Of a stretch of 64,000 nucleotides of DNA, positions 1-64,000 are shown in pieces. Position 1 is the stretch's first letter. Every line of letters starts with the position of its first letter. The stretch spans positions 372,001 to 436,000 of the forward strand of contig NZ_AP018165.1 of assembly GCF_002356335.1 (NCBI RefSeq). The letters are read 5' to 3'. The position numbers were made by a program, and so were the translations under genes. The notes below the pieces were generated by a model that was not told the DNA's origin, searched no databases, and saw only the letters and a list, made by a program, of their open reading frames with translations. Source of the DNA: [Mycobacterium] stephanolepidis (lineage in GTDB: Bacteria > Actinomycetota > Actinomycetes > Mycobacteriales > Mycobacteriaceae).

Positions 1-1
1 C

Positions 2-322
2 GGTTGGGTGATGGACTACCCATCGATCTACAACTTCCTGGAGTCGTTGTACGGCACGGTGGCGCTGCCACCGGCGGGCTCCAATTACGTGTTCTATAGC
101 AATCCGGCATTCGACGAGCTGTTGCGGCAGGGGAACAACCAACCGACTGTGGAACTGGCCACCAAGGCGTATCAGAAGGCAGAAGACCTGTTGTTCAAGG
201 ACCTTCCGGCCGCGCCGTTGTTCTATGAGGTCAATCAGGCGGTGCATTCCAAGCGGGTGAGCAACGTCAAGATCAGTATCCAGGACTGCATCGAGTACGC
301 CGATGTGGAGGTCGTGCAGTGA
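2..322 (+). CDS. dppA: Dipeptide ABC transporter substrate-binding protein, C-terminal end (partial)
   Basis: This is the last 106 codons of a gene that begins upstream of the window; the frame is open to the left edge and enters as GWVMDYPSIYNFLESLYG. The sequence resembles the C-terminal lobe of family 5 periplasmic binding proteins, with a WVMDYPS-like segment and PAAPLFYEVNQAVHS near the end. It would be a cell-surface lipoprotein that captures oligopeptides for the permease encoded next door. Its stop overlaps the GTG of the following permease gene (GTGA), so translation is probably coupled. The assignment as DppA (Rv3666c-like) rests mainly on the dppBCD genes that follow; the lipobox and N-terminal domain are outside the window. 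Confidence 0.88.
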   Translation, partial: GWVMDYPSIYNFLESLYGTVALPPAGSNYVFYSNPAFDELLRQGNNQPTVELATKAYQKAEDLLFKDLPAAPLFYEVNQAVHSKRVSNVKISIQDCIEYADVEVVQ

Positions 323-1371
323 CGGGACGCAAGTGGCCACGATCGCTGATCAACGAAAGGGTTGATAGTCGGGGAGTGGAGCGTGCACTCCCGGTTCCGT
401 GGCTCGATGATGTGCTGGACGTTCGGCGGCTTTGGCAAAACGCGGGCCTGTTCCGGTACGTCGTGAAGCGGCTGCTGCTGGCCATACCGGTCCTCATCGG
501 CACCTCCCTGCTCATCTACTCCCTGGTGTACGCGCTGCCGGGTGACCCCATTCGGGCGCTGGCGGGCGACCGCCCGTTCACCCCCGAGGTCATGGCTCAA
601 CTGAGGGAGCGCTTTCACCTCAATGATCCGTTCCTGGTGCGCTACGGCAAGTACATCGTGGGCTTCCTGCACGGTGACTTCGGTACGGATTTTCAGGAAC
701 GCCCTGTTGCGCAAACTGTTTCACAGCGCCTGCCGGTGACGTTGAGGCTCACAGTGGTGGCCGTGGTATTCGAGACGATCATCGGCATCACCGCCGGAGT
801 GCTGTGTGCGGTGCGCCGTGGATCGTTCTACGACAATCTGGTTCTGGTCACGACGACGCTGCTGGTATCGATGCCCGTGTTCGTGCTGGGCTTCCTGGCG
901 CAGTATCTGTTCGGCTTCAAGCTCGGCTGGTTCCCGATCGCCGGAATCCGCGACGGCTGGTACAGCTTCCTGTTGCCGGGGCTGGTGCTGGCCTCATTGT
1001 CCATGGCCTATGTGGCTCGGCTCACCCGAACCTCGATGTTAGAGACCATGGATGCCGACTTTGTTCGGACCGCCCGCGCCAAGGGCATCTCCGAATCGCG
1101 CATTCTTTTGCGGCACACGCTGCGTAACAGCCTGATTCCCGTCGTCACGTTCATCGGTGCCGACGTGGGTGCGCTGTTGGCGGGTGCTGTCGTCACCGAG
1201 TCGGTGTTCAACATCCCTGGACTGGGGAGGGCTACATTCGATGCGGTGCGCAACCAGGAGGGCGCCGTCGTGGTGAGCATCCTGACGCTGATCGTCTTCT
1301 TCTACATCTTCTTCAATCTCGTCGTTGACATCTTGTATGCGCTGCTGGATCCGAGGATTCGCTATGAGTGA
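319..1371 (+). CDS. dppB: Dipeptide ABC transporter permease DppB
   Basis: This is an integral membrane permease of the DppB/OppB family, one half of the transmembrane channel. Hydrophobic segments begin at about residue 50 (FRYVVKRLLLAIPVLIGTSL). The conserved cytoplasmic EAA-type loop is visible as DFVRTARAKGISESRILLRH, the contact site for the ATPase. The C-terminus LYALLDPRIRYE is typical of the family. The GTG at 319 overlaps the dppA stop. It gives about 45 extra N-terminal residues before the usual FRYVVKR start, so the true start may be an internal GTG further downstream. The gene overlaps dppC by 8 bases. Function is by family; substrate specificity cannot be read from the sequence. 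Confidence 0.93.
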   Translation: MTGRKWPRSLINERVDSRGVERALPVPWLDDVLDVRRLWQNAGLFRYVVKRLLLAIPVLIGTSLLIYSLVYALPGDPIRALAGDRPFTPEVMAQLRERFHLNDPFLVRYGKYIVGFLHGDFGTDFQERPVAQTVSQRLPVTLRLTVVAVVFETIIGITAGVLCAVRRGSFYDNLVLVTTTLLVSMPVFVLGFLAQYLFGFKLGWFPIAGIRDGWYSFLLPGLVLASLSMAYVARLTRTSMLETMDADFVRTARAKGISESRILLRHTLRNSLIPVVTFIGADVGALLAGAVVTESVFNIPGLGRATFDAVRNQEGAVVVSILTLIVFFYIFFNLVVDILYALLDPRIRYE

Positions 1372-2278
1372 CCCCATACATGCCCCCGGCCCGGTCTCGG
1401 GCCCCGATGCCACCGCAGAATCGTTGGTGGAGCAGGCGGATCTCTGGGGGAACGCCTGGAAGTACCTGCGGCGCAGTGGATTCTTCATCACCGGGTCGAT
1501 CCTGCTGACGATTCTGGTCCTGATGGCGTTGGCCCCGCAGTTGTTCACCTTCGGGAAGGACCCTCGCGACTGCGACCTCTATCAGGCGCGCAAGGGGATC
1601 AGCGCGGCGCATTGGCTCGGTACAGACCTACAAGGATGTGACTACTACGCCAACGTGGTCTATGGGGCGCGGGTGTCGCTGACGATCGGCCTGATCGCGA
1701 TGGTGGGCGTGTTGATCATCGGTGTCCTCGTCGGGGCGCTGGCGGGGTACTTCGGAGGTTTCGCCGACTCCATGCTGTCTCGGTTGACCGATGTTTTCTA
1801 CGGTATTCCAACGATTTTAGGTGGCATGATCCTGCTGTCCGTCGTCGGTCATCGGACGGTGTGGAGCGTGGCGGGCGCGCTGATCGTGTTCGGCTGGATG
1901 ACCTCGATGCGGCTGGTGCGATCCAGTGTGATGACCATCAAACAGAGCGACTACGTCCAGGCCGCCATCGCGCTGGGAGCACCGACATGGCGAATCCTGC
2001 TGCGGCACATACTTCCCAATGCGCTGGCGCCCGTGCTCGTATACGCCACCATCGCGGTGGGCAGCTTCATCGCGGCGGAGGCCACGCTGACCTATATGGG
2101 CATCGGGCTGGAGTTGCCCGAGATTTCGTGGGGACTGCAGATCAACGATGGGCAGTCCCGTTTCGCCACCACGCCGAGACTGGTCATCGTTCCCGCCCTG
2201 TTCCTCTCGGCCGCCGTGCTCGGCTTCATCATGGTTGGAGACGCCCTCCGCGATGCTCTCGATCCGCGGAGGAGGTAG
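1364..2278 (+). CDS. dppC: Dipeptide ABC transporter permease DppC
   Basis: This is the second permease subunit (304 residues), DppC/OppC family. After a hydrophilic N-terminus of about 45 residues there is one membrane helix, an external insert containing GTDLQGCDYYANVVYGARVS, then five helices. The EAA loop reads DYVQAAIALGAPTWRILLRH, and the C-terminus DALRDALDPRRR is characteristic. I chose the ATG at 1364 because it overlaps the dppB stop (ATGAGTGA) and gives a normal family length. It forms the heterodimeric channel with DppB. Only three bases separate its stop from the GTG of the ATPase gene, so all four genes are one operon. Confidence 0.94.
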   Translation: MSDPIHAPGPVSGPDATAESLVEQADLWGNAWKYLRRSGFFITGSILLTILVLMALAPQLFTFGKDPRDCDLYQARKGISAAHWLGTDLQGCDYYANVVYGARVSLTIGLIAMVGVLIIGVLVGALAGYFGGFADSMLSRLTDVFYGIPTILGGMILLSVVGHRTVWSVAGALIVFGWMTSMRLVRSSVMTIKQSDYVQAAIALGAPTWRILLRHILPNALAPVLVYATIAVGSFIAAEATLTYMGIGLELPEISWGLQINDGQSRFATTPRLVIVPALFLSAAVLGFIMVGDALRDALDPRRR

Positions 2279-2281
2279 GCG

Positions 2282-3922
2282 GTGTCCGCAGATTCCGTGG
2301 TTGAGATCAAGGACCTCGCAGTCGATTTCGAGGTCGACAAACAATGGGTGCCGGCGGTCAAGGGTGTCTCGCTGACCGTCGCCAAGGGCGAGGTGCTCGC
2401 CATTGTCGGCGAATCCGGCTCGGGGAAATCGACCACGGCGATGGCCATTCCTGCGCTGTTGCCATCCAGCGCACGGGTGGCGGGAAGCATCAAGCTCAAC
2501 GGTGCCGAGCTGCTCGGCGCCACCAACGACGAGCTGCGCGAGGTCCGCGGCAAGGATGTTGCCGTTATCTTCCAGGAGCCGATGACGGCGCTGAACCCGG
2601 TCTACACCATCGGTTGGCAGATAGCCGAGGCCGTGTGTGCGCACAAGAAGATGACGCGCAGGCAGGCACGTGAGCGCGCCATCGAACTGCTGGAGCTGGT
2701 GGACATGCCGGAGCCCGAGAAGCGGGTCAAGCATTACCCCCACCAGCTTTCCGGTGGTCAGCGTCAGCGCGCAATGATCGCGCAGGCACTGGCCCTGGAC
2801 CCCGGGCTGCTCATTGCCGATGAGCCCACCACTGCGCTGGATGTGACCGTGCAGGCCGAAATTCTTGATCTCATGCGTGATCTGCGGCATCGCATCGAGG
2901 CCGGCATCATCCTGATCACCCACGACATGGGTGTTGTCGCCGATATGGCCGATCGCATCATGGTGATGAAGGACGGTGAGGTTGTTGAGGAGGGTGATGC
3001 TGACGGCATCTTCCACCGGGCACAGCAGCCGTACACGCAGCAGCTGCTGGCATCGGTGCCGCATCTGGGTGCGACATTGGGCGATGCCGACGAATCTTCA
3101 GTTCCGGTAACCGATCTGGCCCTGAGCGTGGAACATGCCGTCATCGAGTATCCGGGAAAGGGCGGCAATTTCCGAGCCATCGACGATGTGTCCTTCTCCA
3201 TCGGCAGAGGCGAGGTGGTGGGCCTCGTCGGCGAGTCCGGTTCCGGGAAGTCGACCATCGGGCGCGCTGCGGTGGGCCTACTCAAAGTGACTTCGGGCAC
3301 TATCTGTGTTGCCGGACAGGATATTTCGGCTGCCAATCGCAAGCAGCTGCGGGATATCCGGAGCAAGGTGGGGGTGGTGTTCCAGGATCCGGGATCCTCG
3401 CTGAATCCGCGATGGCCGATCGGCCAGTCGATCGCCGAACCGTTGACCCTGCACACCGATATGGATCGCTCCCAACGGGAAAATAGGGTCAAGACGTTGT
3501 TGGAGCAGGTGCAGCTGCCTGCGAACATGCGAAACCGGTTCCCCCACCAGCTCTCCGGAGGACAGCGACAGCGAGTGGGTATCGCGCGGGCGCTGGCGCT
3601 GGAGCCGACGCTGCTGATCGCCGACGAGCCGACCTCGGCGCTGGATGTCTCGGTGCAGGCACGCGTGCTCGAACTCTTCGCCGAACTGCAACGTGAGCAC
3701 GGGTTCGCTTGCCTGTTCATCAGCCACGACCTGGCGGTTGTCGAATTGGTGGCGAGCCGCATCGCGGTACTCAACCACGGTCGCCTTGCTGAGTTCGGTT
3801 CTGACAAACAGGTATTGACCGCACCTACCGATGACTACACCAAGCGTCTGCTGGCGGCGGTTCCGGTACCCGATCCTGAGCAGCAGCGAATCCGGCGCGA
3901 GGAGCGCAAGGCTCTGCGGTGA
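2282..3922 (+). CDS. dppD: Dipeptide ABC transporter ATPase, two fused nucleotide-binding domains
   Basis: This 546-residue cytoplasmic ATPase is a fusion of DppD- and DppF-like halves. The first domain has Walker A GESGSGKST near residue 45, signature HQLSGGQRQR and Walker B LLIADEPT. The second repeats these motifs from about residue 320 (GESGSGKST, HQLSGGQRQRVGIARALALE, LLIADEPTSALD). A single gene for both ATPase halves is the arrangement of M. tuberculosis Rv3663c. It powers peptide import through DppBC. The start is the GTG at 2282, directly after dppC. Both catalytic halves look intact. Confidence 0.95.
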   Translation: MSADSVVEIKDLAVDFEVDKQWVPAVKGVSLTVAKGEVLAIVGESGSGKSTTAMAIPALLPSSARVAGSIKLNGAELLGATNDELREVRGKDVAVIFQEPMTALNPVYTIGWQIAEAVCAHKKMTRRQARERAIELLELVDMPEPEKRVKHYPHQLSGGQRQRAMIAQALALDPGLLIADEPTTALDVTVQAEILDLMRDLRHRIEAGIILITHDMGVVADMADRIMVMKDGEVVEEGDADGIFHRAQQPYTQQLLASVPHLGATLGDADESSVPVTDLALSVEHAVIEYPGKGGNFRAIDDVSFSIGRGEVVGLVGESGSGKSTIGRAAVGLLKVTSGTICVAGQDISAANRKQLRDIRSKVGVVFQDPGSSLNPRWPIGQSIAEPLTLHTDMDRSQRENRVKTLLEQVQLPANMRNRFPHQLSGGQRQRVGIARALALEPTLLIADEPTSALDVSVQARVLELFAELQREHGFACLFISHDLAVVELVASRIAVLNHGRLAEFGSDKQVLTAPTDDYTKRLLAAVPVPDPEQQRIRREERKALR

Positions 3923-3962
3923 GTCTCTTATGCGACGAGTCATTCAGTACCGTTAGTGGACC

Positions 3963-4706
3963 ATGACTGATCCACTCGCGCCGCTGGCCGCCCTGCCGGG
4001 AGTATCCGAAGCCGCCGAATCCGCCCGCGATGCGCTGAGCAAGGTGCACCGTCACCGCGCCAATCTGCGGGGATGGCCGGTGACGGCGGCCGAGGCGGCA
4101 GTGCGGGCGGCCAGGTCCTCGTCGGCGCTGGATGGCGGCACGATGAAACTGAGCGCCGATGGTGCGGTGGAGGACCCGATACTGGCCGGCGCGTTGCGGG
4201 TTGGACAGGCGCTCGACGGGGACGCGCTCACCCAGTTGACCGCGGTGTGGTCGCGCGCCCCACTGCAGGCGTTGGCACGTCTTCATGTGTTGGCAGCCAC
4301 TGGCATGGCAGACGAGGACACCCTGGGACGCCCGCGCCCCGGCGTCGACACCGATCGACTGGAGCTGTTGGCGCAGCTGGCATCGGGTGGAACAACGGTG
4401 TCCGCACCGATTCTCGCGGCGATCGCGCACGGGGAATTGTTGGCGCTGAATCCCTTTGGTTCTGCCGATGGTGTGGTCGCCCGCGCGGCGTCGCGATTGG
4501 TGACGGTCTCACGTGGTCTGGATCCGCACGCGCTCGGTGTTCCCGAGGTGATGTGGATGCGGCAGTCCGGTAGATACCGTGAGCTTTCCTCCGCGTTCGC
4601 CGCGGGCACACCCGAAGCGATCGCGGCGTGGATCATCTTCTGCTGTCAGGCATTAGCGGCGGGTGCGGCAGAGGCAACGTCGATCGCCGATAGCGCGAAG
4701 CGCTGA
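3963..4706 (+). CDS. Rv3662c-like protein with a degenerate Fic-type motif
   Basis: This 247-residue soluble protein sits where Rv3662c lies in M. tuberculosis. Near residue 160 it contains HGELLALNPFGSADGVVARA. The PFGSADGVVAR part resembles the Fic/Fido motif HPFxxGNGRxxR, but the catalytic His is Asn and the GNGR core is changed. AMP-transfer activity is therefore unlikely. I infer a Fido-fold protein that kept the structure but lost the chemistry, perhaps acting as a regulator or binding partner. No ribosome-binding site is obvious before the ATG at 3963. Its 3' end faces the Ms1-type RNA gene. The resemblance is by eye. Confidence 0.8.
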   Translation: MTDPLAPLAALPGVSEAAESARDALSKVHRHRANLRGWPVTAAEAAVRAARSSSALDGGTMKLSADGAVEDPILAGALRVGQALDGDALTQLTAVWSRAPLQALARLHVLAATGMADEDTLGRPRPGVDTDRLELLAQLASGGTTVSAPILAAIAHGELLALNPFGSADGVVARAASRLVTVSRGLDPHALGVPEVMWMRQSGRYRELSSAFAAGTPEAIAAWIIFCCQALAAGAAEATSIADSAKR

Positions 4707-4725
4707 CCGAGGCTGGGCTGAACAT

Positions 4726-5021
4726 TAAAAACGGGCGACGGTCCGAATGAATCGGCCCGCCGCCCGTTAGCACGGATCCTCCGGTTACCAAGCGTGCAAT
4801 GTGGGTTGTGTGGGTGGCCTCGGCGCTTTCACGACGCTTCCAACTCGGACTTCACCCAAGAAGTCTGATGAATTGTCTCTGTTCGCGATTACGCAGGCCC
4901 ACAACGCTTCTGCCCTTGTCGCGGCGTGCTCCGCGTGGGTGCCGTGGTCCGTGCTGGGAATCCTAGGTCGGGAGATCGATCCTTCTCTTCCGAGTCGACC
5001 TTGGCCTTGCCAGGCTTCCGT
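4726..5021 (-). ncRNA. Ms1/MTS2823-type small RNA
   Basis: Between the Rv3662c-like and Rv3661-like genes, the minus strand has a good sigma-A promoter (TTGATG, 17 bases, TAGAAA; positions 5056-5028). An ideal intrinsic terminator ends in TTTTT near 4726. The predicted transcript is about 295 nt. In M. tuberculosis the abundant MTS2823 RNA lies in this same interval and strand relation and is about 300 nt. Its M. smegmatis homolog Ms1 binds RNA polymerase core in stationary phase. Identity rests on location, strand, length and signals; I could not compare structures. The exact 5' end is estimated from the -10 box. Confidence 0.8.
4731..4767 (-). terminator. Intrinsic terminator of the Ms1-type RNA
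   Basis: A GC-rich hairpin pairs ACGGGCG with CGCCCGT, with further inner pairing, and on the minus strand is followed by a run of five T. On the plus strand there is no T run, so it mainly serves the minus-strand RNA. Confidence 0.85.
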
Positions 5022-5027
5022 ACCTAC

Positions 5028-5056
5028 TTTCTACACTGAGACGACGGTCACATCAA
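5028..5056 (-). promoter_or_regulatory. Sigma-A promoter of the Ms1-type RNA
   Basis: On the minus strand, TTGATG (5056-5051) and TAGAAA (5033-5028) are separated by exactly 17 bases. Transcription would start near 5021, which gives a transcript of about 295 nt to the terminator. Confidence 0.7.
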
Positions 5057-5117
5057 GGGGTAATTCGTTTGGTCACTACATTGTTACGCGCGTACCCAAA
5101 GTGACATGTGTCCAGTA

Positions 5118-5999
5118 CTACGGCCGCAGCTTGCGAATCAGCGAATAGGTAAGTGCCCCAGCGGCGATCGCGCTCAGCCCCACGGCTGCCGTGGTGGCGG
5201 CCGCCGCGCCGGAAGGAACGGGTATCCGGTCGCCCAGCGACACGGGCCGTGAGAACGTCAGCACCGGCCACCCCCGCGCCATGGATTCCTTGCGCAGCGC
5301 CCGATCCGGGTTGACGGCTGTCGGGTGACCGACAGATTCCAGCATCGGCAGGTCGGTGATCGAATCGGAGTAGGCGTAGCAGTGCTCCAGCGGATAGCCC
5401 TCGCGCTTGGCGAGTTCCTGGATCGCGGCCACCTTGCCTTCGCCGTAGCAGTAGAAGGCGACATCCCCGGTGTACTTACCGTCTTCCACCACCATGCGAG
5501 TGGCCATCGCGTGGGTGGCGCCGAGGGCGCGCGCGATGGGGGCGACGATCTCTTCGCCCGATGCGGAGACCACCACGACATCACGGCCGCAGAGTTTGTG
5601 GTCGGCGATCAGATCGGCCGCCTCGGCGAACACCAATGGATCGACGATGTCATGCAATGTCTCGGCCACGATCGCCTTCACCTGCTCGACATCCCAGCCC
5701 GTACACATGTTGGTGATGTGCGTGCGCATGCGATCCATCTGGTCGTGATCGGCACCCGACAGCAAGAAGAAGAACTGCGCGTAACTCGATTTTAAGACGG
5801 CGCGTCTATTTATTAGGCCCTGGTCGAAGAACGGCTTGCTGAAGGCGAGGGTGCTCGACTTTGCGATCACGGTCTTATCCAGATCGAAGAAGGCCGCCGT
5901 TCTGGGGGCTGGGCCGGTGTCCGCTGGCTCACTTATGGCCGCGGCATCCCGGTCTTCAACAGACGGAAAGGATCCGGATGCCGTTGCGTGGTCGGTCAC
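5118..5999 (-). CDS. HAD-IB family hydrolase (SerB-like), Rv3661 ortholog
   Basis: This is a 293-residue HAD-superfamily protein. Motif I is FFDLDKTVI (nucleophile Asp39, general acid Asp41), motif II is VVSASGEEI near residue 145, and motif III/IV is YSDSITDLPML near residue 210. These fit HAD-IB phosphatases related to phosphoserine phosphatase. The last 25 residues form a hydrophobic stretch (AAATTAAVGLSAIAAGALTY) ahead of a basic end, suggesting membrane attachment. In M. tuberculosis Rv3661 likewise lies next to ssd and diverges from it. The start is the GTG at 5999. The substrate is unknown; a phospholipid or phosphoserine-like ester is possible. Confidence 0.9.
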   Translation of the reverse strand: MTDHATASGSFPSVEDRDAAAISEPADTGPAPRTAAFFDLDKTVIAKSSTLAFSKPFFDQGLINRRAVLKSSYAQFFFLLSGADHDQMDRMRTHITNMCTGWDVEQVKAIVAETLHDIVDPLVFAEAADLIADHKLCGRDVVVVSASGEEIVAPIARALGATHAMATRMVVEDGKYTGDVAFYCYGEGKVAAIQELAKREGYPLEHCYAYSDSITDLPMLESVGHPTAVNPDRALRKESMARGWPVLTFSRPVSLGDRIPVPSGAAAATTAAVGLSAIAAGALTYSLIRKLRP

Positions 6000-6132
6000 A
6001 GGTCGAGGATAGATCTCACGGACTACATCGTCGGGTCCATCAGTAAAGTCCCAGTTCAGCCGGGGTAGTCTGGTAACGCGGCTACGTCAGAAGAAGGGTT
6101 GCCTTTCTTTGGCTTTTTTCAGCCGATTGGTC

Positions 6133-6163
6133 TTGCCACCCTCACCTGGTTCGTGTGTATAGT
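6133..6163 (+). promoter_or_regulatory. Promoter of the 6C RNA
   Basis: There is a clear -10 box TATAGT at 6158-6163. A possible -35 TTGCCA lies 19 bases upstream, a slightly long spacer. The start of transcription would be about 6170, matching a 95-nt RNA ending at the following terminator. Confidence 0.6.
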
Positions 6164-6169
6164 GGGGTT

Positions 6170-6264
6170 ACTCGGCTATGCCGAGTGTGTCTCAGCCCGA
6201 CCCCCCGGGGCTGAAGCACGACGACCCTCGCCTCCTCCCCCCCTGGCGAGGGTCGTCCTCTTTT
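6170..6264 (+). ncRNA. 6C small RNA (B11 / ncRv13660c type)
   Basis: A short RNA gene lies between the divergent HAD and ssd genes. It forms two stem-loops whose loops are C-rich, the defining trait of the actinobacterial 6C RNA. Hairpin 1 pairs CAGCCC (6193-6198) with GGGCTG (6208-6213) around a loop with six C. Hairpin 2 pairs ACGACCCTCGCC (6221-6232) with GGCGAGGGTCGT (6245-6256) around a loop with an eight-C run and ends in CCTCTTTTC. In M. tuberculosis B11 lies between Rv3660c and Rv3661 on the same strand as Rv3660c, as here. The family represses target mRNAs by C-rich loop pairing to G-rich leaders. Confidence 0.9.
6221..6264 (+). terminator. Intrinsic terminator, 3' hairpin of the 6C RNA
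   Basis: A perfect 12-bp stem (6221-6232 with 6245-6256) is followed by CCTCTTTTC. It ends the 6C RNA before the ssd gene, so ssd needs its own promoter or readthrough. Confidence 0.85.
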
Positions 6265-6372
6265 CTGGGGACGTTTATCACCGATTTTTGCGGCTCGCCT
6301 CGGACCTATCCACAGATTCGCGTCCATCCCCAATCTCGATGAGGCCTCTGGCGTCCTCGTCGCGCAACCTTG

Positions 6373-7458
6373 ATGGTGGAGAGCGTGGAGGCAAATGCGG
6401 GGGAGCCGATCGTCGTTGCCATCGGCGATGGACGGCTTGGCAACGACATCGAGCGGATCGTCGCCGCGACTGGCAGGCCACTGATCCTCGCTACCGATGC
6501 CGGTTCGATCAGCAGACAGGCCTGGACCCGCGCAAGCGCGGTGCTGCTCGATGGAGCTGACCCGTCGTTGGAAGCGGTGATCAGACTGCCTCGCCGGGCA
6601 CGGGTGTTACTCATCTCCCGGCATGAACCGACGAGTGAGATGTGGCGCAGAGCCGTCGCGGTGGGCGCCGAGCAGGTGCTCGCCTTGCCTGAGGACGAAG
6701 TCAGGCTCATCGAGGCCTGTGCGGCGATACCGGCCAGCGCCTCGGCGGGGCGCGCCCCGGTGATTGCGGTGGTGGGAGGGCGCGGTGGTGCCGGTGCGTC
6801 GGTGCTGTGCGCGGCGATTGGTCTCTGCGCGCCGGGCGGTGCGCTCATCGTGGACGCCGATCCATACGGTGGCGGAATCGATCTGCTGCTCGGATGGGAG
6901 GACGTCGAGGGCCTGAGGTGGCCGGACATCGATATGCGCAGTGGTCGAGTGGGTTTCGATGCTCTTCGGCGTGCGCTGCCACATCGTCGCGGGCTTGTCG
7001 TCCTATCGGGCGACAGAAGCGGTGGCGGAGGCAACGCCGAGGCGATTGGCGGGGTAATCGATAGCGCACGCGAAGCCGGAGTGCCGGTGATCGTCGACCT
7101 TCCGCGCCGTCTCGGCGCGACCAGTGTGGCCGCACTGGAGCACACCGATCTGGTGGTCGTGGTGGCACCTGCAGAGGTGCGGGCCTGCGCCGCTGCTGCG
7201 CTGGTGACCAGCGCGATACAGGCCACCAATCCGAACATCGGCGTTGTGGTGCGAGGTCCGGCGCCGAGCGGGTTGCGGGCGGCCGAGGTGGCGGAAATCG
7301 TTGGAGCCCCAATGATCGCAGCTATGCGGCCGGAACCCAATCTCGGCAATCGGCTGGACAACGGCGGTCTGCGGCTATCGCGACGTTCACCATTGGCGGG
7401 AGCCGCGCACGCCGTGTTGGCACTGGTCTCGCGTGAAGGCAAGGGGGCGGCGGCATGA
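6373..7458 (+). CDS. ssd: Septum-site-determining / CpaE-like P-loop protein (Rv3660c ortholog)
   Basis: This 361-residue MinD/CpaE-like protein heads the tad-like operon. Residues 1-115 look like a receiver-like domain. The ATPase part follows, with a deviant Walker A GGRGGAGASVLCAA near residue 135 (the Lys of GKG/GKS is absent, S/T replaced) and LIVDADPYGGGIDLLLG near residue 160. In M. tuberculosis this protein (Ssd) has been linked to septum regulation; in Tad systems CpaE helps localise the machine. The start is the ATG at 6373. The stop overlaps the tadA ATG (ATGA). The loss of the canonical Walker Lys, if real, suggests weak or no ATP hydrolysis. Confidence 0.88.
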   Translation: MVESVEANAGEPIVVAIGDGRLGNDIERIVAATGRPLILATDAGSISRQAWTRASAVLLDGADPSLEAVIRLPRRARVLLISRHEPTSEMWRRAVAVGAEQVLALPEDEVRLIEACAAIPASASAGRAPVIAVVGGRGGAGASVLCAAIGLCAPGGALIVDADPYGGGIDLLLGWEDVEGLRWPDIDMRSGRVGFDALRRALPHRRGLVVLSGDRSGGGGNAEAIGGVIDSAREAGVPVIVDLPRRLGATSVAALEHTDLVVVVAPAEVRACAAAALVTSAIQATNPNIGVVVRGPAPSGLRAAEVAEIVGAPMIAAMRPEPNLGNRLDNGGLRLSRRSPLAGAAHAVLALVSREGKGAAA

Positions 7459-8615
7459 CCGGATCGCTGATCGATCGTGTTCGGGAACGGCTGGCCACCG
7501 AGAATGCGACGCTGCGTCCTACGGCGGTAGCGGCGGTGATACGCGCTGAATCTGGTGGTGTACTGGGTGATAGCGATGTGCTGCACAACATAAAGGAGCT
7601 CCAAAGTGAGCTGTCCGGTGCCGGCATCCTCGAGCCACTGCTATGCGCGGACGGAGTTACAGACGTCTTGGTTACCGGGCCCGATCGGGTCTGGGTGGAC
7701 GACGGTCAAGGCTTGCGGCTCACCGCAGTGCGATTCGTCGACGAGGCTGCCGTGCGGCGTCTCGCGCAGCGTTTGGCTCTCGCGGTGGGGCGACGTCTCG
7801 ATGACGCACAACCGTTTGTCGACGGCCAGCTGTCAGAGATCGGCCCGCCGCGTTCCGTGGTACGCCTTCATGCTGTGCTGGCGCCGATCGCGGCGGGCGG
7901 AACATGTGTCTCGCTGCGTGTATTACGGCCGACCGCTAAGGGTTTGGATCAGCTGATCGCTGATGGCACCGTTGCCGAAGATGCTGGAATCCTGCTTCGC
8001 GGGATGTTGGCGGCCCGGTTGGCATTCCTCGTGACAGGGGGCACTGGCGCGGGTAAGACGACGCTGCTATCGGCCTTACTCGGAGCCGTCCATCCATCGG
8101 AGCGCATCATCTGCGCTGAGGATGCCGCCGAGCTCGCGCCGCGTCACCCGCATGTGGTCACGCTGGCGGCGCGCACCGTAAACGTCGAGGGCGTGGGAGA
8201 GGTCACCCTGCGCCAGCTGGTGCGGCAGGCTTTACGTATGCGGCCCGATCGCATCGTGGTGGGAGAGGTGCGGGGCGCCGAGGTGGTTGAGCTACTGACC
8301 GCCCTCAATACCGGTCACGATGGAGGCGCGGGAACCGTCCACGCGAATGCCCCAGCAGAGGTCCCGGCAAGACTGGAAGCGCTCGGGGCACTGGGTGGGC
8401 TCGATCGTGCCGCGCTCCACTCGCAGTTCGCCGCGGCCATTCAGTGCGTATGTCACATCAGACGATTTGGAAACATTCGGAAACTGACGGAGATCGCGGT
8501 GGTGTGCAAGGGCGAAGACGGGATAGCGCGGGTGATACCCGCATGGACGCTAGACAGTGGGCCTTGTTCCGGCGCGGAGCGGTTCGATGCTTTGATCGCG
8601 CGGTGTGAGACATGA
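7455..8615 (+). CDS. tadA: TadA-family secretion ATPase (Rv3659c ortholog)
   Basis: This is a 386-residue type II/IV secretion ATPase of the TadA/CpaF branch. It shows Walker A GGTGAGKTTLLSALLG near residue 195, an Asp box around ICAEDAAELAPRHPHVV, Walker B RMRPDRIVVGEVRGAE near residue 260, and a His box in NTGHDGGAGTVHANAP. As a hexamer it would power assembly or secretion of the Flp-type pilin encoded downstream. It overlaps both ssd and tadB by four bases, indicating a tightly coupled operon. Confidence 0.95.
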   Translation: MTGSLIDRVRERLATENATLRPTAVAAVIRAESGGVLGDSDVLHNIKELQSELSGAGILEPLLCADGVTDVLVTGPDRVWVDDGQGLRLTAVRFVDEAAVRRLAQRLALAVGRRLDDAQPFVDGQLSEIGPPRSVVRLHAVLAPIAAGGTCVSLRVLRPTAKGLDQLIADGTVAEDAGILLRGMLAARLAFLVTGGTGAGKTTLLSALLGAVHPSERIICAEDAAELAPRHPHVVTLAARTVNVEGVGEVTLRQLVRQALRMRPDRIVVGEVRGAEVVELLTALNTGHDGGAGTVHANAPAEVPARLEALGALGGLDRAALHSQFAAAIQCVCHIRRFGNIRKLTEIAVVCKGEDGIARVIPAWTLDSGPCSGAERFDALIARCET

Positions 8616-9385
8616 CAACACAGGCCCTGCTGCTGCTCTCAGCTGCGTTACTTGTTGCACTGCAAAGGCGTTCACGATTACGGCGAAGGGCTTCCTCGCG
8701 GCGGTGGAACTGGAGACTGGCGGCGGTGCTTGTGGGAGGACTGGTACTGGGGGCCGTGTGGCTATTACCTCTGTCGGTGGTGGTCGCGGTGGGTGTGGTG
8801 GGCGGAACCCTGTACGTGTGGTGGCGTCGTCGCCGCCGGTTGATGGCCCAATCGGAGGAACTGGCTGTTTTGGAGTCCGGCCTTGATGTGCTCGTCGGCG
8901 AGCTGAGGGTTGGCGCGCATCCGGTGCGCGCATTCGAGACCACTGCGGCAGAGCTTGGCGGAACGGTCGGGGAAGTGTTTGCCGCCATGGCCGCACGCGC
9001 ACGCCTCGGGGTGACACTGGACCCGGCCGTGCCGAGGCTGGGGCCATCGGCGGCTCAGTGGGATCGGATCAGCAGTGGTTGGGCGCTGGCGCAGCGGTAC
9101 GGCCTCGCGGTTGCCGATCTGCTTGACGCGTGCAGGACGGATCTGCAGGAGCGGCAACGATTCACCTCACGTGTCAACGCCGGGCTCGCCGGCCCTCGTG
9201 CGACCGCGGCAGTGCTCACCGGTCTGCCGGTAGCGGGAATCGGGCTGGGACAGATGATCGGAGCCAAACCGCTTGCCGTGCTGTGTTCAGGTGGGGTCGG
9301 CGGCATGCTGCTCATCGTCGGGGTGGTGCTGGCATGTGCAGGTCTGTTGTGGTCCGACGCCATTACGGGGAAGGCATTGCGGTGA
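8612..9385 (+). CDS. tadB: TadB-like inner-membrane protein (Rv3658c ortholog)
   Basis: This 257-residue membrane protein belongs to the GspF/TadB family. It has two N-terminal hydrophobic segments (residues 1-15 and 30-60), a basic RRRRR patch, a cytoplasmic helical domain containing LDVLVGELRVGAHPVRAFE, and two C-terminal membrane helices. It would form the membrane platform on which TadA acts. The ATG at 8612 overlaps the tadA stop, and its own stop overlaps the tadC GTG. Confidence 0.88.
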   Translation: MTTQALLLLSAALLVALQRRSRLRRRASSRRWNWRLAAVLVGGLVLGAVWLLPLSVVVAVGVVGGTLYVWWRRRRRLMAQSEELAVLESGLDVLVGELRVGAHPVRAFETTAAELGGTVGEVFAAMAARARLGVTLDPAVPRLGPSAAQWDRISSGWALAQRYGLAVADLLDACRTDLQERQRFTSRVNAGLAGPRATAAVLTGLPVAGIGLGQMIGAKPLAVLCSGGVGGMLLIVGVVLACAGLLWSDAITGKALR

Positions 9386-9966
9386 CCGCGGCTTTGCTGA
9401 TGCTTGCCGCGGCCATCGTCACTGCGCCGGGAGCGTTGCGTGCTCGGGTCAGGCTGCCGCACGGCGACGTGGTTGTCTCTGCCGATCATCGCGTGACCGA
9501 AAAGGGTCTATTGGGAATGGCATTCAGTCTCGATGTACTCAGCGTGTGTCTTCGATCAGGGATGCCGGTCGCAACCGCCGCGTTAGTGGTGTCGTCCTGC
9601 GCGCCGTCGGAACTGGCCCGCATCCTGAACCGCGCAGGGGAGATGCTCGCCTTGGGGGCGCCGGCCTCCGCGGCCTGGGCAGACCCGGGGCCTTCGGATG
9701 ATCTGGGATACGAGCAGCGGCAGGCGCTGACCAGACTGGCGCGGCGATCGGCCGACTCCGGTGCGGTGATGGCCGATGGCATTGCCTTCTTGGCCACTCA
9801 ATGTCGCAGGGATGCGCTGGATTCGGCAGTGGCCACTGCGGAACGGGCCGGAGTGCTCATCGGTGCGCCGCTGGGACTGTGCTTTCTGCCGTCCTTCGTC
9901 TGTCTGGGCATCGTGCCTGTCGTCATGGGATTGGCGCGGGATGTGTTCAGTAGTGGCGTGCTGTGA
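9382..9966 (+). CDS. tadC: TadC-like inner-membrane protein (Rv3657c ortholog)
   Basis: This 194-residue GspF-like partner of TadB begins VTAALLMLAAAIVTAPGALR. The GTG at 9382 overlaps the tadB stop (GTGA); this start is preferred over upstream in-frame codons, which run through tadB. It contains LDVLSVCLRSGMPVATAA, typical of the F domain, and ends with a membrane helix. It lies 40 bases before the pilin gene, whose leader contains a strong GAGGGAGGG ribosome-binding site. Confidence 0.88.
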   Translation: MTAALLMLAAAIVTAPGALRARVRLPHGDVVVSADHRVTEKGLLGMAFSLDVLSVCLRSGMPVATAALVVSSCAPSELARILNRAGEMLALGAPASAAWADPGPSDDLGYEQRQALTRLARRSADSGAVMADGIAFLATQCRRDALDSAVATAERAGVLIGAPLGLCFLPSFVCLGIVPVVMGLARDVFSSGVL

Positions 9967-10005
9967 CCCGCGGAACGGCCGCGGGGTTGAGAGGGAGGGA
10001 ATCCA

Positions 10006-10149
10006 TTGATACACAACATCTTGACGAAACTACGTCGGCGGATGGTGGTGGTCGTCGAGTCAGAGGACGGCATGTCCACCGTCGAATATGCCATCGGGAC
10101 GATCGCCGCGGCGGCCTTCGGGGCGATCCTCTACACGGTGGTTTCGTAG
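10006..10149 (+). CDS. Flp-type pilin-like protein, DUF4244 (Rv3656c ortholog)
   Basis: This 47-residue protein starts with TTG at 10006, seven bases after GAGGGAGGGA. It reads LIHNILTKLRRR, then a hydrophilic turn, then GMSTVEYAIGTIAAAAFGAI, ending LYTVVS. The MSTVEYAIGTIAAAAFGA core is the Flp-pilin signature: Glu at position 5 after the presumed prepilin cleavage (EDG/MSTVEY), then a hydrophobic helix. It would be the structural subunit of the Tad-like machine. The accessory island begins immediately downstream, separating it from the TadE-like gene at 35587. Confidence 0.88.
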   Translation: MIHNILTKLRRRMVVVVESEDGMSTVEYAIGTIAAAAFGAILYTVVS

Positions 10150-10504
10150 GGGTGGGTCGGCAGCATCTGACGCACTATCTTGTGGGATGAATGCCCTGTG
10201 CGGTGCATAGTGATCATTGGGTGCCCCGGACGTTGGTTGTGGCCGGATCGGCGACAGGATCATTAGTGGCTAACGCAGGCCAACGGTTCGTGACGTCCGA
10301 TGGTGGCTGGCATCGTTCGTACGGTGCCTGTGAGCTCATTGCCTGATTGGGCAGGTGGTCGAGCACGGGAATGAGTGTGTGGTCCGTCCATCGAGATGGG
10401 TAGTGAACGGGATTTAGACGTTGTGGTAACAGTGCAATTCGGGATGAATAACAAGGGGGGGTAGACGATTTTGAACCGCCGGTAGGTTCTACTATCTGTC
10501 GCTT
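10150..10504. other. Gene-free left border of the island
   Basis: These 355 bases follow the pilin stop and precede the first recombinase gene. I see no plausible coding frame. The stretch probably contains the left end of the Tn554-like element and the recombinase promoter. A run of seven G (10456-10462) lies shortly upstream of tnpA. Confidence 0.5.
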
Positions 10505-11668
10505 ATGTACAGGGCCTTCTGGTTCTGCACCGAGGCAGGCGCCTACTGGTCTGTGGTCGACGACAGTGACTACGGCGTGCAGGAGATTGCCGATCGGTTC
10601 CTTCAGTACTTACGGTTCGGTCGCGGATTGGCAGAATCTACGACTCGTAAGTATGCCGAGGGCGTCGGGCTTTATTTCCGGTTCTGCGCAGAGCGCTCGC
10701 AACACTGGGCGGCCCCGGATATCACCGCTTTCCAAATGTGGCTGCGGGTTGCGCCCGCAGTTCGGCATCCTGACCCGCGGCGCCGCCTGTGGGCTGGGCC
10801 GGGCCGGGAGCCGATGCGTGGGGAAAACCGCATTAACCTGATTACGTATGCGGTATGTGAAATGTTCAAATATGCTGCTTCTGAGGGGGATTGGGATCCC
10901 GCCAAGTTGGGCCAGCTTTTCGAGCTTGCGCCCGCGCGTTTCCGCGGGGGCCGCGACAGAAGACGTCCTGTCGGGTCCACAACGGTGGTGATGCGGCGCC
11001 GTCATCAACTACGTCCTCGGCGCGGTGTCCGCAATGATGTACCCCTTGATGTGGTGAAGGCAGCCCTGGGAGCCTGCCGGAATCTGCGGGACGTGCTTTT
11101 GGTGGTGCTGTTGGCGACAACAGGTCTGCGTCGTGGGGAGGCGCTGGGGCTGCGTTTGAGCGATCTGCATTTCCTGCCTACCTCTGAAGGTTTGGGATGT
11201 CCGGTGCCGGGTGCGCATCTTCATGTGGTGCCCCGCCAGAACAGCAACGGGGCGCGGGTCAAGCGCGAGAAACCGCGGGTTGTGCCGGTGACCGCGGCAC
11301 TGGTCCAGCTGTATGACCAGTACAGGCAGGATCGGGATGCCTGTCGTCCGGCGCGGGTCAGCGACTATGTGTTCGTCAACTTGTATAAGCCCCCGTTGGG
11401 TGAGCCGATGAAGCTGCACGCTATCAACGAACTTTTTGCCCGCCTTAGCGCTCTGGTGGGACAAACGGTCACACCTCACATGCTGCGCCACACCTTCGGT
11501 ACCGGCGCGGCGCGCCAGGCCTCGTTGGATGTGGTCGCTGAGCTGCTTGGGCACGCCAGCATCCGGTCCACGGAGGTGTACCTGCACCCGGATATGCAGC
11601 TGCAGCGCAAGGCGATTGAACATGGATCATTGTCAGAAATTCTTCAGGGTAGGCGTGAGCATGACTGA
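10505..11668 (+). CDS. tnpA: Tn554-type transposase A (tyrosine recombinase)
   Basis: This 387-residue site-specific tyrosine recombinase has an N-terminal SAM-like core-binding domain at about residues 20-110 (RFLQYLRFGRGLAESTTRKY). The catalytic domain shows Arg in TTGLRRGEALGLRLSDL near residue 210, and HMLRHTFGTGAAR (His-x-x-Arg), LGHASIRSTEVYLHP (third His and nucleophile Tyr) near residues 325-360. All catalytic residues are visible, so it should be active. It is the first of three overlapping genes, the tnpA-tnpB-tnpC order of Tn554-family elements. The stop overlaps tnpB by eight bases. Confidence 0.9.
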   Translation: MYRAFWFCTEAGAYWSVVDDSDYGVQEIADRFLQYLRFGRGLAESTTRKYAEGVGLYFRFCAERSQHWAAPDITAFQMWLRVAPAVRHPDPRRRLWAGPGREPMRGENRINLITYAVCEMFKYAASEGDWDPAKLGQLFELAPARFRGGRDRRRPVGSTTVVMRRRHQLRPRRGVRNDVPLDVVKAALGACRNLRDVLLVVLLATTGLRRGEALGLRLSDLHFLPTSEGLGCPVPGAHLHVVPRQNSNGARVKREKPRVVPVTAALVQLYDQYRQDRDACRPARVSDYVFVNLYKPPLGEPMKLHAINELFARLSALVGQTVTPHMLRHTFGTGAARQASLDVVAELLGHASIRSTEVYLHPDMQLQRKAIEHGSLSEILQGRREHD

Positions 11669-14231
11669 CTACCGCCGCGCATTGGTGTTGATGCGGACAG
11701 ATGCCGACGAAGGAAAAGAGGCAGACAGCCCTTTCGATATCTGGCTTGAAGGCGCGGGCTGGGACCCCACGCTGCAGGTGCTGCAGCCGCCCTCGACACA
11801 TCAAACCCTGGGTTGGAAAGAATGCGTCGTCATCGGCTGCAATCGGCCCGCGTGGGGAATCAAGACCAGGGGGTTGTGCAGCGGATGCCTAGCGGTGTGG
11901 CGTGATCACGGACAACCAGATATCGAAGTGTTCGCTCAGCGCCCGAGCAGACGCATCGAGTATCAGCTTCATGATTTGTGTTCGGTGAGCGTCGATGGGG
12001 TGTGCTGCCAGCGGCGGGCTACCTCGAAAGGTTTGTGTAAATCGCACGCGGACAAGGTTCTTCATCATACCGGACGCGGGCGCACCCGCGCCGAGGTCAT
12101 CAAGACACTGATTCCGTTGGAACGGACCGCGGACTGCAGTGTGATCGCGTGCGATCGGCAGGCCGACTTCGTGAATATCTCCCTGTGCGTGGCACACCGG
12201 ATTCGGTGGCAGCGCGCGCAGAGAGGATCACCGGTACAAAAGTACGGATCCACGGGCACGTTCGAGGAATTCTGCCGCACGGCAAGTCAAGTCACCGACA
12301 GCCGGGTAGTGGTGTTCACCGGGCTCAAACCGCGGGTCACACGCCAGATTCTGTATGGCGTGTACACCCGCTCCCGACGCGGATCGCTTACTCGCACCCA
12401 GCAGCTGCAACAAATCGTCGACTATGTGCGGGCGATGCAAGTCAACGACTTGCGCGAGGTCAAAGACAAACCTCGACCTGACATTTGGCCCGCGGGTACG
12501 GTTCGGCCCCTGCTCAACACCGTGCTCACAGCCGTCGAATACGGCGACTTGACGCCGGAGGACTTCCGGCATGCCGAGGTTTGGCCCGGTGCGGTGTTCG
12601 GCAAGAACAGCCAGATCGACTTTCGCAACCTCACCCAGCCCTGGCTGCAGGAGATGGCCCAGGCCTGGTGTTGGGACAACCTGCACAGATTCGGCGACTT
12701 CAGCTCCTTCACCAAAATGATCAACGAAGTCAACTATTTCTCGGAGTATCTGCGTGCCAACACGACGGCGGGCGGCTGCAATATCGCAGTCCTGGACCGC
12801 GCTGCTGTCTCTGGTTTTGCCGCCTATATCGCCGAGCTGGCTCGCACACGGGCACCCCGTGCGCGTTTCCAGTTCGATCGGGGCGGCAAGAATTTGAAGT
12901 TCACGTGGAACAAGGATGTGCAGATCGGATGCTTGCTGACGGTGCAGCGGATTCTGCGGTACGGGCGCGAAACCGACCGTATGGAAGACTTCGCGGGCTC
13001 CTTCATGATCACCGAGGATCTACTCCCGCGCCGTGGGTACACGCAGGAGGTCGAGGCCGGTAGGGCGCTGCCGCTAGACATTGTGCGCCAGGTTTTCGCC
13101 GTTGAAAACCTCGCCACGCTTAACGACGATGATGTGCGGCTGCTGCGAATATTGGCCGAGACAGGGCGCCGGCCAAGCGAAATCACCTCGTTGCGTTACG
13201 AGTGCATCGAGACCGGGCCCGGCGGCCCCTTCCTGCGTTACACCGAGACCAAGGTCACTGGCGGTCAGGTGCGCAAGCTTCCCGTACTGGCAGCCGTGGT
13301 CCAGACTGTCAAGGCACAACAGGAGCAGGTCTTGACCAGGTTCCCGGATACCGGCCCCGCCGAGCTCGCGCTGTTCCCCAGGCTCACGATGAACTCCCAC
13401 GGATACCATGCCATGCACCCCAGCAGGTTCGGGCACGCATTCGGCAAGTGGATACGGGCCTTGCCGAGCTTGGACTCATCTGAGGTCGACCCGAATGGGG
13501 ATCCGGTGCCCTATGACAGGTCCAGCATCAGCGCTTACTCCTTCCGGCACACCTACGCCCAGCGGCACGCCGACGTTGGGACCCCGCCGGATGTTCTCAA
13601 GGAGTTGATGGGCCACGAATCGATCCTGACCACCATGGGCTACTACCAGATCACCCAGAAGCGGCGCCGCGAGGCCGCTGAACTGGTGGGCAATCTCGTC
13701 GTGGGCGGCGGCACCCTGACAATCCGCGCCATGTCCAAGAGCCACCGGCTGGCCAGTGAACACGCAAGCATCGCTGTACCTTTCGGGAAATGCTCCAACC
13801 CGCAGAACGTGGCCGCCGAGGGCCACGGTTGCCCCATTAGGCACCGCTGCTTTGGGTGCGCCTCCTTCGGCAGCGACCCGTCTTATCTGCCAGAGATGCG
13901 CCGGCGGCTACTTGACCTGAAAGCCATCCGGGCACGGATCGATGCCTTTGACGGCGCAGAAGAATGGGCCAAACGCGACGCCCGTCCCAGCGACGAAGAA
14001 ATAGAAGCGCTACAGGAACGCATCCGCACCGAGGAAGAAAAACTAAGCAAAGCCACCCCGGAGCAACGCGAACTCATCGAAGAGGCCTCCAGCACGCTGC
14101 GCAAAGCCCGCGCCGCAGCCTCCGTCGACCTCAAACTTGGTCATCGCGACGACAGGGACGACTCGTGGACGTCGTACTCGGATGATCGCCGCCACGCCAT
14201 CGACACCCTCGGAGAGCTGACCGATGGATGA
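11661..14231 (+). CDS. tnpB: Tn554-type transposase B, large tyrosine recombinase with zinc-finger repeats
   Basis: This 856-residue recombinase is longer than the roughly 630-residue Tn554 TnpB. I chose the ATG at 11661, which overlaps tnpA. About residues 50-180 contain three Cys-rich repeats with the pattern C...C...C-x2-C/H: CNRPAWGIKTRGLCSGC, CCQRRATSKGLCKSH and CDRQADFVNISLCVAH. The catalytic domain has ETGRRPSEITSLRYE (Arg), SFRHTYAQRHADVG and LMGHESILTTMGYYQ (His, Tyr) near residues 510-660. The C-terminus has another Cys cluster (CPIRHRCFGCASFG) and a charged coiled-coil. It acts with TnpA and TnpC in site-specific insertion. It overlaps tnpC by eight bases. Confidence 0.88.
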   Translation: MTDYRRALVLMRTDADEGKEADSPFDIWLEGAGWDPTLQVLQPPSTHQTLGWKECVVIGCNRPAWGIKTRGLCSGCLAVWRDHGQPDIEVFAQRPSRRIEYQLHDLCSVSVDGVCCQRRATSKGLCKSHADKVLHHTGRGRTRAEVIKTLIPLERTADCSVIACDRQADFVNISLCVAHRIRWQRAQRGSPVQKYGSTGTFEEFCRTASQVTDSRVVVFTGLKPRVTRQILYGVYTRSRRGSLTRTQQLQQIVDYVRAMQVNDLREVKDKPRPDIWPAGTVRPLLNTVLTAVEYGDLTPEDFRHAEVWPGAVFGKNSQIDFRNLTQPWLQEMAQAWCWDNLHRFGDFSSFTKMINEVNYFSEYLRANTTAGGCNIAVLDRAAVSGFAAYIAELARTRAPRARFQFDRGGKNLKFTWNKDVQIGCLLTVQRILRYGRETDRMEDFAGSFMITEDLLPRRGYTQEVEAGRALPLDIVRQVFAVENLATLNDDDVRLLRILAETGRRPSEITSLRYECIETGPGGPFLRYTETKVTGGQVRKLPVLAAVVQTVKAQQEQVLTRFPDTGPAELALFPRLTMNSHGYHAMHPSRFGHAFGKWIRALPSLDSSEVDPNGDPVPYDRSSISAYSFRHTYAQRHADVGTPPDVLKELMGHESILTTMGYYQITQKRRREAAELVGNLVVGGGTLTIRAMSKSHRLASEHASIAVPFGKCSNPQNVAAEGHGCPIRHRCFGCASFGSDPSYLPEMRRRLLDLKAIRARIDAFDGAEEWAKRDARPSDEEIEALQERIRTEEEKLSKATPEQRELIEEASSTLRKARAAASVDLKLGHRDDRDDSWTSYSDDRRHAIDTLGELTDG

Positions 14232-14775
14232 GCGGCAAACGTATCAGCGCCGCGTTGTCAGGCTCGCAGAATCCCGCCGGCGTGACAGTGAACGAAAAAG
14301 AGTCGCAGTCGCCAAAGCGCTGCAGGACCTGCAACGCGAAGACCGGCCGGTGACCCGCCGAGCCGTCATCGCCCGCGCCGGCGTGCATCGTAACTTCCTG
14401 TACCGGCACAAAGACCTCGCCGCTGACATCGATGCCGCTGCCGGGCAATACTTTTCGCAGTCGCCGCGCCGCCGCACCGACCGGATCAGCAGCGAAAGTC
14501 TGATGACCGACCTGGCCACCGCACGCCACCATAATCGCGAACTGGTGCTGCAGGTGCAGATCCTGGAACATCGTCTTGGTGCCCAAGGGCCCACTCCCGG
14601 GACCGCACTGCTAGAACGCCATCCTATGGTTGTTGAACTTCGCGAACGCATCGCCGAACTGGAGATCGCATGCGGCGATAAGGACCGCGCCATCGCCGCA
14701 CTAGTCGATGATGTCGAGATCCTGCGCGAAACCAACCGGTCGCTTGTGCGCGAGTATGGGCTGACCAACCCCTGA
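14224..14775 (+). CDS. tnpC: Tn554-type accessory protein TnpC (DUF6262-like)
   Basis: This is a 183-residue basic protein. The N-terminal half carries a likely helix-turn-helix (AVIARAGVHRNFLYRHKDL, residues 45-65). The C-terminal half is a predicted coiled coil with heptad-like Leu/Glu spacing (LATARHHNRELVLQVQILEH). In Tn554 the small TnpC protein affects orientation and efficiency of transposition. Its position and overlap with tnpB support the assignment; sequence similarity in this family is weak. Confidence 0.82.
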   Translation: MDERQTYQRRVVRLAESRRRDSERKRVAVAKALQDLQREDRPVTRRAVIARAGVHRNFLYRHKDLAADIDAAAGQYFSQSPRRRTDRISSESLMTDLATARHHNRELVLQVQILEHRLGAQGPTPGTALLERHPMVVELRERIAELEIACGDKDRAIAALVDDVEILRETNRSLVREYGLTNP

Positions 14776-15112
14776 GATCAGCGCCTGGCGCGCGTCCCGA
14801 CATGCCATTCGGTGCCCGAATGCCAGACAGAGCAGAGCTTTTCGTCGATGATCTTCAAAGGTACCGGGATCTCGGAGTCCTCGACAGATAACTTCCCGCC
14901 TTGAATGTACTTCTCGGATCAAATCCCCTGTCGGTGAGTTGCTGTTTCCTACTGGCTGAAGCTGAAGCCGGATTATCTGTAGGGGCCTTGGGTGTGTGTT
15001 CGACTGTTCCTGACAGGGGCAGCGGCAAACCGTCCGGCGATAGGCCGGAAATTCGGTTGTCCGCCAGCGTATTTAGCTTAGGTGGGCTAACTCGGGGCCG
15101 TGAGTGACGAGG
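14776..15112. other. Gene-free stretch after the recombinase module
   Basis: About 340 bases lie between tnpC and the next gene's 3' end. No convincing coding frame is seen. A small inverted repeat (TCCGGCGATAGGCCGGA near 15032-15048) could form a weak hairpin without a T run. Confidence 0.45.
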
Positions 15113-15850
15113 TCAGGTGGCCACGACGGAGTGCATCCATTGGGTTCGTTGTTCACGAGTGGATATCCAGTGCGCGACGATCTTTTCACCTACGGCACGC
15201 TGCAGATCGCGCAGATCATTGTGGGAGCGAGCTTGGCGGGCGTCGTTTTCTTCATGATGGATTCGGTATTGCTCACGTTCGGCAGGTGTTGCATGTGAAT
15301 AGCAATGGGCGCCAAACATTCCCGAACCAAGGTAGGTCGCTGAGTTCGTGCAGTCTTCACCGGTCGTCTTGACTATGGCGGAGCATTTGGGGCGTTGCCC
15401 GGCGACGGTCTGGGTGCGATCAGGTCGCGGCAACTGATACAGGTGCCGCTCTAGCCGGTCGCACAGAGCTGGCATGGGCGTCACTTTCGTGGCGCCGCGG
15501 CGCACTGCGGCATTATGCCGGGCGAAGATGGCCTTGGGTCGCGACAGGCCGTTACCCCAGCGATCATCGAGCTCGGCACCTTGGTGCACGATGCTGGCCG
15601 CCTGATATGCCTCCAGAGTGCTGCGGTGCGCAGCAAGGATGTCATTGGCCAAGTCCGCAAAATTGAGGTCCGCCCCATCGGGCAAGGTTTGCACGACGAG
15701 AAGGCATTCGAGCATCTTCATGCGCAGTTCGTCGATGACCTCGATGGCTAGTGAGGTCACCGTCTCGTCAGGGTAAAAGTCGGAATCTGTTTCGAACACG
15801 AAGCAGCAATGTACTACTAGTAGGGCAGACTTTTGGTACTGGCGCGCCAT
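15113..15850 (-). CDS. Hypothetical protein with a Cys/His metal-binding motif
   Basis: This is a 245-residue protein of unknown function, transcribed away from the neighbouring XRE gene. It is mainly helical and charged. At about residues 160-195 it carries CSAIVKTTGEDCTNSATY followed by CYSHA, a C-x10-C...C-x2-H arrangement resembling the finger repeats of the nearby TnpB. The 11-base gap to the divergent XRE gene means they share a promoter region. Pairing with an XRE regulator in a mobile island suggests an accessory or toxin-antitoxin-like role, but nothing in the sequence proves it. The first 15 residues may be an over-long start. Confidence 0.6.
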   Translation of the reverse strand: MARQYQKSALLVVHCCFVFETDSDFYPDETVTSLAIEVIDELRMKMLECLLVVQTLPDGADLNFADLANDILAAHRSTLEAYQAASIVHQGAELDDRWGNGLSRPKAIFARHNAAVRRGATKVTPMPALCDRLERHLYQLPRPDRTQTVAGQRPKCSAIVKTTGEDCTNSATYLGSGMFGAHCYSHATPAEREQYRIHHEENDARQARSHNDLRDLQRAVGEKIVAHWISTREQRTQWMHSVVAT

Positions 15851-15861
15851 AACTGGGGTGC

Positions 15862-16119
15862 GTGCCCACGCGTCCTGAACAAACAGATCCCGACCGAGCG
15901 GCTGCGTGGGCGCAAGTGCGACATGCAGTGGGAAGCCGGATCCGAGCGGTACGCATCGAGCAGGGATTGACCCAGGAACAGCTGGCCTTGTCTTCGGGGG
16001 TCACCCGCAACGTGCTGATCGACGTGGAGCATGGGCGTCGGGGCCTATTGTATGAACGCCTATTCGACCTTGCCGATGCCCTGGACATCCCGGTCGCCGA
16101 CTTACTCAGTGGGCGCTGA
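15862..16119 (+). CDS. XRE-family helix-turn-helix regulator
   Basis: This 85-residue protein is almost entirely a Cro/CI-type HTH: RIRAVRIEQGLTQEQLALSS, then GVTRNVLIDVEHGRRGL, then FDLADALDIPVADLLSGR. It would bind DNA as a dimer and probably regulates itself and the divergent gene at 15850. The start is the GTG at 15862. A remnant of a DUF6119 protein follows after about 50 bases. Confidence 0.85.
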   Translation: MPTRPEQTDPDRAAAWAQVRHAVGSRIRAVRIEQGLTQEQLALSSGVTRNVLIDVEHGRRGLLYERLFDLADALDIPVADLLSGR

Positions 16120-16167
16120 CCAGCTCTTTAGCAAGCCTCTTTCGCCTGCCTCGAGCGGGCAGCGGCA

Positions 16168-16647
16168 GTGGGGCATGGCGCCAGAATGTGCGAGAAAAAG
16201 TACAACGAACTGGCGGCACCGCAGATCGGTGGATGGGTTCTGGATCGCAAACTCATCCGCACCAACCAGAACAGGCGAGTGTTCGAAACCTGCGACATTC
16301 TGGCGCCTGACGGTGCGCTGATCCACGTGAAAAACGCCGACGCTTCCGCCCCCATCAGTCACCTATTCGCGCAGGGGCACAACTCGGCGCACACCTTGAC
16401 CCACGATCAGCAAGCCCGTGAAAAGTTCGGCAAGCTCGTGGCAAAAGTCGGCGGCGATCAGGCACTGGTCGAGAAGAAACCTTCAGCGGTTGTATTTGCC
16501 ATCGCCCGGCATGCCGGTAAGCCGTTCGGCCCTGACAACCTCTACAGCTTCAGCCGAGTCACCCTGGTACGGACAGCAGAAGATCTGGCTGCGCGAGGAA
16601 TCAAGGTTTATGTCGTGCCTATCGAGAACGGCTCCACAAACAGTTAA
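16168..16647 (+). pseudogene. Truncated DUF6119 (TIGR04141) family protein, C-terminal remnant
   Basis: The frame encodes only the C-terminal third of a DUF6119-type protein, a sporadically distributed family usually above 500 residues. Recognisable blocks are CEKKYNELAA, WVLDRKLIRTNQNRRVFETC, DILAPDGALIHVKNADASAP, ISHLFAQGHNSAHTL and, near the end, FSRVTLVRTAEDLAARGIKV. The N-terminal part is missing and the frame begins shortly after the XRE stop, so a deletion probably fused the two regions. Members occur in mobile islands and have been suggested as defence-associated. This copy is very likely nonfunctional, although the fragment itself is intact. Confidence 0.7.
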
Positions 16648-16701
16648 TTAATCTGCCGGGAGTAAGGACGCCATCAGGGCCGGATCACTGTCGGCGTGTG
16701 G

Positions 16702-17478
16702 TTAGGACCGGTCTCCCACGACTGCTTGTAGGTAGTGGATGCGGGTGTTGATGTTGATAGCCGTTCGTTTGAATGCTGGATAGCTCTCGGCGCTGTCGGC
16801 TGTGGATGGGTCGGGGATGCTCCAGTGGATGTGTCTGGAGTGTCCGTCGAAGTGTGGGCATGTCTCACGGGCTTTGTCGCACAAGGTGATAACGATCGTG
16901 AACTCTGCGGTATCGAAGTCGTCGAGATGTCGTGGTAGTTGCCCGGCGATGTCGATGCCGTATTCGCGTTGCAGGACGCGGGCAGTGTTGGGGTGCATAT
17001 GGTTTCGGGGACGAGTACCCGCGCTGGTGACCTGAAGTCGTCCGTGTGTGTGGTGGCGTAGGAGTGCTTCGGCGATCGCGGAGCGGGCACTGTTACCGGT
17101 GCAGACGAACAGCACTGAGGTGCCCGGTGGCGGTGTCGGTGCCGCGCCGCGTGGTTGCATCTGTAGCCCCGGATGGATGGCGGAGCCGGCTGCGGCGAGC
17201 TGTTCGCTGCAGCGTTGCAGATCGAGATGGTAGTAGCTGTCGCGGCCGTCGTGGCTACTGCGTGTGCTCGTGATGAGCTCACTTTCGCGTAACGCCCGTA
17301 GGTGATAGGAGATCAGGTTTTGGGGGTGCCCGGTGCGGGCCACCAGCTCACGGACTCGGTAGTCGCTGACGGCCAGTTCGTTGATCAGCTGCCAGCGCAG
17401 TGGGTGGGCCGCGAGGTGGATGAAGGCGGGAATTGGTTGACATGGCGCTGTCATGACTAGAGAATACGGCATATCCAT
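16702..17478 (-). CDS. ArsR-ArsC fusion: arsenic-responsive regulator plus arsenate reductase
   Basis: This is a 258-residue two-domain protein. Residues 10-100 are an ArsR-type winged helix (HPLRWQLINELAVSDYRVRE, NLISYHLRALRESELITSTR). Residues 125-258 are a low-molecular-weight phosphatase/arsenate reductase domain with the P-loop VLFVCTGNSARSAIAE and the later Asp-containing HWSIPDPS. Such fusions are known in actinobacteria. The C-terminal enzyme would reduce arsenate and the N-terminal domain would sense the product. I chose the ATG at 17478; ATG codons at 17472 and 17454 are alternatives. A permease gene diverges from it across a short operator. No ACR3 or ArsB arsenite pump is seen nearby. 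Confidence 0.88.
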   Translation of the reverse strand: MDMPYSLVMTAPCQPIPAFIHLAAHPLRWQLINELAVSDYRVRELVARTGHPQNLISYHLRALRESELITSTRSSHDGRDSYYHLDLQRCSEQLAAAGSAIHPGLQMQPRGAAPTPPPGTSVLFVCTGNSARSAIAEALLRHHTHGRLQVTSAGTRPRNHMHPNTARVLQREYGIDIAGQLPRHLDDFDTAEFTIVITLCDKARETCPHFDGHSRHIHWSIPDPSTADSAESYPAFKRTAININTRIHYLQAVVGDRS

Positions 17479-17492
17479 CAAACCAGATTGAT
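17477..17492. promoter_or_regulatory. Putative ArsR operator
   Basis: An inverted repeat ATCAA-N6-TTGAT lies in the 50-bp divergent gap and touches the ArsR-ArsC start codon. Its place and ATCAA half-sites fit an ArsR-family site controlling both the fusion gene and the permease operon. Confidence 0.5.
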
Positions 17493-17528
17493 TGATATTC
17501 AGGCGTGTTATGCCAGTGAGGATTTGGG

Positions 17529-18812
17529 ATGTCCGATAGATCGGCAGTGCCCGAACCTGTGGCGGATGCCGGGTTGCGTCGTGAGCTGGGTGTGTTCGAT
17601 GCGGTGATGATCGGGCTGGGTTCGATGATCGGGGCGGGGATTTTCGTGGCGCTGGCTCCCGCGGCCAAGGCTGCTGGGTCGGGTCTGCTGGTGGGGTTGG
17701 CGGTGGCGGCGGTGATCGCATACTGCAATGCCACGTCCTCGGCGCGGCTGGCGGCGCTGTATCCGGCATCCGGGGGTACCTATGTGTACGGGCGCGAGCG
17801 TCTTGGCCCGTTTTGGGGGTATTCGGCTGGGTGGGGGTTCGTGGTCGGCAAGACCGCCTCGTGTGCGGCGATGGCGCTGACCGTCGGGTTGTACGCCTGG
17901 CCGGCGCACGCGCACGCAGTCGCGGTGGCCACGGTGGTAGCGCTCACGGCCGTCAACTATGCGGGGGTGCAGAAGTCGGCGTGGGTGACCCGGGTGATCG
18001 TGGCGATAGTGCTGGCGGTGCTGGCCGCGGTGGTCGTCACGGCGTTCAGTGGCAACGGTTTTGGGGCAAGCGGGCTGGATGTGTCGGCGGGCTCGGTCTT
18101 CGGGGTGCTGCAGGCCGCTGGGCTGCTGTTTTTCGCGTTCGCCGGATACGCGCGTATCGCCACGCTGGGTGAAGAGGTTCGTGACCCGGCCCGCACCATT
18201 CCGCGGGCGATCCCGATTGCGCTGGGGATAGCGTTGGCGGTGTATGCGCTGGTTTCCGTGGCGGCGCTGGATGTGCTTGGTCCGCAGCGGCTTTCCGCGG
18301 CAGCGGACCCGCTGGTGCAGGTGGTTCAGGTCGCGGGGGCGAGCTGGCTGGCGCCGGTCGTGCGGGCCGGAGCGGTGGTGGCGGCGATAGGGTCGCTGTT
18401 GGCACTGATTTTGGGGGTATCACGCACCTCGTTCGCGATGGCTAAAGACCGGCATCTGCCCACCGTGCTGGCGGCGGTGCATCCACGGTTCGGGGTCCCC
18501 TATCGTGCCGAGCTGGTGGTGGGTGCGGTCGTGGCGGTGCTGGCGGCCACCACCGACGTGCGGGGCGCTATCGGTTTCTCCTCGTTCGCGGTGTTGGTCT
18601 ACTACGCGGTCGCCAACGCCTCGGCCTGGACACTGACACCCGCGGAGGGGCGTCCGCCACGCATCATCCCCGCTGTCGGTCTGGTGGGCTGCGTGGTCAT
18701 TGCGTTCGCATTGCCGCTGGCCTCGATCCTTGCCGGCGCGGCAGTTCTGGCCGCAGGCGCGATCGCCTACGGCATTCGACGGCCACGCGCCGGCGTGACG
18801 GAACGTCGATGA
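17529..18812 (+). CDS. APC-superfamily amino acid permease
   Basis: This 427-residue protein has about 12 hydrophobic segments. The amino acid-polyamine-organocation signature is at the N-terminus (DAVMIGLGSMIGAGIFVALA). Further typical parts are YPASGGTYVYGRERLGPFWG and FFAFAGYARIATLGEEVRDP. It would import or exchange an amino acid or amine across the plasma membrane. It shares a divergent regulatory region with the ArsR-ArsC fusion and precedes DoxX. A role in metalloid stress (for example amino acid supply for thiol synthesis) is inference only. Confidence 0.88.
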   Translation: MSDRSAVPEPVADAGLRRELGVFDAVMIGLGSMIGAGIFVALAPAAKAAGSGLLVGLAVAAVIAYCNATSSARLAALYPASGGTYVYGRERLGPFWGYSAGWGFVVGKTASCAAMALTVGLYAWPAHAHAVAVATVVALTAVNYAGVQKSAWVTRVIVAIVLAVLAAVVVTAFSGNGFGASGLDVSAGSVFGVLQAAGLLFFAFAGYARIATLGEEVRDPARTIPRAIPIALGIALAVYALVSVAALDVLGPQRLSAAADPLVQVVQVAGASWLAPVVRAGAVVAAIGSLLALILGVSRTSFAMAKDRHLPTVLAAVHPRFGVPYRAELVVGAVVAVLAATTDVRGAIGFSSFAVLVYYAVANASAWTLTPAEGRPPRIIPAVGLVGCVVIAFALPLASILAGAAVLAAGAIAYGIRRPRAGVTERR

Positions 18813-18831
18813 GCCACGGGAGGTTTGCATC

Positions 18832-19353
18832 ATGACAGCTTCGGTGATCCCGGGGTGGCTTGGCCGGTGGTGTCACACCAGCGCACCAGCTGCGACCGTG
18901 CTGATTCGTTTCTACGTGGGTGCGGTGTTCGCCGGTGAGGGAGTCTTGAAGTTCCTGCGCCCGGATTCCCTCGGGGTTGGCCGGTTCACAAAAGCCGGTA
19001 TCCCGGCGCCGGAGTTCTTCGCCGCCCTCGATGGCGTAGTCGAAATCGGCTGTGGGGTACTACTTGTGGTGGGTCTAGCGACGCGGGTGGCGGCGGCTCC
19101 GATGATCGTCAACATGGCCGGGGCCCTGCTGATCACGAAAGTGCCGATCTTGTGGGCAGGTTCGGCACTGTTCAAGACCGAGCACGGCTGGTGGGATTTC
19201 CTGCACGAGGCCCGCCTAGATATCGCCCAACTGTGCGGCGCTGTCTTCCTGCTGCTGGTCGGCGCCGGAACCTGGTCGCTGGATCACTACCTCACCACCC
19301 ACACCTCACCTGATCCTGTGACAAGACGGCAGATACAAGGTCCTGAAGGTTGA
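18832..19353 (+). CDS. DoxX-family membrane protein
   Basis: This is a 173-residue membrane protein with four predicted helices. It has the DoxX features LIRFYVGAVFAGEGVLKF, then GIPAPEFFAALDGVVEIGCG and ARLDIAQLCGAVFLLL. The start at 18832 follows a good GGGAGG site. It is 19 bases after the permease, so they are co-transcribed. Mycobacterial DoxX has been tied to a membrane-associated oxidoreductase complex for thiol/oxidative stress. Its place in a metalloid/thiol cluster fits this. A broken multicopper oxidase follows at once. Confidence 0.85.
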   Translation: MTASVIPGWLGRWCHTSAPAATVLIRFYVGAVFAGEGVLKFLRPDSLGVGRFTKAGIPAPEFFAALDGVVEIGCGVLLVVGLATRVAAAPMIVNMAGALLITKVPILWAGSALFKTEHGWWDFLHEARLDIAQLCGAVFLLLVGAGTWSLDHYLTTHTSPDPVTRRQIQGPEG

Positions 19354-19620
19354 TCGGCGCCGATTCCTGACCTGGAGTGCAGCAGCCGGCCGCGGTGCCG
19401 GACCGGATGCAGCCGCCAGAATTCCTCTAGCCCAGCCGATTACACACCACGGATCGGCACAGGACTGGTGGATTTAGCACCGGACAAGGTGGTACCGACC
19501 ACCCTGTGCAACGGGCAATTCCCGGGCCCGCTGCGGTTCGCCGAAGGCAAACCGGTGACCATCGACGTGCACGACGACACCGGAACCCCGGAACAGCTGC
19601 ACTAGCACGGCCAGACCTGC
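19349..19620 (+). pseudogene. Multicopper oxidase remnant
   Basis: The start encodes a twin-arginine signal (VDRRRFLTWSAAAG). After a frame change come typical cupredoxin sequences: LVDLAPDKVVPTTLCNGQFP, GPLRFAEGKPVTIDVHDDTG and TPEQLH-stop-HGQT. The stop TAG stands where the conserved copper motif HWHG needs TGG. The gene therefore has a frameshift and a nonsense codon, and everything beyond the first copper site is missing. The original would have been an exported copper enzyme of 450-500 residues. It overlaps the DoxX stop, so it was once part of that operon. Confidence 0.8.
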
Positions 19621-19652
19621 CCGCCGACGTCTGCAATTACATTGCGGAGCTG

Positions 19653-20333
19653 TCAGCGGGGCACTCCGATGGTTGGCCGGGTTGCCGTCACTTGCCACAT
19701 CCGGCGAGGCAGATCGCCCTCATCGAAGGGTTCAACCTCGTCGAGGAGCCAGCCTTCGGCAAGGGTACTAACGAGCTGGCGTGAAAAGAAGTGCACTGCG
19801 AAGCCGCCGTGTTCGAAGATATCGTCGCCGCAGTCCCGCCCGGCCTTGTAGTGGGCGTCGCCGGTGTTTCTGACTGTGTAGACGAGCTTTCCTCCCGGCC
19901 TCAGAACACGCCAGATTTCGCCGATGGCATCGTGAATTTCTTTGGTAGATAACGCCATACACAACGCCATGTGCGCATACACGGCGTCAACTGATTCGGT
20001 ATCGAGAGGGATAGGTTCTCGCAGATCGTGCATGATCTCCGAAATACCGGCCTCAAGACACTGCGCTCTGGCGGCCTGCCCGATCTGGTCCAGCGCCACC
20101 TGGCTGAAATCTGTGGCGATCACGGTGAATCCCTCGCGTGCGAAGTAGAGGGCGTCTCGGCCGTGCCCGGCAGCAAGTTCCAGGACACGCTGTGCGCCGG
20201 CGGCTTTAAATATTCGCGCAGCGTAACGGGCCGGTTCGGATGGGTCCGCTCCGTACATACTCGGGTGCTGCTGGTAAGTGCCTTGCCAGTGTTCACGTTG
20301 CGCCACGGCAAGATCGGGTTGTCGATTGCGCAT
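19653..20333 (-). CDS. Class I SAM-dependent methyltransferase
   Basis: This is a 226-residue methyltransferase. Motif I is VLELAAGHGRDALYFAREGF near residue 50, followed by TVIATDFSQVALDQIGQAAR and, near residue 105, VDAVYAHMALCMAL. The fold part is similar to TehB/thiopurine-type enzymes acting on small electrophiles, metalloids or thiols. I chose the ATG at 20333, nine bases after GGAGG; the in-frame GTG at 20345 lies inside that site. It follows the ArsR-rhodanese gene by 45 bases on the same strand, so one operon. The substrate is not determinable; tellurite, selenium or arsenic species are candidates from context. Confidence 0.85.
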   Translation of the reverse strand: MRNRQPDLAVAQREHWQGTYQQHPSMYGADPSEPARYAARIFKAAGAQRVLELAAGHGRDALYFAREGFTVIATDFSQVALDQIGQAARAQCLEAGISEIMHDLREPIPLDTESVDAVYAHMALCMALSTKEIHDAIGEIWRVLRPGGKLVYTVRNTGDAHYKAGRDCGDDIFEHGGFAVHFFSRQLVSTLAEGWLLDEVEPFDEGDLPRRMWQVTATRPTIGVPR

Positions 20334-20378
20334 ATGATCACTCACCTCCGTAGGGCGCGTGGTGGGCTGCGCCCGTGG

Positions 20379-21068
20379 TCACTGTGGGGTTCCAGCGTCG
20401 ACGGGTAGGTCGTCCAATCGCCATTCGAGCATGCCGTCGCTGAGGCGGATGGCTCGGCGGCCCCGGTCGGTCAACATCGCGACGGCGTCGTAGGCCATGG
20501 CGCAGTACTCGCCGCGGCAGTAGACAACGATCTGTGCATCTGTCGGCAGTTCGGTGATCCGTTGGGCGAGTTCGTTGACCGGGATGCAGATTGCACCGGG
20601 GATGTGGCCGGCGAGGTATTCCTCGATCGGTCGCACATCCAGGGCCACCGCCTCACCGGACTCGACCAGCCGCACCAGCTCGTCACGCGTGATCTCCGCC
20701 GACTCTTGGGTACCCAGATAGGCGTCGCGGGCGTACGGGACCGCGGGCTGATGGGCTTCGGCGACCTTGCGCAGCAGCGCCAGTAGTTGTGCCACATCGT
20801 CACCGGCTAACCGGTAATACATCCGTGGTCCGTCGCGGCGCGCCACCACAAAGCCTGCTTGTTTCAGGGTCTGTAGATGCGCCGAGGTGGTGGTCAGGTT
20901 CAGCCCGGCGGTTTTCGACAGCGTCTCCACCGTCCGCTCACCTTGGGCCAGCAGATCTAGTAGTTCCAGGCGTTTGCCGCTGGCCAGCGCCTTGCCGCTG
21001 GATGCGAACGCCTCGTACAGCGCGGCCTTCTCCGGGCTTTTAACGTGTCCCACTATCGCTCTTTCCAT
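20379..21068 (-). CDS. ArsR-rhodanese fusion regulator
   Basis: In this 229-residue protein residues 10-100 form an ArsR winged helix (LLDLLAQGERTVETLSKTAG, TTSAHLQTLKQAGFVVARRD). Residues 125-222 form a rhodanese domain with LDVRPIEEYLAGHIPGAICI and the active loop VVYCRGEYCAMAYDAV, catalytic Cys in CRGEYC. Such fusions are sulfane-sulfur or redox sensors in many bacteria. I chose the ATG at 21068 because 24 residues before it have no family character. It probably regulates its own operon with the methyltransferase and the divergent mddA-like gene. Confidence 0.9.
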   Translation of the reverse strand: MERAIVGHVKSPEKAALYEAFASSGKALASGKRLELLDLLAQGERTVETLSKTAGLNLTTTSAHLQTLKQAGFVVARRDGPRMYYRLAGDDVAQLLALLRKVAEAHQPAVPYARDAYLGTQESAEITRDELVRLVESGEAVALDVRPIEEYLAGHIPGAICIPVNELAQRITELPTDAQIVVYCRGEYCAMAYDAVAMLTDRGRRAIRLSDGMLEWRLDDLPVDAGTPQ

Positions 21069-21085
21069 AGATCTTTGGAATATGG
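21065..21085. promoter_or_regulatory. Putative operator of the ArsR-rhodanese regulator
   Basis: CCATA and TATGG are arranged as an inverted repeat with an 11-base spacer at the start codon of the fusion gene, within the 112-bp divergent gap to the mddA-like gene. Confidence 0.4.
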
Positions 21086-21180
21086 TTGTATAGAGTACCG
21101 GGTAGTGGTGCGTAAGCGAAGCCTTCCTGGCTCCAGACAACCTGCTTGAAGCGATTCTTGAACAAACCTAGGAGGACGCG

Positions 21181-21951
21181 ATGAGACGGGTATTGACCAT
21201 TGGATACGGGGCGATCAGCTACCTGATCTTCCTTGCATCATTTCTCTACTCGATTGCATTCGTAGGGAACTTTCTGGTGCCGCGCACCGTCGACAACGGC
21301 CTTAACTCCTCTGCCGCAGAAGCTTTCATCGTGAATGTGGTGCTTCTCGGGCTGTTCGCGATACCCCACAGCGTGATGGCCAGACCCGGGTTCAAGCGTT
21401 GGTGGACACGGTTCGTACCGTCGACCATTGAGCGCAGCACCTATGTGCTGGCGTCGAGTCTTCTTCTGATCCTTATGTTTTGGCAGTGGCGGACGATGCC
21501 CGCCGTGATCTGGGATGTGAGCTGGGCACCGGCACGGATCGGCATACATGCGCTGTTCTGGCTCGGATGGGCCATCGTGCTGGCTTCGACGTTCATGATC
21601 AACCATTTCGACCTGTTCGGGCTGCGCCAGGTCTACCTCGCCTGGAGAGGCAAGCCGTACAGCCATCTCGATTTCCGGGTCACCCTGTTCTACCGGCTGG
21701 TGCGCCACCCCTTGATGCTCGGTTTCATTATCGCGTTCTGGGCGGCGCCAACCATGACAGCGGGACATCTGCTATTCGCAATAGCCACAACGGCTTACGT
21801 CCTGATTGCCCTGCAGTTCGAAGAGCGCGATCTGCGCCAGGATCTCGGCCAGCCCTACGTGGAATACAGCAACCAGGTGCCGATGCTCATACCCGGCGTG
21901 CGGCCTCGCAAGCGCCCTGTCACGCTCAGCGCAGACCCTTCGAGTCAATAG
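21181..21951 (+). CDS. mddA: MddA-like methanethiol S-methyltransferase
   Basis: This 256-residue membrane protein has five to six helices. The C-terminal block is shared by NnrU/isoprenylcysteine methyltransferase relatives: FYRLVRHPLMLGFIIAFWAA, then EERDLRQDLGQPYVEYSNQV and PMLIPG. It matches the MddA type that methylates methanethiol to dimethyl sulfide with SAM. The ATG at 21181 follows AGGAGG. It diverges from the ArsR-rhodanese sensor, which suggests induction by reactive sulfur or thiols. Selenium or tellurium thiols could also be substrates; this is inference. Confidence 0.85.
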   Translation: MRRVLTIGYGAISYLIFLASFLYSIAFVGNFLVPRTVDNGLNSSAAEAFIVNVVLLGLFAIPHSVMARPGFKRWWTRFVPSTIERSTYVLASSLLLILMFWQWRTMPAVIWDVSWAPARIGIHALFWLGWAIVLASTFMINHFDLFGLRQVYLAWRGKPYSHLDFRVTLFYRLVRHPLMLGFIIAFWAAPTMTAGHLLFAIATTAYVLIALQFEERDLRQDLGQPYVEYSNQVPMLIPGVRPRKRPVTLSADPSSQ

Positions 21952-21979
21952 GCAGGCTCTAACGGGCCGGCGGCGGCTA

Positions 21980-22591
21980 TCAGGGGTTGTCGTCGGCCGG
22001 CACGAGCGCGCCGAGCGTAGCGATGGCCTGGAGCACCTCACCAGAGTTGGGGATAGCTGTAGGATCTGCAATCCACTGGATCATCAGGCCATCGATGATC
22101 GCCATCAGCACCGTGACGATCGTCGGCAACGATTCGGGTGGCTCGATATCGGTCCCGGCCAGTGCAGCCCGCGCCAGGTCAACTGAGTGCTGGCGAACCT
22201 CGGCGTAACCGGAGGCCAGATGCTCCCGCAGGTCCTGTGAGCGCAGCGCGGGGGCGTAGGACTCGATGCAGGCGTGGACCGAGGGCCGGATCTGCGCGAA
22301 CGAGTCGACCGTGGCGGCCAGCACTGCCCGGATCTGCTCGTATGGACTGGCGGCCGCGCTCTGGTCAAACGCCTGCTGAACACGCTGGTTCCAGGTGGCG
22401 AAGCACTGGCCCAGCGCGGCGTTGAGCAGCGCTTCCTTGCTGCCGAAGTGGTAGTTGATCGATGCGAGATTGGCTCCCGAGGCGCGTGCGATGTCGCGTG
22501 AGCTGGTGTTGCCGTAGCCCCGTTCCTGCAGGCAATCAAGAGCACCTTGCACCAGCTTCTCGCGGACGGTGGCCGAATCTTGCATACCCAC
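21980..22591 (-). CDS. TetR-family transcriptional regulator
   Basis: This is a 203-residue regulator with the N-terminal HTH REKLVQGALDCLQERGYGNT, then SSRDIARASGANLASINYHF and GSKEALLNAAL. The C-terminal ligand domain has the TetR helical make-up. It lies divergently from the operon at 22652, and the gap carries two palindromes that are its probable operator. It presumably represses the P450-MmpL operon and itself. The ATG at 22585 is an alternative start. Confidence 0.92.
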   Translation of the reverse strand: MGMQDSATVREKLVQGALDCLQERGYGNTSSRDIARASGANLASINYHFGSKEALLNAALGQCFATWNQRVQQAFDQSAAASPYEQIRAVLAATVDSFAQIRPSVHACIESYAPALRSQDLREHLASGYAEVRQHSVDLARAALAGTDIEPPESLPTIVTVLMAIIDGLMIQWIADPTAIPNSGEVLQAIATLGALVPADDNP

Positions 22592-22607
22592 ATACTATCG
22601 TGCTAAA

Positions 22608-22630
22608 CAAACGTTTGTGACAAACGTTTG
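22608..22630. promoter_or_regulatory. Tandem palindromic TetR operator
   Basis: Two identical 10-bp palindromes CAAACGTTTG stand at 22608-22617 and 22621-22630, 13 bp centre to centre, in the divergent gap. This arrangement fits cooperative binding of two TetR dimers. Confidence 0.75.
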
Positions 22631-22651
22631 AACATCAATTTGGGAGCGGTT

Positions 22652-23074
22652 ATGGCAAACGAGATTGTGGGTTTCGTCGGCGTGTACAACGGCGACGGCG
22701 GGGTACGCGGCGAGCTGGCCTGGGTGCTGGGCAAGCTGCGCGGGACCGCCTCGTGCGCCCTGTGCGACATCACCCATCGCGGGATCCGGTCCAACCCGGA
22801 ATGGAAGGACCTTGCCTGCACCCTGGGAGTGCCGATCGATCTGGTGCACCGCAATGAGCGGTCCATCGAGATTGAGCGACTCACTGGTGATCTGACTCCC
22901 GCGGTGGTGGCCCAGACCACCGATGGTGACTACGTCGTCATGGGGCCCGAAGACTTCACCGGGGCATCCGGTGATGCGGTCGCGTTCGTGCGAACGCTGC
23001 GTCAGGCGTGCATGGACAGGGACTTGGTGTGGCCGGGGATTGATGTGGCGGAGCTCGGCGAGTCGGCGCGGTGA
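22652..23074 (+). CDS. Conserved hypothetical protein with CALCDITH motif
   Basis: This is a 140-residue soluble protein I cannot assign to a known enzyme. It begins MANEIVGFVGVYNGDGGVRG, then has GTASCALCDITHRGIRSNPE with a C-x2-C pair and His near residues 38-45. A VPIDLVHRNE segment and an acidic C-terminal half follow. The CxxC-x3-H cluster suggests metal or thiol chemistry. I chose the ATG at 22652, behind GGGAGCGG. It is first in the TetR-controlled operon and its stop overlaps the P450 GTG (GTGA), implying that the two proteins are made together. Confidence 0.8.
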   Translation: MANEIVGFVGVYNGDGGVRGELAWVLGKLRGTASCALCDITHRGIRSNPEWKDLACTLGVPIDLVHRNERSIEIERLTGDLTPAVVAQTTDGDYVVMGPEDFTGASGDAVAFVRTLRQACMDRDLVWPGIDVAELGESAR

Positions 23075-24390
23075 GTGCGGCATTGCCTGCGGGGCCGCGG
23101 CTGCCGCGATATGTGCAAAGCGTGCTGTACCTGAAGTTCCGGGAACGGTTCCTGCCGGCGATGCGCCGCAAGTACGGCGATGTCTTCTCGCTGCAGGTAC
23201 CCCCCTACGCGGACAACCTGGTGGTGTTCACGCGCCCCGAGCACATCAGGGAGATCTTCGCCGCCGACCCGAAGGTCCTGCATGCCGGTGAGGGCAACCA
23301 GATCCTCAAATTTGCGATGGGCGAGCATTCGGTACTGATCACTGATGAGGACGAGCACGCGCGGATGCGGTCCCTGCTCATGCCCGCTTTCACCGGGGCT
23401 GCACTGCGCGGATACCGCGCCATGATCGCCTCCGTTGCGGCCGAACACATCAGTCAGTGGCCCGCCGGGGCAGAGATCAGCGCCCTAGAGCGCATGAACG
23501 CTCTGACTCTCGACATCATCCTGCGTGTTGTTTTTGGGGTCGCCGATCCAAAAACCAAGGCCGAGTTATCCACCCGGCTGCAAGCCATTATCAACATCCA
23601 ACCCGCGATCTTCGCCGGGCTTCCGTATCCGTTCCTCAAGCGTTTCCCGCCCTGGAAAGGTTTCTACGACAACCAGCACAAGATCGACGCCATCTTGTAC
23701 CGAGAAATTGCTGCACGCCGACTATCTGCGGACCTGCCCGCCCGCAGCGACGTGCTTTCGCGACTGCTTCAGGGCAAGGACCCCGCCGCAGCGCCCTTGA
23801 CCGATGCCGAACTGCGCGACCAGCTCATCAGCCTGCTATTGGCCGGGCACGAAACCACCGCGGCAGCGCTGTCCTGGACGCTGTGGGAGCTGGCCCAGAA
23901 CCCGGCGATCCAGGCTGAAGCTGTCGCGGCGGCATCACGCGGCGATGAGCACTACCTGGAAGCTGTGCTCAAAGAAGGGATGCGCCGCCGCACGGTCATC
24001 GCGTCCACGGCACGCAAACTGACCATCGACACCGAGATCGGCGGCTGGCGCCTGCCTGCGGGAACGGTGGTGAACACCTCGATCGTCCTGGCGCACGCCA
24101 ACGAGGAATCCCACCCCAAACCAGCCGAATTCCGCCCCGCCCGCTTCCTGGAAGGCACGGTCGCCGCGAACACCTGGCTGCCGTTCGGCGGCGGCGTACG
24201 CCGATGTCTGGGTGCAGGATTCGCCCTCGCCGAAGGCACCGTCATCTTGCAAGAGATCTTCCGGCACTTCACCATCAGCCCCGCCAAACACCACACCGCT
24301 GAAACGCCATGGGTCCGCAACATCACCACCGTACCCAAACACGGTGCACGCCTGTGGCTATCACCCTTACACGACAGGATGTCCGTTTAG
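23071..24390 (+). CDS. Cytochrome P450
   Basis: This 439-residue P450 shows the I-helix oxygen-activating motif LLLAGHETTAAALSWTLWEL near residue 255. The K-helix ExxR is in LKEGMRRR near residue 303. The heme-binding loop is WLPFGGGVRRCLGAGFALAE with the ligand Cys near residue 379. All essential residues are present. It would hydroxylate a lipophilic substrate, with electrons from ferredoxin partners not seen here. It is translationally coupled upstream to the CALCDITH protein and downstream, by one base, to an MmpL transporter, so substrate modification and export are probably linked. Confidence 0.95.
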   Translation: MSAALPAGPRLPRYVQSVLYLKFRERFLPAMRRKYGDVFSLQVPPYADNLVVFTRPEHIREIFAADPKVLHAGEGNQILKFAMGEHSVLITDEDEHARMRSLLMPAFTGAALRGYRAMIASVAAEHISQWPAGAEISALERMNALTLDIILRVVFGVADPKTKAELSTRLQAIINIQPAIFAGLPYPFLKRFPPWKGFYDNQHKIDAILYREIAARRLSADLPARSDVLSRLLQGKDPAAAPLTDAELRDQLISLLLAGHETTAAALSWTLWELAQNPAIQAEAVAAASRGDEHYLEAVLKEGMRRRTVIASTARKLTIDTEIGGWRLPAGTVVNTSIVLAHANEESHPKPAEFRPARFLEGTVAANTWLPFGGGVRRCLGAGFALAEGTVILQEIFRHFTISPAKHHTAETPWVRNITTVPKHGARLWLSPLHDRMSV

Positions 24391-27300
24391 TGGCTCACGC
24401 CGACAACAAAACCTTCGGCCGGGTCAGCAGCTTCAGCGCACGCCGCGCATGGATGGTCGTCGGCGGCTGGATCATCCTGCTCGGCGTGCTCAACGCAGCC
24501 ATACCTCAGCTCGAACTCACCGTGTCGAAATACTCGGCACCCTTCATGCCCGCGAACCTGGCTGCCGCACAAACCCTTCGCGACATGTCCACCGACTTCG
24601 GAGTACCGCAATCAGCCTCAGTAGGCAGCATTGTCCTGGTCGACGAGCACGGTCTGAGCGCCGCCGACCACGAGCTGTGCCGCCAGCTCATCGAGGCCTT
24701 GCGCGCCGATCACAAGAACGTCGCCTACGTCCTAGACACCTACAGCAACGACCAGCTCCGCGACATCGCTATCAGTCCGGATGGCAAGGCCATCAACCTG
24801 CTCGTCACCGCCACCGGTGAGGTCGGCTCCACCGAGGCTCACCGCAACGTCAACGAAATCCGCAAGACGATCGCCTCCCTGCCCAAACCCGAAGGGGTGC
24901 AGATCTATTACACCGGGTTCGCCCCGACACTGGCAGACCTGTTCACCGCCATGGACCGCTCGCTGGTGATCATCACCGGCGTCTCAGTCCTGCTGATCAC
25001 GATGCTGCTGCTTGCCGTCTACCGCTCACTGGTGCTGGCCTTCATCCCGCTGCTGACCATCGGGGTGTCCCTCGGCGTGGCCCGGCCCATTGTGTCGCTG
25101 CTAGGCATCACCGGGACACTGACGGTCTCGAACTTCACCATCGCCCTGATGACTGCGATGGTGCTAGGTATCGGCACCGACTACGCGATCTTCATCCTGG
25201 CCAGCTATCACGAAGGGCGCCGCGCCAAACTCGCAGTCCCGGCGGCCCTTCAGCGTGCGGGGCAGAAGATTTCCGGGATCCTGATCGCCTCAGCGGTCAC
25301 CATCGGCGCCGCGGCCTCTGCCATGGTGTTCGCCCGCATCGGCATGTTCAAATCCTCCGGCCTGCCCATCACTATCGGCGTCGCCATCACCCTGGCGGTA
25401 TCCACCACCTTGCCGTACGCCCTGCTGTCGATTGCCGGGCAACGCGGATACGCCGAACCACGCGCCCTGAACGAACGCCGCTGGCGCCGCACCGGCGCAC
25501 GGGTCATCCGCCACTCCGGGCTGCTAGCCACAGCATCCCTGGTGCTGCTAATCGCCGCAGCCAGCGTTCTGGCAACCCTGCGACTGAACTTCGACGAAAA
25601 CTCGATGCAACTCGGCAACACCGAAAGCACCCGCGGATACGAAAAGGTGTACGCCCACTGGGGCGTCAACGAAGCCGCCCCCGAATACCTGATCATCAAA
25701 ACCGACCACGACATGCGCAACACCAATGACCTCGCCGCCCTCGACATGATCGCCACCAACCTCGCCAAACTCCCCGAAGTCGCCGTGGTCCGCTCCATCA
25801 CCCGCCCCAACGGAAAACCTCTCCTACAAACCACGATCGGCCATCAAGTCGGCATCGTTGGTGATCGCCTCGCCGCGGCACAGCAGCAGATCCAACAATC
25901 CAACCCCGACCTGGACCGCCTCACCGCAGGGCTAGATCAGCTCCGCAACGGTGCCACCTCGGCCAATACCCAACTGCCGCAACTGCTCACCGGAATCAAA
26001 CAGGTCGTAGCCCTAGCCAAGGGGGTATTGAGCAGTTACGACACCGCAAGCACCGCGCTGGCCACCGCGACCAACGACCGTGTCGATACCCCACGCGCTA
26101 TCACTGACCTCAACTCATCGGTCAACCTTCTGGACCTCGCACTTCAAGCCCTCAGTAATAACGACCTCGTCACCGCCGCAGCCAATTCAGTCAACTCTGC
26201 TCTGGGCCCAATGCTGGCCCCACAGCCGGCACCCGAATGTAACTCCAATGCCCTGTGCACCCGGGGCCGCGCGGATCTTGCCGACCTGGATGCCATCACC
26301 AACGGAGCAGTAACCCGCGCGCTGCGTGACCTGCAGACACTGACCGTGATCCCGCAAGAGGCCATCGACAATCTGCGCGCCGCACTGCCCGGGATCAAAA
26401 GCACGTTGACTCAACTGCAGGCGTTGTCAGCACAACTGGGCGGACGCTCACAAGCCCAGGCCTCCGCGCAGCTGACCCAACTCGTGCACGGCGCCGAACA
26501 ACTCACCACCGGAATGTCCCAACTGGCCACCGGCCTGGGCCGCGTCAAGACCGGCGTCGAACAAGTGGCGACCCAGACAGGCACCCTCGGGGACGGGCTC
26601 AAGGAAGCATCGGACTACCTCGACTCCGTCAGCACCCACACCTCCGGCGGACCCGGAGCAGGCTACTACCTACCGCCGCAAGGATTCTCCGACAAGAACT
26701 TCCAGGCCGGCCAAAAACTGATGTTCTCCGGCGACGGGAAAGTCGCCCGCATGGTCGTGGTCTGGAAAGTCAACCCGTACAGCGCACAAGCCCGCGACGG
26801 CGCAGTACAACTGGTCAAAACCGCCACACTCGCCGCAACCGGAACCACACTGCAGAACGCGCACATCGCCACCACCGGCATCGCATCCATATCAACCGAT
26901 ATGCAAACCCAAGTCTGGCGCGACTTCTTCACCTTCAGCACCGTCGCGGTCCTGGGCATCCTGCTCGTCATGGCACTCCTGCTGCGCAGCATCCTGGCCC
27001 CCGCCTTCATGGTTGCGATGGTCACGCTCTCCTTCGCCGCAGCCGCAGGCGTCAGCGTGCTGATCTGGCAGCACCTCATCGGAATCGACCTCGACTTCAC
27101 CGTCCTGCCCGTGTCATTCATGGCACTGGTGGCAGTCGGAGCCGACTACAGCATGCTGTTCGCCTCCCGGATCCGCGAAGAATCCCAAGACGGCATGGTC
27201 CGCGGAATCCTGCGAGGCTTCGCCAGCACCGGCTCGGTCATCACCACCGCCGGAATCGTCTTCGCGCTCACCATGTTCGCCCTCATGAGCGGAAGCGTCA

Positions 27301-27449
27301 TCCACCTGCTCCAAATCGGATTCACCGTCGGCATCGGCCTGCTCCTAGACATCACCATCGTGCGAACAATCCTCGTACCCGCAGCCATGACCCTCATCGG
27401 AAACCACATCTGGTGGCCCAACACGACGCAAGCGCCAGCTCAGAGGTAA
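24390..27449 (+). CDS. MmpL-family RND transporter
   Basis: This 1019-residue membrane transporter has two repeats, each with one helix, a large periplasmic porter domain and five more helices. The proton-relay motifs are visible as GTDYAIFILASYHEGRR near residue 260 and GADYSMLFASRIREES near residue 915. The second periplasmic domain has a long Gln/Leu-rich coiled-coil part (residues 490-750), as in lipid-exporting MmpL proteins. There is no MmpS partner in this operon. The GTG at 24390 overlaps the P450 stop. The exported substrate is unknown, perhaps a P450-modified lipid or a toxic compound. Confidence 0.93.
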   Translation: MAHADNKTFGRVSSFSARRAWMVVGGWIILLGVLNAAIPQLELTVSKYSAPFMPANLAAAQTLRDMSTDFGVPQSASVGSIVLVDEHGLSAADHELCRQLIEALRADHKNVAYVLDTYSNDQLRDIAISPDGKAINLLVTATGEVGSTEAHRNVNEIRKTIASLPKPEGVQIYYTGFAPTLADLFTAMDRSLVIITGVSVLLITMLLLAVYRSLVLAFIPLLTIGVSLGVARPIVSLLGITGTLTVSNFTIALMTAMVLGIGTDYAIFILASYHEGRRAKLAVPAALQRAGQKISGILIASAVTIGAAASAMVFARIGMFKSSGLPITIGVAITLAVSTTLPYALLSIAGQRGYAEPRALNERRWRRTGARVIRHSGLLATASLVLLIAAASVLATLRLNFDENSMQLGNTESTRGYEKVYAHWGVNEAAPEYLIIKTDHDMRNTNDLAALDMIATNLAKLPEVAVVRSITRPNGKPLLQTTIGHQVGIVGDRLAAAQQQIQQSNPDLDRLTAGLDQLRNGATSANTQLPQLLTGIKQVVALAKGVLSSYDTASTALATATNDRVDTPRAITDLNSSVNLLDLALQALSNNDLVTAAANSVNSALGPMLAPQPAPECNSNALCTRGRADLADLDAITNGAVTRALRDLQTLTVIPQEAIDNLRAALPGIKSTLTQLQALSAQLGGRSQAQASAQLTQLVHGAEQLTTGMSQLATGLGRVKTGVEQVATQTGTLGDGLKEASDYLDSVSTHTSGGPGAGYYLPPQGFSDKNFQAGQKLMFSGDGKVARMVVVWKVNPYSAQARDGAVQLVKTATLAATGTTLQNAHIATTGIASISTDMQTQVWRDFFTFSTVAVLGILLVMALLLRSILAPAFMVAMVTLSFAAAAGVSVLIWQHLIGIDLDFTVLPVSFMALVAVGADYSMLFASRIREESQDGMVRGILRGFASTGSVITTAGIVFALTMFALMSGSVIHLLQIGFTVGIGLLLDITIVRTILVPAAMTLIGNHIWWPNTTQAPAQR

Positions 27450-27489
27450 GGACCGCTACTCGGTCAACACTGATTGGACGAAGGGCAGC

Positions 27490-27771
27490 ATGACGAATCC
27501 ATCTGCACAAGCGAACGGCATCGTTGTCTATTGGCGGCCCGGATGCCCGTACACGATCAAGCTACGAACTCAGCTGCGCCTGACCCGGCTGGACTACACC
27601 GAGGTCAATATCTGGGAATCACCGGACGCGGCAGCATACGTACGCTCAGTTGCCGACGGCAACGAGACAGTACCGACAGTCGACGTGGCAGGCCATCCCA
27701 TGGTCAACCCGTCACTGCGCCAACTGCTATCGGCGGTACGTGAACACGCACCGCATGCACTCAGGCGCTAA
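27490..27771 (+). CDS. Mycoredoxin/glutaredoxin-like protein
   Basis: This 93-residue thioredoxin-fold protein has the active site WRPGCPYTIKLRTQL near residue 17 and a cis-Pro segment ETVPTVDVAGHPMVNPS near residue 60. The motif is CPYT, with only the first Cys, so a monothiol mechanism working with mycothiol is expected. It lies 40 bases after the MmpL gene with GAAGGGCAGC before the ATG and probably belongs to the same operon. An IS256 element begins 41 bases after its stop. Confidence 0.88.
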   Translation: MTNPSAQANGIVVYWRPGCPYTIKLRTQLRLTRLDYTEVNIWESPDAAAYVRSVADGNETVPTVDVAGHPMVNPSLRQLLSAVREHAPHALRR

Positions 27772-27812
27772 CTTTTCGGACATTCCTATCGACTACGCAG
27801 ACCACCCCTGGT

Positions 27813-29187
27813 GGGACTGTCTGAAAAACGGTGGATCTGACTTGGTTCAACACGCCGGGCGTTGCTTGGCGGGAAGGACTGATGATGACCGAAACCATGG
27901 ATGACATGGCGAATCAGATTGATACCGCGGCGGTGGCCGCGCAGTTGCTGGCCCAAGCCAGCGAGCAGGGTGTGGAGCTGGTCGGCCCGGACGGGTTGCT
28001 CAATGCGCTCACCAAACAGGTGTTGGAGTCCGCGCTGCAAGCGGAGATGGATGAACACCTGGGCTATGAAAAACACCAGGTGGCGGGCCGTAATGGCGGG
28101 AACTCCCGCAACGGGGTCCGCGAGAAAACGGTGCTGACCGAGATCGGGCCGGTGCAAATCGAGGTGCCCCGCGATACCGACGCCCGCTTTGATCCGAAGA
28201 TCGTCCGGAAACGCCAGCGCCGGCTGACCGGGATCGATCAGATCATCTTGTCCCTGACCGCCAAAGGGCTGACCACCGGCGAAGTCGCCGCTTATTTCGG
28301 TGAGGTCTATGGTGCTGACGTCTCGAAGGACACGATCTCGAAGATCACCGATAAGGTGGTCGGAGAAATGGCCGAATGGGCAGGGCGGCCACTAGATTCG
28401 GTGTATCCGGTGATGTTCATCGACGCTATCCACGTCAAGATCCGCGACGGCCAGGTCGCCAACCGGCCGGTCTATGTCGCCATCGGCGTCACCACCGCAG
28501 GTGAACGGGACATCCTGGGCTTGTGGGCCGGGGACGGCGGTGAAGGCGCCAAATACTGGCTTGCTGTCTTGACCGAGATCAAGAACCGTGGCACCGCCGA
28601 TGTGTGCATCGTGGTCTGTGACGGACTCAAAGGCTTACCCGAGTCGATCAACACTGTCTGGCCCGCTGCTGTGATCCAGACCTGCGTTATCCATTTGATC
28701 CGCAATACCTTTCGCTACGCATCCCGCAAATACTGGGACGAGATGGCCCGCGATCTGCGGCCGGTCTACACCGCAGCGACCGAGGCCGCGGCCAAAGAAC
28801 GCTTCGTCGAGTTCAGCGGCAAATGGGGCCAACGCTATCCGGCGATCATGCGACTCTGGGAGAACGCCTGGAGCGAGTTCGTGCCGTTCCTGGACTACGA
28901 CACCGAGATCCGGCGAGTCATCTGCTCCACGAACGCTATCGAATCGGTCAACGCCCGCTACCGCCGGGCAATCCGCGCCCGCGGTCATTTCCCCACCGAG
29001 CAAGCAGCTCTCAAGTGCCTGTATCTGGTCACCCGATCACTAGACCCCACCGGCAAAGGTAGGGCACGATGGGCCATGCGGCGGAAACCAGCTTTGAACG
29101 CATTCGCTATCGCGTTCGAAGGCCGGATTACCCCGGCAGCGAATAACTAACCATGCCAAGCAGATCCACCGTTAATCTGACAGACCC
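27813..29187 (+). mobile_element. IS256-family insertion sequence
   Basis: A complete element of about 1375 bp is bounded by imperfect terminal inverted repeats. The left end begins GGGACTGTCTGA (27813-27843) and the right end, read inward, begins GGGTCTGTCAGA (29187-29158). Both share the inner block AACGGTGGATCTG. It contains one transposase gene. The 8-bp flanks (CCCCTGGT and CCATAGAG) do not match, so no target duplication is visible. Confidence 0.85.
27882..29150 (+). CDS. IS256-family (mutator-type) transposase
   Basis: This is a 422-residue DDE transposase. Catalytic residues fit VMFIDAIHVKIRDGQ (first Asp, near residue 170), VCIVVCDGLKGLPESI (second Asp, near residue 245) and STNAIESVNARYRRAI (Glu, near residue 350). 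The N-terminal zinc-like/HTH portion contains LGYEKHQVAGRNGGNSRNGV. I prefer the ATG at 27882, preceded by GGGAAGG; an upstream GTG would lie inside the terminal repeat. The reading frame is intact, so the element may be active. Confidence 0.93.
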   Translation: MMTETMDDMANQIDTAAVAAQLLAQASEQGVELVGPDGLLNALTKQVLESALQAEMDEHLGYEKHQVAGRNGGNSRNGVREKTVLTEIGPVQIEVPRDTDARFDPKIVRKRQRRLTGIDQIILSLTAKGLTTGEVAAYFGEVYGADVSKDTISKITDKVVGEMAEWAGRPLDSVYPVMFIDAIHVKIRDGQVANRPVYVAIGVTTAGERDILGLWAGDGGEGAKYWLAVLTEIKNRGTADVCIVVCDGLKGLPESINTVWPAAVIQTCVIHLIRNTFRYASRKYWDEMARDLRPVYTAATEAAAKERFVEFSGKWGQRYPAIMRLWENAWSEFVPFLDYDTEIRRVICSTNAIESVNARYRRAIRARGHFPTEQAALKCLYLVTRSLDPTGKGRARWAMRRKPALNAFAIAFEGRITPAANN

Positions 29188-29351
29188 CCATAGAGCGACC
29201 GTCCAATTTCGTGGGGCGCTGCGGTGCCGGTCTGAATTGTTGCGGCGCGGGCGCTTTCACGTGCAAGTCACGCGAGAGGGCCTTGCCGACTATCTGGGCG
29301 GCAGTCAGTCAGGATACTGACAGCATGAGCAGTTACTACTGCTTGCGGGGC

Positions 29352-31406
29352 TCAGCTCGGCGGCGGGCAGCAATGTGAGTGCCGGCAGGGGCGCCGCGGC
29401 CGGTGTTCGGGCGGGGGGCGCGCAGCACGAGTCCGTCGGTGCTGCCGGCGCCTCGACGGCGACGTGATGTGCCCCGGGGTTACCGGCGGCGGCTGGGTCA
29501 GACCGGGCAGGGGGCGGGTGCGGGCGGCGCGGATTGCGTTGAGGATGACAAGCACTTCGGCGGATTCGTGGATGAAAACCACAGTGGCCAGCCCCAATAC
29601 GCCGAATGCGGCCAGGGGAATGAGGATAGCGATGATCGCAAGGGAGAGCCCAATGTTTTGCACCATGATGCGGCGGGCCCGCCGAGAATGAGCCAGCACC
29701 TGGGGTAGGTGGCGCAGGTCGTTGCCCATCAACGCGACATCGGCGGTTTCGATAGCGACATCGGTGCCCATGGCACCCATGGCGATTCCGATGTCTGCGG
29801 TGGCCAGCGCGGGCGCATCGTTGACACCGTCGCCGACCATGGCGATCGCTCGGCCACGGGCAAGCTCGGGCAGCAGCCGTGCCTTGTCCTCGGGTAGCAG
29901 CTCGGCGTGGACAATGTCGATGCCTGCGGCGGCGGCCAGACTCTGGGCTGTGCGTTGGTTGTCTCCGGTGAGCATGGCCGGTTCAATACCGATGCGGCGC
30001 AGCAGTGCAACTGCCTCGGCCGCCTCGGGCCTGAGCTCGTCACGAACTGCGATGGCTGCCAGCAGCTTTGTGTCACGTTCTAGCAGGACCACCGTCGCGC
30101 CGGAATTCTGGAGGCGATCGACGTGCTGCGCCAGCGGGCCCGCCGAAATCCAGCCGGGCTTGCCCAGTCGCAACATCGAGTTCCCCAGGCGTCCACTGAT
30201 GCCATGTCCGGCTACAGCCACAACATCTTCGGCAGGGCGCACGCCCGGCCCCGCAGCAGCCAGGATGGCCTGAGCCAAGGGATGTTCACTGCGCATTTCC
30301 AGCGCCGCTGCACTGTGCAGCGCCTCGACCGGCGTAACGCCTTCGGTGGTGACTGTATCGACGACCTGGGGCTCATTGCGGGTCAAGGTTCCCGTCTTGT
30401 CGAGAGCGATCACTTTGACGCGGCCCAGTTCCTCGACTGCCGCCCCACCCTTGACCAGGGCGCCCTGGCGGCTAGCGGCGCCGATCGCGGCGACCACGGT
30501 CAACGGCACGGCGATGGCCAGCGCACACGGCGATGCGGCCACAAGCACCACCAGGGCACGTTCGAGCCATAGCATCGGATCCCCCAACAGAGCACCGATT
30601 CCGGCCACTGCCACCGCCAGGATCATGATTGCCGGAACTAAGGGGCGTGCGATGCGGTCGGCCAAGCGCTGCCCAGCACCCTTGCGTTCTTGGGCTTCCT
30701 CCACGATGTGCACGATGCGGGCCAATGAGCTCTCACCGGCCCGGGACGTTACTTCCACCTCGATCGCCCCACCGCCATTGATCGCGCCGGCGTATACATC
30801 TGATCCTGGTCCGGCTTCCACCGGAACCGACTCACCGGTGATCGCCGACAAATCCAGGCTAGTGCGGCCGGACCTGATCACCCCATCGGTAGCCGCCCGC
30901 TCTCCTGGGCGCAAGATCATCGTCTCACCAACCACCAGATCATCTGGTACCACTGTGATTTCGCGGTCGCCGCGCCGCACCGACACCGCCGGGGGCACCA
31001 GGGAAAGCAGCGAGCGCAAGCCACGGCGGGTCCGGGTCACCGCGTAGTGCTCAAGACCCTCCGCAATCGAGAACAAGATGCCCAGCATCGCGGCCTCGGC
31101 GATCTGCCCGAGGGCCACCGCACCGATCGCCGCGATCGTCATCAGTGTCCCCACCCCGATTCGACGGTGCCGCAGACTCCGCAGCGCACCGGGGACAAAC
31201 GTGGCCGCACCGACAAGAGCCGCAACCAATTCGAGCACCTGTGAGGCGGTCCCATAACCGGACCGGCCGAGCCCCCATCCGGTCATCAGCAACACAGCGG
31301 CCAGCGCCGCCAGCTGCAGTTCACGCACCTGCCACAGTTGACGCGGACCTGAATCTGGTTCGGCAACAACAGCACCGCCGCCGGGGTCGCAGCACGTATC
31401 AGACAT
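29352..31406 (-). CDS. Heavy-metal P1B-type ATPase (cadmium/zinc type)
   Basis: This 684-residue metal efflux pump shows the actuator motif TGES (LDLSAITGESVPVEAG), the metal-site helix VAASPCALAIAVPLTV (SPC), phosphorylation site VIALDKTGTLTRNEP, HP motif MRSEHPLAQAIL and hinge AMVGDGVNDAPALATADIG. The N-terminus has MSDTCCDPGGG, a short Cys pair instead of a full metal-binding domain. The C-terminus has an unusual Pro/Arg/His-rich tail ending CRHSHCCPPPS, possibly metal binding. The ATG at 31406 overlaps the CadC-like gene by eight bases. It would export Cd, Zn or Pb. Confidence 0.93.
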   Translation of the reverse strand: MSDTCCDPGGGAVVAEPDSGPRQLWQVRELQLAALAAVLLMTGWGLGRSGYGTASQVLELVAALVGAATFVPGALRSLRHRRIGVGTLMTIAAIGAVALGQIAEAAMLGILFSIAEGLEHYAVTRTRRGLRSLLSLVPPAVSVRRGDREITVVPDDLVVGETMILRPGERAATDGVIRSGRTSLDLSAITGESVPVEAGPGSDVYAGAINGGGAIEVEVTSRAGESSLARIVHIVEEAQERKGAGQRLADRIARPLVPAIMILAVAVAGIGALLGDPMLWLERALVVLVAASPCALAIAVPLTVVAAIGAASRQGALVKGGAAVEELGRVKVIALDKTGTLTRNEPQVVDTVTTEGVTPVEALHSAAALEMRSEHPLAQAILAAAGPGVRPAEDVVAVAGHGISGRLGNSMLRLGKPGWISAGPLAQHVDRLQNSGATVVLLERDTKLLAAIAVRDELRPEAAEAVALLRRIGIEPAMLTGDNQRTAQSLAAAAGIDIVHAELLPEDKARLLPELARGRAIAMVGDGVNDAPALATADIGIAMGAMGTDVAIETADVALMGNDLRHLPQVLAHSRRARRIMVQNIGLSLAIIAILIPLAAFGVLGLATVVFIHESAEVLVILNAIRAARTRPLPGLTQPPPVTPGHITSPSRRRQHRRTRAARPPPEHRPRRPCRHSHCCPPPS

Positions 31407-31794
31407 GCCTGTCCCCTTTACCTGAGGCCGCAGTACCAACCGACGCAACAACCGTCTCAGTGAGGACCCGGCCCCGCTCAGTGAGCCGATAGATCACTAA
31501 CCGGCCCTGCCGACGCGAGAACACCATCCCCGCAGTCTTGAGCTGACGAAGATGATGAGACACCAGACCCTGGCCTTGCCCAACGACCCAAGCCATATCG
31601 CAGACACACAACTCCTCACCACGCAGCAGCGCCATCGCGATCATTAACCGCGTCGGATCACCCAATGCCCGCGCACCGGCCGCAGCTGACTCCATCCACT
31701 CAGGCCGCGGCAACGACTCACGGATCGATTCAGCTTGGGGAAGATCCAGGCACAACAGGTCACACGAATCAACGGTGGACTCTTTCATACTCAT
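31399..31794 (-). CDS. CadC/CmtR-like ArsR-family metal sensor
   Basis: This 131-residue winged-helix repressor has the Cys pattern of CadC-type Cd/Pb sensors: an N-terminal CDLLCLD pair and a helix alpha-3 pair in ELCVCDMAWVVG, together making a thiolate site. The DNA-recognition part is GQGLVSHHLRQLKTAGMVFS. It is the first gene of a two-gene operon with the P-type ATPase and should release DNA on binding cadmium or lead. The start is the ATG at 31794 or 31788. Confidence 0.92.
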   Translation of the reverse strand: MSMKESTVDSCDLLCLDLPQAESIRESLPRPEWMESAAAGARALGDPTRLMIAMALLRGEELCVCDMAWVVGQGQGLVSHHLRQLKTAGMVFSRRQGRLVIYRLTERGRVLTETVVASVGTAASGKGDRHV

Positions 31795-31814
31795 ATACTA
31801 ACGAATGTCGATAT
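31793..31814. promoter_or_regulatory. Putative CadC-type operator
   Basis: An AT-rich imperfect dyad running from ATATACTAA to GTCGATAT overlaps the start codon of the sensor gene. AT-rich dyads at this place are usual for CadC/SmtB regulators. A leaderless or near-leaderless transcript is implied. Confidence 0.45.
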
Positions 31815-32259
31815 AAAGATGAAAGGCCCGCTCGTCACCCAACGAATGCCCTCAATTCGGCCGGCCCGAGTCCACGCCCGAGCCTCGTGGGGAACATAGC
31901 TACAGATAACACTGACCCCGACGACGGATACCGTGCCTCGAAAATACCTCAGTAACAGTGGGATACACCCCATGAGCCATTACAGATAAATTGCGCTGGA
32001 GGCGGGTGGTCGTCGGCGTCCCATATGGAGCATGGTGGGCCACCCTGTCGTTGGTGAGGTCCGAGTCCAGGTCGTGGGCCGCGGACCTGGACGGACGTTC
32101 ATTTTGACTGGGATGGCCCCGATACAGGACCTGCCACCGGACTGACTGCCCGACCATCAAAACTGTTGTCCGAGGCCTGGCTACCGTCAACGGCCTTGCA
32201 TCGAGGGTGATTTGGTTTGGCTGTCGCGGACCGAAACTTGAGAAGCCTGATACCGGCTT
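31815..32259. other. Stretch without an assignable gene
   Basis: About 445 bases lie between the cad operon promoter and the small minus-strand gene. Frames here are short and lack ribosome-binding sites or family resemblance. I see only scattered small dyads such as ACCGGC...GCCGGC near 32252-32271 and regard the stretch as decayed DNA. Confidence 0.4.
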
Positions 32260-32568
32260 TCATGCCGGCGGGTGCGTCACGATCTCGCCATCCTCGTTGA
32301 GAACCGCGACCCGAAGCCCTTCTTTCCGTAGCTCATCCTGCAAGTTCATGGCTGCAATCCGACGATCGAGTTCAACCTCAGTCTCAGCGTTGAAAATCGC
32401 ACCTTCCTCAGAGTTGAGGTTTTGTAGGCTCAGCCTGCCTGCCAGCGCAGCATCGACTCGTTGACGTGAAGTCGTCTGCTGACCACCCACCTCGCGGCCG
32501 GGGGGATCTAAACGATCGTCACGATGGCTGGTCTCGTGCCGTCGAGAGTGGTCATCTGTATCTGCCAC
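32260..32568 (-). CDS. Small hypothetical protein divergent from the KAP ATPase
   Basis: This is a 102-residue charged protein with GTG start at 32568, placed three bases after GGAGGTGG, an unusually close but strong site. The N-terminal half is hydrophilic and probably disordered (MADTDDHSRRHETSHRDD). The C-terminal half, ETEVELDRRIAAMNLQDELR and KEGLRVAVLNEDGEIVTH, looks like a helix followed by a short beta hairpin. I do not recognise the family. Its divergent place next to the KAP NTPase suggests a regulatory or antitoxin-like partner, which is only inference. Confidence 0.55.
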   Translation of the reverse strand: MADTDDHSRRHETSHRDDRLDPPGREVGGQQTTSRQRVDAALAGRLSLQNLNSEEGAIFNAETEVELDRRIAAMNLQDELRKEGLRVAVLNEDGEIVTHPPA

Positions 32569-32725
32569 AGGCCACCTCCAAATCCCTTGCGATGCTGGGA
32601 TATGACGTTACATGCCATGTCGGTAGCGAGAGTGGAACGTTCGAATCGGACGTCAAACGCGATCATCCTTCCCCGCGATGTCGGATCTGACGACTATTCT
32701 GAGACGCCAGCTAGGGGAGGGTGTG

Positions 32726-35068
32726 ATGGCCAAGATATGGAAGGCTCAGCGGCGAGCAGGGGCCGTGAAGGCGGCACAGGGCAGCTCCGAGTTCGAAGAT
32801 TCGCATAATACGAGTGCGACTGCACCGCCTGGCCATGTCCCGCTGAATACTGACCGGGAGATCCGGCTCATCGAGGAGGACACGCTGGGTCGGGCAGCGT
32901 TCGCGCGCCGCATCACCAAGCGGATTGTGTCGGCCGCCGGTGAACCCAGCGTGGTCTTCGGGCTCGCTGGCCCGTGGGGATCAGGCAAGACCTCGGTGGT
33001 CTACATGATCAGTCATATTCTGCAACAAGAGCATTCGGAGCAATGGTCGGTCGCGTGGTTCACGCCCTGGTCAACCTCCACCGTGGATTCACTGACCGAC
33101 GAGTTCTATCGGTCGGTCGCCTCAGCGATGCCTGCAACCGAGGACGGTGGCAAAGCGCGCGAACACTTGATAGCGATGGCACCGGCAGTAGCCGGCGCGG
33201 TCCTCAAGGCTGGATTCCGTGCACTAATTGACCGGTACATGGGTGAAGGCGCAACCGCCGACATCGGCGGCGCGTTCACTGACGCAGTGGCCGAGAGCGC
33301 CGGTGAACTGAAATTCGATCCGGACCCGTTCATGGCCCGATTCGACAAGGCCTCCGACGCGATAAAAGCGGCAGGCCGGAACGTGCTCGTCGTCGTTGAT
33401 GACGTAGATCGGCTGCATGCCGACGAACTGCTGACGGTACTCAAAGCGGTACGGCTGCTCGGGCGCTTTGACTGTGTGCACTACCTGCTGGCGTATGACG
33501 AGGAAACGCTCCTAGATGTCCTTGAGGCCTCCGATATCGCCCATGGAGAACGGGGTCGTGCGAACGCCTACCTGGAGAAAATCGTTCAGTACCCGTACAT
33601 GTTGCCGCCGCTGCAGGAAGCGCAGATCGACGCCGCGCTACGAAAATCCCTAACTGGGCTGGCGCAGACACACAGAATTCGCCTCACTGACGACGCCTCG
33701 GCGTGGACTCACCCGGTAGAGATCGCGATCGACGGCATCCCCGAGATGTATCGACGCCGCTTTACCTTGCGCACGATCAACAGGCTCACCAGTCAAGCCG
33801 ATGTCTTGCTCAACCTCGTTGATGCCGGCGAGATCGACTTCATCGACGCGGTCTTGATCACGTACCTGCGGCTCCACCATCGTGCGATCTATGAACGGCT
33901 TCCGCGTTGGCGTGCTGACCTGGTCTCCTCGCCGCAGCAGACTGTCTACTTCTCGGGCAGGGATGAGAAAGTCAATTGGACGCAACGTATTTCCGATGTA
34001 CTCGGCGAAAAAGCCAACTCAGAGGAAGTGAAGTCACTGGTCAGACTGCTCACTGAGATATTCCCCCGCGTGGGGCTACGTTTGAGCGCCACGACTCTCA
34101 AGTCGTGTCCCGCCAGCGGCCCTGACTACTTCGCCCGGTACCTGGCGTTCACCATTCCGGTGGGCGATGTGGCCGATGCCGACATCCGCGAGGAAGTGGA
34201 TTGCCTCTGTCGGCGCGGGGAGCTCCCCGCCTCATCGCTAATCGCCGCCATGCTGGCCAGCGACTCATCGCAGGGGCTGCTTATCCGTAAGTTCAACACC
34301 TGTCTTGACGCGGTAGCCAAAACTGCATGGACCCAGGCAGCCCAAGCGGCCCGGCATCTGAGCACGTTAAGTCGTCGCAATGGGCCGGTGGTTCGGCCCT
34401 CAATGGGGTACGCCTACATGCTCAATGTTCTGGTTGAACAGGCGATCCTGGCCGCGCCCACTCCACTGGAAGCGCGTCAGTTTGTGGATATGTACACAGA
34501 TGATTACGGAATCCGTTATACCGCAGCGGTATTGACTGGTACGAGACAAGACTTGGAGACCGAGGTCGGACGTGCCAACTACGAACAAGTTGTCGCGGCT
34601 CGTGCAGGTTTGCGAGATCGAATCACCGCGGCCTGTATTGCCGATCTGTCGAGCACGATTGACCTCAACGACCTCGCAGCAGTGACGATCATGCGGATAG
34701 CAGGCTTCCTGGACAACGAGCAATGGGATGAGTTGGCCAGTACAGCAAAGCAACTGATCGCCGACGGTGCCACACCATGGGAGCTAGCCGGCCGGTTCGT
34801 CGGTCCATCCCCGCACCTGGATGAAGCCCATGCCCTGTTCTGGAACATCTTCGAGCGTGTTGTCCCTTTTGTCGATTGGCAGAACTGCACCATCCCGCCG
34901 ATTGGCCCACCCGACGACACCTCCGCTACGGGTACGACACAGACACCCGAAGAAGATCTAGCGGAGCGGATCGCCTACGCGGCAAATGTAATGAATGCCA
35001 AGGCGGCCGAGCTTGGGCCCGCACCTGCTATCACCGATCAACCCAACAACCAGCTAGTCACCGAGTAA
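32726..35068 (+). CDS. KAP-family P-loop NTPase
   Basis: This is a 780-residue KAP NTPase. Walker A is GLAGPWGSGKTSVVYM near residue 80, the KAP block is WSVAWFTPWSTSTVDSL near residue 110, and Walker B is VLVVVDDVDRLHADELL near residue 220. YLLAYDEETLLDVLE and YLEKIVQYPYMLPP follow. No membrane helices are seen inside the ATPase domain, so it looks like a soluble member. The C-terminal 450 residues are helical and unassigned. I prefer the ATG at 32726, just after GGGGAGGG, to the in-frame ATG at 32678. KAP ATPases occur in several anti-phage systems, so defence is possible, but no classical partner is present. Confidence 0.85.
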   Translation: MAKIWKAQRRAGAVKAAQGSSEFEDSHNTSATAPPGHVPLNTDREIRLIEEDTLGRAAFARRITKRIVSAAGEPSVVFGLAGPWGSGKTSVVYMISHILQQEHSEQWSVAWFTPWSTSTVDSLTDEFYRSVASAMPATEDGGKAREHLIAMAPAVAGAVLKAGFRALIDRYMGEGATADIGGAFTDAVAESAGELKFDPDPFMARFDKASDAIKAAGRNVLVVVDDVDRLHADELLTVLKAVRLLGRFDCVHYLLAYDEETLLDVLEASDIAHGERGRANAYLEKIVQYPYMLPPLQEAQIDAALRKSLTGLAQTHRIRLTDDASAWTHPVEIAIDGIPEMYRRRFTLRTINRLTSQADVLLNLVDAGEIDFIDAVLITYLRLHHRAIYERLPRWRADLVSSPQQTVYFSGRDEKVNWTQRISDVLGEKANSEEVKSLVRLLTEIFPRVGLRLSATTLKSCPASGPDYFARYLAFTIPVGDVADADIREEVDCLCRRGELPASSLIAAMLASDSSQGLLIRKFNTCLDAVAKTAWTQAAQAARHLSTLSRRNGPVVRPSMGYAYMLNVLVEQAILAAPTPLEARQFVDMYTDDYGIRYTAAVLTGTRQDLETEVGRANYEQVVAARAGLRDRITAACIADLSSTIDLNDLAAVTIMRIAGFLDNEQWDELASTAKQLIADGATPWELAGRFVGPSPHLDEAHALFWNIFERVVPFVDWQNCTIPPIGPPDDTSATGTTQTPEEDLAERIAYAANVMNAKAAELGPAPAITDQPNNQLVTE

Positions 35069-35586
35069 GACTTACAGTAGCCAGGCCACCGCACCCAAAT
35101 AGTGGACTGCTGCCCGAACTTCATAGAACCTGTCGCATTGTTGGGCGGGCTCTTTTGTGTGATCAACCCCGGACGAGTCATCGAACGTATGTTGATGACT
35201 CGTCGGATCCGCCAGGGGTGAAGGTTCTACACCGGGTGGACCGCCCGGTCGTGATCTACACGCACCAGGTCTGGCTCGCGGATCGAATCGCGGCAGCCTG
35301 GCCGCCAGGCGGCCTGGGTCCGTCTCTACACATTGGAGTGGCTCGCGCTCGTCTTCGCCGAAGTTGAGACCGCGGGCGGCCGATCCAAGCTCACCCTCCA
35401 GTTGTGGCTGCAGCGGCACATGTTCAGGGCCGTCTGATGGTCGAGCTCCACTTCGACACCGGACCGGCATCGGGCAGACCGGTGAACGAAGGCAGATCCC
35501 CGAACTTCGTGGCACTGTGCGGTGCACTGCCTGACACATGGATTATGTCGCTGAGCACATAAGACGGACTCTGACCCCTACGAAAG
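35069..35586. other. Degraded right border of the island
   Basis: About 520 bases lie between the KAP gene and the TadE-like gene. Frames on both strands are short and interrupted. Nothing could be assigned. The junction with the old tad operon should lie here, perhaps extending into the first codons of the TadE-like gene. Confidence 0.45.
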
Positions 35587-35985
35587 GTGGGTTACCGGGG
35601 ACTCGATTGTCAGTGCGCTCACCAATATCATCACGCGCGCGCTCAACACCGCTGTTTAGCCGACGACACCGGAGCCGTTACCGTCGAGGCCGCATTCGGC
35701 ATCGCGGCATTGGTGGCGGTACTCGTGTTGTGTTCTGCGGGTATTCAGGCAGTTTCGATGCAGGTGCGCTGTGTGGACGCCTCTCGTGAGGCGGCACGGT
35801 TGGTCGCACGGGGTGACGAAAGTGGTGGGCGAGGGGTCGCGCGCCGCCTTGCTCCCCGAGGTGCGGTGGTCGAGATTCGGCATGACGGTGACTACGTGGT
35901 GGCGCGGGTTACCGCGAGAAGTCGGATACTGCCTGCCATTACGATTGCCGCCGAATCGGTTTCGGCGATGGAACCCGAGGGCTGA
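35587..35985 (+). CDS. tadE: TadE-like protein (Rv3655c ortholog), possibly altered N-terminus
   Basis: This 132-residue pseudopilin-like protein has one membrane segment in the TadE pattern: DDTGAVTVEAAFGIAALVAV, then LVLCSAGIQAVSMQVRCVDA and SREAARLVARGD. The mature part from about residue 27 matches the Rv3655c type. The first 25 residues (GYRGLDCQCAHQYHHARAQH) have no expected character. They may come from the island border rather than the original gene. The GTG at 35587 follows GAAAG only weakly. It is now 25 kb from its operon partners and needs another promoter. Confidence 0.8.
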   Translation: MGYRGLDCQCAHQYHHARAQHRCLADDTGAVTVEAAFGIAALVAVLVLCSAGIQAVSMQVRCVDASREAARLVARGDESGGRGVARRLAPRGAVVEIRHDGDYVVARVTARSRILPAITIAAESVSAMEPEG

Positions 35986-36328
35986 GGAAGGCTCGGCGTC
36001 CATCGTCGCGGCGGCGATGATGGCAGTGCTGTTGGCGCTGACCGCAGGGGGCGTCGCGGTGGGCTCGGCGGTGGTGGCGCGGCATCGCGCGCAGGCCGCC
36101 GCTGACCTATCTGCGCTGGCCGGTGCACAGCGTGCGCTGTACGGCACGCCTTCCGCCTGCGCGAAGGTGGCCGTTGTTGCCCGGAGGATGGGTGCAACCG
36201 TCAACAGCTGCGTAGTTGAGGATCTGGATATTGTTGTGGGGGTGAGTGTTCCGGTGATATTGGGCCGGTTCGGTGTGGGTCCAGCCCGGGCGGCGGCCCG
36301 TGCGGGACCGGTCACCGACGGCGGATGA
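35945..36328 (+). CDS. Rv3654c-like Tad-associated helicase/secretion-neighborhood protein
   Basis: This protein of about 127 residues has a single N-terminal membrane segment, GSASIVAAAMMAVLLALTAG, followed by VVARHRAQAAADLSALAGAQ and a C-terminal domain with ARRMGATVNSCVVEDLDIVV. The AAADLSALAGA part is a TadG-like/Rv3654c hallmark. In M. tuberculosis it follows Rv3655c directly, as here. The start is uncertain: the TTG at 35945 overlaps the TadE gene by about 40 bases and is the most conservative choice. It probably acts at the membrane with TadE as a minor pilin. Confidence 0.75.
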   Translation: MPPNRFRRWNPRAEEGSASIVAAAMMAVLLALTAGGVAVGSAVVARHRAQAAADLSALAGAQRALYGTPSACAKVAVVARRMGATVNSCVVEDLDIVVGVSVPVILGRFGVGPARAAARAGPVTDGG

Positions 36329-36340
36329 CGGTGGTGCTGA

Positions 36341-36976
36341 TCAGCGTTTGCTTGTCGATTGCGGTGAATCGAGATACGGAGCCACTGCGGCGTAGAAGAT
36401 TTCGACGTAGATGTCGATCATGTGTTGGCGGTCCAGGTCGGGGCGGGACTGCCACCAATGTCCGAGACGCTCTGCTGCACCGGACATGGCGTGTGAGAGT
36501 CCTTCGGCGAAAAGCTTGGGTACGTCGGGATGATCCTTGGTGATCAGCGTGTAGGTCGTCTCGATGTTGTCCAACCGCAAGGCGGAGAGTTCTTCTCGCG
36601 ACTCGGCGGGCAGCACCGCGGCGCTGCCGTAAATGAGCTCCCACCGCTCGGGATGAGTCTCCAAGAGCTCAAAGAACACGTCGGCGGCAGTGGCGAACTG
36701 CTCGCGCACGGTCAGCGTGGGATCTACCTGCTGTATCAGCGTCTGCGCGAAGTCCGCCTGTGCGCGCCGCGCGCACGCCAGATATGCGCCGTCTTTGGTT
36801 GTGAAGTGACGGTAGGCGATCGGCTTGGTGACGCCCGCTGCCTGGGCGATATCACCCAATGACACGGCGGCGAAACCGCGCTCGAAGAACAACTGCTCGG
36901 CGGTGTCCAGCAGGTGCTCGCGGCGCTCCGCCCACGGCCGACGCGAGCTCACGCCGGACGTTGAGGCTGCCTCCAT
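36341..36976 (-). CDS. TetR-family repressor of MmpS/MmpL
   Basis: This is a 211-residue TetR protein with HTH REHLLDTAEQLFFERGFAAV, then SLGDIAQAAGVTKPIAYRHF and TTKDGAYLACARRA. I chose the ATG at 36976; 13 residues before it lack family character. It is divergent from mmpS-mmpL, with two perfect palindromes in the gap, the standard arrangement of efflux repressors of M. abscessus MmpS/MmpL systems. Loss-of-function here would raise efflux. Confidence 0.92.
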   Translation of the reverse strand: MEAASTSGVSSRRPWAERREHLLDTAEQLFFERGFAAVSLGDIAQAAGVTKPIAYRHFTTKDGAYLACARRAQADFAQTLIQQVDPTLTVREQFATAADVFFELLETHPERWELIYGSAAVLPAESREELSALRLDNIETTYTLITKDHPDVPKLFAEGLSHAMSGAAERLGHWWQSRPDLDRQHMIDIYVEIFYAAVAPYLDSPQSTSKR

Positions 36977-36995
36977 GACTCGACAGTCTAGCCGA

Positions 36996-37038
36996 CTTGT
37001 TACTCTCGGTAACAAGAGCTATGTTACCAAAGGTAACA
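36996..37038. promoter_or_regulatory. Double TetR operator before mmpS
   Basis: Two inverted repeats share the half-site GTTAC. One is CTTGTTAC-N5-GTAACAAG at 36996-37016, the other TGTTACC-AAA-GGTAACA at 37022-37038. They lie in the gap between tetR and mmpS and are likely bound by the TetR protein encoded alongside. Confidence 0.75.
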
Positions 37039-37106
37039 ACGACGACGGGCGGCAAGGAGGATCGTATGTCCGCTATCCATCCCGTCCAGGCCAGGAGTGC
37101 TCAGCT

Positions 37107-37568
37107 ATGAGTAGACACAAACAGTCGCGGGGCCGTGCCGGTCGAATCCTCGGCACGTTGTGGATGCCTTTGGTGGCGCTCATCGTCATCGTGGTCGTTG
37201 GCTTCGGAGTCAATCGGATTCGGGAGAAGTCGCAGGCAATCAGCCATCCGCCGATTACCCGTCCGATCCCGGCCACGGTTGTTCAGATCAATCCCAAGAA
37301 CGTCACCTACGAGGTGTTCGGCAATTTGGGAACCAGCGGGAAGGTGTCCTATGCCAACCTCAACAGCGAACCCGTCGACGTCGTGCTGACAGCGCTGCCG
37401 TGGTCGGTCTCTGAAACCACGATGTCGTCGGCCGCGTCGCTGAGCCTGGTCGCCCAGGTGGACGGGGACTCGCTGGGCTGCCGTATTCGCGTCAACGGCG
37501 AGGTCCGCGAGGAACAGGTCGTCAACCATGCCAGTGCCGCGGTCGCATGCACGGTGACGGCAGCATGA
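37107..37568 (+). CDS. mmpS: MmpS-family accessory protein
   Basis: This 153-residue protein has one membrane helix (residues 18-36, LWMPLVALIVIVVVGFGVNR) and an external beta-rich domain with the family blocks KNVTYEVFGNLGTSGKVSYA and WSVSETTMSSAASLSLVAQV, then DSLGCRIRVNGEVREEQVVN. MmpS proteins work with the MmpL transporter encoded next. The ATG at 37107 follows CAGGAG, and the stop overlaps the mmpL ATG (ATGA). Confidence 0.92.
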   Translation: MSRHKQSRGRAGRILGTLWMPLVALIVIVVVGFGVNRIREKSQAISHPPITRPIPATVVQINPKNVTYEVFGNLGTSGKVSYANLNSEPVDVVLTALPWSVSETTMSSAASLSLVAQVDGDSLGCRIRVNGEVREEQVVNHASAAVACTVTAA

Positions 37569-40507
37569 CATCGGGTCAGCAGCCGCCGGAGGACGCGAAC
37601 ACCGGTCCGGTACTGGTAGCGCCCGCACCGCCGGTGGCGAAGGAACCCGAGAAGCGCCCTGGGCCTGCGCGATTGCTCCGCGTGCTGGCGATTCCGGTGG
37701 TGATCTTCTGGGTGCTGGCTGCCGCAGCCCTCAACATTTTCGTGCCCACCCTGGAAGAAACGACCGCGGCCAATGCCAAGGCGATGATTCCCCGTGACGC
37801 ACCCTCGTCAGCCGCTGCCATCACGCAGGGACAGGACTTTGAAGAGTCCGACTACACCAGCATGGCGGTAGTCGTCCTGGAGACTCAGGGCCGCACGCTC
37901 GGCGAGCAGGACCACCGGTACTACGACGAGATGGTTCGCCGTCTACTCGACGACAAAGAGCACGTGCAGTCGCTCATGAACCTGTGGGGCGACCCTGTCA
38001 CCAGGTCGGGTCAGCAGAGCGCCGACGCGCAGGCCGCCACGCTGACGGTGCGCCCTGCCGGAGATTTGGGTGATGCCGACTCGAACAGGTCGATCAAGGC
38101 CATCCGCGGCATCATCGAAAAGCTGGACAAGGACAAGCCCGAGGGGCTCACGGTCTACGTGAGTGGGCCGGCACCCCTGGCCTCGGACACTCTCAATGCC
38201 GCCGACGAGAGCATGGTCACGCTGACGATCGTCACCATCGTGGTCATCATCGCGATGCTGCTCATCGCCTACCGCTCGTTCACTCGGGCGATCATCCCGT
38301 TGATCGGAGTGTTGATCACACTGGCCACGGCCCGTGGCGTGGTCTCGCTGCTGGTCGAAAACCACGTCATCGGGATCTCGTCGTTCGCGATGAACATGGC
38401 CGTGTCATTAGTTCTCGGTGTCGCCACCGATTACGGGATCTTCTACCTGGGCCGTTTTCAGGAGGCCCGGCGCGCGGGGGAGGACCGGGAGTCCGCCTAC
38501 TACACCTCGGTGCGCAGCGTGGCCCACGTTGTTCTGGGATCGGGCATTGCCATATCGGGTGCGTGCCTGTGCCTGAGCCTGACGACCCTCGACTACTTCC
38601 GGACGTTGGGGCCACCGTGTTTTGTGGCAATGGTCGTCGCCGTTATCGCGGCGCTCACGCTGGGGCCGGCCCTGTTGACACTGGGTAGCAAGATCCCCTG
38701 GCTCTCCGAGCCGGCCAAGACCAGTCCGGTCTGGCGCAAGCTGGGCACGGCGATCGCCAAGTGGCCTGTCGCGATGATTGCGGTTGCAGCGCTGGTGATT
38801 CCATTGTGTATCGCGAATTTGGCCAACTACACGGTGAGCTACAACGATCGCGATTACGCGCCCAAGAGCGTTGAGTCATCTCGCGGCTATGACGCCGCGG
38901 ACCGGCATTTCCAGCCGAGTCAGCTCTCGATCGACACCTTGTACATCAAGGCAGATCACGACATGCGCAACACCACCGACATGATCAGTCTGGACCGGAT
39001 CGCGAAGAACATTGTTCGTACGCCAGGCATTTCGATGGTGCAAAGCATTACCCGGCCCAATGGCCGGCCGCTGGAACACGCCTCACTGCCGTATGCGATG
39101 GGCTCGATGGGGACCAAGATCGGTCAGAATCTGGGGTTCCTGAAAGACCGCGTAACCGACATCGACACCATGGCCGCCCGGATGGGGGACATGATGGAGC
39201 TGAGCAAGAACATGGCGAACATCACCGGCCAGCTGTCCGCGGGTACGCAGATGTCCGTGGAGGCTTCCCGGGGTCTGAAGGCTGCGATGGAGAAGACCCG
39301 CGACAACCTGTCCAACTTCGATGACTTCTTCCGCCCGATACGTAACTATTTGTATTGGGAACCTCACTGTTTCGACATTCCGATTTGTTGGGCCATGCGC
39401 TCGTTAAATGAATCGGTCGACAACATCGACGAAGCGACCTCGCAACTGGGCCCGATGGTGGACGGGCTGAGCATGGTTGATGCGGCCACTCCGCAGATGA
39501 TTACTCAGCTCAATGCCATGGTGCAGAACATGGCTGTCATGCAGCAGCTGACCTTGACCATGCAAAGCCTCTTCCACGCCACCATCGCCCAGCTCGAGCC
39601 CATGATCGACCCGATGGTCGATATGGGTAAGGCCTTCGACAACGCCAAGAATGACGACTTCTTCTTCATGCCGCCGGAGTCGTTCAAAACTAAGGACTTT
39701 CAGACCGGGTTGAAGTTCATGATGACCCCTGACGGCAAGGGCGCACGGATTCTGATCTACCACCAGGGCGAAGCGATGAGCCCCCAGGGCATTGATCAGA
39801 TTCAGCGCGCCGAGTCCGCCGCCCACGAGGCGATCAAGGGGACATCGCTGTCCAATGTCGATCTGCTGGTAGCCGGTGCATCCGCGAATTATCGTGATGT
39901 ACAGGCATTTTCCATGAACGACATCTTGACGATGATGTTGGCGACATTCGGGCTGGTGTTCCTGATCGTCATGGTGATCACCCGCACCCTGGCCGGTTCG
40001 GTGATTGTCCTGATCACCGTGGTGCTGTCTTTCCTGGGCTCCCTCGGCTTGGCCGCATTCATCTGGGAAACCTTGATAGGTATCGAATTACATTGGCTGA
40101 CACTGCCTATTGCATTCATCGTGCTTGTTGGGGTGGGTTGCGACTACAACCTGCTATTGCTCTCCCGATACCGCGAAGAACTGTCCGCCGGAATACGCAC
40201 GGGTCTGATTCGGACCATCGCAGGCTCGGGCAACGTTGCCGTCACCGCGGCATTCGTGCTCGCCGGAACCATGCTGGCGATGCTCTCCAGCGATGTGGTC
40301 AACATCGGCCAGGCAGGGTCCACCATCTGCATCGGCTTGATCTTCGACATGATGATCGTTCGGCTGTTCCTGGTCATGCCACTGGCCAGGCTCCTGGGGC
40401 CGTGGTTCTGGTGGCCACAGAAACTCCCCGCCCGGAAACGTGCAACGTTCAGAGATGCACCGAGCCCCGGACCGCAACCGGACGAGCCCACTACCGCAAC
40501 GGTTTAA
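37565..40507 (+). CDS. mmpL: MmpL-family RND transporter (MmpL4/MmpL5 type)
   Basis: This is a 980-residue RND transporter with 12 predicted helices. The proton-relay motifs are GVATDYGIFYLGRFQEARR near residue 290 and GVGCDYNLLLLSRYREE near residue 855. The second periplasmic loop (residues 490-720) is rich in Met and contains a Cys pair in WEPHCFDIPICWAM. Coupled to mmpS and controlled by a TetR protein, it resembles siderophore or drug efflux pumps of the MmpL4/5 group. In M. abscessus such systems export bedaquiline, clofazimine or thiacetazone derivatives; which applies here cannot be told. Confidence 0.93.
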   Translation: MTSGQQPPEDANTGPVLVAPAPPVAKEPEKRPGPARLLRVLAIPVVIFWVLAAAALNIFVPTLEETTAANAKAMIPRDAPSSAAAITQGQDFEESDYTSMAVVVLETQGRTLGEQDHRYYDEMVRRLLDDKEHVQSLMNLWGDPVTRSGQQSADAQAATLTVRPAGDLGDADSNRSIKAIRGIIEKLDKDKPEGLTVYVSGPAPLASDTLNAADESMVTLTIVTIVVIIAMLLIAYRSFTRAIIPLIGVLITLATARGVVSLLVENHVIGISSFAMNMAVSLVLGVATDYGIFYLGRFQEARRAGEDRESAYYTSVRSVAHVVLGSGIAISGACLCLSLTTLDYFRTLGPPCFVAMVVAVIAALTLGPALLTLGSKIPWLSEPAKTSPVWRKLGTAIAKWPVAMIAVAALVIPLCIANLANYTVSYNDRDYAPKSVESSRGYDAADRHFQPSQLSIDTLYIKADHDMRNTTDMISLDRIAKNIVRTPGISMVQSITRPNGRPLEHASLPYAMGSMGTKIGQNLGFLKDRVTDIDTMAARMGDMMELSKNMANITGQLSAGTQMSVEASRGLKAAMEKTRDNLSNFDDFFRPIRNYLYWEPHCFDIPICWAMRSLNESVDNIDEATSQLGPMVDGLSMVDAATPQMITQLNAMVQNMAVMQQLTLTMQSLFHATIAQLEPMIDPMVDMGKAFDNAKNDDFFFMPPESFKTKDFQTGLKFMMTPDGKGARILIYHQGEAMSPQGIDQIQRAESAAHEAIKGTSLSNVDLLVAGASANYRDVQAFSMNDILTMMLATFGLVFLIVMVITRTLAGSVIVLITVVLSFLGSLGLAAFIWETLIGIELHWLTLPIAFIVLVGVGCDYNLLLLSRYREELSAGIRTGLIRTIAGSGNVAVTAAFVLAGTMLAMLSSDVVNIGQAGSTICIGLIFDMMIVRLFLVMPLARLLGPWFWWPQKLPARKRATFRDAPSPGPQPDEPTTATV

Positions 40508-40573
40508 CAGAACCATGACCTGATCATTGTCCGTACAGCTAAATAGGTTGTACGCGCCAATAGGATGGCAGCC

Positions 40574-41413
40574 ATGAGTGACAGAGCTGGTTGGTTGGGT
40601 GCGAATCGGGCCAACTGGAACGAGCGGGCCGCAATTCACGCGGCACGCGATGGCTCGGGGTATCAGGTGCAGAACTTCATCGACAACGGCTCGTTGCTCT
40701 CGGATGTCGTCAGTTTCGACCTGCCGGTGCTCGGTGACATCGCAGGCAAGAACACCGTGCACCTGCAGTGTCATATTGGGACAGACACGATTTCGTTGGC
40801 CCGCTTGGGGGCCGTTGTGACGGGCCTGGATTTCTCACAGGACGCTATCCGGGAGGCTCGGACACTGGCCGCCGAGACGGGTGATGTCGTGACCTTCGTA
40901 GAGGCAGACGTTCACGACGCAGCAAAAGTACTGCCGTGCAATAGCTTCGACCTTGTCTACACCGGAATTGGGGCGCTGTGCTGGCTTCCTCGCGTTGACG
41001 CATGGGCGGAGGTGGTCTCGGCGCTCCTTGCTCCCGGTGGGGCTCTAGTGATCCGCGAAGGTCATCCGATCTTGTGGTCGATGGATGATTCCGTTGGCGA
41101 TGAGTTGCGTCTGCGATACCCGTACTTCGAGCATGACGAACCGTTGGAATGGGACGACGGTCAAACATACGTCCCTACGGACAAGGTCATTCAGGCTTCG
41201 ACGACCTATGAATGGAATCACTCTCTCGGGGAGATCGTGACGGCTCTGATCACGAGCGGTCTGCGCATCGATCTCCTGATCGAGCACGATAGTGTTCCTT
41301 GGGAGGCCCTTCCCGGCCATATGGCGCCGCGGCCCGGAGGTGAATGGGCGCTGAGCGAGCGGTCGGGTGTCATGCCCCTGACGTACACGATCAGGGCCAC
41401 GAAGACGGCCTGA
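40574..41413 (+). CDS. Class I SAM-dependent methyltransferase
   Basis: This is a 279-residue methyltransferase with motif I degenerate in VHLQCHIGTDTISLARLGAV (usual GxGxG replaced by QCHIGTDT), then VTGLDFSQDAIREARTLAAE and FDLVYTGIGALCWLPRVDAW. QCHIGTDT is common in a mycobacterial subfamily of unknown substrate. The C-terminal half contains HMAPRPGGEWALSERSGVMP. I chose the ATG at 40574. It stands alone, convergent with the following operon with a 21-base gap. Confidence 0.85.
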   Translation: MSDRAGWLGANRANWNERAAIHAARDGSGYQVQNFIDNGSLLSDVVSFDLPVLGDIAGKNTVHLQCHIGTDTISLARLGAVVTGLDFSQDAIREARTLAAETGDVVTFVEADVHDAAKVLPCNSFDLVYTGIGALCWLPRVDAWAEVVSALLAPGGALVIREGHPILWSMDDSVGDELRLRYPYFEHDEPLEWDDGQTYVPTDKVIQASTTYEWNHSLGEIVTALITSGLRIDLLIEHDSVPWEALPGHMAPRPGGEWALSERSGVMPLTYTIRATKTA

Positions 41414-41434
41414 AGCGGGCTGCGGCTGCCAATC

Positions 41435-41803
41435 CTATTGGACTGCAACCAAAGCCAGACCGCCACTGGTTGCCACGAATGAGGCGAACGTGACGGCCTT
41501 GAAAACTGCGGTGGACGCGACGTTCTCCTTGAACGCCATCGGCAGAAACAGGGTTGGGTTTAGCAGCGCGCCAAAGACCACGACGGCGGCCAGCCAGCCG
41601 GGCATTCCCGGCACGGCGAGACCCACCGCGATCAGGAGTATTCCCATCATGATGTAGTCCAGGTGGGCCTGGAGGAACCTGCGGCCGTTCGTCACGCCGA
41701 TGCGCTTGAGCAGTCGCGGGGCAAGGAAGTTGGCGGCCACCGCCCACCCCATCATTGCCCCGAATGCCAGCTCGAGGAGGCCGATGCGGACGACGAGGTT
41801 CAT
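41435..41803 (-). CDS. Small four-helix membrane protein
   Basis: This 122-residue protein consists of four hydrophobic helices with few charged loops: LLELAFGAMMGWAVAANFLA, DYIMMGILLIAVGLAVPGMP and FGALLNPTLFLPMAFKENVA, then a final helix. The ATG at 41803 overlaps the stop of the nitrilase-like gene (ATGA), indicating coupled expression. I do not recognise a named family. Shape and context suggest a small transporter or scaffold for the hydrolase product. Confidence 0.7.
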   Translation of the reverse strand: MNLVVRIGLLELAFGAMMGWAVAANFLAPRLLKRIGVTNGRRFLQAHLDYIMMGILLIAVGLAVPGMPGWLAAVVVFGALLNPTLFLPMAFKENVASTAVFKAVTFASFVATSGGLALVAVQ

Positions 41804-42720
41804 GCGCTGACCATGTTTCTGCGATACCATCGCCGGCCATGCCACCGTTGGTAATGCCATGCGGCGGTGGGCAGTGCGCCGCGGGGATGCAGCCAGAAGC
41901 GGTCGGGAATCTCAGCCGTGGGTGCCTGGCGTCCGAGGTCGATCTCGCCGAGGAGGATTCCCTGGCCCTGCTCTGGGCGACGCTCGGCGATGACGTGCCC
42001 GGCACCGTCGGTGATCAGGGTGGAACCTTCAAAGTGTCCCCGATACCCGAGGGGTATCCAGGGCATGGCGCAGCGGAAATCGCCGACGTGCGCGGCATGA
42101 ACGACCGGTGCTCCAACGTATTTGGCGAAGGTACCCGCCGCGGCCCGGGCGGTCTCGTGGTTGCGACGTTCCATCCCCTCGAAGGTCGCGCGCGGATGCC
42201 ATGGAGGTACTGACCACCAGCCGGAACCCGTCATGACCAGGTCGACCCGTGAACGCATGCGTTGTGCGGTGCGGGTGCGCATCAGCTCCCAACACACGGC
42301 AGCCCCAACGTCATACGTGCCCGCGCGGAACACCCCGTCGTCCTGGCCGCCGATGTAGAAGGAGTTCGCCCACATGGTCGGCAGGTCCTTGTCGTGGCGC
42401 CCGACCACCCCGGTCGCGTCGGCCGCGACGTAGGCGTTGCGGACGTGGCTATCCTCGTCCCGGCACAGGAACGAGCCGCCGACGAGCGCGTCGTAGCGAC
42501 GAGCCAGCGCGCACAGCAGTTCGGTGGCCTCTCCCGAGAAGGGCAGGGTGGCATTTTTCAAGGAGGGGTCGAAGGCGATCCCGCTGGTGAAGAACTCAGG
42601 TAACGCGATGATGCGCGCTCCGGATTGGCCGGCCTTATCGGCGAGCCTGGAGTACTTGTCCAGGTTCGCGGCGACATCGCCGATGACTGCTTCGAGTTGA
42701 ATCGCCGCCGCCAGCACCAT
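41800..42720 (-). CDS. Carbon-nitrogen hydrolase (nitrilase superfamily)
   Basis: This 306-residue hydrolase has the Glu-Lys-Cys triad visible: Glu in ARIIALPEFFTSG (near residue 42), Lys in GVVGRHDKDLPTMW (near 110) and nucleophilic Cys in DVGAAVCWELMRTRT (near 143). A second structural Glu is in the 110-115 loop region. It would cleave or transfer an amide or nitrile in the cytoplasm. It follows a TetR gene by 30 bases and overlaps a membrane protein, so these three genes form one operon. Confidence 0.9.
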   Translation of the reverse strand: MVLAAAIQLEAVIGDVAANLDKYSRLADKAGQSGARIIALPEFFTSGIAFDPSLKNATLPFSGEATELLCALARRYDALVGGSFLCRDEDSHVRNAYVAADATGVVGRHDKDLPTMWANSFYIGGQDDGVFRAGTYDVGAAVCWELMRTRTAQRMRSRVDLVMTGSGWWSVPPWHPRATFEGMERRNHETARAAAGTFAKYVGAPVVHAAHVGDFRCAMPWIPLGYRGHFEGSTLITDGAGHVIAERRPEQGQGILLGEIDLGRQAPTAEIPDRFWLHPRGALPTAAWHYQRWHGRRWYRRNMVSA

Positions 42721-42724
42721 AACC

Positions 42725-42760
42725 GAACGCTACTACAAAACTGAACGCTACTACAAGACT
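42725..42760. repeat. 18-bp tandem duplication at the tetR stop
   Basis: Two adjacent 18-base units starting GAACGCTACTACAA (42725-42742 and 42743-42760) differ at one base. They span the end of the tetR gene and the leader of the nitrilase gene. They could be a recent slippage duplication or a binding site repeated in the leader. Confidence 0.7.
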
Positions 42761-43395
42761 TTATTGCGAACGAGGCCGCGCTCGATGATCTCGCGCCCCA
42801 ATTCCAGTACGCGTTGCATCTCGGCCGGCTCAAGTCGCAGCCGGTCAGGGCGCAGATTGAGCGATAGCACGCCATTCCAGGCGCCCCACAAAAAGATGGA
42901 TGTCCGGACCGGATCTGTGCAGTGCAGCTCACCCGCGGCGTCGGCGCGGCGGAGCACATCAGCGATATCGCCGACCAGCGACTCGACCTTGTCGGCGATC
43001 CGGCGTTCGACTTCGTCGGCCATATCCCCGGGGGGGACGTCGAGGGTGCGCAGGGCGATCATGCGGAAGTACCCCGGATTCTGCAGATGGAAATCGCAGT
43101 AGGCGTCACTGGCCGCCCGCAGTTCCTCCATCGGCGTGCGGCCTTCACCAAAGGCCCTGGCCATCGCCTCCTCGTTGACCAGCAGCGCGCGCTCGACCAG
43201 TGCGAGATAGAGACGCTCTTTGTTCTTGAAGTGGTGATAGATCGAACCAACCGCGAGATCGGCGGAGTCGGCGATCGCGTCCATGGTGACCGCGTGGAAC
43301 CCACGCTCCACAAAAAGCCCCTCCGCCGCGTCGAGGATTGCCGCAGTCGTTACAGCGGTGCGACGGTCTTGACGTCGACCCTTGGTCTCAGGCAC
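42751..43395 (-). CDS. TetR-family transcriptional regulator
   Basis: This is a 214-residue TetR protein with HTH TTAAILDAAEGLFVERGFHA, VTMDAIADSADLAVGSIYHH and FKNKERLYLALV. The C-terminal domain contains LWGAWNGVLSLNLRPDRLRL. It is first in an operon with the nitrilase-like enzyme and the small membrane protein, which it presumably regulates together with itself. Its last codons lie within a short tandem duplication. Confidence 0.9.
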   Translation of the reverse strand: MPETKGRRQDRRTAVTTAAILDAAEGLFVERGFHAVTMDAIADSADLAVGSIYHHFKNKERLYLALVERALLVNEEAMARAFGEGRTPMEELRAASDAYCDFHLQNPGYFRMIALRTLDVPPGDMADEVERRIADKVESLVGDIADVLRRADAAGELHCTDPVRTSIFLWGAWNGVLSLNLRPDRLRLEPAEMQRVLELGREIIERGLVRNKVL

Positions 43396-43479
43396 CCACC
43401 GAGGTTACGGGTTTTGAACGCTGCTCGATGGCACGCCATTCGATCAACGGCTGCAGTGGCGAGGGCGATGTCTCGGTAT

Positions 43480-43836
43480 CTAGGAGAACTCGTTGACGGA
43501 GATGACCAGGGTTTCTGTTGGGCTTCTGATGTCCAGGTATTGATGTCCTGATGTGTTATCCGCGATGAGTGGATCGACCAGCGCGAGAAGTTCATCCAAT
43601 TTGGATCTGTCTAGTTGCCATACGACGCCGTATTGGCCGAGCGTGATGGTTGCAGGGCCGTTTCGCTCCTCTATCAGGTGTTGGAGACCTCCTTCGCCTT
43701 CTAAGGTTGCACGGCCGTTTTCGAGCGCTGAGTGGAGGGCGCATGCGAACAATCGCATGCCTTCTTGGTCCCCTTCCACGAGCGTGGCTGGGTTGCCAAA
43801 GTAACTGGACGGACCGAGACGAAAGATCGTCACCAT
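43480..43836 (-). CDS. Hypothetical protein
   Basis: This is a 118-residue soluble protein with a normal AGAGGTGA ribosome-binding site before the ATG at 43836. It has mixed alpha/beta character, with GMRLFACALHSALENGRATL and a beta-rich C-terminal half (ATITLGQYGVVWQLDRSKLD). I do not recognise a family. Its size, start signal and codon use support a real gene. Nearby are a TetR gene downstream and an esterase gene diverging upstream. Confidence 0.6.
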   Translation of the reverse strand: MVTIFRLGPSSYFGNPATLVEGDQEGMRLFACALHSALENGRATLEGEGGLQHLIEERNGPATITLGQYGVVWQLDRSKLDELLALVDPLIADNTSGHQYLDIRSPTETLVISVNEFS

Positions 43837-44019
43837 TCACCTCTTTCCGGCACATTCTCGACTGGTGATGGATTCGATCTGTTCGCAACTCCTGCCATGA
43901 ACCTTCACAACCATTGCGGGCTTCTAAACACTAAGGTAAATCGCCTTTCAGGTGTTTGCGGCTTCGTCTTGAATACCCTTCCGCGGCGACGGCCAAATCG
44001 CTGGCGGTAGCGTTAGCGG

Positions 44020-44979
44020 ATGGTCGTCACCCTGCACCCCAAGTCGGGTCTCAAGGCTCGGTTGCCGTTTCTGTTCGTGCTGATCTTCGTCAAGCCGCTG
44101 TTGATCCTGTTTCCGATCCTCGACGCCGGTCTTCGGCAGCTCAAGTGGCTGGACCAGGGGGCCCAACGTGGACCCGATGCACCCGGCATCCAGCGGACGC
44201 GGATCGCACTGGCCGACCGACCCACGGATCTGATGGTGCCGGCCGGGACGCAGGCCAGTGATTCCGACACCGCCATCCTCTACCTGCACGGTGGTGCCTT
44301 CATTGCGTGCGGGCCCGCCACCCACCGCAAGATCACCGGATTGTTGGCGCGCCAGCTTCAGATCCCCGTGTACGTGCTCGATTACCGGCAGCTGCCGGTA
44401 GCCGGGGTAGGCACCTCGGTGGCAGATGCTGTGCAGGCCTACCGCGAGCTACTGCAGGACTACGCACGGGTGATCATCGTCGGTGACTCGGCGGGTGGGT
44501 ACCTGAGCGGCAAGGTCATTGAGTATGCGCACACCCATGGATTGCCGAAACCTGTTGCCTATGTGGGGTATTCGCCGCTGCTGGACCTGGACCTGGCCTC
44601 CAATCCGTCCAGTACCAGCCGTCATGACGCGTATTTACCCAAGGGTAAGCTCGCCAAGTTGGCACCTAAATTCTATAGGGGCCCAGTGGAATTCACTGGC
44701 GAACGGCGGGTGATTTCGGTGCCTGTCGAGGCGTTTCCGCCCACGCTGCTCATCACCGCGCAGGACGAGTTCCTAGAGCCGGATGCGCTGGAGCTTGCCG
44801 AGAAGCTCACCACCGCAGGTGTGGTGGCCAAGGTGCACAGCTACTCGTGGCAGCTGCATGCTTTCCCGGCCATTGCCGTCTCACGCGACACCGCCGAGGC
44901 GGTCGTGCTGTCCGCCGACTTCGTGCGGGAGGCGCTCTCCGCGGTCGAGCAGGGGCCGGCAACCGAACAGGCAGGCTAA
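44020..44979 (+). CDS. Alpha/beta hydrolase, LipH/hormone-sensitive-lipase type
   Basis: This 319-residue esterase has the oxyanion motif LYLHGGAFIACGPATH near residue 87 and nucleophile elbow VIIVGDSAGGYLSGKV (Ser near residue 155). The acid and His are in TAQDEFLEPDALELAE and HSYSWQLHAFPAI. The N-terminus has a hydrophobic segment (LPFLFVLIFVKPLLILFPIL) that may anchor it in the membrane. The substrate is likely a short-chain ester or lipid. A strong hairpin terminator follows its stop at once. Confidence 0.88.
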   Translation: MVVTLHPKSGLKARLPFLFVLIFVKPLLILFPILDAGLRQLKWLDQGAQRGPDAPGIQRTRIALADRPTDLMVPAGTQASDSDTAILYLHGGAFIACGPATHRKITGLLARQLQIPVYVLDYRQLPVAGVGTSVADAVQAYRELLQDYARVIIVGDSAGGYLSGKVIEYAHTHGLPKPVAYVGYSPLLDLDLASNPSSTSRHDAYLPKGKLAKLAPKFYRGPVEFTGERRVISVPVEAFPPTLLITAQDEFLEPDALELAEKLTTAGVVAKVHSYSWQLHAFPAIAVSRDTAEAVVLSADFVREALSAVEQGPATEQAG

Positions 44980-44982
44980 ATA

Positions 44983-45006
44983 GGGCGCGGGAAGCATCCC
45001 GCGCCC
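44983..45006. terminator. Stem-loop terminator without T run
   Basis: A perfect 10-bp stem GGGCGCGGGA / TCCCGCGCCC with a 4-base loop lies three bases after the esterase stop. It has no T run, the form often seen in mycobacteria. It separates the esterase from the oxidoreductase gene. Confidence 0.75.
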
Positions 45007-45072
45007 ATCTGCGTTGGATTGTGCCGGGCCAGCCGGGCTGGCCGCCGACCCGACGCGAGGAGTCTTCGCACC

Positions 45073-46176
45073 ATGAGCCTGCTGTTCGAGCCGTACTGGC
45101 TGCGCGATATCACCATTCCCAACAGGATCTGGATGTCGCCGATGTGCCAGTACTCGGCAGACCCCACCGGTCCCTTGACTGGTACACCCAACGATTGGCA
45201 CCGAACTCACTTGATCAGTCGAGCGGTCGGTGGTGCTGGGCTGGTGTTCACCGAGGCAACTGCCGTCAATGCGCGAGGGCGACTCTCCCCGTACGACACC
45301 GGGCTGTGGAACGACACCCAAGAGCAGGCCTGGGCCGCCATCGTGGACGTCATCAAGGATTTTGGTTCCATTCCCGCGGTGCAGCTCGGGCATGCCGGAC
45401 GTAAGGCGTCTACCGTTGCACCGTGGGACGGGCATCTCTCACTGAATCCCTCAGATCCATTGAGCTGGGAGACAATTGGACCAACCAACGCGCCGTATGG
45501 TGACTTCGAGCCGCCGGCAGCAGCCACGTCGGCTGATCTCAACGCGATCATCGATGACTACGTGGTTGCCGCGCAGCGCGCGTTGCGGGCGGGTTTCCAG
45601 GTGCTTGAGGTGCACGCCGCCCACGGCTACATTCAGCACCAATTCCTCTCTCCGGCAAGCAATACCCGCACCGACGAGTACGGCGGGTCTTTTGCCGGTC
45701 GGGTGAAGCTCACCCTGGACACCGTCGCGGCGGTACGTACGGTCTGGCCCGAACACCTGCCGCTTTTCGTCAGAGTGTCGGCCACCGACTGGGTGTCCGA
45801 GGAGCCCGGGCTGGAGGCAGACAGCTGGACACCCGATCAGACCGTCGAGCTGGCCAGGCTGCTGCAGGCGCGTGGGGTGGATCTCGTCGACGTGTCGACG
45901 GGCGGAAATGTGCCACATGTCCGGATTCCCACGGGGCCCGGATATCAGGTGCGATTCGCCCGACGTGTCCAGGCCGAAACAGCTCTTCCCGCAGCCGCAG
46001 TCGGCATGATCACCGAGCCACACCAAGCCGAATCGATCCTCGCTGCGGGCGATGCCTCGGCGGTGCTGCTTGGCCGCGAACTGCTGCGCGACCCGTATTG
46101 GCCACGGCGCGCCGCCCGGGAACTGGGCGCCGAGCTGAGGCCGACGGTACCCAAGCAGTACGCCCGCGCCTTCTAG
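45073..46176 (+). CDS. NADH:flavin oxidoreductase, old yellow enzyme (YqjM type)
   Basis: This is a 367-residue FMN-dependent ene-reductase. It begins FEPYWLRDITIPNRIWMSPM, then CQYSADPTGPLTGTPNDWHR. Substrate and flavin motifs are VQLGHAGRKAS, EVHAAHGYIQHQFLSPASN and, near the end, LGRELLRDPYWP. The Cys in SPMCQYS is the redox-modulating Cys of the YqjM branch. It would reduce activated C=C bonds or nitro groups using NADPH. Its TAG stop overlaps the stop of the convergent helicase gene in a shared CTAG. Confidence 0.93.
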   Translation: MSLLFEPYWLRDITIPNRIWMSPMCQYSADPTGPLTGTPNDWHRTHLISRAVGGAGLVFTEATAVNARGRLSPYDTGLWNDTQEQAWAAIVDVIKDFGSIPAVQLGHAGRKASTVAPWDGHLSLNPSDPLSWETIGPTNAPYGDFEPPAAATSADLNAIIDDYVVAAQRALRAGFQVLEVHAAHGYIQHQFLSPASNTRTDEYGGSFAGRVKLTLDTVAAVRTVWPEHLPLFVRVSATDWVSEEPGLEADSWTPDQTVELARLLQARGVDLVDVSTGGNVPHVRIPTGPGYQVRFARRVQAETALPAAAVGMITEPHQAESILAAGDASAVLLGRELLRDPYWPRRAARELGAELRPTVPKQYARAF

Positions 46177-48506
46177 CCGGGTAGTCGGGACAACACCAAC
46201 CGCAGCACCTTGATGGCCGCGGTCTTGTCCAGCGGGGAGTTTCCATTGCCGCACTTGGGCGATTGCACACAGGACGGGCACCCCGCCTCACATTCACACG
46301 ACTCGATGGCGTCGGCCGTGGCACCCAGCCAGATCGCGAGCTGCTGATATCCGCGGGCGGCAAAACCCGCACCGCCGGGGTGGCCGTCGTACACGAACAC
46401 CGTTGGTAGCCCGGTCTCTGCTTGCAGCGCAGTCGACACCCCGCCGATGTCGCCACGATCGCAGCTGGCCACCAATGGCAGCAGGCCGATCGCGGCATGC
46501 TCTGCCGCATGCAAGGCACCGGGTGTGGCTAGTGCCTCGATATCGATGCCCGCCAACGCTTCCGGGGTGATGGTGTACATCACCGCCTTGGTGCTCAGCG
46601 TAGAGGAGGGCATGTCGAGTTCGACGAAGTCCAGGATCTCGCCGGTCGCCAGCTTGCGTAGATAGCCGATCACCTGGTGGGTAACGTCCACCGGCACCAG
46701 CCCTATCTGGACGTCACCCAGATCGATCCGCTCGCCCTCGCCGGTGATCGCGATATCGATGGTCGACCGGGCGAACGTCGAATAGTCGGGAGTGGCGTTG
46801 TGCACCAAAGCGATTCCATCGCCGAAATCGAGCGAATCGACCAGATAGGTCTCGCCGGAATGCAAATAGACTGCACCCGGATGCACCGTCGCGGGGGCTC
46901 GCCCGGAATCGACAGTTCCCAACACGCGCCCGGTATCGGCCTCCAGGATCATCACCTGCCCGCCGATAGATCCACGGATATCCACCGCCGCATACGGATT
47001 GAGGCCGGGGGCCGCAAAGTATCCGCCGGGCCGCTTGCGTAGCAGCCCGTCGTCAACGAGCTGGGCGACCACATCCCCGGCATCCAGGGATCGCACGTCG
47101 TCCTCGCTCAACGGTAATTCGGTTGCCGCACAAAGCAGATGGGGGCGCAGCACATGTGGATTAGTCGGATCGATCACCACCGCCTCGATCGGCTTATCCA
47201 ACAGCGCGCCCGGATGGTGAACCAAGTAGGTGTCCAGCGGATCGTCGCGAGCGACCAATACCACCAATGACCCCTGCCCCCGGCGCCCGGAGCGTCCCGC
47301 CTGCTGCCAGAATGAGGCCACGGTGCCCGGGAAGCCCGCCACCACAACGGCATCCAAACCGGCTATATCGACGCCCAACTCAAGAGCGTTCGTGGTCGCC
47401 GCACCAGTCAACGTGCCCGTCGACAACGCCTGTTCCAGCGCCCGGCGGTCCTCCGGCAGATAGCCCGCCCGGTACGCCGCCACTTGCGACGCCAGTGCCG
47501 GATCGACCTCCGCGAGCCGATGGGCGGCGCCGAGCGCTGTCATCTCCGCGCCGCGCCGCGATCGGACGAAGGTCAACGTCCGCGCTCCCTCCTGGACCAA
47601 ATCGGCCAGGAGCCGGGATGCCTCGGTGCTTACCGGGCGTCGCACCGGTGCCCCGTTCTCTCCGGTGATCGGAAGCAGCGGCGGTTCCCAGAGCGCCACC
47701 GTGCGCATCCCGTGCGGAGAACCATCTGCGATGACTTCTTCGACCGGCTGACCGATCAATGCCTGCGCCGCAGCGCCAGGATTGGAGGTCGTGGCGCTGG
47801 CGAATACCACCGTCGGACGCGAACCATAGCGTGCGCACAAGCGCAGCAGTCGCTGCAGCACAAGAGCCACATTTGACCCGAAAACTCCACGGTAGTAATG
47901 GCATTCGTCCACCACCAGATAGCGCAATCCGCGCAGGAATGCCGACCAGCGGGTGTGGTTGTGCAGCAGTGACACGTGCATCATGTCGGGATTGGTGAAG
48001 ATCCACCGCGAGCTCTCGCGCGCGAACCGCCGCAACTCGTTGGAGCTGTCGCCGTCATACGCGCAGGGCAGCACTCGATCGAAACTGTTGATCCCCGTAA
48101 TCAATTCGCGTATCGAGCGCAACTGGTCGTGGCCGAGTGCCTTGGTGGGTGCCAGATAGAGCGCACGGGCCCGCGGCTCTGCGGCCAACGCGGTCAGAAT
48201 CGGCAATTGATAGGCCACCGACTTCCCGGATGCGGTGCCGGTGGCTACCACCACATGGCGGCCCGCGAACGCCAGCGAGGCGGCGGCGACCTGGTGCGAC
48301 CACGGATCGGTCACTCCTTGGGCGGCAAAAGCAGTGATCGCATCGTGGTGTGCCCACCGCGGCCACATCGCGACCTCGGCATTTCGGGCAGGAATATCGC
48401 AAATATGCCGCACCGGAGTTTCGCCGCTGGGCGTACCGGCCACGATGAGATCCAGCAGTTCGCGGCCATAGCCTACGGTCACCGCAAAACCCCTCGTGAC
48501 CTGCAC
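46173..48506 (-). CDS. MrfA-like DEAD/DEAH helicase with C-terminal Cys motif (Rv3649 ortholog)
   Basis: This 777-residue superfamily 2 helicase has Walker A ATGTASGKSVAYQLPILTAL near residue 90, motif II VVDECHYYRGVFGSN (DECH) near residue 195, motif III FASATTSNP and motif VI QQAGRSGRRGQG near residue 410. The C-terminal DUF1998-type region ends with CECEAGCPSCVQSPKCGNG, a four-Cys zinc site. This architecture is that of Bacillus YprA/MrfA, a 3'-5' helicase in repair of mitomycin damage. The start is a GTG at 48506; the GTG at 48482 is an alternative. Its stop overlaps that of the OYE gene. Confidence 0.92.
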   Translation of the reverse strand: MQVTRGFAVTVGYGRELLDLIVAGTPSGETPVRHICDIPARNAEVAMWPRWAHHDAITAFAAQGVTDPWSHQVAAASLAFAGRHVVVATGTASGKSVAYQLPILTALAAEPRARALYLAPTKALGHDQLRSIRELITGINSFDRVLPCAYDGDSSNELRRFARESSRWIFTNPDMMHVSLLHNHTRWSAFLRGLRYLVVDECHYYRGVFGSNVALVLQRLLRLCARYGSRPTVVFASATTSNPGAAAQALIGQPVEEVIADGSPHGMRTVALWEPPLLPITGENGAPVRRPVSTEASRLLADLVQEGARTLTFVRSRRGAEMTALGAAHRLAEVDPALASQVAAYRAGYLPEDRRALEQALSTGTLTGAATTNALELGVDIAGLDAVVVAGFPGTVASFWQQAGRSGRRGQGSLVVLVARDDPLDTYLVHHPGALLDKPIEAVVIDPTNPHVLRPHLLCAATELPLSEDDVRSLDAGDVVAQLVDDGLLRKRPGGYFAAPGLNPYAAVDIRGSIGGQVMILEADTGRVLGTVDSGRAPATVHPGAVYLHSGETYLVDSLDFGDGIALVHNATPDYSTFARSTIDIAITGEGERIDLGDVQIGLVPVDVTHQVIGYLRKLATGEILDFVELDMPSSTLSTKAVMYTITPEALAGIDIEALATPGALHAAEHAAIGLLPLVASCDRGDIGGVSTALQAETGLPTVFVYDGHPGGAGFAARGYQQLAIWLGATADAIESCECEAGCPSCVQSPKCGNGNSPLDKTAAIKVLRLVLSRLPG

Positions 48507-48823
48507 ACTTGTGCCAAAACGGTGTCGAGTTCGCTACCGCATATGGCCATAATGCCAGGGTAAGGCAGGCCAAAAGGTGGCCGAAGTTTCGCCACTGTTC
48601 ACCGAACTTCCTATCAATTATCTGGCTCACCGCTATCGCCAACGCTCTAAACATGCTCTACTTAGGGCGGTCGCAGCTTCTGTGTTCGTGTTTTGCACTC
48701 GCAGGATCGACGTTGCGGTCGCGGTTCCTGCGAGGGTCTTCTTCACGGGGTATGGCGGTCGGAACGGGGCCCGACGTACCGAACGGCGCGTCGCACCCGG
48801 TGTAAGAGAAGGAAAATCAAGAA
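48507..48823. promoter_or_regulatory. Divergent helicase-cspA region with long cspA leader
   Basis: This 317-base gap must hold the promoters of the helicase (leftward) and cspA (rightward). No RNA structure is certain, but a dyad (CTCGCAGG around 48701-48708 with CCTGCGAG around 48727-48734) lies in the presumed cspA leader. AGAAGGA precedes the cspA ATG. Cold-shock genes often carry a regulatory leader. I cannot place the start site. Confidence 0.5.
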
Positions 48824-49027
48824 ATGCCACAGGGAACTGTGAAGTGGTTCAACGCGGAAAAGGGCTTCGGGTTCATTGCTCCCGAGGACGGCTCCGCCGA
48901 CGTCTTCGTCCACTACACGGAGATTCAGGGCAACGGATTCCGTACCCTGGAAGAGAACCAGAAGGTTGAGTTCGAGGTAGGCCAGAGCCCCAAGGGCCCC
49001 CAGGCTACCGGCGTCCGCGCCGTCTGA
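48824..49027 (+). CDS. cspA: Cold-shock protein CspA (Rv3648c ortholog)
   Basis: This 67-residue single cold-shock domain has RNP1 [11 protein letters not shown] and RNP2 DVFVHYTEI, preceded by [11 protein letters not shown]. It binds single-stranded RNA/DNA and works as an RNA chaperone. The ATG at 48824 follows AGAAGGA. It is followed by a strong terminator, so it is a single-gene transcript, as expected for an abundant protein. Confidence 0.97.
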
Positions 49028-49044
49028 CCCACATCCGTCGAAGG

Positions 49045-49075
49045 AACGCCCCTGGCCATGGCTGGGGGCGTTTCT
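49045..49075 (+). terminator. Intrinsic terminator of cspA
   Basis: AACGCCCC... pairs with ...GGGGCGTT (49045-49072) around CTGGCCATGGCT and is followed by TCTCGTTCC, a weak T tail. It lies 18 bases after the cspA stop. Confidence 0.85.
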
Positions 49076-49136
49076 CGTTCCAAGAATCTCTCCGCGCGCG
49101 GGTAGAGCCCCCTGGCGCGCGGAGAAAGTACTGTCG

Positions 49137-49721
49137 GTGACTGTGAGCCAGCTGTCCTTCTTTTCCGCCGAATCGGTGCCTCCCGAGGTCGCCGATCTGG
49201 CGGGGCTGCTGGCCGGACCGGGCCAGGTCGTGGTCAGTGGCGCGGGCGCCCGGATCTCGGTGGTCGTGGACCAGCCGTGGCGTGCGCTGGCGCTGGCCGA
49301 AATGATCACCGAAACCGGCCTGCAAGCCGAGGTCGGTCACACCGACGAGAACCATCCGCTGGTGCGAACAGCCATCGATCCCGCGGTGCTCCCGATCGCG
49401 CGCGAGTGGACTCGGGGTGCGGTGAAAACCGTGCCCGCGCAATGGTTACCGGGTGCTCGTGAATTGCGGGCCTGGGTGCTCGCGGCGGGCTCGCCAGAAG
49501 CCGATCGATACCTCCTCGGACTGGACCCGCACGCCCCCGATACGCATTCGGCGCTGGCGGCCGCGCTGATGCGCGTCGGCATTGCCCCAACCCTGATCGG
49601 AACACGGGGCGCCAATCCCGCGTTACGAATCAGTGGGCGACGCAGACTGGGACGGCTGCTCGAAAACATCGGGGAACCACCGGGCGATACCGATGCATTT
49701 CGTGTTTGGCCGAGGGTATAA
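49137..49721 (+). CDS. Conserved hypothetical protein (Rv3647c ortholog)
   Basis: This is a 194-residue mycobacterial protein of unknown function, always near cspA and topA. It begins MTVSQLSFFSAESVPPEVAD. It has an alpha/beta N-terminal domain (VVVDQPWRALALAEMITETG) and a basic C-terminus with GRRRLGRLLENIGEPPG. The start is the GTG at 49137. I see no enzyme motif. The basic end and conserved neighbourhood suggest nucleic-acid binding, which is inference. Confidence 0.85.
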   Translation: MTVSQLSFFSAESVPPEVADLAGLLAGPGQVVVSGAGARISVVVDQPWRALALAEMITETGLQAEVGHTDENHPLVRTAIDPAVLPIAREWTRGAVKTVPAQWLPGARELRAWVLAAGSPEADRYLLGLDPHAPDTHSALAAALMRVGIAPTLIGTRGANPALRISGRRRLGRLLENIGEPPGDTDAFRVWPRV

Positions 49722-49907
49722 CCAGGTTTTATCAGCGGTTTAACTGCGACACGGACACACTTTTAGCCACCCTGACATCGGGAATACCGAAGCCGATATG
49801 AAAGGCTAGGTTTGCGCAATTGGCGCGGGGGTGTCATCTTGTGACCACGGTGGACCGCCCCTACACCGTACATATGCGGCTGAATGCGCAGGTAAGGAGA
49901 CGAAGCA

Positions 49908-52685
49908 GTGCGACGGCTCGTCATCGTCGAATCACCGACGAAGGCCCGCAAGATCGCTGGCTACCTCGGCGACGGATACGTCGTCGAGTCCTCGCGTGGC
50001 CACATCCGGGACCTGCCCCGTGCCGCTGCCGACGTTCCGGCCAAGTACAAGTCCGAACCCTGGGCTCGACTCGGAGTGAACGTCGACGAAGACTTCGAGC
50101 CGCTCTACATCGTCAGCCCCGACAAGAAGGGCACCGTCACCGAGCTGAAGGGCCTGCTGAAGGACGTTGACGAGCTCTATCTCGCAACGGACGGTGACCG
50201 CGAGGGTGAGGCCATCGCCTGGCACCTGCTCGAGACTCTCAAGCCCAAGGTGCCCGTCAGGCGCATGGTCTTCCACGAGATCACCGAGCAAGCCATCCTG
50301 GCGGCCGCTCAGGACCCCCGTGACCTCGACAACAACCTCGTCGACGCACAGGAGACCCGCCGCATCCTGGACCGGCTCTACGGCTACGAGGTCAGTCCCG
50401 TGCTGTGGAAGAAGGTCGGCCGGAATCTGTCCGCCGGGCGCGTGCAATCGGTGGCGACCCGGATCATCGTCCAGCGCGAACGCGATCGCATGGCGTTCCG
50501 CAGCGCCGGATACTGGGATCTGGGCGCCGAACTGGACGCCGGCAGCGAGGCCAAGCCTCCGCGTTTCAACGCCCGCCTGCTGAGCGTTGACGCGCTGCGC
50601 GTGGCTTCCGGTCGCGACTTCGACTCGCTGGGCCAGGTCAAGAAGGCCGACGATGTGCTGGTTCTCGACGAGGTGCGGGCCAACGCTCTGGTCGCCGGGC
50701 TGGCTCATGCCACCCTGACAGTCGCCTCGGCCGAGGAAAAGCCATACACCCGTAAGCCCTACCCGCCGTTCATGACATCGACGCTGCAGCAGGAAGCCGG
50801 GCGCAAGCTGCGGTTCTCCTCCGAGCGCACCATGAGCATTGCGCAGCGGCTGTATGAAAACGGCTACATCACCTATATGCGTACCGATTCCACGACGCTG
50901 TCCGAATCGGCATTGACTGCCGCGCGCAGCCAGGCCGCGGAGTTGTACGGAAGCGAATATGTGCATCCCTCGCCACGGCAATACACGCGCAAGGTGAAAA
51001 ATGCGCAGGAAGCGCACGAGGCTATTCGTCCCGCAGGCGAGACTTTCAAAACTCCGGGACAATTGCATTCACTGATCGACAATGACGAATTCCGTCTGTA
51101 CGAGCTGATCTGGCAACGCACGGTTGCCTCGCAGATGGCCGATGCACGCGGGACCACGCTGAGCCTGCGATTGGCCGGCACCGCCACCTCGGGTGAGCAG
51201 GTGGTGTTCACCGCCAGCGGCCGCACCATCACCTTCCCCGGCTTCTTGTCGGCGTACGTCGAGACCGTGGATGAGCTGGCCGGTGGCGAGGCAGACGACG
51301 AGGAGCGTCGTCTGCCACAGCTCAAGCAGGGCCAGACCGTCACGGTCGCGGAGCTGTCCGCAGACGGCCACACCACCAATCCGCCTGCCCGATACACCGA
51401 AGCCTCGCTCATCAAGGCATTGGAAGAGTTGGGGATTGGGCGTCCGTCGACCTACTCCTCGATCATCCGGACCATCCAGGACCGCGGCTACGTGCACAAG
51501 CGCGGCAGTGCGCTGGTGCCCTCATGGACCGCGTTCGCGGTGATCGGTCTGCTGGAGCAACACTTCGGCCGGCTGGTCGACTACGACTTCACCGCCGCGA
51601 TGGAGGATGACCTCGACGAGATCGCCTCCGGCAACGAACGGCGCACAAACTGGTTGAACGCCTTCTATTTTGGTGGCGAGCACGGTGTCGAGGGTTCAGT
51701 AGCCCGCGCCGGCGGACTCAAGCGCCTGGTGGGGGTGAACCTCGAGGAGATCGATGCCCGCGAGGTCAACTCGATCAAGCTGTTCGACGATGACCAGGGT
51801 CGCCCCATCTACGTGCGGGTCGGAAAGAACGGCCCGTACCTGGAACGGATGATCACCGGCGACGACGGGGAACCGACCCCGCAGCGCGCCAACGTCAAGG
51901 ACGGCGTCACCCCCGATGAGCTGACCGTCGAGATGGCTGAGCAGCTGTTCGCGATCCCACAGGAGGGCCGGACGCTGGGTGTTGACCCGGAGTCCGGACA
52001 CGAAATCGTCGCCAAGGATGGACGTTTCGGCCCTTACGTCACCGAGGTGCTGCCTGCACCGCCGGAGCAGCTGGACGCCGCCGAGGCCGAGGTGAAGCCC
52101 AAGCGGGGCGCCAAGAAGGTAGAAGGGCCCAAGCCGCGTACCGGCTCACTGCTGAAGTCCATGACGTTGGAGACGGTGACGCTCGAGGACGCGCTCAAGC
52201 TGCTGTCATTGCCGCGCGTGGTCGGTGTCGATCCGGCCAACGGAGAAGAGATCACCGCGCAGAACGGGCGTTACGGCCCATACCTCAAGCGCGGCACCGA
52301 TTCTCGATCGCTTGCCACCGAGGATCAGATGTTCACCATCACCCTCGATGAGGCGCTGAAGATCTACTCCGAGCCCAAACGTCGTGGCGGTCAGGCGGCT
52401 TCGGCGGCTCCGCTACGTGAGCTTGGTGCGGATTCGGCGACCGGCAAACCGATGGTGATCAAGGACGGCCGCTTCGGCCCGTACGTCACCGACGGTGAGA
52501 CCAACGCCAGCCTGCGTAAGGGTGATGACGTGCTGTCGATCACCGATGAGCGTGCCTCGGAGTTGCTTGCCGACCGTCGGGCCCGTGGGCCTGTGAAGCG
52601 CGTCAAGAAGGCGCCTGCGAAGGCGGCAAAGAAGGCTCCCGCCAAGAAGGCCCCGGCGAAGAAGGCCGCCAAGAAGGCGACCTAG
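49908..52685 (+). CDS. topA: DNA topoisomerase I
   Basis: This 925-residue type IA topoisomerase relaxes negative supercoils. The Toprim domain starts RLVIVESPTKARKIAGYLGD and carries YLATDGDREGEAIAWHLLE near residue 105. The catalytic Tyr is in ENGYITYMRTDSTTL near residue 330. Instead of zinc fingers the C-terminus has four actinobacterial repeats of the type DGRFGPYVT / NGRYGPYLK / NGPYLE. A Lys/Ala-rich tail (KKAPAKAAKKAPAKKAPAKK) follows, known in mycobacteria to help DNA binding. The GTG at 49908 follows AAGGAGA. Its stop shares CTAG with the convergent cyclase gene. Confidence 0.98.
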   Translation: MRRLVIVESPTKARKIAGYLGDGYVVESSRGHIRDLPRAAADVPAKYKSEPWARLGVNVDEDFEPLYIVSPDKKGTVTELKGLLKDVDELYLATDGDREGEAIAWHLLETLKPKVPVRRMVFHEITEQAILAAAQDPRDLDNNLVDAQETRRILDRLYGYEVSPVLWKKVGRNLSAGRVQSVATRIIVQRERDRMAFRSAGYWDLGAELDAGSEAKPPRFNARLLSVDALRVASGRDFDSLGQVKKADDVLVLDEVRANALVAGLAHATLTVASAEEKPYTRKPYPPFMTSTLQQEAGRKLRFSSERTMSIAQRLYENGYITYMRTDSTTLSESALTAARSQAAELYGSEYVHPSPRQYTRKVKNAQEAHEAIRPAGETFKTPGQLHSLIDNDEFRLYELIWQRTVASQMADARGTTLSLRLAGTATSGEQVVFTASGRTITFPGFLSAYVETVDELAGGEADDEERRLPQLKQGQTVTVAELSADGHTTNPPARYTEASLIKALEELGIGRPSTYSSIIRTIQDRGYVHKRGSALVPSWTAFAVIGLLEQHFGRLVDYDFTAAMEDDLDEIASGNERRTNWLNAFYFGGEHGVEGSVARAGGLKRLVGVNLEEIDAREVNSIKLFDDDQGRPIYVRVGKNGPYLERMITGDDGEPTPQRANVKDGVTPDELTVEMAEQLFAIPQEGRTLGVDPESGHEIVAKDGRFGPYVTEVLPAPPEQLDAAEAEVKPKRGAKKVEGPKPRTGSLLKSMTLETVTLEDALKLLSLPRVVGVDPANGEEITAQNGRYGPYLKRGTDSRSLATEDQMFTITLDEALKIYSEPKRRGGQAASAAPLRELGADSATGKPMVIKDGRFGPYVTDGETNASLRKGDDVLSITDERASELLADRRARGPVKRVKKAPAKAAKKAPAKKAPAKKAAKKAT

Positions 52686-54241
52686 ACGCGACGCGGGCGT
52701 GCCACCTGAGTGGACACGTTACGGCCGCGCAGTTCGACGGTCTCACCGACGTCCCAGCGCAGGGCCTCTTGGTCGCGTGCCTCCATGACCGCGGAGGCAG
52801 ATGCCAGCACGTTTCCGGGTTCGTTCTTGGCCAGCTCGGTCAACCGGGCCGCCTCGTTCACGGGATCGCCGATGACGGTGTACTCGAAACGCGCTTGCGC
52901 CCCGATGTGTCCGGCGATGGCGCGTCCCGCCGATACCCCGATTCCAAAGTCGTTGGAGCCCAACACGTTGGTGAGTTCATGGGCCAGCTCGCGGGCGGCC
53001 GCGAGCGCGGCTGCGGCGCCATCGGGGTGGTCGATGGGTGCACCGAAGATGGCCAGCGCCGCATCACCCTGGAACTTGTTGACGAAGCCGCCGTGCTTGT
53101 TGACGGTATCGACGATGACCCGGAAGAACTCGTTGAGGACCCTGACGACCACCGCCGGCCCGCGTGTCGACGCCAACTGGGTGGACCCCACCAGGTCGAC
53201 GAAAAGCACAGCGACACTGCGCTCTTGACCGCCGAGTTCGGTGCCGTACTCGAGTGCCCGGCGTGCGACATCTTCACCGACGTAGCGGCCGAAGAGGTCG
53301 CGCAGGCGTTGACGTTCACCGAGATCGCGCACCATGTCGTTGAACCCGGCTTGGAGCAGTCCGAGCTCGCTGGCGTCGTAGATGGGGACGTGGGCGTTGT
53401 AGTTGCCGCGCTGCACCTCGCTGAGCGCCCACCGCAATTGGCGTAGCGGATCGGCGATCGAGGTGGCCACCAGCAGCGTGCCCATCAGCCCGATCGCCAG
53501 CGCGATGATCGCCAGGATCAGGATGGAGCCGGTGAGGTTGTCGGCATTGGACTTCAGATATCCCGCGCGTTGGCCCACGACGGTGAGCACGATGGCCAGG
53601 ATCGGCACGCCGGTGCTCAACGCCCAGGTGAGGATCTGGCGCACGATAACGCCTGGGGCGGTGACATTTTCCGGCACACCACGGCGCAGTGCCTGAATGG
53701 CTACCGGGCGCAGGACCCGCTCGGACTGCAGGTAGCCGATGATGCTGGTGGTGGTGGCACCCAGCACGGTCGCGAATGCGGCGACCAGTACCGAGCTATG
53801 GGTGGAGGACCAGGTGACGGCGACGAAGATCGCACCACCCACGAGCCAGGTCGCGACGCTGATGACGGTGCGATAGAAGGGCATCTGCAGGGCACGGACA
53901 CGGACAGACTCCGATCCTTCGGATTCGAAGTCCGGGGAGCTGTACTGCCAGCGCAGAACCGGTAACAGCAGGTAGGTGCTGACGATGGCGCCGGCAATGA
54001 ACAGGATGAACAGCGAGACGCCGAGGATGATGAGCCGCGCGGTGCCGAGCTCAGACAGTTCCACCCTGTCGCTCGGCGGCAGTCCGAAGCGCAGGAAGCC
54101 CAAGACGAACAAGGCCCCGACCAGGTTCGACTGTGCGATACCCATGATGAAAAGCGGCCATGGGGTGCGCATGACCCATCGCGAATACCGGGCTGCGCGT
54201 GCAAGTGGGCGCTGGTCTGCCCTTCCTTCCGCGCCAGTCAC
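52682..54241 (-). CDS. Membrane-bound class III adenylate cyclase (Rv3645 ortholog)
   Basis: This 519-residue protein has about six membrane helices in residues 25-270. A HAMP linker (RQLRWALSEVQRGNYNAHVP) follows near residue 285, then a class III cyclase domain from about residue 340. Metal-binding Asp residues are in VAVLFVDLVGSTQLAS and GFVNKFQGDAALAIFGAP (Lys and Asp for substrate). RAIAGHIGAQARFEYTVIGD contains later catalytic positions. It makes cAMP from ATP; in M. tuberculosis Rv3645 is a main cAMP source linked to fatty acid use. The GTG at 54241 is the start. It is convergent with topA. Confidence 0.95.
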   Translation of the reverse strand: MTGAEGRADQRPLARAARYSRWVMRTPWPLFIMGIAQSNLVGALFVLGFLRFGLPPSDRVELSELGTARLIILGVSLFILFIAGAIVSTYLLLPVLRWQYSSPDFESEGSESVRVRALQMPFYRTVISVATWLVGGAIFVAVTWSSTHSSVLVAAFATVLGATTTSIIGYLQSERVLRPVAIQALRRGVPENVTAPGVIVRQILTWALSTGVPILAIVLTVVGQRAGYLKSNADNLTGSILILAIIALAIGLMGTLLVATSIADPLRQLRWALSEVQRGNYNAHVPIYDASELGLLQAGFNDMVRDLGERQRLRDLFGRYVGEDVARRALEYGTELGGQERSVAVLFVDLVGSTQLASTRGPAVVVRVLNEFFRVIVDTVNKHGGFVNKFQGDAALAIFGAPIDHPDGAAAALAAARELAHELTNVLGSNDFGIGVSAGRAIAGHIGAQARFEYTVIGDPVNEAARLTELAKNEPGNVLASASAVMEARDQEALRWDVGETVELRGRNVSTQVARPRRV

Positions 54242-54334
54242 TCGTTAACCGTAGCTGTCGGCGGTGACGACAGCGTTTCACACGCCTATGCGGCCTGTTC
54301 GGGGAGTCGGATCCGGCGGCTAGGGTTGGTGGCG

Positions 54335-55540
54335 ATGAGCAGGGTTTTCGGTCGCCTGGTGGATCAGGGAGCGGTGGTTTCCACGCTCTCATCTGCGGCA
54401 TTGGCTGCGCGTGGGGATGACGTGGGCCGGATGACCCACGCGTGGTTGTTCACCGGACCGCCGGGGTCGGGCCGATCGGTGGCCGCTTTGTGTTTTGCCG
54501 CCGCCCTCCAGTGTGAATCGGAGGGGGCTGCGGGCTGTGGGGAATGCCGTGCCTGCACCACCACGATGGCCGGCACCCATGCTGACGTGCGCAGAGTTGT
54601 TCCCGAGGGATTGTCGATCGGTGTGGACGAGATGCGCGCGATCGTGCAGGCGGCCTGGCGTCGGCCGAGTACCGGGCGCTGGCTGGTGGTGCTGATCGAG
54701 GACGCCGACCGGTTGACCGAGGGCGCCGGCAACGTGCTGTTGAAGGTTGTGGAGGAGCCGCCGCCGCGAACGGTGTTCTTGCTGTGCGCCCCCTCGGTGG
54801 ACCCGGAAGACATCTCGATCACCTTGCGATCACGCTGCCGTCATGTGGCGCTTGTCACCCCCTCGGTGACTGCTATCGCACAGGTGTTGACGGACCGCGA
54901 CGGGATCGATCCCGAGCAGGCGCAGTGGGCCGCATCGGTGAGCGGTGGTCATGTCGGCCGTGCGCGCAGGCTCGCCACTGATGAGCAGGCCCGTGCCCGG
55001 CGGCTCCGAGCATTGGGGCTGGCCAGGGAGGCCGCGACCCCTACGCGAGCGTATGCGGCGGCCGAGGAGTTGGTGACCAGCGCCGACACCGAGGCGAAGG
55101 AACAGACGGCCGCCCGCAATGAGGCCGAAGAGGAAGAGCTGAGGACGGCGCTGGGGGCCGGGGGCACCGGCAAGGGTGCGGCGACAGCGCTGCGCGGAGC
55201 AGCGGGTGTCCTGAAGGACTTGGAGCGTAAACAAAAATCGCGTCAGACCAGGGCATCGCGTGATGCGCTGGACCGCACGCTCATCGATTTGGCCACCTAC
55301 TTCCGAGACGCCCTGGTGCTGTCGGTGGGCGCCGCCGAGGAGGGCCGGGTGGCGCTGCATCACCCCGATATGGCCGACCGGCTCGGGCCGATGGTGGACC
55401 GGGTGCCCCCCGAACAGCTTCTGCGATGCATCGAGGCCGTTCTGGTGTGCCGAGAGGCGCTGGCGGTCAATGTGAAACCCAAGTTCGCGATCGATGCCCT
55501 GGTCGCGACGGCGGGGCAGGCTCTTCGCCCCACGGAATGA
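54335..55540 (+). CDS. holB: DNA polymerase III delta' subunit (Rv3644c ortholog)
   Basis: This 401-residue clamp-loader ATPase-like protein has Walker A TGPPGSGRSVAALCFAAAL near residue 38 (GSGRS, with Arg for Lys, so ATP hydrolysis is not expected, as for delta'). The zinc cluster CESEGAAGCGECRAC follows near residue 60. LVVLIEDADRLTEGAGNVLL is Walker B-like, and ITLRSRCRHV the sensor region. It works in the clamp-loader complex to load the beta sliding clamp. The ATG at 54335 is preferred over upstream TTG/GTG. A tRNA-Thr gene follows 57 bases after its stop, as in M. tuberculosis. Confidence 0.93.
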   Translation: MSRVFGRLVDQGAVVSTLSSAALAARGDDVGRMTHAWLFTGPPGSGRSVAALCFAAALQCESEGAAGCGECRACTTTMAGTHADVRRVVPEGLSIGVDEMRAIVQAAWRRPSTGRWLVVLIEDADRLTEGAGNVLLKVVEEPPPRTVFLLCAPSVDPEDISITLRSRCRHVALVTPSVTAIAQVLTDRDGIDPEQAQWAASVSGGHVGRARRLATDEQARARRLRALGLAREAATPTRAYAAAEELVTSADTEAKEQTAARNEAEEEELRTALGAGGTGKGAATALRGAAGVLKDLERKQKSRQTRASRDALDRTLIDLATYFRDALVLSVGAAEEGRVALHHPDMADRLGPMVDRVPPEQLLRCIEAVLVCREALAVNVKPKFAIDALVATAGQALRPTE

Positions 55541-55597
55541 GATTGGGCGTCGTGGCAGGGGTGCCGTAGACTCTCGGTCGCTGGGTTCGCCCGGCGT

Positions 55598-55673
55598 GCT
55601 GCCCTAGCTCAGTCGGTAGAGCAATTCACTCGTAATGAATAGGTCGGGGGTTCGATTCCCCCGGGCAGCTCCA
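55598..55673 (+). tRNA. thrT: tRNA-Thr (anticodon CGT)
   Basis: The 76-base gene folds as a cloverleaf. The acceptor GCTGCCC pairs with GGGCAGC, the anticodon stem ATTCA pairs with TGAAT around CTCGTAA (anticodon CGT at 55631-55633), and the T stem GGGGG/CCCCC encloses TTCGATT. CCA is encoded. It reads ACG threonine codons. Confidence 0.97.
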
Positions 55674-55683
55674 TGCGGATTAC

Positions 55684-56493
55684 ATGGTTCGGAAGCACAT
55701 GGAATTAGACGGACGTCTTCGTCGAGATGGTTGTGTGCTGAGGTACTCCGATACCGCTGGTTCGGGCATTCCGGTCGTATTCATCCATGGAGCGGGCGCC
55801 GACCATGCCATGTTCGAATCCCAGCGTGATGTCCTCCGGGCCGCCGGATTTCGCGTCGTGCTCTTCGATTTGCGCGGACACGGAGTCTCCAGACCTAATA
55901 CCACCGCCATCACAGCGGACGTACTGGTAACAGACGTGGAAGCGTTGATCGCCCACCTCGATCTGGACCGCCCAATCCTCATCGGACTTTCTCTAGGCGG
56001 CAACATCGGACAGCGCCTTGTCAGGCAAGCGCCGCAGGGCTACCGCGCGCTGGGCGTTTTCGACTCAACCTGGAACACCGGTCCGTTGTCCTGGCTCGAA
56101 AGGTCGTCATTGCGACTCTCTGCTCCGCTGCTGCGGTTCATACCTGCCCGGTCCTTGCCAGGTGTCATGGCGGATGCCTCGGCGGTTACCGAGAGCGCGC
56201 GTGCCGACCTGCTCCGGGCCTTCGCGGCGATATCGAAGGCCGAGTTTCTCGAGATATGGCGCGCGACCACCGAGTTCGTTAAGCCGGATAGCGATTACCG
56301 CACACAGTTGCCACTGCTGCTGATGCGTGGAGAAAAGGATCGCACCGGAAACATCGCGACATCAATGTCGCAGTGGGCAATCGCAGATGGCGTCGCCGAG
56401 GTGGTAATTCCCGATGCCGGTCATGTAGTTACGTTGGATGCCCCCGAACCTGTCAATGCGGCGCTCGTCGCCTTTCTCCGGTACTTGACGTAA
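55684..56493 (+). CDS. Alpha/beta hydrolase
   Basis: This is a 269-residue hydrolase of the esterase/epoxide-hydrolase type. The oxyanion motif is VVFIHGAGADHAMFESQRDV, the nucleophile elbow ILIGLSLGGNIGQRLV (Ser near residue 104), the acid Asp in LMRGEKDRTGNIATS and the His in VIPDAGHVVTLDAPEPV. All triad residues are present. The ATG at 55684 begins 11 bases after the tRNA; an ATG at 55699 is an alternative. The substrate is unknown. Confidence 0.88.
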   Translation: MVRKHMELDGRLRRDGCVLRYSDTAGSGIPVVFIHGAGADHAMFESQRDVLRAAGFRVVLFDLRGHGVSRPNTTAITADVLVTDVEALIAHLDLDRPILIGLSLGGNIGQRLVRQAPQGYRALGVFDSTWNTGPLSWLERSSLRLSAPLLRFIPARSLPGVMADASAVTESARADLLRAFAAISKAEFLEIWRATTEFVKPDSDYRTQLPLLLMRGEKDRTGNIATSMSQWAIADGVAEVVIPDAGHVVTLDAPEPVNAALVAFLRYLT

Positions 56494-56555
56494 ATCACTT
56501 CGCTGCCGGGTACTTCTGCTGTGGGCACACCGCGGGACCGCTAGCATCATTGCTC

Positions 56556-57074
56556 ATGTGGTTTGCACAGCGCGATGCCGGCCGTTACGGGCCGGTTGTT
56601 GCTGCGGTGGACCAGGTGCTGGCGGTCACTGCCGCGGGGCGGGCTTCAATCGAGGATGTTGCTCGGACCTGGGCTCGGGCAAACGGCCGAGTGATGGATA
56701 TCGAAGACGTGCCGCTCTCTGCTGGTGTGTTCGGACAGTGGATATCGTTCCCGGACCGGGATCTGGTGCAAGTGGGGCAAGGTGTCGTGGGTCGCGATCG
56801 CACGATTGCTCACGAACTGGGGCACATGGTGTTGGGTCACCGGGGGCAGCCAGTTGTTGATTTTGCGGCAGAACATGTACGCGCGGTGCCACCGGAGCTG
56901 GTGGCCCGCATGCTGCAACGTAGCTGCGGGACTGATGACTTAGCTCATGCCGACTGCTGGCCCGAGGATGAACTGGCGGCCGAACGTTTTGCCGGCCTGC
57001 TCATCCGCCGGATGCGGGCGGGGCGCGCAGTTCGCACGCGGTGGAGTCCGTACCTGGACGACGCACTGGGGTGA
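56556..57074 (+). CDS. ImmA/IrrE-type zinc metalloprotease domain protein
   Basis: This is a 172-residue protein with the zinc motif TIAHELGHMVLGHRG (HExxH, near residue 88) and a downstream acidic region (CWPEDELAAERFAGLLIRRM) giving the third ligand. This is the ImmA/IrrE (DUF955) pattern, peptidases that cleave regulators in mobile elements or stress pathways. It starts with ATG at 56556 and its stop overlaps the GTG of the first membrane protein gene. Together with the facing EspR-like regulator it forms a protease-regulator-membrane protein set. A natural target would be that regulator, which is inference. Confidence 0.85.
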   Translation: MWFAQRDAGRYGPVVAAVDQVLAVTAAGRASIEDVARTWARANGRVMDIEDVPLSAGVFGQWISFPDRDLVQVGQGVVGRDRTIAHELGHMVLGHRGQPVVDFAAEHVRAVPPELVARMLQRSCGTDDLAHADCWPEDELAAERFAGLLIRRMRAGRAVRTRWSPYLDDALG

Positions 57075-58214
57075 TCGACCCCTCGGCATGGCAGGTCATG
57101 CAGATTGTGCGCATCGTTTTTCTGCTCTGCTTCCTGCCGGTTCTGCTGTACAGGATCTGGCGGCTCTGGCGGTACCCGGCATCTGCCCCGGTCATCGCGA
57201 TCACCGCCTTCGGGGTGGTCATGTGGTTTTGGCTGCTTCTGCTATCGGACTTCTTATGGTCCGTGCTGCCGGTGCAAATACGTGCCGCAAGCATGGCCGG
57301 GTGGTTTGTCACCACGGTGGCTGCCTGTGTGCAGATTTTTGTTCTCGGCATTAGCGGTTCCGTTTCCCCAGCGCGGATGAGACGCGCTTGGCGAGTCGTT
57401 CTCGGGGTAACCGCTGTCGTTCTGGTGGTGGTCGCCGTAGCCGTGCAACACAGCCAAGCCCTGCTGGCCACGGAAGACCTGAAAGAACTCACCAACGCGC
57501 TTCTCGATGGCGCGGATAGTGGGGCCGTTGTCGCGTCTTTGGTCAGTAATGGTTACCTAACGGCGACTCTGGTCCAGCTGATATGGGCTGGGTATCGTCA
57601 TGCCGATTCGACACCAGTCGGCACCGGCCTGGGACTGCTGGCGGTTGCGTCCTCGTTTGAAGTTGTTTGTGTCTTTGTCGGGGGCATCTGGCGTCCTCTA
57701 ACCGGCGGACACGACGTGATCTCGGCCAGGTACGGGATGGTGTTGCAGAGCGTGAGCGGCGGCGTCGGCATAACCTTGATGGCCGTGGGCTTTCTCTGGC
57801 CCCCCCGTAGTGCTGCGTATTCAGGCGCGGCGCCAGGAGCGACGTCTGCGGCCGCTCCATGATGAGTTTGCCCATTTGTTCCCCCAGCTGTTCCCTCCCA
57901 TGGAATCGCAAATCCGACTGTCGGACAAAGTATTTGAATGGTCCACGCATATTCAGGACGGCCTGACGCTTTTGGCGCAAAGTCGTGAGCTTCCCCTCGG
58001 AACCGATACCCCAGCTCCCAAAGACGGGTCAGCACGCGCTCTTGCTGTAGCAAATTGGATTGTTGGTCAAGCTGATTCAGGATTCGGTGGCGAATGGCTG
58101 CACGCTCCGAGTGGGGTGAGTGATGAGGCTTGGGTACTGGCAATTGCCGACGCGTACCGCAATCACACAGAAGTGCGGTTGCATCCGGAAGTGAACGTGA
58201 GTGTCTGCCGGTGA
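57071..58214 (+). pseudogene. MAB_1171c-like membrane protein, copy 1, frameshifted in a C7 run
   Basis: The frame from the GTG at 57071 gives about seven membrane helices (residues 10-250, e.g. LLCFLPVLLYRIWRLWRYPA) and then breaks at 57862. The second frame, 57810-58214, encodes the expected soluble end (RRLRPLHDEFAHLFPQLFPP, IRLSDKVFEWSTHIQDGLTL). The switch is at seven C (57800-57806): with six C the protein would read WPPVVLRIQA, just as copy 2 reads WPPLMLRVQA, and would have 380 residues. So copy 1 is a single-base frameshift from intact. It may be a phase-variable state, a real mutation or a sequencing error. Function is unknown; putative transporter. Confidence 0.85.
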
Positions 58215-59368
58215 GTGCAGACGTGTCTGCCTGGGAGAGCCTGCAAGCTGTGCGTCCAGTGATTCTGGCTTGTTTCCTGCCGATCTTGCTGTATCGAGTC
58301 TGGCGGGTGGTGCGACAGCCGACATCTGTTCCGGCTATAGCGGCAATAGCTTTCGGTGTCTCGTGGTGGCTTTGGTTTCTGGTCTTCACTGACGAGGTGT
58401 GGGCAGTGCTGCCGCCGATTGCGCATGCAGTCACCATCGGCGGTTGGGCGGCCATCTCGATTGGCGCTTGTTTGCAGGTCTTTGTCATCGGTGTTTCTGG
58501 CGATACATCCCCCGCGCGGATCCGGCGAGGGTTGCGGATCACCTCACTGGTGGCGGTCATCGCGCTCGTCTTGGTTGCAGTGTTGGTGAGTCGTAGCCGG
58601 GTTCTCATGAGCACCGGGGACGTATATGAACTTGCCGCGGAGCTATATTCGGGCGGCGACCCTTGGGCCGTCGCCGCTCTGGTCATGAGTTGTGTGTACC
58701 TCATGTACGTGGAGGTTCAACTCGTGTGGGTCGGGTTTCGACACGCGGACTCCACTCCCGTTGGCGTAGGCCTGGGGTTGATGGCAGCGGCGGGGATATT
58801 TCAGTTCGTTGCGACGTTGTTCGGAGGAGTCTGGGCTCCCTTGGCCCGTGGGGAGGGGCTTGTGGGCAGCACATTTGGGCGGTGGCTGCAGACCTGGCCC
58901 GGTTGTATTGCGGCGATACTGATGGTGGCGGGATTTGTCTGGCCGCCGCTGATGCTGCGCGTTCAAGCGTATCGTGTCGTGGAGCGCCTGAGGCCGCTTC
59001 ACGACGGCCTGGCAGGTCTCTTTCCAGGACTGTTTCCGCCGAAGCAGTCGCGAATACGATTATCTGACTTAGCTTTTGAATGGTCGACGCAGATTCAGGA
59101 CGGCCTTACCCTGCTTGCGCAGAGGCGCGAGGTGCCGCCGAAAACGGATCATCCGATGCCGGGAAGCCGAATCGACCGTATCGATGATGTGACGAATTGG
59201 CTTACCGGCAAACCAGTCCCGGGATTCAGTGCGGAATGGCTCCGAACTCCTGGCGGGGTGAGTGATGAAGAATGGGTACTCGAGATAGTGGACGCCTACC
59301 GGGAACGTCAGGAAGACTTGGAGGCGCCGGCTTCCTTGTCGGGTATGCCCTCAACCTTGCGTAAGTGA
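58211..59368 (+). CDS. MAB_1171c-like putative transporter, copy 2
   Basis: This 385-residue protein has seven predicted membrane helices (residues 12-265, e.g. ACFLPILLYRVWRVVRQPTS, FRHADSTPVGVGLGLMAAAG) and a soluble C-terminal domain (RLRPLHDGLAGLFPGLFPPK, IRLSDLAFEWSTQIQDGLTL, GVSDEEWVLEIVDAYRE). It is a tandem duplicate of copy 1, with about 40-50% identity by eye over the full length. The GTG at 58211 overlaps the end of copy 1. Its last 61 bases overlap the 3' end of the facing EspR-like gene. Similar proteins occur next to XRE regulators and ImmA/IrrE genes in actinobacteria, as here. Confidence 0.85.
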   Translation: MSADVSAWESLQAVRPVILACFLPILLYRVWRVVRQPTSVPAIAAIAFGVSWWLWFLVFTDEVWAVLPPIAHAVTIGGWAAISIGACLQVFVIGVSGDTSPARIRRGLRITSLVAVIALVLVAVLVSRSRVLMSTGDVYELAAELYSGGDPWAVAALVMSCVYLMYVEVQLVWVGFRHADSTPVGVGLGLMAAAGIFQFVATLFGGVWAPLARGEGLVGSTFGRWLQTWPGCIAAILMVAGFVWPPLMLRVQAYRVVERLRPLHDGLAGLFPGLFPPKQSRIRLSDLAFEWSTQIQDGLTLLAQRREVPPKTDHPMPGSRIDRIDDVTNWLTGKPVPGFSAEWLRTPGGVSDEEWVLEIVDAYRERQEDLEAPASLSGMPSTLRK

Positions 59369-59730
59369 TCGACCATGTCGGCGATCGCCTGTCGACTGTT
59401 CTCGGAGAGCGCGTAGCTGCGCTGCGCGATCTCACGAACCTTCGAGTCACGCAGCTGCACAAGCCAATCCAGATCGCGATTCACCGATGCGGCGTAGTCG
59501 GCGTCATAGAAATACGCAGGGCTCACCTGAAAGAACTCGGCCAGTGCTGTGACGATGTCCGGCGCCGGGTTCGATCGTTCGCCCTTGCGCAGGAGTGACA
59601 GATAGGGCGAGGACACCTCGACGCCGCGCTCGCCCAGCGCGGTGACTACCTCGTTGAGGGAATAAGGTCCACGCCCGGCCGGATGCACAGTGGCAAACAA
59701 ATGGCTCAAGCGCTGCGAAAAGTCTGGCAC
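59308..59730 (-). CDS. EspR-like XRE-family nucleoid/transcription regulator
   Basis: This 140-residue protein closely resembles EspR (Rv3849) in layout: SQRLSHLFATVHPAGRGPYS, NEVVTALGERGVEVSSPYLS and LLRKGERSNPAPDIVTALAE form an N-terminal HTH. AQRSYALSENSRQAIADMVD and HLRKVEGI form the C-terminal dimer helix. EspR controls ESX-1 genes and shapes the nucleoid. This is a paralog, here facing the ImmA-membrane protein operon and overlapping its end. The GTG at 59730 follows GAGGGGG. It may regulate that operon and may itself be a target of the ImmA-like protease. Confidence 0.88.
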   Translation of the reverse strand: MPDFSQRLSHLFATVHPAGRGPYSLNEVVTALGERGVEVSSPYLSLLRKGERSNPAPDIVTALAEFFQVSPAYFYDADYAASVNRDLDWLVQLRDSKVREIAQRSYALSENSRQAIADMVDHLRKVEGIPDKEAGASKSS

Positions 59731-59993
59731 AGCACCCCCTCACATACTTTCACTTCGCAGCCCAACGATACACGCACATGCTGTGCTGCTCATCGTAGGT
59801 CTGCGGGTGTCTGAGCGATATGCAACTTATCGGAAGGGTAAGTGATTGACAAGGAATATTTACTGACAGTAATGTCCGGGGTGTTCGTTCGGCTAACCAA
59901 GGTCGATCGGGCTCGGCTGGTCAATCGCTGTGCTCATCGTGGGGTTGAGCACAGCGAATGGTCAGCCGATTTTCGTATGAACCCTGCTGCTGC

Positions 59994-60686
59994 TCAGCGG
60001 AGACCCAGTGCGCTGTGATGCACCAGTGCACCGGTAATCAGGACGACTCCGAGGCCCAGGAATATGACCCGAATCGCGGTGGGGCCGTGTCGCGTCACCG
60101 ATCGCACCAGCCCTCGCTGCACCCGCCGCGCGCGAGGGGATCGCCGCGTCGACAGTACGAGAATCAGCAGACTGGGAAGAACGGCGACTAAGCCATAGCC
60201 GACCAACAGCAGCGGCCACATCGACGGCAGCGGGTGACGTGAGGCGAGCATCGCCAGCGCACTCAGATACGGAACAGATGTGGGTGCCTCTGCGTAGCCC
60301 AAGGCGAGACCCACAAGCGCGAGGAGCCATGGATGGCGTCGCGCAACAGTAAGTATCCATGGTGGCGTCACCGGCTCGGTGAACCAGGTCAGTGCCGCAA
60401 CGGCGATCAAAAGAATGCCGATGATCAGTTGCGCCCAGTATCGGGTAGACGGGGTGATGTCTGAACCGCCGGCTACGTCGGTCAGCGAGCGCACACCGAG
60501 CACGGTCGCCAGTCCGAAGGTGAACAGCGCCACAAATAGACCGGTGACGAAGCTGAGGCCGCCGGGAAAGGCTGATCGGCGTTCCAGCCGGGTCACATAG
60601 ACGATTGTCGTAGCGACACCGATGTTGAGTACGTTGAGGGCATCCAGGCAGGCGAATCCTGCGAACGCCAGCAACAGGGTGAGCAC
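59994..60686 (-). CDS. GAP-family (LysE-like) membrane protein
   Basis: This 230-residue protein has six hydrophobic segments. The start LLLAFAGFACLDALNVLNIG and the middle LALGYAEAPTSVPYLSALAM are typical of the GAP/Sap family, related to LysE exporters. It contains basic loops (RRSPRARRVQRG). In mycobacteria GAP proteins are tied to glycopeptidolipid export. The ATG at 60686 is the start. No operon partner is evident. Confidence 0.82.
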   Translation of the reverse strand: MLTLLLAFAGFACLDALNVLNIGVATTIVYVTRLERRSAFPGGLSFVTGLFVALFTFGLATVLGVRSLTDVAGGSDITPSTRYWAQLIIGILLIAVAALTWFTEPVTPPWILTVARRHPWLLALVGLALGYAEAPTSVPYLSALAMLASRHPLPSMWPLLLVGYGLVAVLPSLLILVLSTRRSPRARRVQRGLVRSVTRHGPTAIRVIFLGLGVVLITGALVHHSALGLR

Positions 60687-60838
60687 GATTCCAGAACTTA
60701 CGTGAGCCAGATCGTGTTCCGGCTACGGCCGGGTTGTGGGGACTGCCACAGTCGATCGCTCACTGACCCCCGAGACGGTAGTCACGACTGGATCACACTC
60801 TGACCTGGGCCAACGCCACCGCCGGTACTCTGAACCGG

Positions 60839-61585
60839 ATGCCTACTCAGACCTCGGCCGCTGTTACGCCCCTGCACGGATTGCGGGACGTGCGCACGTA
60901 TATCGATATCGCCGTCGTGGTCGCAGTTCTCGTGGCCACGAATCTGATCGCGCACTTCACCACGCCATGGGCCAATTTCGTGGTGGTGCCGATCGCCGCG
61001 ATCGGGCTGCTGGCTCTGATCCGCTACCGCGGCCATTCGTGGGCTGAGCTGGGGTTGGGCCGGGACCACTGGCGTTCGGGCGCCAAGTACGCAGCGGTCG
61101 CGGTTGTCATCGTCGGCGCGGTGATCGGTATCGGTCTCTTGCTGCCGGTCACCCGGCCGATGTTCCTCAACAGCAGCTACGCCACGACCGTCTCGGGCGC
61201 GTTGCTCGCTTCCTTCGTCTTGATCCCGCTGCAGACCGTGATTCCCGAGGAGCTCGCTTTCCGGGGCGTTCTGCATGGCACGATGGCTCGAGCCTGGGGC
61301 TTTCGGGGAGTCGCGGCCGTCGGGTCACTGCTGTTCGGCTTCTGGCACGTCGCCACGTCGTTGGGATTGACGACCGGCAACGTCGGCCTGACCAAGCTGC
61401 TCGGCGTCGGCCTGTGGGCACAGATCGCCGGGGTGGCCGGCGCGGTGGTGGCCACCGCCCTTGCCGGATTCGTCTTTACCTGGCTGCGGCGTCGTAGCGG
61501 CAGCCTCTTGGCGCCTATCGCGTTGCATTGGTCGCTCAATGGGATGGGAGTGCTGGCCGCCGTCTTGGTCTGGCACCTCGTTTAG
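60839..61585 (+). CDS. CPBP-family intramembrane glutamic protease
   Basis: This is a 248-residue membrane protein with the CPBP/CAAX-protease motifs VIPEELAFRGVLHGTMARAW (EExxxR, near residue 138) and LLFGFWHVATSLG (FxxxH, near residue 168), then a final block ALHWSLNGMGVLA. These give an intramembrane protease fold with about seven helices. The substrate is unknown; relatives act in immunity to bacteriocins or protein prenyl processing. Its stop overlaps the convergent DoxX-like gene by four bases. Confidence 0.88.
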   Translation: MPTQTSAAVTPLHGLRDVRTYIDIAVVVAVLVATNLIAHFTTPWANFVVVPIAAIGLLALIRYRGHSWAELGLGRDHWRSGAKYAAVAVVIVGAVIGIGLLLPVTRPMFLNSSYATTVSGALLASFVLIPLQTVIPEELAFRGVLHGTMARAWGFRGVAAVGSLLFGFWHVATSLGLTTGNVGLTKLLGVGLWAQIAGVAGAVVATALAGFVFTWLRRRSGSLLAPIALHWSLNGMGVLAAVLVWHLV

Positions 61586-62016
61586 CCCCAAACGACGATC
61601 GCGGTCGCCGCGAGAAACAGCAGCTGTTCGGTGGTGCGCCAACCAAGGGGAGTGGACAGCGGATTCGACCGCTGACTCGCGGCATACACGTTGGCCGGAA
61701 ACATCACCACCAGCAGCGCTCCCAAGCACGCGGCCGCCATCACCCTCGTCGAGGGAATCAGGACACCGATCGCGCCGAGCAACTCGAGGACCCCGGTGAG
61801 CGCCACCAGGAACCCGGGCGCCGGAATCCGTGGCGGAACGATCGCGATCATCGCGTCACGCATCTTCGGGACGAAATGTGCGATGCCGGTCAACGTGAAC
61901 ATCGCGGCGAGACCGACCCCCACGGCGGCCGGCCACGAACCGACAAGGGCCAACCCCTGGGCGCCGGCCAGACGTGCCAGCAGCGTTCCCGCGAGGAGGG
62001 CAATGAGTGGGGCCAT
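61582..62016 (-). CDS. DoxX-family membrane protein
   Basis: This is a 144-residue four-helix protein. It has GLAAMFTLTGIAHFVPKMRD, then GFLVALTGVLELLGAIGVLI and AACLGALLVVMFPANVYAAS, typical of the DoxX/MauE-like group. The ATG at 62016 faces a divergent TetR gene with a near-perfect inverted repeat in between, indicating direct control by that regulator. A role in redox or quinone metabolism is presumed from the family. Confidence 0.85.
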   Translation of the reverse strand: MAPLIALLAGTLLARLAGAQGLALVGSWPAAVGVGLAAMFTLTGIAHFVPKMRDAMIAIVPPRIPAPGFLVALTGVLELLGAIGVLIPSTRVMAAACLGALLVVMFPANVYAASQRSNPLSTPLGWRTTEQLLFLAATAIVVWG

Positions 62017-62030
62017 GACCGTTCTCCAAT

Positions 62031-62078
62031 CTTGACAGCGACTAGATAGACGATACCGCTAAACTTGTCACTGTCAAG
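62031..62078. promoter_or_regulatory. Inverted repeat operator of the DoxX-TetR pair
   Basis: CTTGACAGCGAC (62031-62042) and GTCACTGTCAAG (62067-62078) are inverted copies with one mismatch in the 82-bp divergent gap, and each half may be one TetR site. Confidence 0.65.
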
Positions 62079-62098
62079 ATCCGCGCTATGCTGATGCG

Positions 62099-62659
62099 AT
62101 GGCGTATCACCATGGCGATCTGCGGGCGGCGATCCTGGCCAGCGCGGCCGATATGGTGGCCCGCCGCGGCGCCACCGAGCTGTCATTACGGGAACTGGCT
62201 CGGGAGGCCGGTGTCTCGCACGCCGCACCCGCCCACCATTTCGGCGATCGTCGCGGACTGTTCACCGCGTTGGCCGCCGACGGATTCACCAAACTGGCCG
62301 AGACACTGCACAACGCGCACCCGGACTTCCATGCTGCGGCGCTGGCGTACGTGGACTTCGCCTTGAGTCATCCGGGCCACTACTCGGTGATGTTCGAACC
62401 CGCGCTGTTGGATTCCACCGACGCGCAATTGACCGCGGCGCGTGACCGGGCCGGGGCCGCGCTGGATGCCGGAGTCGAGACGTTGACGCCACGGCAGACG
62501 TCAGCCGACAAGCTCACCGCGGCTCGCGCTGCGTGGTCATTGGTGCACGGTTTTGTCTCGCTATGGTCCACTGGGGCACTGGCTGATTCACGCGATGAAG
62601 CCGATCCGAGAGCGATCGCCTCGCAGATCGCCTATGCGCTGTTCCCGCCCACCGGCTAG
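62099..62659 (+). CDS. TetR-family transcriptional regulator
   Basis: This is a 186-residue TetR protein beginning MAYHHGDLRAAILASAADMV, with HTH LSLRELAREAGVSHAAPAHH and FGDRRGLFTALAADGF. It belongs to the TetR subgroup with the YHHGDLR start and the DUF-type C-terminal WHG domain. It is divergent from the DoxX gene and probably represses it. Its TAG stop shares CTAG with the convergent lipoprotein gene. Confidence 0.92.
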   Translation: MAYHHGDLRAAILASAADMVARRGATELSLRELAREAGVSHAAPAHHFGDRRGLFTALAADGFTKLAETLHNAHPDFHAAALAYVDFALSHPGHYSVMFEPALLDSTDAQLTAARDRAGAALDAGVETLTPRQTSADKLTAARAAWSLVHGFVSLWSTGALADSRDEADPRAIASQIAYALFPPTG

Positions 62660-63219
62660 CCGAGCAGAACCTTTGCGCCCTTGGATCGGTAGTCGGTGTG
62701 CAGGTCGATCTCCTTGGGCACCGTGCCGGCCGGTACGTCGTAGACGAGCACCGACCGCTTCTGTGCGCCGGGTCCCAGTTCTGCGCCGGGTTCGAGCTGT
62801 TCGGCATTGCGCGCCAAGATATTTGCCATGCTGTCGGGCGTGTACTCCTTGCCCGCGGCGTCCTTGAGCTTTTGTTCATCGCCGAGGAAGGAGTGCGTGG
62901 TCTGTCCGAGGTTGAGAACCTCGACGTGGACCACGACGAAGGTACCGGTGGCGGTCGCCTGCAGGGCAGGATTCGCCACGTCGCCGACGGTCCCGGCATC
63001 ACTGACCCGGGTGACCACAAACGCGAGGTCGCCATCGCGCACCTGCTGTCCAAGAGCTCCGGGCTTGCCTTCTTCCGCCGTGACCACCTTGGTCTCCGCC
63101 CCTCCGCCGGTAGGTCCGACGTGGATCAGGGTCGGGTGGCTCTCCGAGGCCTCACCGCCTCCGCATGCGGTGAGGAAGATTCCGATAAGACCAAGAGCGC
63201 AAAAGCATTTCGCGATCAT
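62656..63219 (-). CDS. Lipoprotein with DUF4352-type domain
   Basis: This 187-residue secreted lipoprotein has a signal peptide MIAKCFCALGLIGIFLTACG with lipobox LTAC (Cys19). The domain from residue 55 (GQQVRDGDLAFVVTRVSD, FVVVHVEVLNLGQTTHSFLG, KRSVLVYDVPAGTVPKEIDL) has the Ig-like beta pattern of DUF4352, near to MPT63-like proteins. The ATG at 63219 overlaps the stop of the upstream hydrolase gene (ATGA), so it is expressed with it on the cell surface. Confidence 0.85.
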   Translation of the reverse strand: MIAKCFCALGLIGIFLTACGGGEASESHPTLIHVGPTGGGAETKVVTAEEGKPGALGQQVRDGDLAFVVTRVSDAGTVGDVANPALQATATGTFVVVHVEVLNLGQTTHSFLGDEQKLKDAAGKEYTPDSMANILARNAEQLEPGAELGPGAQKRSVLVYDVPAGTVPKEIDLHTDYRSKGAKVLLG

Positions 63220-64000
63220 GAAGTGTGCAGCACCGGCAAGGTCACGGCCGAGGGATGTTCCTCGTCGTGCCGGATCTCGAAGTGGATCGGAACAATACGG
63301 CTGGCGGTCGCCAACGGCTCACCGGACCCGGTGTTGCGGGCATGGTTCGGAAACGCGCCCCCACTGACCTGGACTCGCAGCCGATGCCCCCGCGCGAAAC
63401 GGTAACCGGTGGGATGCATGGTCACCTGGACCGGTGACTTGGCGGCGCCGTCTAGCTTGACGATTCCATCAGTCACGTTGCGGGAAAATCCCTTCCGATC
63501 AACGTCGCAGAGCCTCACGAACAAATCGCCCCGACCACTGTCGGTTGTCGCGTACACCGATGCCGAAACCGGGCCGACCAGGTCAAGATCTTTTGTCAGC
63601 GGCTCGGTGGTGAAGACCAGCACATCGGAGCGTCTTTCGATGGACGCGTTGTCGCGCTGCCCCGATACCCTGGCATCAAGCAGCGGCCCGCCCACCACGG
63701 GGGTGGGATCCTTTGGGTCGTACGTGAAGGTGTCGACGGCGCTATCGCCTTGTGGTGCTTGCCAATCAAGCCCGCGATCGGCCTGTAGATACAACGGTGT
63801 GGGCGTCGAACTCTTCGGCGGCCAATGATCGAAGTCCAGCCATTGACCGGCCTTCTGTAGGTAGACCCGTACCGGCGCGCGATGCGTTGATGAGGTGTCG
63901 CCGTGGAGATGTGCCGCCAGCCAGGAAAAGCTGTCGGCTATCGCCGTCTTGATCGACTTCGCGTGGTCCCAAGAGCCGATGGTGATGCGCCGCGGGCAGT
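63216..64000 (-). CDS. CocE/NonD-type hydrolase (X-Pro dipeptidyl-peptidase family), C-terminal part
   Basis: The gene runs off the window's right edge; 260 codons are visible. The frame enters with RRITIGSWDHAK, where the Asp/His region of the S15 hydrolase catalytic site is expected. It continues with APVRVYLQKAGQWLDFDHWP and then the C-terminal beta-jelly-roll (LVFTTEPLTKDLDLVGPVSA, FVRLCDVDRKGFSRNVTDGI, HRLRVQVSGGAFPNHARNTG). This is the CocE/S15 pattern: an esterase or peptidase with Ser-Asp-His triad. The catalytic Ser is outside. It is coupled with the lipoprotein gene downstream. Confidence 0.9.
   Translation of the reverse strand, partial: CPRRITIGSWDHAKSIKTAIADSFSWLAAHLHGDTSSTHRAPVRVYLQKAGQWLDFDHWPPKSSTPTPLYLQADRGLDWQAPQGDSAVDTFTYDPKDPTPVVGGPLLDARVSGQRDNASIERRSDVLVFTTEPLTKDLDLVGPVSASVYATTDSGRGDLFVRLCDVDRKGFSRNVTDGIVKLDGAAKSPVQVTMHPTGYRFARGHRLRVQVSGGAFPNHARNTGSGEPLATASRIVPIHFEIRHDEEHPSAVTLPVLHTS

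What the first reader, a model, noticed from the sequence alone, without database searches (positions are those of the whole stretch)
56556..59730. ImmA-like protease, paired transporters and EspR-like regulator as one unit
The protease and both membrane genes overlap by GTGA, and the EspR-like gene faces them and overlaps the operon end by 61 bp. ImmA/IrrE proteases usually cleave XRE regulators. A signal read by the membrane proteins could trigger cleavage of an EspR-like DNA-binding protein, a possible membrane-to-nucleoid switch not described in mycobacteria as far as I know.
Basis: inference. Interest (0 to 1): 0.7.

Follow-up and report, generated by a model that had tools for sequence, protein, structure and literature searches.

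The report
Protease, membrane protein and EspR module
A bacterial DNA-binding protein related to the tuberculosis regulator EspR sits in a conserved gene group with a protease and a seven-helix membrane protein, which suggests that mycobacteria can switch this kind of regulator off by cutting it in response to a signal at the membrane.

Summary
The layout is real: an ImmA-type protease, two membrane-protein copies (the first frame-broken) and a facing EspR-like gene, overlapping by 4, 4 and 61 bp. It is not a local accident. In 56 of 60 hand-picked mycobacterial protease loci the order is protease, membrane protein, facing EspR-family gene; in 53 of these 56 the regulator is of the espR locus itself. 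The window holds a diverged second module. The protease was found in 230 of 396 genomes, EspR in 389. In 20 of 20 inspected protease-less espR loci the protease and membrane genes are cleanly missing. EspR residues 89-108 are nearly frozen with the module and drift without it (26 of 218 against 148 of 363 changes; scan with column permutation p 0.002), but absence rests on only three independent events. Best reading: the membrane protein controls ImmA, which cuts EspR there and ends dimerisation, as IrrE does to DdrO. Cleavage is untested. Known kind (protease/XRE pair), new variant (membrane partner, nucleoid-protein substrate).

The parts
56556..57074 (+). ImmA/IrrE-type metallopeptidase, 172 aa, HEXXH at residues 86-90, no further domain found
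   Evidence: HELGH and E139/E143 invariant in 27 rows; Peptidase_M78 E 0.009, below gathering; model matches PrpR 6cz6, IrrE 3dti, PprI 8sln; prob 0.92-0.96, E 0.04-0.09
57071..57862 (+). membrane protein copy 1, N-terminal piece (frame ends early)
   Evidence: MAB_1171c_fam E 1.6e-9
57810..58214 (+). membrane protein copy 1, C-terminal piece in another frame; searched apart from the first
   Evidence: own TM profile E 2e-54
58211..59368 (+). membrane protein copy 2, 385 aa: seven predicted membrane helices plus helical C-terminal part, probably cytosolic
   Evidence: model pLDDT 78; hydropathy
59308..59730 (-). EspR-like XRE regulator, 140 aa (paralogue of EspR)
   Evidence: E 3e-34 to EspR chains; 47% to espR-locus EspR of L146
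59308..59368 (.). 61-bp antisense overlap of copy 2 and EspR-like gene, constant in 12 of 12 loci of this type
59860..59872 (.). perfect palindrome TTACTGNCAGTAA upstream of the EspR-like gene, candidate operator
59926..59956 (-). conserved hairpin between the SfLAP-like gene and the EspR-like gene, terminator-like but without a T run
   Evidence: z -8.5 for 59900-59965

Best explanation
A protease-controlled transcription switch with a membrane arm. The seven-helix membrane protein (N-terminus outside, helical C-terminal domain in the cytosol) responds to a condition in the envelope and passes it to the small cytosolic ImmA-type protease, which has no sensor domain of its own. Active ImmA cuts the EspR-family regulator in its C-terminal part (best candidate region residues 104-110, in espR-locus numbering). 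Loss of the C-terminus stops dimerisation and DNA bridging, and the regulon changes. Shown: the unit, its conservation, joint absence of protease and membrane gene, local constraint in EspR. Inferred: cleavage, its site, membrane control, direction of signal. The window holds a second copy of the module, seen here in Mycobacteroides-type genomes, with its own regulator and probably its own operator.
For: Order protease, membrane protein, facing EspR in 56 of 60 loci, 53 of them of espR-locus type. L146 and L144 regulators match PDB EspR at E 8e-68 and 3e-66. 228 of 230 protease-bearing genomes have EspR (lists compared by hand; the other two are assemblies of 1.9 and 2.8 Mb). Clean absence of the module in 20 of 20 inspected protease-less espR loci; gap from espR to the next conserved gene median 121 bp (77 rows) against 3036 bp (54 rows). 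EspR 89-108 changes: 26 of 218 with the module, 148 of 363 without; 104-107: 4 against 57; residues 1-60: 69 against 43. Zinc-site residues invariant. Weak capP/capH matches. Published: DdrO is cut in a loop of its C-terminal dimer domain (passages); EspR lacking 10 C-terminal residues no longer dimerises or activates espACD (passages).
Against: No cleavage data. Absence of the module rests on 3 independent events, so a sign test cannot reach 0.05, and most drift lies in one large clade. The segment was found by scanning; shorter windows give permutation p 0.006-0.014. The segment could contact the membrane protein or another lost partner instead. The same published passage says the shortened EspR still binds DNA, so a cut need not abolish binding. 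The wider 'IAxR..LS' pattern is partly kept in module-less EspR. At the espR locus the membrane part of the membrane protein is more conserved than its C-terminal 130 residues (column identity 0.82 against 0.69), which does not suit a fast-changing sensor. The module occurs without an EspR relative (L143, L186, L188) and EspR relatives occur on plasmids without it (143 records against 34 with the protease; example). EspR motifs lie upstream of espR but not of ImmA. Peptidase_M78 match is below the Pfam cut-off.
Confidence: 0.6

Rival explanations
1. ImmA does not cut EspR; it and the membrane protein bind the EspR C-terminal part and tether it to the membrane (control by sequestration), the constraint on 89-108 being a binding surface.
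For: The constraint covers about 20 residues, wider than one cleavage site.
Against: HEXXH and two glutamates invariant in 27 rows; characterised relatives are proteases (passages).
Confidence: 0.17
2. Toxin-antitoxin or defence module: the membrane protein or the protease is a toxin and the XRE protein the antitoxin/repressor.
For: Annotators call a Streptomyces relative 'toxin'; Rhodococcus copies ride on plasmids; COG2856-Xre pairs were proposed as a toxin-antitoxin kind in 2009 (passages of PMC2701414); membrane genes vary in number.
Against: In the genus sample it is mostly one copy per genome at a fixed locus, and where it is absent espR stays. A related ImmA (P0082) and the window's EspR-like protein matched none of 50,697 phage records at E 1e-3. 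PADLOC gives only weak capP, capH and RmrA matches.
Confidence: 0.1
3. Neighbourhood by inheritance only: genes are linked but act separately, and the EspR drift is a clade effect.
For: Only three independent events of absence, most rows in one clade.
Against: Same facing order in Nocardia farcinica without the flank genes tested, and on Rhodococcus plasmids with one more gene inserted and other neighbours; XRE near 19 of 27 class-wide MAB_1171c loci; the drift is local while residues 1-88 are more conserved without the module; both small independent losses also changed residue 104 or 106.
Confidence: 0.13

Closest known systems
IrrE(PprI)/DdrO of Deinococcus
   Same: IrrE-fold metalloprotease and small XRE repressor cut in its C-terminal dimer domain (passages of PMC10904395); EspR profile reaches DdrO chains at E 9e-4 over the HTH
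   Different: IrrE carries a GAF-like domain and responds to ssDNA (same passages); no membrane protein partner (recalled); DdrO is a DNA-damage repressor
CapP/CapH regulators of CBASS
   Same: separate protease and transcription factor pair (named in a passage of PMC10904395); weak profile matches of both proteins (capP 8.5e-5, capH 1.2e-3 for the espR locus L146; capP 1.2e-3, capH 2.9e-4 for the window)
   Different: belongs to a defence operon; no membrane protein in the pair (recalled)
ImmA/ImmR of ICEBs1
   Same: ImmA-type protease needed to inactivate an XRE repressor (stated in a passage of PMC2701414)
   Different: on a mobile element; no seven-helix partner (recalled)
BlaR1/BlaI, MecR1/MecI
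   Same: membrane signal leads to proteolysis of a repressor (recalled)
   Different: sensor and protease are one membrane protein; repressor is not XRE/EspR-like (recalled)
MAB_1171c family / DUF6545 with XRE and ImmA in actinobacteria
   Same: same three components: of 27 sampled loci 24 with ImmA, 19 with XRE
   Different: function not described in the rows that my searches listed; regulator usually on the protease's strand (16 of 19) rather than facing

Membership tests
ImmA/IrrE (M78) metallopeptidases | HEXXH zinc motif with downstream acidic ligand | tested here: met
   HELGH and E139, E143 invariant in 27 rows; that one of these Glu is the ligand is recalled by analogy
ImmA/IrrE (M78) metallopeptidases | Pfam Peptidase_M78 at gathering score | tested here: not met
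   16.2 bits against 22; espR-locus copies 17.8 and 16.7
ImmA/IrrE (M78) metallopeptidases | IrrE fold | tested here: inconclusive
   best matches 6cz6, 3dti, 6d2s, 8sln with prob 0.92-0.96 but E 0.04-0.09 and TM 0.35-0.40; model pLDDT 72
ImmA/IrrE (M78) metallopeptidases | cleaves an XRE regulator | not testable with these tools
   needs biochemistry
EspR | sequence relation over the whole length | tested here: met
   window copy residues 3-129, E 3e-34; espR-locus copies E 8e-68 and 3e-66
EspR | orthologue of espR rather than paralogue | tested here: not met
   window copy is 47% identical to the EspR of L146, and M. chelonae S00154 holds both a window-type module (L006) and an espR-locus module (L144)
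MAB_1171c family transporter (NF042915) | NCBIfam cut-off 100 bits | tested here: not met
   37.3 and 43.4 bits; espR-locus proteins 44.8 and 26.4
MAB_1171c family transporter (NF042915) | transport activity | not testable with these tools
   the one paper found calls MAB_1171c a transporter and reports about half the biofilm in its mutant (passages)
CBASS CapP/CapH | CBASS operon around the pair | tested here: not met
   neighbours are a Thr tRNA, a hydrolase and an SfLAP-like gene or sodA and a DUF6474 gene
Type II toxin-antitoxin | toxicity relieved by the regulator | not testable with these tools
   no expression data

The most novel reading that the evidence does not exclude
EspR, known as a nucleoid-associated virulence regulator, is ancestrally the substrate of a membrane-controlled ImmA protease; more than half of the sampled genomes of the genus still have this switch, while a large clade (and, judged by its EspR sequence type alone, M. 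tuberculosis) has lost it and runs EspR without this proteolytic control.
Probability: 0.45. Interest if true: 0.87.

Novelty: new variant of a known kind. Interest (0 to 1): 0.74.

Why it matters
The EspR papers of which I saw passages treat its control through autoregulation, growth phase and 5'UTR variants. If EspR belongs to a protease switch, the question of how its activity is turned off becomes directly testable, and differences in EspR regulation between mycobacteria gain a concrete candidate cause. It would also give a function to a family of seven-helix proteins now labelled 'putative transporter'.

Tried and rejected
Transporter function: only a sub-threshold family match; the fold search of the membrane model gives weak seven-helix receptor-like matches, the listed ones all with E above 0.4, which I do not count as kinship. 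PDB sequence search with the ImmA profile found nothing at E 0.1. A pattern after the published EspR inverted repeat: 0 matches in the window. EspR motif upstream of ImmA at the espR locus: not enriched (0.16 per 250 bp against 0.24 shuffled, 55 loci), although strongly enriched upstream of espR (3.53 against 0.40). Phage origin: no phage record matched P0082 or the window's EspR-like protein. Promoter and terminator scans of 56400-60100 gave no more than shuffles. Literature: no row listed by the searches (1 of 1; 15 of 15; 20 of 56; 25 of 50; 20 of 130; 15 of 3,770; 5 of 5; 11 of 11) shows, by title, start of abstract or term counts, a link of EspR to an ImmA/IrrE protease; the library holds open-licence papers only. 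The idea that module-less EspR loses the whole motif was dropped, since the looser pattern persists.
Full report
What is there. The window is most likely from a Mycobacteroides: the second membrane protein is 93% identical to a M. chelonae protein and the protease 97% to one of M. salmoniphilum; no genome is held for the window itself. On the + strand lie an ImmA-type protease (56556-57074), a membrane gene starting with a GTGA overlap at 57071, and a second one (58211-59368) again with a GTGA overlap. An EspR-like gene (59308-59730) faces them and overlaps the last by 61 bp. The first membrane gene is broken: its frame stops at 57862 and the C-terminal piece runs in another frame to 58214, the switch lying at a run of C. 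In M. chelonae strain S00154 the first copy also appears in several pieces, while an intact copy exists elsewhere (P0048). Error, decay or phase variation cannot be told apart here.

A conserved unit. With profiles of the three proteins I mapped fetched loci. The 60 protease loci L145-L204 were chosen by hand from the listed matches, not at random. In 57 of 60 a membrane gene follows the protease on the same strand, in many with a 4-base overlap, and in 56 of 60 an EspR-family gene faces it within 700 bp. The exceptions: L169 (missed by the script because of a long upstream start, although one search shows the same order), L181 (EspR relative 1.6 kb away), and L186 and L188 (membrane gene facing the protease, no EspR relative). 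Loci of the window type carry two or three membrane copies and a constant 61-bp overlap, 12 of 12. The window type lies beside an SfLAP-like gene in 5 of 5 relatives checked and next to holB in 3 of these 5 (L003, L141, L007; not in the stretch held of L001 and L005); in the window a Thr tRNA lies between.

The regulator is usually EspR itself. Of the 56 loci, three (L185, L187, L189) are of window type; the other 53 are of espR-locus type by EspR profile score, 51 of them also by both flank genes. In six protease-bearing genomes examined there is one EspR homologue per genome; in five (G016, G218, G303, G459, G497) it is the module's regulator, in G027 the match is partial and lies 1.6 kb off. 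The L146 and L144 regulators match PDB EspR over 131 residues with E 8e-68 and 3e-66. The window's regulator is a paralogue, 47% identical to that of L146; M. chelonae S00154 holds both module types, the espR-locus one being L144. EspR was found in 389 of 396 genomes at E 1e-25, the protease in 230 of 396 at E 1e-10. Only 8 protease candidates per genome were scored, and one genome counted as protease-less (G376) has the membrane gene beside espR (L270), so 230 is a lower bound. 228 of the 230 have EspR (lists compared by hand).

Clean absence. In 20 of 20 fetched espR loci of protease-less genomes (picked by hand out of the 40) the flanks are the same (sodA, a conserved gene, espR, the DUF6474 gene), and protease and membrane gene are absent. 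The distance from espR to the DUF6474 gene is 121 bp (median of 77 rows) without and 3036 bp (54 rows) with the module, so the 544-aa ORF seen upstream of the protease in L144, L146 and L152 has no room either. Because L144 of M. chelonae has the module at the same place, loss is the simpler reading. On flank-gene trees the presence/absence pattern needs 2 changes (73 rows) or 3 (141 rows).

EspR feels the absence. Among 65 distinct EspR sequences with and 60 without an adjacent facing membrane gene (168 loci in all, three window-type rows among the first), residues 1-88 are more conserved without it (mean entropy by region 0.06-0.16 against 0.24-0.31 bits), but 89-96 (1.12 against 0.37) and 104-108 (1.62 against 0.28) are far freer. 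One row of the 'without' set (L241) had only 2 bases of room and is probably mislabelled. In the 73-row tree the residues 104-108 read ARTVG or ARTIG in 53 of 53 rows with, and neither in 20 of 20 without; in the 141-row tree 63 of 64 rows with (the other, L150, reads ARSVG) and none of 77 without, two of which the expression could not read. Parsimony on the 141-row tree: residues 89-108 take 26 of 218 changes with, 148 of 363 without; best 20-residue window 89-108, Fisher 1.7e-14, column permutation p 0.002; windows of 4, 5 and 8 peak at 103-104 with p 0.006, 0.006 and 0.014. The window was chosen by scan, hence the permutation. The 77 'without' rows include up to 17 genomes twice, which adds no changes if the copies group together. 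Limits: three independent events, the trait agreeing in 2.9 of 3 pairs on average, median p 0.25. The two small losses read SRSVG and ARAVG beside ARTVG relatives. The PDB EspR chain aligned (3r1f; M. tuberculosis, recalled) reads QRAHG there, which is the 'without' type; I did not inspect that genome.

How it could work. Published work says DdrO is cut by IrrE in a loop of its C-terminal dimer domain (passages of PMC10904395) and that EspR lacking ten C-terminal residues neither dimerises nor activates espACD, although it still binds DNA (passages of PMC3315491). A cut near 104-110 would remove more than that. No extra domain was found on the protease, so a signal would have to come from a partner. 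The membrane protein has about seven hydrophobic stretches, a model with seven long helices, the last running on past the membrane, and a helical C-terminal part, which at the espR locus weakly matches DUF6545 (E 9e-4 and 7e-3, below cut-off). Charges of the loops favour the C-terminus inside. Identity falls from regulator to protease to membrane protein in both module types (0.90, 0.84, 0.70 for 54 espR-locus loci; 0.93, 0.74, 0.56 for 11 window-type loci, best membrane copy of each), as one might expect if the membrane protein meets a changing signal. Against that, at the espR locus its membrane part is the better conserved part (0.82 against 0.69), and in the window type the two are equal (0.69, 0.70). 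This step is inference.

Own operator. The window-type regulator has a palindrome TTACTGNCAGTAA 130-142 bp upstream of its start, kept in 11 of 12 aligned loci, with one base changed in L187. It occurs once, at this place, in 6 of 7 genomes with the window-type module and in 0 of 3 other genomes searched. The espR promoters instead keep the EspR core motif TTTGC (3.53 against 0.40 shuffled per 250 bp, 55 loci); protease promoters do not (0.16 against 0.24). So both regulators probably act on their own promoters, and the protease is not visibly under their control.

Wider kin. Nocardia farcinica has the same facing arrangement, without a match to the flank genes tested in the 12 kb held. Three Rhodococcus plasmids insert one gene between membrane gene and regulator, annotated PAP2 in two of them; such proteases were matched on 34 plasmid records, EspR-like proteins on 143, so EspR relatives also occur without the protease. 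Of 27 class-wide MAB_1171c loci (from 17 of 118 genomes), 24 have ImmA within 1.5 kb and 19 an XRE relative within 3 kb, 16 of these on the protease's strand; the profiles had been iterated on these same loci, so these counts are not independent. PADLOC matches are weak: capP, capH and RmrA. None of the rows listed in eight searches shows a paper joining EspR to an ImmA/IrrE protease. The 2009 survey that proposed COG2856-Xre pairs as toxin-antitoxin systems set aside three Xre pairs with membrane proteins (passages of PMC2701414).

Verdict. Unit and conservation are shown; a functional tie between protease and EspR is likely; cleavage and membrane control remain to be tested.

Noticed in passing
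57071-58214: First membrane gene is split by a frame change at a run of C; M. chelonae S00154 (L006/L140) has its first copy in several pieces too, while P0048 is intact.
   Followed up: partly
L142 (Mycobacteroides sp. LB1 genome): Two divergent protease-membrane gene pairs back to back, one ending at an EspR relative: the module is multiplied in this genome.
   Followed up: no
L143, L186, L188: Protease and membrane gene face each other with no EspR relative nearby: an alternative arrangement.
   Followed up: no
L048, L049, L050: Rhodococcus plasmid modules hold one more gene between membrane gene and regulator (annotated PAP2 phosphatase in L048 and L049, hypothetical in L050) and a second HTH gene beyond.
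   Followed up: no
L144:7816-9450: 544-aa ORF upstream of the protease at the espR locus, no Pfam or NCBIfam match; relatives in L146 and L152; no room for it where the module is absent.
   Followed up: partly
59926-59956: Conserved hairpin between the SfLAP-like gene and the EspR-like gene, z -8.5, without a T run.
   Followed up: partly
55598-55673: Thr tRNA (cgt) upstream of the module; possible insertion hot spot, since the genes on this side differ between relatives (holB near in L003, L141, L007 but not L001, L005).
   Followed up: no
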